In this document: in pieces, positions 1 through 8,845 of the stretch
How the letters are laid out: every line of letters begins with the position of its first letter
Numbering within the stretch: position 1 is the first letter of the stretch
From: a bacterium
GTDB lineage: Bacteria; B130-G9
DNA: 8,845 nt
Assembly: GCA_021160245.1 (NCBI GenBank)
Contig: JAGHCW010000141.1
Span: forward strand, 1 to 8,845
Reading direction: 5' to 3'
The notes under the pieces: generated by a model
Told to the model about the DNA's origin: nothing
What the model saw: the letters and a program-made list of their open reading frames with translations, nothing else
Databases searched by the model: none
Position numbers and translations under genes: made by a program

Positions 1-2359
1 CAAACCCGGTTACGCCGTCACAGACTGCTTCCGGCAGCCCCCCGGCATCCGAGACTACTGTGGGTAAACCCATTGCCTGGGCCTCGAGGCAAGAGGCGCA
101 AAGCCCCTCGCACACGCTGGTCAACAAGAAGATGTCCGACTTGCTGAGAATCTCCTGAAGCTTCTTATAAGGCTGAAAGCCACGCAGCGACACCAGTTCC
201 GCGATCCCAAGGTCATCTATCGTATACTCGATCCACTGCCGCTGCGGACCATCGCCTAATATGGTATGCCTGAATCTCACCCCCCGGTCGGCAAGCAACC
301 GCAGTGCTTGAAGCGAATACTCAAACCCCTTGGCCCACCAGAGAGACGCCACAGTCACAATCTGGCAGACGTCCGAACTATACCCTGAGTTAAGGCTCGC
401 CCTGAAGATCGAAGGATCGAGAGAATCTTTTACCACGCACACCGTCGCGCGTTGACCAAGCAGCCGGCGAACATCGGCCTTCACAGCACAGGAAACAACG
501 TGGAATCCATCAACCGACCTGCATAGATCATTCCGTTGCGATCTAGACAAGCCCTTCCACGCCAGGAGGTCGTGCCCCCTGAAGCTCTGCACTATCGCGG
601 TCGAGACAGTTTTTTTCAGCGCGACCACAGGACCAAACCTAAGCGAGGTGTGACCGAACTGGAAATGGACCACATCGAAAGCCCTCCCCGCAAATGGAAG
701 CAACCTGTTTAGACCGTCCAGCACAGCTCTCAAATCTGAGCAATTCCTTAGTATAGCCCACAAGACCTGCTGCGTTCGAATCGGATGCACAATGAGCGCT
801 CGTCCAGCAGCGAGCAGCAATCTTATAAGGCCAACCGAGTTATTCCAGTGCCCGAAGTAATGAACCTTGAACTCCTCCTCCGGTCTGGTCTCTACTGTGC
901 TGAAACGCCTACCCGGCCCGTCAGCAAAAACCGTTACATTGTGGCCATGTTCTGCCATTCTTCGGGCAGTGCACACAATTCCCATCTTCCCGTCGTCTGG
1001 AAATGATCCCATGATAAGCGCGACTTTCAGAGGCTTAAGACCGGATTGCGACTGTTTTATGGAGCGCCGATCGGACCAATGAGACTTAGACGGGGCGAGT
1101 GATACTGATCCGTCTCCTGGTCGGCCCCGGCGTAGGCTCCGCCAGTAGGCCAGACAACTACGCACGAGCTTAATTGACCTCAAGCAAGCTGAAATCCTTG
1201 CGAGCTGACGCCAACTCGAACGCTCCAAGATTGCTGACGGACGGAGGCAAATCAATCTCATAAGCCAGAAATATGCATGCCAAGGTCGTCCCCTAGAAAC
1301 GGCTAAATTGAGGATGCCAGAACGAAGCGCCACAAGATGTGAATTGAGGATCTTTCGGCTGGCTAGTTGGTTTGAGCTTTTCTGGGCCGCTTGAACGAAC
1401 GTCTTCCAGACCACGTCCACATCATCTGCTGAGAGGACATCGCTGCCTGAGTTAGCACAGAATAAGTCAGGATAGACTGCCGAAAAAATGTAGTACCACG
1501 TGCCACGCTGTTCGAATACTGAAGACCAATAATCGATCGCCTTAACCCAGGCCGTGACGGCTGACTGCCTCTCTCCCCGGCGGAACCAGCCCGCCCCAGC
1601 GCCAATCCATGCTTTTGCGTATCTCTCGTAAGCACGCAGTTCGTGCTTCCTGGCCGTCCCCATCGCACCGAAATAGCGGTCGAGCATCATCACATGAGAG
1701 TTCAAGATCTGCTCCGGGCCTCGCCATCTGCTCTCGACACATCCCCGTACTGTCGCCACGACTTGCCGAATCCGTATAGGTTGACACCCAGCCCTTAGCA
1801 GCCGCCACCAAAAATCCCTGTCCTCGCCTGATGCTAGCGATTCATCAAATCCTCCCACGCTTACCGCCCAGCTCCTCCTGAGCGCTACAGAGCAGATGGC
1901 AAACATCCCAAGCGCTAGTGCGCCGGCAAGCTGCTCTAGCTCTGGTCCCCTTAAAAGCTTCCTCATTTTCGTGTGCTGACTAACACCTTCCCAGGCACCG
2001 TAGCACAGCCCCGCGTCTGGGTGTCGCTCCAATGCTCCAGCTTGCATCTCTGCCTTTCTCGGCATGAATGTGTCGTCAGAATCAAGGAAGCATATATACT
2101 TGCCGCGCGATGCATGCAGCCCAGCATTCCGGAACGCGCTTACACCGCGATTCTCCTGCCGGACGATCTTGATTCGGCCTTCATATTGGGTGAGCACCTG
2201 CGCGGTACCATCGGTCGAGCCGTCGTCAACGACGATGACCTCGACCTCTTTAAGCGTTTGTGCAAGAGCGCTCTCGATGGCATCCGCAACGTGCTTCTCG
2301 TCGTTATAAACAGGAATTATGATGCTGACAATGGGCTCGTGTTCCGTTTGGCTCGCCAT
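1..2359 (-). CDS. Bifunctional GT2-GT4 glycosyltransferase fusion, C-terminus cut by window edge
   Basis: Read on the minus strand from ATG at 2359, the frame stays open for 786 codons to the left edge. Residues about 10-210 form a GT-A (family GT2) domain: SIIIPVYND at 12-20, VVDDGSTDGT at 43-52, the metal-binding LDSDD at 92-96, and GEDRDFWW at 178-185. Residues about 235-400 are helical and Trp/Arg-rich, like the C-terminal part of many GT2 enzymes. A hydrophilic linker (about 408-441) follows. Residues 444 onward form a GT-B (family GT4) domain: KVALIMGSFP at 445-454, SFRGHD at 592-597, WAKGF at 675-679, GDGP at 702-705, and E751-x7-E759 in the nucleotide-sugar site. Perhaps 40-60 residues are missing at the end. 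Each half should transfer a sugar from a nucleotide donor at the cytoplasmic membrane face; donors and acceptors are unknown. AGGAGAG lies 11 bases before the start. The gene begins 31 bases after the pyruvyl transferase stop. No Shine-Dalgarno sequence precedes the possible internal starts M367 or M450, so I favour one polypeptide. Confidence 0.88.
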   Translation of the reverse strand, partial: MASQTEHEPIVSIIIPVYNDEKHVADAIESALAQTLKEVEVIVVDDGSTDGTAQVLTQYEGRIKIVRQENRGVSAFRNAGLHASRGKYICFLDSDDTFMPRKAEMQAGALERHPDAGLCYGAWEGVSQHTKMRKLLRGPELEQLAGALALGMFAICSVALRRSWAVSVGGFDESLASGEDRDFWWRLLRAGCQPIRIRQVVATVRGCVESRWRGPEQILNSHVMMLDRYFGAMGTARKHELRAYERYAKAWIGAGAGWFRRGERQSAVTAWVKAIDYWSSVFEQRGTWYYIFSAVYPDLFCANSGSDVLSADDVDVVWKTFVQAAQKSSNQLASRKILNSHLVALRSGILNLAVSRGRPWHAYFWLMRLICLRPSAILERSSWRQLARISACLRSIKLVRSCLAYWRSLRRGRPGDGSVSLAPSKSHWSDRRSIKQSQSGLKPLKVALIMGSFPDDGKMGIVCTARRMAEHGHNVTVFADGPGRRFSTVETRPEEEFKVHYFGHWNNSVGLIRLLLAAGRALIVHPIRTQQVLWAILRNCSDLRAVLDGLNRLLPFAGRAFDVVHFQFGHTSLRFGPVVALKKTVSTAIVQSFRGHDLLAWKGLSRSQRNDLCRSVDGFHVVSCAVKADVRRLLGQRATVCVVKDSLDPSIFRASLNSGYSSDVCQIVTVASLWWAKGFEYSLQALRLLADRGVRFRHTILGDGPQRQWIEYTIDDLGIAELVSLRGFQPYKKLQEILSKSDIFLLTSVCEGLCASCLEAQAMGLPTVVSDAGGLPEAVCDGVTGF

Positions 2360-2390
2360 GTCGTGATTGTCTCTCCTGTTCGCTGGAGGT

Positions 2391-3512
2391 TCAGTGCTCA
2401 TCTTTGATCATGTCGGAGATCGACTTGGCGCGCCTAACCAAAAGCTGCTTGTAATGCAACACGCGCTCCTGCATTTTCTCCTGAATGGACGTGCGCTTTG
2501 ACCTAATCAACTGGATCATGTCCATCAGTTCGGCAGGATTTAATGAATCAGACCTGACATTGAACTCCTCCATATCTAAGGAAGCCATGAAATCCCTGCA
2601 CTTCGGTCTGTATTCTATCATAATGGAGGGGACGCCAGCGCAAATGGCACAAACAACAGCATGGAGCTTCATCCCTATAAACACTGTGCAGCGCTCGCAA
2701 AGGTCAAGCGCTTGCTCCGTATCATTAGTGATCATGTGAATCTTGGGGTCCGTTATCCCAGTCAACTCTGCCAGCCTGACTGTTATGTCATAATCAATTG
2801 GCCAAACACACAAGTAAAGTATATGCCATCCATCAGCGAGAGCTTTTATGGAGATTTGGGCCATCTTCTGAAGCATGTCCTCCTCAGAGCCCCACACATT
2901 TCCACGTGATGTGCCGATATTGATGCCAAGCGTTTTCGTTTCACCGTTGGTCTTATACGAGTCCCTGGCGAGCACAAGCGCCGAATCACCAACAACCTCC
3001 ACGTCTTGAAGCCCCGCTTGCTTTAGCAAATCAGCGCTCATCGGGCCACGAACGCCCACAAATCGACACTGCTTCAAAAGCCCAATCCACGCTCGTAAAT
3101 CTGCTCCCCAGCCGTCGCGGCCTTCCCAGAACTCTGGATTAGCAACGCCTGTGCCTAAGCAGAAGACCGGAGAACACTCGGCGAGCAGTCGTGCGAGCTT
3201 ATATTCATAGCCCTTGGCTCTGTTTATCAGGGTACCACCGCCTAAACATCCCGCCTGAAAAACGTCTCTTCTGGCAATCCTCCTGTGGAGATCTCTTCTT
3301 TTCTTAGAAAGACTTACAAAGGGCAAAACATGATAGTCAGGGAATAGCCTCTTGTGCGCCTCATACAACATCTCGTCGCCCAGGTTTTCGTGGCCTTGCC
3401 AACCTATGTAGGCAATTCGCTTGCGAAGGGGGTTGCCTAGTTCCCAATATCTTTTGGCTCGTTGGACAAATCTCATTGGCCACATGTTGAGGTTTATCCT
3501 TTCATTGGCCAC
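2391..3512 (-). CDS. Polysaccharide pyruvyl transferase family protein
   Basis: A 373-residue member of the polysaccharide pyruvyl transferase family (CsaB/WcaK/ExoV-like). Such enzymes move a pyruvyl group from phosphoenolpyruvate to a sugar of a glycan or lipid-linked precursor, giving an acidic ketal. Visible marks are IGWQGHENLGDEML at 36-49, GCLGGGTLINR at 88-98, GVRGPMSADLL at 153-163, VVGDSALVL at 173-181, GINIGTSRGN at 196-205, and the family's C-terminal block FIGMKLHAVV at 278-287 followed by AGVPSIMIEYRPKCRDFM at 292-309. The assigned start is GTG at 3512, inside the end of the upstream ABC gene (11-base overlap), which suggests translational coupling. No clear Shine-Dalgarno precedes this GTG. 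ATG at codon 10 (3485), with AAAGGA 11 bases upstream, is a reasonable alternative and would remove only nine weakly conserved residues. The family assignment is firm, the exact acceptor unknown; some relatives are annotated by family without a proven pyruvylation activity. Confidence 0.9.
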   Translation of the reverse strand: MANERINLNMWPMRFVQRAKRYWELGNPLRKRIAYIGWQGHENLGDEMLYEAHKRLFPDYHVLPFVSLSKKRRDLHRRIARRDVFQAGCLGGGTLINRAKGYEYKLARLLAECSPVFCLGTGVANPEFWEGRDGWGADLRAWIGLLKQCRFVGVRGPMSADLLKQAGLQDVEVVGDSALVLARDSYKTNGETKTLGINIGTSRGNVWGSEEDMLQKMAQISIKALADGWHILYLCVWPIDYDITVRLAELTGITDPKIHMITNDTEQALDLCERCTVFIGMKLHAVVCAICAGVPSIMIEYRPKCRDFMASLDMEEFNVRSDSLNPAELMDMIQLIRSKRTSIQEKMQERVLHYKQLLVRRAKSISDMIKDEH

Positions 3513-5286
3513 TAAGAGTATTGCGCATCGCCGCGGTCCCGCCGCTCGGCCGCTGCTGGGCTTTCCATAGATCCTGATACGTTTGACTTATCCTCAACAG
3601 CTCGTCATGCGGGGCAAACGCCTCGATGGTTCCATTCGCTAAGACAGCTATCTTGTCGGCCTTGCGGAGGGTGGAGAGGCGGTGCGCGACGACGAGCGTG
3701 GTTCTGCTCTCCATGAGTTTGTCCAGCGCGTCCTGCACCTGTTTCTCGGTCACGGAATCCAGGGCGCTGGTTGCCTCGTCCAAGAGGAGTATCGGTGCGT
3801 TCTTGAGGATGGCCCTGGCGATGTTGATGCGCTGCTTCTGGCCGACCGAGACGCCGGTTCCGCCGGCGCCGATGACAGTTTCATACTTCTCTGGCCAAGA
3901 CATTATGTCATCGTGGATGTTCGCCGCCCTGGCCGCCTCATGGACCTCATGGTCAGTCGCGTCGGGCTTACCATACTTTATATTGTCGAGGACTGAGACG
4001 TTAAACAAAAATGGCTCCTGAGTAACAATCGCAATACTATCCATTAGGTCTGCGAGTTTTATTCGCTTTACATCAGTCTTATCGAACAGAATCCTACCCT
4101 CTTTAGCATCATAAAACCGGACTGCCAGGTTTAGCAAGGTCGTCTTGCCGACGCCAGAGCCGCCTACAACGCCGATCGTCTCGCCCGCGCGGATCTTGAG
4201 GTTCACGTTTTTCAAGACGGGCGCGGCTGTGTCATAGGAATAAGACACGTTCTCGAATAATATCTCGTGAGGTGTAGTTCTCAACGGCACTGCGTCCTTA
4301 GCATCCTTGATCTCTGGCTCAGTTGCAAGAAATTCGTCAACACGGTCGAGGTTAACCGTTTGGGTCTTGATCACCGTATATGCATGCATGATGGTTCGCA
4401 TTGGCTGGAACAACTGGTTCAGGATCAGGATGAAAGCTATCAGAACGGGCCACTCGATGGCTCGCTCGATCATCTTCATGCCGCCAAATACAATGACAAA
4501 CACGACCCCGAAGCCGGCGAGGCTGTCAAAGATGACGCCGGACAGTGATCGTGTTCGAACCATCTTCATGATCTGTTTGAACAGTTCATCAGCGGAGTTC
4601 TCGCAAGCCTTGGCTTCCCTTTCTTCGCCTCGAAATGCCTTGACTACTCTTATGCCGGAGAGAATCTGCATCAAGAGGTCCATTATCCGCACGCCATGGA
4701 ATCGGGCACTTCTCGATGCCTCAAGAAGTCTCGTGCCGATGTGCATTATGGGGTAGATGACTAGGGGAAGCGCTACTAGGCCCCAGAGCGCTAGACTTGC
4801 GTCCATTCTCAGAGCGGCGATAAGCAGCCCGCCGGCCCCAAGTAGGGAGGTAACGATTGAGCAGGTGGTGTCAACTAGTAGCCGAAGTGAAGTTACATCT
4901 CCACTCGTAGCTTTGATGATGTCGCCTTGCGTGTTCTTGTCAAAATAACTGAGCGAAAGCTTGAGCATGTGCTGAACCATCTTGAGGCGAAGATGCAGCT
5001 CGATTCTCCTGCCGAGTTCAGTCTGAAGGACCTTAGAGAAGTAGTCCGCGATGCTGCGCCCTATCCAACACGCAAAGATAAGCCCTGCTGCGCCCCAGAG
5101 CATTGTGGTAACATTTGCTCCACTGTCTGTTCGCAAGGACTCCATGACATCTTCTAGGAAAGTCTTGACCATCCAGAGATAGCCGATCTGAAGGGCTGAC
5201 CTTGCAACACCGCTCCCAATGAACCAAACTGTTATGCGCCGATGCCGCCACATCAATTTGAATGCTACTAGCATTTTCTCGAACAT
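3502..5286 (-). CDS. MsbA-like ABC exporter (fused membrane and ATPase domains)
   Basis: A 594-residue half-transporter expected to act as a homodimer in the inner membrane. Residues 1-320 carry six likely membrane helices (about 18-38, 61-82, 137-160, 163-185, 249-272 and 279-300). Residues 340-580 form the ATPase: Walker A GGSGVGKT at 375-382, Q-loop Gln423, signature VSVGQ at 479-483, Walker B ILLLDE at 499-504 with the catalytic Glu504, and the H-loop His535. The layout and length match MsbA-type lipid/glycolipid flippases. Its place between Kdo genes and glycan-modifying enzymes suggests it flips a lipid A-core or lipid-linked glycan, but a peptide or drug exporter of the same family cannot be excluded. 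The signature departs from LSGGQ, and the usual ERG just before it is AGG (474-476). The last 15 or so residues form a non-conserved tail that overlaps the next gene. The start ATG lies two bases after the stop of a possible small ORF. Confidence 0.92.
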   Translation of the reverse strand: MFEKMLVAFKLMWRHRRITVWFIGSGVARSALQIGYLWMVKTFLEDVMESLRTDSGANVTTMLWGAAGLIFACWIGRSIADYFSKVLQTELGRRIELHLRLKMVQHMLKLSLSYFDKNTQGDIIKATSGDVTSLRLLVDTTCSIVTSLLGAGGLLIAALRMDASLALWGLVALPLVIYPIMHIGTRLLEASRSARFHGVRIMDLLMQILSGIRVVKAFRGEEREAKACENSADELFKQIMKMVRTRSLSGVIFDSLAGFGVVFVIVFGGMKMIERAIEWPVLIAFILILNQLFQPMRTIMHAYTVIKTQTVNLDRVDEFLATEPEIKDAKDAVPLRTTPHEILFENVSYSYDTAAPVLKNVNLKIRAGETIGVVGGSGVGKTTLLNLAVRFYDAKEGRILFDKTDVKRIKLADLMDSIAIVTQEPFLFNVSVLDNIKYGKPDATDHEVHEAARAANIHDDIMSWPEKYETVIGAGGTGVSVGQKQRINIARAILKNAPILLLDEATSALDSVTEKQVQDALDKLMESRTTLVVAHRLSTLRKADKIAVLANGTIEAFAPHDELLRISQTYQDLWKAQQRPSGGTAAMRNTLSGQ

Positions 5287-5288
5287 TA

Positions 5289-5390
5289 CTAGCCTATGCC
5301 TTGACTTTCGGTCAAATTATCAATCAATTCATCACAGCGCTCAATAGCACTCTCCTCAAGTTTGGGAAATATGGATGCCTTGTATCCCAA
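5289..5390 (-). CDS. Possible small ORF (33 codons) or readthrough tail of kdsD
   Basis: After the TAG of kdsD the same frame continues without a stop for 34 codons, ending in TAG at 5289-5291, just two bases before the ABC exporter start. Counted from TTG at 5390 it gives a 33-residue, acidic, helix-prone peptide (for example PKLEESAIERCDELIDNLTE near its middle). Codons are purine-rich in first position, as in real genes. AGGGG at 5403-5407 lies 12 bases before the TTG, a weak and rather distant Shine-Dalgarno. Without this ORF the gap between kdsD and the exporter is 107 bases, unlike the -11 to 31 base junctions elsewhere in this operon. A 34-codon open stretch can occur by chance, and I recognise no family. 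Options are a small translated ORF, an occasional readthrough extension of KdsD, a remnant tail, or noncoding spacer. Confidence 0.35.
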   Translation of the reverse strand: MGYKASIFPKLEESAIERCDELIDNLTESQGIG

Positions 5391-5393
5391 CTG

Positions 5394-6398
5394 CTATTTC
5401 ATCCCCTGCTTTATCAAGTCGTGTAATCGCAGCAGCCCAACTACCCGGTCCGAATCCTCCTCGACCACCGGCAAAACCGATATTTGGCTCGGACGGTCCT
5501 CCATCTGGTTGAGAGCGCGAGACGCAAGCTCCGAGGCGCAGACACGAATGGGGTCTCGGGTCATAGCGGTTGATATTGGCTCGTCGATCATCTTAGCGAG
5601 GTCATCCTCGAGCAAAAGCCGACGGACGTCGCCATCTGTTACAATACCTATAAGAACGTCACCATCGCCGACAACACACGCCGCGCCGTGCGGTCGCTCG
5701 CTCATCGCAACTACTGTCTGCCTAATGGTGGTCTCAGGGGAAATGAGAGCAATGTATCCCCTCTCTATCATCACCTCGGAAACCGTCATCAAAAGCCGTC
5801 TGCCCAATGTCCCCGCCGGATGAGACATCGCGAAATCCGCCTCCTTGAAGCCCTTGGCCACAATTAGCGCCGCTGCCAGAGCATCGCCCATCGCAAGCGT
5901 CGCGGTTGTGCTAGTTGTCGGGGCAAGGCCCAGCGGACAGGCTTCCTTTGTTACCTCGAGATCAAGCACCACATCCGCAACCTTAGCGAGCGAGGATTTG
6001 GCTCCGCTTGTAATTGCAATCACCTGCACTTCTCGCTGCTTGAGGACTTTCGCCGGCCTGATCAGCTCCGCATTGCCCCCTGAATGAGAAATGGCGATCA
6101 GAATGTCACCAGGGCTTATCAAGCCCATATCCCCGTGGAGCGCCTCAACCGGATGAATGAAGTAGGCCGGCGTGCCCGTGCTTGAGAACGTAGCCGCTAT
6201 CTTCCGACCCACAAGCCCAGATTTCCCAAGGCCCAAAATGTATATTCTCCCCGAGCTGCTCACAATCATCCGGAGAGCAGATAAGAAGCTGTCGTCGATT
6301 CGCTCGATTAGATGCTCAACCGCCGAGGCCTCCTCCCGAAGCAAGCGCCTCGCCTCATCCATCGACTTAAGAAGCGTGGGCTCCGAGATGGTTCTCAA
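5394..6398 (-). CDS. kdsD: D-arabinose 5-phosphate isomerase (KdsD/KpsF family)
   Basis: A 334-residue cytoplasmic enzyme that interconverts D-ribulose 5-phosphate and D-arabinose 5-phosphate, the first step of Kdo synthesis. An N-terminal SIS domain (about 45-185) shows GLGKSG at 56-61, the ALHGD block at 86-90, SHSGGN at 104-109, EACPLGLAPTTST at 152-164 and SHPAGTLGRRL at 192-202. Lys59, His88, Glu111, Glu152 and His193 sit at the same numbers as the active-site residues I recall for E. coli KdsD. Two CBS domains follow (about 207-265 and 275-330, ending in GLLRLHDLI). The length is close to the E. coli enzyme (328). The start is TTG at 6398, backed by a strong GGAGG nine bases upstream; the next in-frame ATG (codon 14) has no such site. 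It lies 16 bases after kdsA, whose product uses arabinose 5-phosphate, so the two genes form consecutive steps. It could equally be named kpsF if this is a capsule cluster. Confidence 0.94.
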   Translation of the reverse strand: MRTISEPTLLKSMDEARRLLREEASAVEHLIERIDDSFLSALRMIVSSSGRIYILGLGKSGLVGRKIAATFSSTGTPAYFIHPVEALHGDMGLISPGDILIAISHSGGNAELIRPAKVLKQREVQVIAITSGAKSSLAKVADVVLDLEVTKEACPLGLAPTTSTTATLAMGDALAAALIVAKGFKEADFAMSHPAGTLGRRLLMTVSEVMIERGYIALISPETTIRQTVVAMSERPHGAACVVGDGDVLIGIVTDGDVRRLLLEDDLAKMIDEPISTAMTRDPIRVCASELASRALNQMEDRPSQISVLPVVEEDSDRVVGLLRLHDLIKQGMK

Positions 6399-6407
6399 TG
6401 TGGTGGA

Positions 6408-6412
6408 CCTCC
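6408..6412 (-). promoter_or_regulatory. Ribosome binding site fixing the TTG start of kdsD
   Basis: GGAGG on the minus strand, nine bases before TTG at 6398 and within the 16-base gap after the kdsA stop. It is the clearest reason to choose the non-ATG start over the ATG at codon 14. Confidence 0.8.
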
Positions 6413-6414
6413 GA

Positions 6415-7212
6415 TCACTGGCAGATAGCCTCGTTGATCCTAAAACAGTTGGAGACTATGCGGCGGAATGTATCTGGTGTAATCATGTTCGGGCCGTCGC
6501 ACGGGGCGTTGTCCGGATCGTCATGTACCTCGAAGAACAGCCCGTCACAGCCCGCTGCCACAGCGGCATAAGCTAACGGCTCCACAAACTCCCTCGCGCC
6601 GCCCGATGAACCTCCAGCTGCGCCTGGGAGCTGCACCGAGTGCGTTGCGTCAAAAATCACGGGCACTCCGATCTGCTTCATGATGGAAATACTGCGCATG
6701 TCAACAACCAGATTTCCGTAGCCAAATGTCGAGCCGCGCTCAGTCAAATAGACATCCTGATTGCCCGTGCTCTTCACCTTCTCAACGCTGAAACGCATAT
6801 CAGCGGGCGACATGAATTGGCCCTTCTTTATGTTCACCGCAAGGCCCGTCTTGCCCGCCTCAACCAGCAAGTCCGTTTGTCGGCAGAGGAAAGCGGGAAT
6901 CTGGAGCACGTCAACGACATTGGCCACATCGGCTACTTGGCCGGTCTCGTGGACGTCCGTTAGAACGCGTATCCCGAGCTGTTCTTTGACGTGCATCAGG
7001 GCCTCCAGGCCGTGCTCCATGCCGATGCCTCTGAATGAGCTGACCGAGGTTCTATTCGCCTTGTCGAACGACGATTTGAAAGTAAATGACATTCCGAGCG
7101 ACCCTAGTGCCTCTTGGATCATCTCAGCGACCATCAAAGCGTGGTCTTGGGATTCGATTACGCATGGGCCGGCTATGATAAAAAGTGGCCCTCTCTTCTT
7201 GAGGTCTGGCAT
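6415..7212 (-). CDS. kdsA: 3-deoxy-8-phosphooctulonate synthase (Kdo-8-phosphate synthase), metal-dependent class
   Basis: A 265-residue cytoplasmic TIM-barrel aldolase that condenses phosphoenolpyruvate with D-arabinose 5-phosphate to give Kdo 8-phosphate. Family blocks in order are AGPCVIES at 14-21, FKSSFDKANRTS at 45-56, SFRG at 59-62, LTDVHE at 84-89, QIPAFLCRQTDLL at 104-116, VNIKKGQF at 126-133, LTERGSTFGYGNLVVDMRS at 156-174, DATHSVQLPG at 188-197 and FFEVHDDPDNAPCDGP at 226-241. Cys17, His191, Glu228 and Asp239 match the metal ligands known for the Aquifex aeolicus enzyme. The E. coli type has Asn in place of this Cys, so this is the metal-dependent class. The start ATG has AGGGGAA eight bases upstream. 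It lies 16 bases after the epimerase gene and 16 before kdsD. DAHP synthase is a distant relative, but the KANRTS block and the short length favour KdsA. Confidence 0.96.
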   Translation of the reverse strand: MPDLKKRGPLFIIAGPCVIESQDHALMVAEMIQEALGSLGMSFTFKSSFDKANRTSVSSFRGIGMEHGLEALMHVKEQLGIRVLTDVHETGQVADVANVVDVLQIPAFLCRQTDLLVEAGKTGLAVNIKKGQFMSPADMRFSVEKVKSTGNQDVYLTERGSTFGYGNLVVDMRSISIMKQIGVPVIFDATHSVQLPGAAGGSSGGAREFVEPLAYAAVAAGCDGLFFEVHDDPDNAPCDGPNMITPDTFRRIVSNCFRINEAICQ

Positions 7213-7228
7213 TAGGGATGTTCCCCTG

Positions 7229-8167
7229 TTATTTATTGCTATTCAACAGCCATTCGCAGTAACGCTCAATCCCGTCTTCAACGCTCACTTTCGGCTCGTA
7301 ATTGAGCAGCTTCTTTGCTTGCTCGATATCCGCGAGCGAGTGCTTCACGTCGCCGGGCCTCGAGTCAACATAAGTGGCCTGCACGTCTCGTTTTAGTACT
7401 CTGCAGAGAACAGCCACCAACTCGTTTACGGTTATCCTGCTGTTGCACGCTATGTTGAAAACTCCCCCGGCGCAATCCGGCGCGGAAAGGCCTGCTAGGT
7501 TCGCGTTCACAACATTCTCTACATAAGAGAAATCGCGAGTCTGCTCCCCGTCCCCGTATATCGTGGGCGAATCGCCCGCAAGGATAGCGGTGGCGAACTT
7601 TGGCACAACAGCAGCGTACTGAGAAGTTGGGTCCTGCCTCGGGCCAAAGACGTTGAAATACCGCAGGGAAACAGTCTCAAGTCCGAAGAGCGAGAAGAAG
7701 ACCCGGCAGTAGTACTCGCCTGTCAACTTCGAGACCGCATAAGGGGACAATGGAGAAGGAATCATCGTTTCGACCTTCGGAAGAACCTTCGAATCCCCAT
7801 AGACGGAAGATGAAGATGCGTAAACAAAGCGCTTGACGCCTGCCTCCTTCGCGGCCCACAACATATTCAGCGTGCCCCCGACATTGACTGTATTCGATGC
7901 AATGGGGTCTCTGACTGAACGAGGCACGGATGGAAGAGCCCCCTGATGCAGAACGAATTTCACCCCTGATACGGCAGCCTTGCAGACGGAAAGGTCGGAT
8001 ATGCTCCCCTTGATCAGCTCCACTTTATTCATATATGGCGCGATATTCTCCCGTTTGCCGGTGCTGAAATCATCCAACACTCTGACTTGCTTGCCCTCAG
8101 AAACCAAACGCTGGACGATGTTGGAGCCAATAAAGCCCGCTCCGCCAGTTACCAGATAGAGTTCCAT
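7229..8167 (-). CDS. NAD-dependent sugar-nucleotide epimerase (extended SDR, WbpP/Gne-like)
   Basis: A 312-residue extended short-chain dehydrogenase/reductase. The NAD site TGGAGFIG is at 7-14, and Asp32/Asp33 end the second strand as in NAD-binding members. A serine cluster (118-121) and the Tyr143-xxx-Lys147 pair of SPYAVSK form the catalytic set. RYFNVFGPRQDPTSQYAAVV at 169-188 and GDGEQTRDFSYVENVV at 205-220 resemble UDP-GlcNAc 4-epimerases such as WbpP, which makes 4-epimerisation of a UDP-N-acetylhexosamine or UDP-hexose the best guess. UDP-glucose or UDP-glucuronate epimerase activity cannot be excluded from sequence. It probably supplies a sugar nucleotide to the transferases downstream. 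The start ATG has AGGAG five bases upstream (8173-8177), a strong site. It appears to be the first gene of the leftward operon, as it is followed upstream by a noncoding region and a divergent gene. Confidence 0.92.
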   Translation of the reverse strand: MELYLVTGGAGFIGSNIVQRLVSEGKQVRVLDDFSTGKRENIAPYMNKVELIKGSISDLSVCKAAVSGVKFVLHQGALPSVPRSVRDPIASNTVNVGGTLNMLWAAKEAGVKRFVYASSSSVYGDSKVLPKVETMIPSPLSPYAVSKLTGEYYCRVFFSLFGLETVSLRYFNVFGPRQDPTSQYAAVVPKFATAILAGDSPTIYGDGEQTRDFSYVENVVNANLAGLSAPDCAGGVFNIACNSRITVNELVAVLCRVLKRDVQATYVDSRPGDVKHSLADIEQAKKLLNYEPKVSVEDGIERYCEWLLNSNK

Positions 8168-8271
8168 GTCAACTCCTACAGAATCCCTGTCTCAGAATGA
8201 GTTACGGGCCATCCCAATCCCCAGCCCTGAATATCTCTTCGGACTGCGGAGAAAGTAACTATAACGACGAC

Positions 8272-8292
8272 TCTTCCATTATTACTGGAAGA
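8272..8292. repeat. Perfect inverted repeat, 7-base arms, possible operator
   Basis: TCTTCCA (8272-8278) and TGGAAGA (8286-8292) are exact reverse complements around a 7-base A/T-rich spacer. It lies about 105 bases before the epimerase start, in the leader expected if the leftward promoter candidate is used. No T-tract follows on either strand, so it is not a standard terminator. It could bind a dimeric regulator or form a leader hairpin. Confidence 0.4.
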
Positions 8293-8383
8293 CCGAACTC
8301 GCTACTGGTCCAGAAAGGTATCCATGGGGCGCCCGCCTCATAAGACCATCCCAAATTGCTAATCAGCCCATCCCATCAGGCTA

Positions 8384-8412
8384 AATATGGCTATCGGGCG
8401 AGAAGATGTCAA
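8384..8412 (-). promoter_or_regulatory. Candidate sigma70 promoter for the leftward glycan operon
   Basis: On the minus strand a perfect -35 TTGACA (8412-8407) is followed after 17 bases by CATATT (8389-8384), a 4-of-6 match to the -10 consensus. Transcription would begin near 8377 and give a leader of about 210 bases before the epimerase ATG. The weak -10 and the long leader make this tentative. Confidence 0.35.
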
Positions 8413-8546
8413 CTTTATAGCAAGAAATCTCAATAATAACGCTCCGAGAATCCCTAGTTTCGCTCTACGCACAGCTTATGCCAGAGCAACGAACAACTTG
8501 CACGCCTGACGAATACACTTCTTCGGTAGCGCATGTAAGAACAGTG

Positions 8547-8576
8547 TTGACATATATAATTGTGTCCAAGTATGAT
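8547..8576 (+). promoter_or_regulatory. Strong sigma70-type promoter for the rightward gene
   Basis: A perfect TTGACA at 8547-8552 and TATGAT (5 of 6) at 8571-8576 are separated by 18 bases, with an A/T-rich spacer (CATATATAATTG). The start would be near 8583, leaving a leader of about 116 bases before the ATG at 8699. The orientation fits the exported protein gene on the right edge. Confidence 0.7.
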
Positions 8577-8594
8577 CTGCCTGACGAGAGGCAG
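8577..8594. repeat. Inverted repeat over the predicted transcription start
   Basis: CTGCCT (8577-8582) and AGGCAG (8589-8594) form 6-base perfect arms around a 6-base spacer, directly after the -10 box. Because the predicted start (about 8583) lies between the arms, the left arm would not be in the RNA. As DNA it is placed like a repressor operator. Confidence 0.35.
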
Positions 8595-8628
8595 GCGGGC
8601 AGTATAAGTATTCTCGGCGCCGCCCGCC
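8594..8628 (+). repeat. G/C-rich stem-loop in the leader of the rightward gene
   Basis: GGCGGGC (8594-8600) pairs with GCCCGCC (8622-8628), seven G/C pairs around a 21-base loop. An overlapping palindrome CGGCGCCG (8615-8622) could form a competing fold. No T-tract follows, so it is not a simple terminator. It sits some 70 bases before the start codon and could stabilise the RNA or be structural noise in a G/C-rich stretch. Confidence 0.3.
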
Positions 8629-8698
8629 GCTGTCGTCGTTGCTGAGGCGGATTTTGGATTCTGAAGAGAATTATACGACTGAATAGGAGAACCTGATC

Positions 8699-8845
8699 AT
8701 GGTAAGATTACGCAATGTCGGTCTGTTATTGTCCATTTTCGTGGTTGTCGCGTTGTTTTCCTGTCAGTGTTCTGGTGATGAGTGGCGCAGCTGGACGGCG
8801 CCCGGATGGGCGAGTGTGCACGAAGTCGCATTGGGTCCGGACGGC
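8699..8845 (+). CDS. Exported, probable lipoprotein, cut by the right edge
   Basis: Only the first 49 codons are present. The ATG at 8699 has AGGAGA eight bases upstream (8685-8690), and the gene lies behind the strong promoter at 8547-8576. The peptide starts with basic residues (MVRLRN), then a hydrophobic core (about 8-20), then LFSC at 19-22. This resembles a lipoprotein signal with Cys22 as the lipidated residue, although Phe at -2 is unusual; cleavage by ordinary signal peptidase is possible. The following segment, with SVHEVALGPDG at 39-49, has the flavour of the first blade of a beta-propeller, but this is a guess from a very short stretch. It is transcribed away from the glycan operon and may be unrelated to it. 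Confidence 0.75.
   Translation, partial: MVRLRNVGLLLSIFVVVALFSCQCSGDEWRSWTAPGWASVHEVALGPDG

Follow-up and report, generated by a model that had tools for sequence, protein, structure and literature searches.

The locus and its gene neighbourhood

The window, the whole 8,845 bp stretch of DNA that was analysed, is a complete contig (C73) of a 3.43 Mb genome that is in 244 contigs, 94.8% complete and probably metagenome-derived. Genes are encoded on the minus strand in the order epimerase/dehydratase, KdsA, KdsD, MsbA-like exporter, pyruvyl transferase and then a frame that carries two glycosyltransferase (GT) modules. The features identified are:

7229..8167, minus strand: NAD-dependent nucleotide-sugar epimerase/dehydratase (PF01370, E 3e-57)
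6415..7212, minus strand: KDO-8-phosphate synthase, KdsA (TIGR01362, above cut-off)
5394..6398, minus strand: arabinose-5-phosphate isomerase, KdsD/KpsF (TIGR00393, above cut-off)
3502..5286, minus strand: MsbA-like ABC exporter (profile matches; 80% identity to a relative's gene)
2391..3512, minus strand: polysaccharide pyruvyl transferase family protein, directly upstream of the fusion frame (PF04230, E 3e-22)
1..2401, minus strand: GT2-helical-GT4 fusion open reading frame, cut by the contig end (ATG 2401, or the likelier start ATG 2359)
1755..2359, minus strand: GT2 (GT-A) domain, residues 1 to about 202 counted from ATG 2359 (PF00535, conserved motifs, GT-A structure matches)
1130..1754, minus strand: all-helical middle domain of about 205 residues (alignment A1, a low-confidence model, a weak TPR match in a relative)
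1031..1129, minus strand: non-conserved linker of about 33 codons
2..1030, minus strand: GT4 (GT-B) domain with EX7E, without roughly the final 50 residues of the fold (PF00534, BshA/MshA matches)

The predicted genes of the window constitute a Kdo/LPS-type surface-polysaccharide cluster. The pyruvyl transferase family gene (2391-3512, minus strand) occupies, before the fusion, the position held in the relative G001 by a free GT4 gene, a local gene replacement. We also identified a PIN domain (PF13470), a nuclease-type domain, on the N-terminus of a DegT/DnrJ sugar aminotransferase in two relatives (L034:13435-14982 in G001 and L036:2892-4427 in G002). These proteins are 71% identical across two genera and their genes adjoin kdsD and the ABC exporter. 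The gene is absent at the corresponding place in the window.

Domains of the fusion frame

The frame lacks stops from ATG 2401 (800 codons) or ATG 2359 (786 codons) to base 2. ATG 2359, which has an AGGAG-like site 13 nt upstream, is the more likely start; ATG 2401 has no such site and overlaps the stop of the upstream gene by 11 bp. The encoded protein consists of a GT2 (GT-A) domain, a helical stretch of about 200 residues, a linker of about 30 residues and then a GT4 (GT-B) domain. Both modules were placed in one uninterrupted frame by the open reading frame listing and Pfam. The preliminary description had reported as much: a shared frame of at least 786 codons, ATG 2359, Met367 (1261) and Met450 (1012) in phase, and no stop between the halves. 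All of this is borne out.

In the GT2 half, Glycos_transf_2 (PF00535) matches residues 12-134 (E 8e-35), and the AlphaFold model has GT-A structure matches to 6p61, WrtF and K4CP (for 6p61, a Foldseek TM score of 0.91 by target length). Because the GT4 proteins were misplaced when the entire fusion was aligned with the two GT sets, each half was modelled separately. The motifs VVDDGSTDGT, DSDD (DXD) and ED.D (GEDRD) are present, and are kept in ten family relatives (alignment A1).

The middle domain is common to GT2 proteins of this family (alignment A1). Helices are predicted at 215-410, in a part of the model that is of low confidence, and there is a weak TPR_2 match (E 6e-4) in the middle domain of one relative (L034). 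Possibly, the domain is TPR-like. A search of 977 frames from other phyla returned only one marginal match, and we consider the predicted domain to be lineage-specific.

In the GT4 half, Pfam matches are to Glyco_transf_4 (residues 464-643, E 6.5e-8) and Glycos_transf_1 (PF00534; residues 666-786, E 1e-25), and Foldseek matches of the AlphaFold model are to the GT-B enzymes BshA and MshA (E 4e-17 to 6e-14). The preliminary description held that the key motifs of both domains are intact. This is correct for the GT2 motifs and for the EX7E and donor-site Lys of GT4, but in the usual GRL motif Ser takes the place of Arg here (and Asn does so in the nearest relative). The substitution could be read as a sign that just one module is catalytic and that the other is a degenerate domain for binding an acceptor or a complex, as in EXTL3, where the GT47 domain has no usable donor pocket (PMC9178029). 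We find this improbable, given that GT4 retains EX7E, the donor-site Lys and the glycine motifs, that the free GT4 homologue of G001 also lacks the Arg, and that the GT2 motifs are invariant.

The contig end cuts the frame after the GT4 donor site, and the C-terminal tail of GT4 lies outside the window. With the GT4 tail of a relative as query, we obtained a hit at the extreme end of contig C46 (25369-25515 of 25516, minus strand):

C46:25297-25515, minus strand: probable GT4 tail, resuming about 6 residues after the end of the window

The edge of C46 and the GT4 half in the window match the same protein of a relative (L034 10449-11723), and the orientation is right. Furthermore, C46 and C73 are collinear with one relative locus, G001:C146. 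On one side of it the counterparts are genes of C73 (epimerase 70%, KdsA 81%, KdsD 66% and ABC exporter 80%), and on the other side, with gene order preserved, genes of C46 (56%, 52% and 40%). Although no DNA overlap of contig ends was found with C46, we strongly infer that its edge carries the tail of the fusion, with about 16 nt unassembled between the contigs. Via C46, the fusion would end at about C46:25294, with an asparagine-synthase-like gene after it, and the full protein would be about 865-880 aa.

The junction and the genes of relatives

GT2 homology extends to about codon 421 and GT4 starts at about codon 458, with an unconserved linker between. No in-frame ATG, GTG or TTG was found between codons 414 and 463 (ATG 2401 numbering). 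The next ATG (464) comes after GT4 beta-1 (residues 459-463), and starting there would remove the first beta strand. A true fusion is thus more probable than an overlooked stop, and a free GT4 would depend on a CTG start or on a compensating error. In the other frames, the only start at the junction is a TTG that has no Shine-Dalgarno site before it, and correcting a single indel would therefore not yield two tidy genes.

The fusion was seen in one metagenome-derived genome only, and it could be an assembly or base-calling artefact, a missed stop or indel in the linker having joined two separate genes. This would be consistent with the unconserved linker, where many codons are one substitution from a stop, with the stops at codons 438, 448 and 455 in the two alternative frames, and with the separate GT2 and GT4 genes of relatives. 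However, the candidate starts for GT4 would then be CTG 458 or TTG 441 (in another frame), neither of which has a Shine-Dalgarno site, and the assembly shows clean neighbouring genes and other fused glycosyltransferases. We therefore regard an artefact as unlikely. Codon-preference scores are negative at codons ~341-460 of the fusion frame, which homology indicates to be coding at least to codon 421 despite these scores. The weak scores neither prove nor exclude an absorbed spacer.

It is also conceivable that the fusion frame is real and that a free GT4 is made in addition from an internal, non-canonical start. CTG 458, for example, coincides precisely with the expected beginning of a free GT4 (Leu-Lys-Val-Ala-Leu-Ile). 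With no Shine-Dalgarno site before this codon, and with CTG starts being rare, such a second product is very unlikely.

The phylum is barely sampled, and the comparison set for it consisted of four genomes, all of one family. In G001, G002 and G003 we identified several GT2 proteins that share this middle domain, all of them unfused. In G001 and G002 (L034, L037), GT4 genes occur near the GT2-helical genes in the same kind of cluster as the fusion, but the genes are separate (38-41% identity over GT2 and middle domain, and up to 36% for GT4). The preliminary description had named two findings that would jointly speak against a fusion, separate genes in relatives and read evidence of a sequencing error near the junction; the first was found, in three relatives. 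The nearest and best GT4 match of G001 precedes its GT2 genes instead of following them, so the gene order does not demonstrate a simple stop loss between orthologous neighbours. An 895-aa open frame on G001:C146 was considered as a second fusion and rejected, as it is a long stop-to-stop frame with a gene of 468 aa inside.

No confirmed relative was identified when the whole fusion was searched against genome contigs, and a plasmid search found no place covering 80% of the query. The top plasmid places were rejected as fusion precedents, those inspected being separate GT2 and GT4 genes side by side. Among 132 GT2 frames in 80 loci that surround GT2 relatives in other phyla, a single one also has a GT4 (in the opposite order), and six have two or more GT2 matches. 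The GT2 plus GT4 architecture is a minority one but is not unique.

Proposed function and comparison with multi-module glycosyltransferases

We consider it probable that the frame is a true fusion gene encoding a two-module GT2-helical-GT4 glycosyltransferase, most likely adding two residues to a lipid-linked surface glycan. The gene probably originated by fusion of glycosyltransferase genes that stay separate in relatives. In the protein, a GT2 (GT-A) module of the inverting type, with its helical domain, would be followed by a flexible linker and a GT4 (GT-B) module of the retaining type. Each module would have its own donor site, and the two residues would most likely be added to a lipid-linked glycan of the LPS-core or O-antigen type, as the gene neighbourhood suggests. 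A shared glycan pathway is probable for the two modules, since GT2 and GT4 genes of these types share an LPS-type cluster in the relatives. With regard to the donor configuration, GT2 is an inverting family and GT4 a retaining one, and one linkage of each kind would therefore be expected from the protein. The substrates, the successive action of the modules and the benefit of fusion are inferred.

A search of the literature collection used for the analysis found no direct precedent for GT2-GT4 fusions. The chondroitin polymerase K4CP/KfoC (PDB 2z86, 2z87) likewise has two GT modules in one polypeptide, and among PDB sequences it is the second GT2 module of this enzyme that matches the GT2 half best (E 4e-36). 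Unlike the fusion here, both of its modules are GT-A, and it has neither the helical middle domain nor a GT4 module. WbdA and WbbB, of Klebsiella and E. coli O antigens, also have several GT modules per polypeptide and function in O-antigen assembly (PMC11231755). However, their family combinations are different (GT99, GT102 and GT103 in WbbB) and polymerase activity has been shown for them, whereas the protein here is described from its sequence. Several GT modules also occur in one protein in PBCV-1 A111/114R (PMC7826918). The exostosins EXT1, EXT2 and EXTL3 (GT47 plus GT64) combine GT-B and GT-A in one chain, as here, but are of other families, have GT-B before GT-A, and function in eukaryotic heparan sulfate synthesis (PMC9178029). 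Two-module glycosyltransferases are thus well established. The kind of enzyme is already known, and the fusion is a fairly ordinary example of it, set apart by its GT2-first order and by the predicted lineage-specific helical domain.

The preliminary description suggested that the fusion would couple two successive sugar additions and that the linkage may dictate the order of two residues in the glycan. By analogy with the exostosins, the best studied GT-A/GT-B fusions, physical linkage alone would neither fix residue order nor channel the chain, because 45-60 Å separate their active sites and chains are thought to move between the two by dissociation (PMC9178029). A bifunctional polymerase that alternates two sugars, with the helical domain holding the lipid-linked chain between the GT-A and GT-B sites, is quite unlikely. 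If true, it would be a GT2-first combination for which the literature search found no characterised precedent.

Fusions reveal which glycosyltransferases work in the same pathway. The same genome encodes at least four other fused glycosyltransferases, one of which corresponds to split genes in each of the three relatives. Comparing this genome and its several fusions with relatives in which the genes are split makes the benefit of fusion testable. Two of these proteins, on C140 (749 aa) and C130 (718 aa), and one in a Zixibacteria MAG (L092), combine the same two families in one frame. Unlike the fusion in the window, they have GT4 first, and the helical middle domain of the family was not detected in them. 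The halves of the C140 protein (L030:11808-14057, G000:C140) are separate adjacent genes with 55-61% identity in three relatives (L035 11588-12730 and 12727-13788; L038; L039), making it a cleaner case of fused versus split genes than the GT2-helical-GT4 frame. Also among the fused proteins are an 897-aa protein with two GT4 modules (L033:3901-6594, G000:C53) and an 836-aa protein with GT2, CoA_binding_3 and a C-terminal Bac_transf domain, an initiating sugar-phosphate transferase (L032:2037-4544, G000:C105). The latter combines initiation and a later step in one chain.
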